Positions 1-7,568 of a stretch of DNA of 7,568 nt are shown piece after piece. The DNA is from an uncultured Desulfobacterales bacterium (GTDB lineage: Bacteria > Desulfobacterota > Desulfobacteria > Desulfobacterales > G020354645). The translations under genes and the position numbers were made by a program. Positions within the stretch are counted from its first letter, which is position 1; every line of letters starts with the position of its first letter. The stretch is taken from positions 1 to 7,568 of the forward strand of contig CAMYNZ010000179.1 in NCBI GenBank assembly GCA_947259865.1, given 5' to 3'. The notes beneath the pieces are model-generated. The model saw only the letters and a list, made by a program, of their open reading frames with translations, was not told the DNA's origin and ran no database searches.

Positions 1-1
1 A

Positions 2-72
2 GGCGTACAAATTTTGCAATCATGAAGCGTACTTATCGTACGTTGAATGGTTGCGAAATGCAGTACAACGCC
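2..72 (+). other. Long imperfect hairpin upstream of the regulator genes
   Basis: Bases 11-32 pair with 38-59 around the five-base loop 33-37. The inner stem is CGTAC/GTACG, and only two positions are unpaired (24-25 against 45-46, a tandem G-A/A-G). An outer stem pairs 2-5 with 69-72 and 6-8 with 63-65, leaving a bulge at 66-68. Pairs 15-55, 20-50 and 27-43 are G-U wobbles when read as plus-strand RNA and would be A-C mismatches on the other strand, so a plus-strand transcript is favoured. It could be the 3' end of an upstream transcript, a leader element or a small RNA. No immediate T-run follows (TTTTT is at 83-87, ten bases after the stem), so it is not a classical terminator. The structure is read directly; the function is unknown. 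Confidence 0.5.
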
Positions 73-76
73 GAAG

Positions 77-106
77 TTGGACTTTTTACGAAACCGTCAC
101 TATTGA
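77..106 (+). promoter_or_regulatory. Weak sigma-70-like promoter candidate
   Basis: TTGGAC at 77-82 resembles a -35 box. TATTGA at 101-106, 18 bases downstream, is a poor -10 box (three of six consensus positions). It is the only pair I can find before the first regulator gene. Transcription from it would begin near 113, within or just after the palindrome at 102-115. No convincing sigma-54 -24/-12 pair was found. Low confidence. Confidence 0.22.
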
Positions 107-115
107 ATATTCAAT
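102..115. promoter_or_regulatory. Perfect 14-bp palindrome, possible operator
   Basis: ATTGAATATTCAAT is an exact inverted repeat with no spacer. It lies 33 bases before the ATG at 149 and overlaps the weak -10-like hexamer, where a dimeric repressor or activator could bind. The half-site TTGAAT also occurs at 43-48. The symmetry is seen directly; the operator role is inferred from position. An AT-rich palindrome can arise by chance. Confidence 0.35.
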
Positions 116-148
116 CATTTGACGAACACCTTGACAAAAGGAAAGAAT

Positions 149-592
149 ATGAAAGCCCGTCTGTTACTTTTAGATGACGAAGAGCAGTTTGTTGAGTCGC
201 TATCTGAAAGATTGTCGATGCGCGACTATGACGTAAAGACTTCCCTGACTGGAGAGGATGCCATTGCTAAAATAAAAAACTACAATTTTGATGTGGTTAT
301 CCTTGACGTTCGTTTACCAGGAATTGAAGGAACCGAAGTTCTGCGCCAAATTAAGAGCGTGAAACCATTAACTGAAGTCATTATGCTGACCGGGCATGGA
401 ACAGTGGAAAAGGCCATCGAAGGAATGAAGCTTGGCGCCTTTGATTTTCTGATGAAGCCGTGTGAGACTGAAGATTTGACCGCCAAGATCGACAAAGCGC
501 ATGACCGCAAGGCCGAACAGGAAGATCGCATCCGGACAGCCAAAATTAGTAATTTTACCTCTTCACCGAGGTCTGTTTTGAAGGATGTTTAA
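149..592 (+). CDS. Single-domain response regulator (CheY-like receiver), first of three
   Basis: A 147-residue protein that is almost entirely a receiver domain and probably accepts phosphate from a histidine kinase. The acidic pair is D9-D10, the phosphoacceptor is D53 (in ILDVRLPG), the switch threonine is T81 (in MLTGHG), and the invariant lysine is K103 followed by P104. The aromatic switch position is F100. After about residue 122 there is only a short polar tail and no output domain. It must therefore act through partner proteins or as a phosphate shuttle. The ATG at 149 is preferred because it follows AAGGAAAG at 138-145; an in-frame TTG at 119 would add ten residues outside the receiver fold. 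No kinase gene is visible nearby. The next regulator starts 14 bases after the stop, so the two are probably co-transcribed. Confidence 0.93.
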   Translation: MKARLLLLDDEEQFVESLSERLSMRDYDVKTSLTGEDAIAKIKNYNFDVVILDVRLPGIEGTEVLRQIKSVKPLTEVIMLTGHGTVEKAIEGMKLGAFDFLMKPCETEDLTAKIDKAHDRKAEQEDRIRTAKISNFTSSPRSVLKDV

Positions 593-606
593 TTTGGAGT
601 AATTTA

Positions 607-1020
607 ATGTCCGCAAAGGTTTTAATCGTTGACGATGAAAAGGATTTTCTGGATATCATGGCTGATCGTATGAGGGCCCGGGGAATGGATGTATCTACCG
701 CCACTTCGGCCGAAGATGCCCTCGAAATGGTACTAACAGAATCCTATGATGTCGTTATCATGGATTTTATGATGCCGGAAATGGACGGTTTTAAGGCCTT
801 AAAACTGTTTAAGGAATCTCGACCCGAGGTCTCAATCATCCTTTTAACGGGCAACGTACCGGAGGAAAAGTGCATCGAGGCCATCAAGCTCGGGGCTATG
901 GATGTGATCGAAAAACCAGCCGATTTGAATCTCCTCACCCAAAAAATAGAAGAAGCTAAAGCCCTAAAAATAAAAAAGCCGAGAAGAAAAGATCGCCAAG
1001 GCGAGAAAGACCCATCTTAA
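607..1020 (+). CDS. Single-domain response regulator with basic tail, second of three
   Basis: A 137-residue stand-alone receiver. It has D9-D10, phosphoacceptor D53 (IMDFMMPEMDG), T81 (LLTGN) and K103-P104, so it should be phosphorylatable. The position three residues before K103, normally Tyr or Phe and part of the activation switch, is Val100. N83 replaces the His found after the threonine in its two neighbours. Residues 118-134 form a lysine/arginine-rich tail (KIKKPRRKDR in the middle) absent from the other two. The start is supported by GGAG at 596-599, seven bases before ATG. No effector domain is present. A 46-bp near-copy of codons 111-126 lies at 6240-6285. Receiver identity is certain; the partner and output are unknown. 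Confidence 0.93.
   Translation: MSAKVLIVDDEKDFLDIMADRMRARGMDVSTATSAEDALEMVLTESYDVVIMDFMMPEMDGFKALKLFKESRPEVSIILLTGNVPEEKCIEAIKLGAMDVIEKPADLNLLTQKIEEAKALKIKKPRRKDRQGEKDPS
937..982 (+). repeat. Source copy of a 46-bp dispersed repeat inside the second regulator
   Basis: This segment, covering codons 111-125 of the second regulator and the first base of codon 126, matches 6240-6285 at 44 of 46 bases. It includes an exact run of 23 bases from 937. The differences are AAA to AAG (silent) and CCG to TCG (Pro to Ser). Confidence 0.85.
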
Positions 1021-1060
1021 CGGTCGACATTCCGAATAATTACATGTCTTAAATCAGGAT

Positions 1061-1070
1061 AGGAGGTGAT
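1061..1070 (+). promoter_or_regulatory. Full-length Shine-Dalgarno that argues for a TTG start
   Basis: AGGAGGTGAT is a ten-base complement to the 3' end of 16S rRNA. Its last bases overlap the ATG at 1069, leaving only two bases after AGGAGG, which is too close for efficient initiation there. The in-frame TTG at 1075 lies eight bases after AGGAGG, the ideal distance. The site therefore favours TTG 1075 over ATG 1069 or GTG 1066. Confidence 0.7.
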
Positions 1071-1074
1071 GCGT

Positions 1075-1497
1075 TTGGAACCCTTCAGAGTTTTGCTTGT
1101 AGACGACGAGGTTGAACTTATAGATACATTACTGGAACGCATGAAGATGCGCCGGGTGGATGTCGAGTGTGTCAACAGCGGACCGGATGGCCTCGCGCTG
1201 TTGGATATTAAGAAGTTCGATGTGGTGGTACTGGATGTGAAGATGCCGAAAATGGACGGGATTGAGATGCTGAGAGAAATCAAAAAACGATATCCGATAA
1301 TTGAAGTAATTATGCTGACCGGTCATGCCGACGTTGAAGTCGCCATTCAGGGCATGGAACTCGGTGCGTTTGATTACCTCTTGAAACCGATTAAGATCGA
1401 TCAACTGCTGTACAAGATACAAGACGCATACAAAAAGAAATCCCTTACCGATCAACAGATCGTTCAGAAGAAGGAGACGTTTGGTAGGGGTGAATGA
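1075..1497 (+). CDS. Single-domain response regulator, third of three
   Basis: Another receiver-only protein, 140 residues from the TTG start. It shows D10-D11, phosphoacceptor D54 (VLDVKMPKMDG), T82 (MLTGHA), Y101 at the aromatic switch position and K104-P105. A lysine-rich helix and a short polar tail follow. It resembles the first regulator more than the second: both share the MLTGH segment, the GAFD segment and nearly identical DNA around the threonine motif, which suggests duplication. TTG at 1075 is chosen because AGGAGG at 1061-1066 is eight bases upstream; ATG at 1069 would add only two residues. A 54-base gap separates it from the previous gene and 65 bases from the transporter. It has no output domain, so it probably acts by binding a partner, possibly a product of the downstream genes. 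Confidence 0.92.
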   Translation: MEPFRVLLVDDEVELIDTLLERMKMRRVDVECVNSGPDGLALLDIKKFDVVVLDVKMPKMDGIEMLREIKKRYPIIEVIMLTGHADVEVAIQGMELGAFDYLLKPIKIDQLLYKIQDAYKKKSLTDQQIVQKKETFGRGE

Positions 1498-1562
1498 GAA
1501 ATTGGTCTTGACGGAAATGCCAATCAATTTTCGCAAAATAGTGCAAATGAGGGCGATGGAAA

Positions 1563-2861
1563 ATGAATTTTTTCAAGTGTTGGGGCCGATTTATGGTAAT
1601 GGGGACAAGGGTATTTGCCCAATGGGAGATCAATAATTCAACCACAATACTACACGATCGAAAACGCATCGTCCTTCTCTGCTTTCTAATCCTGCCTATC
1701 CTGTTCGGTGGCATTGTATTTGCCGATCAAATCAGCGATACCATGCCGCATTTTCTCGGGGGTAAGAAGGCATACAGCCCGGCCTTTTACAGCACGGGGA
1801 TATTTGTCGTCTCCATCCTGATCGGGATGGGGGCTGGTTTGATCACCGGCTGCATCGGTGCCGGCGGTGGGTTTATCATCGCTCCGGCATTAATGAGTGC
1901 CGGCATAAAGGGGATATTGGCCGTGGGGACCGACCTCTTTCACATTTTTGCCAAGGCCATCATGGGCAGCGTCATTCACAGAAAACTGGGCAATGTATCG
2001 GTACCGCTCGCCACTGTTTTTTTGCTTGGCGCCATCATTGGGGCGACGCTGGGGGGCGTCATCAATCGCGTGTTATACGAGATCAATCCTGTTCTCAGCG
2101 ATGCCTTCATTACCACCGTTTATGCCCTTATGCTCGGGTTTTTGGGCACCTACGCCTTGACCGATTTTCTAAGGGCCCGCAAGGCCAGCGATACGGATGA
2201 AGGCCCCGGCGAGGTTCACGGCGGCAAAGACGAAGGGGCCGTAATGGGTGCCCTTCCTATGAAAATTCAGGCTGTTCGGCTGCCGCCGATGGTCAAATTC
2301 GATTTCGCCCTGGCGCCGGGGGGACGCAGCATTTCATGGCTGTTTCTGGTGCTCAGCGGCGCACTGGTAGGGCTGGCCGCGGGTATCATGGGGGTCGGTG
2401 GCGGGTTCCTGACGTTCCCTATATTTGTCTACATGCTGGGGGTCTCCTCGATGACGACGGTGGGCACAGACATTTTTCAGATTGTTTTCACCGCCGGTTA
2501 CGCTTCGATCAGCCAATATGCTGTTTATGGCTTTATTTTTTACACATTAGCCATGGGAATGTTGCTGGGCTCGCTGCTGGGTATCCAGATAGGGGCGATG
2601 GTAACCAGGGTGGTTAAGGGCATCACCATACGGGGCTTTTATGCGATGGCCGTGCTGGCAGGATTCTTCAACCGAATTTTTGCACTGCCTTCAAAATTGG
2701 GCGAAATGGGGGTTATCCCGATCTCGAAACAAATGAGCAGCGTTTTAGATACCATTGGCGTGTGGGTGTTTTTCATTGTCATCGGCGCATTTGGCGTATG
2801 GGTTGTCGGCACTTTTTTTTCGAATCTCAGTGTCCTGAAGGGAAAGCAGGCAAGCTCATGA
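1563..2861 (+). CDS. TSUP-family (TauE/SafE-like) membrane transporter
   Basis: A 432-residue polytopic inner-membrane protein of the TauE/SafE (TSUP) family, whose known members move sulfite, sulfonates, thiosulfate or small organic anions. The family's internal duplication is clear: GCIGAGGGF at 96-104 then VGTDLFHIF at 121-129, repeated as GIMGVGGGF at 274-282 then VGTDIFQIV at 300-308. A hydrophobic segment at 35-53 ending VFA-DQ may be a signal anchor. Further membrane segments lie at about 78-106, 147-166, 180-200, 257-290, 320-345, 358-374 and 398-420. A charged loop of about 55 residues (203-256) joins the halves. It is longer than typical 250-270 residue members because of the N-terminal extension, the loop and an extra C-terminal helix. 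GAGGG at 1549-1553 supports the start. Its substrate cannot be read from sequence; a sulfur oxyanion is a guess from the family and likely host. Confidence 0.88.
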   Translation: MNFFKCWGRFMVMGTRVFAQWEINNSTTILHDRKRIVLLCFLILPILFGGIVFADQISDTMPHFLGGKKAYSPAFYSTGIFVVSILIGMGAGLITGCIGAGGGFIIAPALMSAGIKGILAVGTDLFHIFAKAIMGSVIHRKLGNVSVPLATVFLLGAIIGATLGGVINRVLYEINPVLSDAFITTVYALMLGFLGTYALTDFLRARKASDTDEGPGEVHGGKDEGAVMGALPMKIQAVRLPPMVKFDFALAPGGRSISWLFLVLSGALVGLAAGIMGVGGGFLTFPIFVYMLGVSSMTTVGTDIFQIVFTAGYASISQYAVYGFIFYTLAMGMLLGSLLGIQIGAMVTRVVKGITIRGFYAMAVLAGFFNRIFALPSKLGEMGVIPISKQMSSVLDTIGVWVFFIVIGAFGVWVVGTFFSNLSVLKGKQASS

Positions 2862-3538
2862 TTGCTCACCCTAAGAAATTCTATGGCGGTCTTGGCATGA
2901 TGGCGGGGTTTATCGTCGTGCTGATTCTCATTTTTTCGCCCATTCTTAAGGGTCAGAACTGCCTCGAGTACCTGGATTCGATGTACAACTCCATATCGAA
3001 GGGTTCTGCAAATTACATCCCCGATCTGAGGAAAGAATCCAACCGGCTATCCGACGTTTCGATAGATGTCACCTTGAAAATGGCGAATGCAGGCCAGGCC
3101 AGGCAAATCGCTCTTCTATTGAAAAAAAGCGGTGCAACAGCGAGCGTTTCAGACTCCAAAATCACAGTTAGCGGGAGCCTGGGAAAGATTTTCGAAAACT
3201 GTCTCGACGATGCCGAACACATGTATTTAAATGAAGGGAAAGCGGTCACTGACAAGTACGGCTATCATGAAAAGAGGGTTCTTTTCAACTGGTGGAATGC
3301 CTTCAAGGCATTGGACAATGAGCTTAAGAACCAAAAACGATTCAAGGAGGCCAAGATCGTTGCGCTGGTCAAAAAAAAGGCCGTGGAAACCGCATACAAT
3401 TACTACAACATTGAGCCACAGAAGATTTCGAACCGGTACGGCATCATCCTGCTGTCTCTTGTATTTTACGTCGTTTATACCATCTGGTATGGTTTCTCCA
3501 TCATGTTTATGTTTGAAGGCTGGGGGATGAAACTATAA
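2858..3538 (+). CDS. Small membrane-anchored protein of unknown function, coupled to the transporter
   Basis: I do not recognise a family. The 226-residue protein has a hydrophobic helix at about 12-30, a soluble central region (31-194) and a second helix at about 195-218 ending in a short tail. With lysines at 6-7 before the first helix, the central region is expected on the periplasmic side. It is mostly charged and helical (145-180 is Lys-rich), with a short alternating stretch near 92-106 (GATASVSDSKITVSG). It contains just two cysteines, C35 and C115, which could form a disulfide. The ATG overlaps the transporter stop as ATGA (2858-2861), with GCAGG at 2846-2850 as ribosome site, so translation is probably coupled. 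This tight link suggests an accessory subunit or a sensor for the transporter. An ORF reading in from 2762 is rejected because it lies inside the transporter gene. Confidence 0.8.
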   Translation: MIAHPKKFYGGLGMMAGFIVVLILIFSPILKGQNCLEYLDSMYNSISKGSANYIPDLRKESNRLSDVSIDVTLKMANAGQARQIALLLKKSGATASVSDSKITVSGSLGKIFENCLDDAEHMYLNEGKAVTDKYGYHEKRVLFNWWNAFKALDNELKNQKRFKEAKIVALVKKKAVETAYNYYNIEPQKISNRYGIILLSLVFYVVYTIWYGFSIMFMFEGWGMKL

Positions 3539-3557
3539 CACTAGACTGGGTATTCTG

Positions 3558-6164
3558 ATGGGAATTATCCGAAACATCATGAAGAAGGTTTTTGTAAAAA
3601 AGCATGCGCCCCGACCTTCCGACCCCGACGCACTCCGTTTTGATTTTAAGGAGAGGTACCACAGCTTCAAGCTGCTGCTCAACGCCAACAACAGGGCGCT
3701 TGAAATTATGGCCGAGCTCGAACAGGCACTGAAGGGGGAACATCCCTTTGGTATGACATTTGTCCGCAGCCGCTGTACCGCGATCGCAGTCAATGTGTTC
3801 AGAATGATTGAAAACATAGACCTTCTCGCCCCTGAAAAGTACCGGGAACTGAACACGATATTCAAAGGAATCAAGGAAGATATCGATCAGTTGCTGACCC
3901 ATGAAAAGCCAATGACGGACGAGCGATTGGTAGTCCCCATGAGCACCATAGACAAGAACATGACCGATCTTGTGGGCAGCAAAATGGCCAATCTCGGAGA
4001 ACTGAAAAATAATCTAAAACTGAACGTGCCCGACGGTTTTGCAATAACCTCCTCCGCCTTTCAGCGGTTTATCGAACACAATGATTTGAGGCCTGAAATC
4101 AATCGGCGCTTCCAGTCCGCAAATCTTGACGACATGGAATCGCTTTTCACACTCAGCGCTGAAATTCAGTACCTGATATCCACATCGAAGATCCCCAAAA
4201 GCCTCGAAGATGCGATCATGAGTGCCTGGTGGCAGACTGAGGGGAATGCAGGTTTTGAAATAACCGCGGCCCTGAGAAGCAGCGCCATGGGCGAAGGCGA
4301 GGCCGGCAGCTCGTTTGCCGGTCTGCACCTGTCCGAATTGAACATCAGTGCAGAGTTTGTTCTGGACGCCTACAAGGAGATCATTGCCAGCAAATACAGC
4401 CTCCCGGCCATTACCTACCGCTTGAAAAAGGGCTTCAAGGATTCAGATATCATCATGTGTGTCGGGTGTTTGGTGATGATCGATGCTGTTGCCGGTGGCG
4501 TTATGTATTCTCGAAATCCGAATAACGTTCATGATGATTCAATCTTCATCAATTCGGCCTGGGGTTTACCCAAGGCCGTGGTCGACGGGACGGTGGATTG
4601 CGACCTTTTTGTGGTCTCAAGAAATATTCCCCCTAAAATAGTCTATGCAGATGTGAGAACCAAGGATAGAAAATTCGTCTGCTACCCGCTGGAGGGTGTG
4701 TGCCGCCTCGAATTAAGCGGGGATGCCAGAGTGCAGCCATCGATTACCGACGAGCAGATACTGGAATTGGCTGAACTTGCCATCAAGATTGAGGAATGCT
4801 ACGCCATCTCACAGGATATCGAATGGGCTTTAGATCACGACGGCAACATAAACATCCTGCAGTGCCGGCCCCTCCGGCAGAGAGAATCGGAAAGGCTACG
4901 TATTCCCGATGTGCTTAAGGTTGAAGCGCAGAAGGCGGCTATCGTCAAGGAAGGGATTACAGCCAGTCCGGGTACTGCACACGGGAATGTTTTCGTGATT
5001 AAAAGAGATGCAGATATTCTTTCTTTTCCTCAAGGCGCTGTTCTCGTGACCTATCAGGCATTACCCAGGTGGGCCTCGCTTCTTAACCGCGCCTCGGCCG
5101 TCATCACCGAGCAGGGAAGTGTTGCCGGCCACCTTGCAAACGTGGCCAGGGAGTTTGGTATTCCCGCGCTGTTTGGCGTTTCCGGAGCTACAGAAAAGCT
5201 GAGCACTGGAGATCTTATAACGATAGATGCAAGCGGCGGGATCATTTACAAGGGACTGATCGAATCATTGTCATCGAAACCTGCTCCAAAAGCGAACATT
5301 ATGGAAGGCAGCCCTGTATATGAATCGTTGAAACAGGTGGGTGATTTTATTCTTCCGTTAACCCTCTTAGATCCGGATGCCCCTGATTTCAAACCGAGCC
5401 GCGCCAGGACTCTTCATGATATCACCCGCTTTATTCATGAAAAGGCGGTCAAAGAGATGTTCAACTTCGCCGCAGAAAATCATTTTTCCGTATGGTCCAG
5501 CAAACAGCTTTTCTACAAGGTTCCCATGCATTGGTGGTTCTTGAACCTGGACGACGGCTTCACCGGCGAAGTCAAGGGAAAGTACGTATACATCGAAAAC
5601 ATCGCCTCGGCCCCGATGAAGGCCTACTGGGAGGGATTCACGGCAATCTCCTGGGATGGCCCACCTCCTTTGGACGGCAAAGGACTCATGTCGGTGATCT
5701 TTCAGTCCACGGCCAACACCTCCCTGGTGCTTGGCCGTCGATCCAGCTTCGCAGACCGTAACTACTTCATGATCTCACGTGACTACTGCAATATGAATTC
5801 CCGCTTCGGCTACCACTTTATGACCATGGAAGCGCTGGTGAGTGAACGAACCTTTGAAAATTACATCATCTTCCAATTCAAAGGCGGTGCCGCCGATATT
5901 CAACGTCGATCCAAAAGGGTTCGCTTTATAGGTGAAGTTCTGGAAACCAGTGGATATTCCGTTACAGTCATGGAAGATACCCTGAAGGCCCGGATCGAGG
6001 CACGCGAAATGGACTACATGCTGAGGCGCATTAAAATGCTGGGCTACCTCACTTTGCACACACGTCAACTGGACATGATCATGTCCAATCCGGCTAAAGT
6101 TAAGTATTACCGAACCAAAATCGGAAAAGATCTCGAGACCCTTCTGCATGGATCCCACGACTGA
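3558..6164 (+). CDS. PEP-synthase-like protein: ATP-grasp and phosphohistidine domains, no PEP barrel
   Basis: An 868-residue soluble protein. Residues 1-130 form a helical N-terminal domain. Residues 135-440 are a PPDK/PEP-synthase nucleotide-binding domain: VGSKMANLGEL with K142, VPDGFAITSSAF, ALRSSAMGEGEAG with R240, and QDIEWALDHDG through LQCRPLR with E422, Q435 and R437. Residues 495-590 are the swivelling domain with H525 in SVAGHLANVAREFGIPAL. The His aligns with the phosphohistidine of this enzyme class, though the usual GG-x-T-x-H context is altered. The TIM barrel that binds PEP/pyruvate is absent. Instead, residues 600-868 hold a domain I cannot name, with ARTLHDITRF (617-626) and a conserved-looking NYFMISRDY region. 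It is therefore not a canonical PEP synthase despite what automatic annotation would say. It starts 19 bases after the previous gene with a weak ribosome site. The acceptor of the phosphate is unknown. Confidence 0.85.
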   Translation: MGIIRNIMKKVFVKKHAPRPSDPDALRFDFKERYHSFKLLLNANNRALEIMAELEQALKGEHPFGMTFVRSRCTAIAVNVFRMIENIDLLAPEKYRELNTIFKGIKEDIDQLLTHEKPMTDERLVVPMSTIDKNMTDLVGSKMANLGELKNNLKLNVPDGFAITSSAFQRFIEHNDLRPEINRRFQSANLDDMESLFTLSAEIQYLISTSKIPKSLEDAIMSAWWQTEGNAGFEITAALRSSAMGEGEAGSSFAGLHLSELNISAEFVLDAYKEIIASKYSLPAITYRLKKGFKDSDIIMCVGCLVMIDAVAGGVMYSRNPNNVHDDSIFINSAWGLPKAVVDGTVDCDLFVVSRNIPPKIVYADVRTKDRKFVCYPLEGVCRLELSGDARVQPSITDEQILELAELAIKIEECYAISQDIEWALDHDGNINILQCRPLRQRESERLRIPDVLKVEAQKAAIVKEGITASPGTAHGNVFVIKRDADILSFPQGAVLVTYQALPRWASLLNRASAVITEQGSVAGHLANVAREFGIPALFGVSGATEKLSTGDLITIDASGGIIYKGLIESLSSKPAPKANIMEGSPVYESLKQVGDFILPLTLLDPDAPDFKPSRARTLHDITRFIHEKAVKEMFNFAAENHFSVWSSKQLFYKVPMHWWFLNLDDGFTGEVKGKYVYIENIASAPMKAYWEGFTAISWDGPPPLDGKGLMSVIFQSTANTSLVLGRRSSFADRNYFMISRDYCNMNSRFGYHFMTMEALVSERTFENYIIFQFKGGAADIQRRSKRVRFIGEVLETSGYSVTVMEDTLKARIEAREMDYMLRRIKMLGYLTLHTRQLDMIMSNPAKVKYYRTKIGKDLETLLHGSHD

Positions 6165-6316
6165 ACTTGCTCGGGAAAACGCTTGGGGTTAACCATTAAT
6201 GGGCGGATCAAATCTTGACGGGCTGTTACCCAAATCCAAACCCAAAAAATAGAAGAAGCTAAGGCCCTAAAAATAAAAAAGTCGAAATAATGATGGTGCT
6301 GAAATCGGTTCATCAG
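6165..6316. other. Intergenic region between convergent genes
   Basis: This 152-bp gap lies between the stop of the PEP-synthase-like gene and the stop of the facing permease gene. It contains the palindromes GGTTAACC and CCATTAATGG (6193-6202) and the 46-bp repeat at 6240-6285. On the minus strand a weak TGATG/CATCA stem just past the permease stop is followed by TTATTTCGACTTTTTTATTTTT-like T-rich sequence, which might serve as a poor terminator. No strong GC-rich terminator hairpin was found for either gene, and no convincing gene. Confidence 0.5.
6219..6290 (+). pseudogene. Remnant of the 3' end of a response-regulator gene
   Basis: Codons from ACC at 6240 read TQKIEEAKALKIKKSK and then stop at TAA 6288-6290. 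This matches residues 111-124 of the second regulator exactly; position 125 is Ser instead of Pro, and the stop comes where that protein's basic tail would begin. The DNA match is 44 of 46 bases (937-982 versus 6240-6285). The frame is open back only to TGA at 6216-6218, there is no start codon, and nothing further upstream resembles a receiver. It is best read as the trace of a duplication or rearrangement. The match is seen directly; the history is inferred. Confidence 0.6.
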
Positions 6317-7568
6317 CTATTTGACAGCCGTGCTTTGAAGAACCTGGGTTGCCTGCTCGAGAATTCCCTCCGGAAAACCAACGATGGGATAGATCACCAG
6401 AAACCCGATGATCCAGAGCAGCAGCATGGACAGAATAAAAAATCCAAAACCGTATTTCACAAAATCAACGGCTTCAAGGGCGCGCTTATTGGTATCCGGA
6501 TAAACCCCCAGTGCAAATGTCAGCGCATTGGCGGGAGACCCCACGATCAAGAAATGGGCATATGAAGATGCCAATGCCACCGCCATGCCGATAGCCCAAG
6601 GCTCGCCGGCAACCTGGGTCATAATCCCCATGGGAACAACAATGGGTCCGATAAGGGCGACGGTAGCGGCATCAGACATAAAATTGGTAACCAAACCGGA
6701 GAAAGCGGACATTCCGAGCCACAACCCATAGCCCTGATCCATGCCAACCTGGGACAGTACGTTCAGAAAGGTGGTCGCCAGCCACAGGGCACCACCGCTT
6801 TCCTTAAGCAACGCGCCCAGGGTCAGAGCCCCACAATACATAAACCAAGCATTAAAGGATATGCGCCTAATTATCTGTTCAAATTGTACGGTCTTGAACA
6901 AAACCGGTATGACCAGGGCCAGAAGCGCCGGTCCGCCCAATCCCGTGGCTTCGCCACCGAATATCCACAAGGCCACAATCAGGAAAAGCGTGCCGGCCGT
7001 GACATACTCGGGATATTTCATTTTACCCATGCGGCGCGTCTCTTCCTTGATATGTTGCAACCCGGGGGTAAGGTCTCTGGTTTTTATCTTCTTACTGAAG
7101 AAAGTCGCCATATAGAACAACAACAGAGTGCTGCCGAGCGGCACCAGGGGCCAGCCGTATTGCATCCAGCCGGAATAGGTTATTGGTATGCCGTATTCAG
7201 TAAAAAAACCCATCATGATCACATTGCGCCCGCCGGCCGAAGGTGTTCCTGGACCTCCCATATTGAGCGCGAAGCAAAGGGAAAAAAGCAGATATTTGGC
7301 AAGCGCCGGATCGTGAACCACCTCCCCTTCCTCCGGGCTGGTGGCCTTCACCGATCCGTAATAGACAGCCATCATCACCGGCACCATAAACGAACACATG
7401 GCTGGGGCCGACATAACTGAACCCACAACAGACATGCTGACGCACAGCACGATCATGGGGACCCAGAATCCTTTGGTCCATCCCAGCAGCCAGACGGCCA
7501 GGCGTTTATGAAAACCAACTTCTACCACCGTCGCTCCCAGGGCAAAAACGCCCAGCATGAACATCGGG
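6317..7568 (-). CDS. SLC13/DASS-family anion permease, 5' end outside window
   Basis: A polytopic inner-membrane transporter, incomplete at its N-terminus. The frame is open through 7565-7567 (CCG), so the ATG at 7564 is internal. The 415 residues counted from that Met show the two-fold DASS layout: GGPGTPSAGGRN (103-114) in the first half, NFMSDAATVALIGP (294 onward) and VGSPANALTFALG (342 onward, with N346) in the second half. These correspond to the hairpin-loop and SNT-type sites that bind sodium and the anion in this family. At both sites the usual Ser-Asn-Thr is altered (MSAPA near 51-55, MSDAA at 296-300), so cation dependence is uncertain. It is predicted to carry sulfate or a di- or tricarboxylate. 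It runs toward the six-gene cluster and is not part of that operon. It ends in TAG. Family members usually have 450-600 residues, so roughly 50-150 are missing. Confidence 0.85.
   Translation of the reverse strand, partial: PMFMLGVFALGATVVEVGFHKRLAVWLLGWTKGFWVPMIVLCVSMSVVGSVMSAPAMCSFMVPVMMAVYYGSVKATSPEEGEVVHDPALAKYLLFSLCFALNMGGPGTPSAGGRNVIMMGFFTEYGIPITYSGWMQYGWPLVPLGSTLLLFYMATFFSKKIKTRDLTPGLQHIKEETRRMGKMKYPEYVTAGTLFLIVALWIFGGEATGLGGPALLALVIPVLFKTVQFEQIIRRISFNAWFMYCGALTLGALLKESGGALWLATTFLNVLSQVGMDQGYGLWLGMSAFSGLVTNFMSDAATVALIGPIVVPMGIMTQVAGEPWAIGMAVALASSYAHFLIVGSPANALTFALGVYPDTNKRALEAVDFVKYGFGFFILSMLLLWIIGFLVIYPIVGFPEGILEQATQVLQSTAVK

What the first reader, a model, noticed from the sequence alone, without database searches (positions are those of the whole stretch)
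3558..6164. PEP-synthase-like protein without a PEP barrel and with an unassigned C-terminal domain
The nucleotide-binding residues (K142, R240, E422, Q435, R437) and the swivelling-domain histidine (H525) are in place, so autophosphorylation from ATP is plausible. The barrel that would hand the phosphate to pyruvate is missing. About 270 C-terminal residues form a different domain, and the motif around H525 (SVAGHLA) departs from the usual GG-x-T-x-H-A. The protein may phosphorylate another small molecule or a protein. Annotation as PEP synthase would mislead.
Basis: partly seen in the sequence, partly recalled or inferred. Interest (0 to 1): 0.72.

Follow-up and report, generated by a model that had tools for sequence, protein, structure and literature searches.

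The report
Barrel-less PEP-synthase relative beside anion transporter
A protein usually labelled PEP synthase lacks the part that makes PEP and carries a conserved uncharacterised domain instead; its family often sits beside anion-transporter and signalling genes in sulfate-reducing bacteria and their relatives, so it may be an ATP-driven switch for transport rather than a metabolic enzyme.

Summary
Confirmed: the 868-aa protein has the PPDK_N ATP-grasp and the phosphohistidine swivel domain (H525), but no PEP/pyruvate barrel; Pfam finds that barrel in a true PEP synthase of a related genome (5.7e-60), not here at E up to 1. The last 300 residues match no Pfam family and no clear solved fold, yet hold the family's most conserved residues (D621, H753: 214 of 214 sequences). 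In six paralogues K142, E422, Q435 and H525 are lost together while the C-terminal residues stay; each dead copy has an intact partner copy nearby. The family is common in its phylum (107 of 297 genomes sampled) and linked to TSUP/TauE permeases: 61 of 89 genes with full flanks have one within 6 kb, about 4% expected. Two-component genes and small membrane proteins recur; one branch has a DSP phosphatase alongside, and two of its loci have the full gene order of the Desulfovibrio "nitrate cluster", where insertions in the permease, receiver or PEP-synthase-like gene gave nitrate resistance (Korte 2014). Best reading: a dikinase turned signalling phosphotransferase that helps switch a TSUP anion transporter. 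Phosphorylation, acceptor and transported ion are inferred, not shown.

The parts
149..592 (+). Stand-alone response-regulator receiver RR1 (start codon uncertain: ORF open from TTG 119, ATG 149)
   Evidence: PF00072 1.5e-28; sequence
607..1020 (+). Stand-alone receiver RR2
   Evidence: PF00072 1.2e-28
1066..1497 (+). Stand-alone receiver RR3
   Evidence: PF00072 3.9e-28
1563..2861 (+). TSUP-family permease (TauE/SafE), 432 aa
   Evidence: PF01925 6.8e-35; 8 hydrophobic segments
2858..3538 (+). HYP: small protein with hydrophobic segments at both ends, no Pfam family; start taken as ATG 2858, overlapping the TauE stop
   Evidence: No Pfam family above its cut-off; hydropathy; TauE and HYP both upstream of the gene in 45 of 57 relatives with room
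3558..6164 (+). PEP-synthase-like protein without a PEP barrel (the finding), 868 aa
3558..3917 (+). N-terminal helical region, residues 1-120
   Evidence: Helices 2-11, 23-57, 66-90, 97-114 in the model
3966..4895 (+). ATP-grasp (PPDK_N), residues 137-446, with K142, R240, E422, Q435, R437
5025..5240 (+). Phosphohistidine swivel domain, residues 490-561; H525 codon at 5130-5132
5271..6161 (+). Unassigned C-terminal domain, residues 572-868 (near-invariant D621, H627, H753, R787, D839)
   Evidence: No Pfam family in the window member, best E 0.013 among 89 members; conservation in 214 sequences; no Foldseek match at E<=0.001

Best explanation
The protein is a barrel-less dikinase relative working as a signalling phosphotransferase in a TSUP anion-transport gene set. 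ATP binds the ATP-grasp and phosphorylates H525 on the swivel domain (AMP and Pi released, by analogy with PEP synthase, PPDK and RPH). The swivel then turns to the C-terminal domain, which takes the place of the PEP/pyruvate barrel and either passes the phosphoryl group to, or reports its state to, a partner. The partner is most likely a protein of the same cluster (TauE permease, HYP protein or a lone receiver). A histidine kinase and the receivers set when this happens, and in one branch a DSP phosphatase would reverse it. The outcome is control of uptake or export of an anion, perhaps a sulfur oxyanion such as thiosulfate or sulfite. Shown here: architecture, co-conservation, genomic linkage. 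Shown in print for Desulfovibrio genes of the same kind: a loss-of-function phenotype shared with the permease. Inferred: all chemistry, the acceptor, the direction and ion of transport.
For: All five ATP-site residues plus H525 present together in 202 of 214 sequences. Six paralogues lose K142, E422, Q435 and H525 (to R) together while keeping R240, R437 and the C-terminal residues; in all six loci a second, intact copy lies nearby. So ATP site and histidine act as one unit. Structural match to RPH, PEP synthase and PPDK over about 120-567. Window gene run RR-RR-RR-TauE-HYP-PEPS; TauE and HYP both within 6 kb upstream in 45 of 57 close relatives with more than 2.6 kb upstream, often after an HK and receivers. 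TauE within 6 kb of 61 of 89 family genes with full flanks, and of 34 of the 62 of these without the HYP label; background 182 TSUP matches in 20 genomes of about 71 Mb, i.e. about 4% by chance (sizes summed by hand). DSP phosphatase 0-277 bp from 19 of 206 family ORFs, and next to PEPS in 9 of 10 regions chosen by similarity to a Halodesulfovibrio member. L199 and L200 (2 of those 10) show TauE-(gap)-PtxB-HK-RR-PEPS-DSP, the order tabled for DVU0251-0245. Korte 2014 (abstract and sections 14, 16, 17 read): transposon mutants of DVU0246, DVU0247, DVU0250 and DVU0251 grew alike with and without 100 mM nitrate; the DVU0245 phosphatase mutant was inhibited; the authors suggest a leaky thiosulfate transporter.
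Against: No direct evidence of phosphorylation or of an acceptor. The six H525R paralogues keep the C-terminal domain, so that domain has some role that does not need the local histidine. 28 of 89 fully flanked family genes have no TauE within 6 kb by these queries; the six H525R copies have none in the DNA fetched. A phosphatase is not general: DSP near PEPS in 3 and the calcineurin-like type in 2 of 48 regions, 8 and 3 of 20 more divergent regions, and neither in L001-L080, so the window's own subfamily has no known eraser. The phosphatase genetics conflict: the G20 homologue Dde_0605 mutant is nitrate-fit (+2.08) while DVU0245 is not (-6.04); DVU0250 is discordant between pooled (-5.82) and isolated mutants. 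DVU0246 itself was not fetched; its membership rests on Desulfovibrionaceae relatives, gene order and the domain names in Korte's table.
Confidence: 0.5

Rival explanations
1. Small-molecule dikinase: like RPH or the phenol-type kinases HpeHI and PpsAB, it phosphorylates a small compound, perhaps the substrate brought in by the permease, trapping or activating it; the C-terminal domain is the substrate-binding site.
For: The characterised relatives with another acceptor domain that I saw described act on small molecules (passages of PMC4844700 and PMC12167813). Near-invariant H, D, E and R residues in the C-terminal domain look like an active site. DSP-type phosphatases can act on small molecules (general knowledge).
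Against: In the L001-L080 neighbourhoods plus the window the most recurrent other clusters are receivers (58 loci), HYP (54), HK (51) and TauE (50); the next are in 17 or fewer, among them DASS transporters (16), a regulator-like family (13) and a large unannotated protein (9), so no single metabolic gene goes with it. Pseudo-paralogues without the histidine keep the domain.
Confidence: 0.25
2. Conformational sensor or scaffold: ATP binding and H525 phosphorylation only change the shape of the protein, which binds a receiver or the permease through the C-terminal domain; no onward transfer.
For: C-terminal residues outlast loss of ATP-site residues and histidine in six paralogues, and loss of ATP-site residues alone in L101_9228 and L102_10265. 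The six dead copies each have an intact copy nearby.
Against: H525, R531 and E532 are otherwise kept (205, 211 and 211 of 214, three being gaps in each case), as expected for real phosphotransfer.
Confidence: 0.18
3. A PEP synthase with an unrecognisably diverged barrel.
For: Shares the first two domains, and databases name some relatives 'pyruvate,water dikinase'.
Against: No PEP-utilizers_C with a working control. The predicted secondary structure of the C-terminal part lacks the alternating strand-helix pattern of a TIM barrel. Well below NCBIfam cut-offs, 344 vs 598 and 328 vs 740 bits. A separate match to about residues 100-580 alone, as a true PEP synthase would give, is in 16 of 26 and 2 of 4 genomes (my count); one of these was checked and has the barrel.
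Confidence: 0.02

Closest known systems
PEP synthase (pyruvate, water dikinase; TIGR01418, NF005057)
   Same: ATP-grasp and central phosphohistidine swivel domain in the same order
   Different: No PEP/pyruvate barrel; unrelated C-terminal domain; the Thr two before the His is Ala; extra helical N-terminus of about 120 residues
Rifampin phosphotransferase RPH
   Different: RPH has its histidine domain last and a RIF-binding domain in the middle (passages); here the histidine is central and the new domain last
HpeHI, CreHI and PpsAB two-component phenol-type kinases
   Same: Dikinases with a non-pyruvate acceptor domain (passages)
   Different: Two polypeptides, RPH-like acceptor domain, aromatic catabolism
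Nitrate cluster DVU0251-0245 / Dde_0597-0605 of Desulfovibrio (Korte 2014)
   Same: TauE permease, a conserved hypothetical gene, HK, receiver and PEP-synthase-like protein; L199 and L200 have the same order and their PEPS proteins carry the same C-terminal residues
   Different: The window has three lone receivers, its own HYP protein, and no PtxB or phosphatase gene in view

Membership tests
PEP synthase (pyruvate, water dikinase) | PPDK_N ATP-grasp domain | tested here: met
   4.5e-85
PEP synthase (pyruvate, water dikinase) | Phosphohistidine mobile domain with catalytic His | tested here: met
   8e-20; H525 conserved in 205 of 214
PEP synthase (pyruvate, water dikinase) | PEP-utilizers_C barrel | tested here: not met
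   No hit at E<=1; control PEP synthase 5.7e-60; profile comparison probability 0.1%
PEP synthase (pyruvate, water dikinase) | NCBIfam curated cut-off | tested here: not met
   344.3 vs 598 and 328.2 vs 739.75 bits
PEP synthase (pyruvate, water dikinase) | GGXT(S/C)HA around the His, with regulatory Thr | tested here: not met
   GSVAGHL in the window; motif as quoted in PMC12167813 passages
Rifampin phosphotransferase | NCBIfam curated cut-off | tested here: not met
   219.7 vs 999 bits
Rifampin phosphotransferase | Histidine domain at the C-terminus, RIF-binding domain in the middle | tested here: not met
   H525 of 868, with about 300 residues after the swivel domain
Barrel-less family of the Desulfovibrio nitrate cluster | Full-length homology including the C-terminal domain | tested here: met
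   Desulfovibrionaceae members P0216, P0228, P0231, P0244 align at 30-31% identity to the window protein and share D621, H627, E628, H753, R787, D839
Barrel-less family of the Desulfovibrio nitrate cluster | Next to a TSUP permease with two-component genes | tested here: met
   Window; L199 and L200
Barrel-less family of the Desulfovibrio nitrate cluster | Loss gives nitrate resistance | not testable with these tools
   Reported for DVU0246 and Dde_0604 only
Barrel-less family of the Desulfovibrio nitrate cluster | Alignment with DVU0246 itself | not tested
   The sequence of DVU0246 was not knowingly among the records fetched

The most novel reading that the evidence does not exclude
A new kind of protein kinase: a PEP-synthase-derived, AMP-forming dikinase whose barrel was replaced by a new acceptor domain, phosphorylating a transport or receiver protein through phospho-His, with dedicated DSP- or PPP-type phosphatases as erasers in some branches and catalytically dead paralogues as regulators, switching TSUP anion transporters across the sulfate reducers.
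Probability: 0.28. Interest if true: 0.87.

Novelty: new variant of a known kind. Interest (0 to 1): 0.62.

Why it matters
A widespread, often multi-copy protein of Desulfobacterota is filed as a central-metabolism enzyme whose key domain it lacks. If it gates anion transporters, it would help explain a phenotype reported in 2014 and left open (nitrate resistance of Desulfovibrio, relevant to oil-field souring control), give the C-terminal domain a function, and supply a testable example of a dikinase used for signalling.

Tried and rejected

Literature: searches listed, between them, Korte 2014 and, in the listings, no work on the biochemistry of this protein; most listed papers were not opened. 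Carlson 2015 was not held. Passages of PMC10102598 and PMC4215793 held nothing on this cluster for the terms used; PMC5840216 passages discuss TSUP and DASS transporters generally. For PMC4844700 and PMC12167813 I saw passages, some from the abstract, only.

Limits of the counts. The regions were picked by me from listed hits by score and genome, not at random. A2 used 88 of 92 tblastn pieces plus the window (4 short pieces dropped). A3 and A1 are hand-picked subsets. One search covered 158 of the 208 loci (L001-L080, L101-L108, L139-L208) for ORFs of at least 600 aa with the C-terminal domain: 206 ORFs, plus P0001 and 7 database proteins; shorter or broken copies were left out. Alignment columns inside degenerate ATP-grasp copies are uncertain. 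ORF calling was greedy by length and sometimes chose an antisense ORF, so the TAUE and HYP counts printed (43 and 38 of 58, window included) are low; tblastn gives 46 and 45 of 57. The TSUP background uses 20 genomes that all carry the family.

Full report
What is there. The window encodes, on the + strand, three lone receivers, a TSUP permease, a small protein with two hydrophobic ends (HYP) and the 868-aa protein of the finding (PEPS below), closely spaced; a DASS/CitMHS-type transporter gene runs the other way at 6317-7567. PEPS has PPDK_N and the PEP-utilizers mobile domain and no PEP-utilizers_C. A true PEP synthase from a related genome, used as a control, gives all three domains.

Family. 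1718 proteins scored at E<=1e-3 (the list may include true PEP synthases). A search with residues 572-868 alone found 2323 proteins at E<=10; the 120 listed all carry both N-terminal domains, so among those the C-terminal domain is seen only in this architecture. Its profile is in 107 of 297 genomes drawn from the phylum of G001, with up to 8 matches per genome (at most 8 candidates per genome were scored). A separate match restricted to about residues 100-580, as expected for a true PEP synthase, is in 16 of 26 genomes and 2 of 4 (my count).

Conservation. In 214 family sequences H525 is H in 205, R in 6 and a gap in 3. K142 is kept in 202, R240 in 210, E422 in 204, Q435 in 204 and R437 in 210; 202 of 214 have all five and H525. 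In the C-terminal domain D621 and H753 are kept in 214, H627, R787 and D839 in 213, H620 in 211, R624 in 210 and E628 in 208. The six H525R copies (L147, L151, L152, L156, L157, L158) also lose K142, E422 and Q435, keep R240, R437 and the C-terminal set, and each lies across an HK and a receiver gene from a second copy that is intact at all these positions. Two further copies (L101_9228, L102_10265) have a degenerate ATP site but keep the histidine; each is the middle one of three tandem copies, the outer two intact.

Context. Of 57 relatives among L001-L080 with more than 2.6 kb upstream, 45 have both TauE and HYP within 6 kb upstream on the same strand; HK and one to three receivers often precede them (receivers roughly counted as 3, 2, 1 and 0 in 15, 10, 5 and 3 of 33 loci). 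In 48 regions around mostly more divergent copies, TauE lies within 6 kb of a PEPS gene in 34, HK and RR in 39 each, HYP in 9, DUF4881 in 15, Alph_Pro_TM in 3, DSP in 3 and a calcineurin-like phosphatase in 2; per gene, TauE 48 of 77, HK 60, RR 65. In 20 further regions from genomes with weaker matches: TauE 11, Alph_Pro_TM 10, DSP 8, calcineurin-like 3, PtxB 2, HK 13, RR 16. For the 89 ORFs with 6 kb on both sides, TauE is near 61; for the 62 of these without the HYP label, 34. Chance expectation is about 4% from 182 TSUP matches in 20 genomes of about 71 Mb (my arithmetic). HK and RR genes are abundant in such genomes, and their linkage was not tested against a background. On the tree, DSP-labelled copies lie among the Desulfovibrionaceae proteins, and HYP copies around the window (leaf order only; no support values or shuffles were examined).

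Link to genetics. The 120 listed matches of a divergent query (L191) include Desulfovibrio aminophilus, Halodesulfovibrio and Solidesulfovibrio proteins, which carry the C-terminal residues. Searching genomes with a Halodesulfovibrio protein and fetching ten regions gave DSP adjacent in 9 of 10, PtxB in 4 of 10, and in L199 and L200 the complete order TauE-gap-PtxB-HK-RR-PEPS-DSP. In L199 the gap holds a 224-aa ORF without a Pfam family. L191 has PtxB-HK-RR-PEPS-DSP, but no TauE was found in the 4 kb fetched beyond PtxB. Korte 2014 report for D. vulgaris and D. alaskensis that insertions in the permease, receiver and PEP-synthase-like genes of that cluster give nitrate resistance, and suggest a leaky thiosulfate transporter. 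If DVU0245 is the only cluster gene downstream of DVU0246, as the numbering suggests, polarity is an unlikely cause of the DVU0246 phenotype, since the DVU0245 mutant is itself not resistant (inference). The G20 phosphatase mutant behaves differently (+2.08), which weakens a simple kinase/phosphatase antagonism.

Mechanism and confidence. ATP-dependent phosphorylation of H525: about 0.85. Role in control of a TSUP transporter: about 0.6. Protein rather than small-molecule acceptor: about 0.5. The combined statement, which also allows reporting without transfer, is given 0.5. Novelty: the domain combination and role are not described in the listings of the searches named; the gene cluster and its nitrate phenotype are known.

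Noticed in passing
window 6317-7567 (-): DASS/CitMHS-type anion transporter gene, convergent with the finding. Homologues lie in the same neighbourhood of some relatives, e.g. L010, L037 and L039 in the order DASS-RR-HK-RR-RR ahead of PEPS.
   Followed up: partly
L147:4963-7650, L151:4965-7697, L152:4777-7395, L156:11021-13651, L157:4890-7637, L158:11280-14021: Family copies with the catalytic His replaced by Arg and three ATP-site residues lost together, each paired with an intact second copy across an HK-RR gene pair.
   Followed up: partly
L101:6563-14784 and L102:7261-15584: Three tandem family copies next to TauE, Alph_Pro_TM and a calcineurin-like phosphatase gene; the middle copy has a degenerate ATP site but keeps the His.
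   Followed up: partly
L103:11542-12639 and relatives: The DSP phosphatases have a second, cysteine-containing half without a Pfam name.
   Followed up: no
L188:11088-11720: Small protein between TauE and PEPS with a sub-threshold match to EMC3/TMCO1 (7.7e-4, below cut-off).
   Followed up: no
L108, L141, L142, L144, L145, L148, L154, L155, L159, L160, L173-L177: DUF4881 genes (Pfam-confirmed in L108, the rest by tblastn to it) sit next to TauE near family members, suggesting DUF4881 is a TSUP accessory protein.
   Followed up: partly
window 3558-6164, residue 247: G at a position that is D in 202 of 214 family members, next to conserved E246 of the ATP-grasp domain.
   Followed up: no
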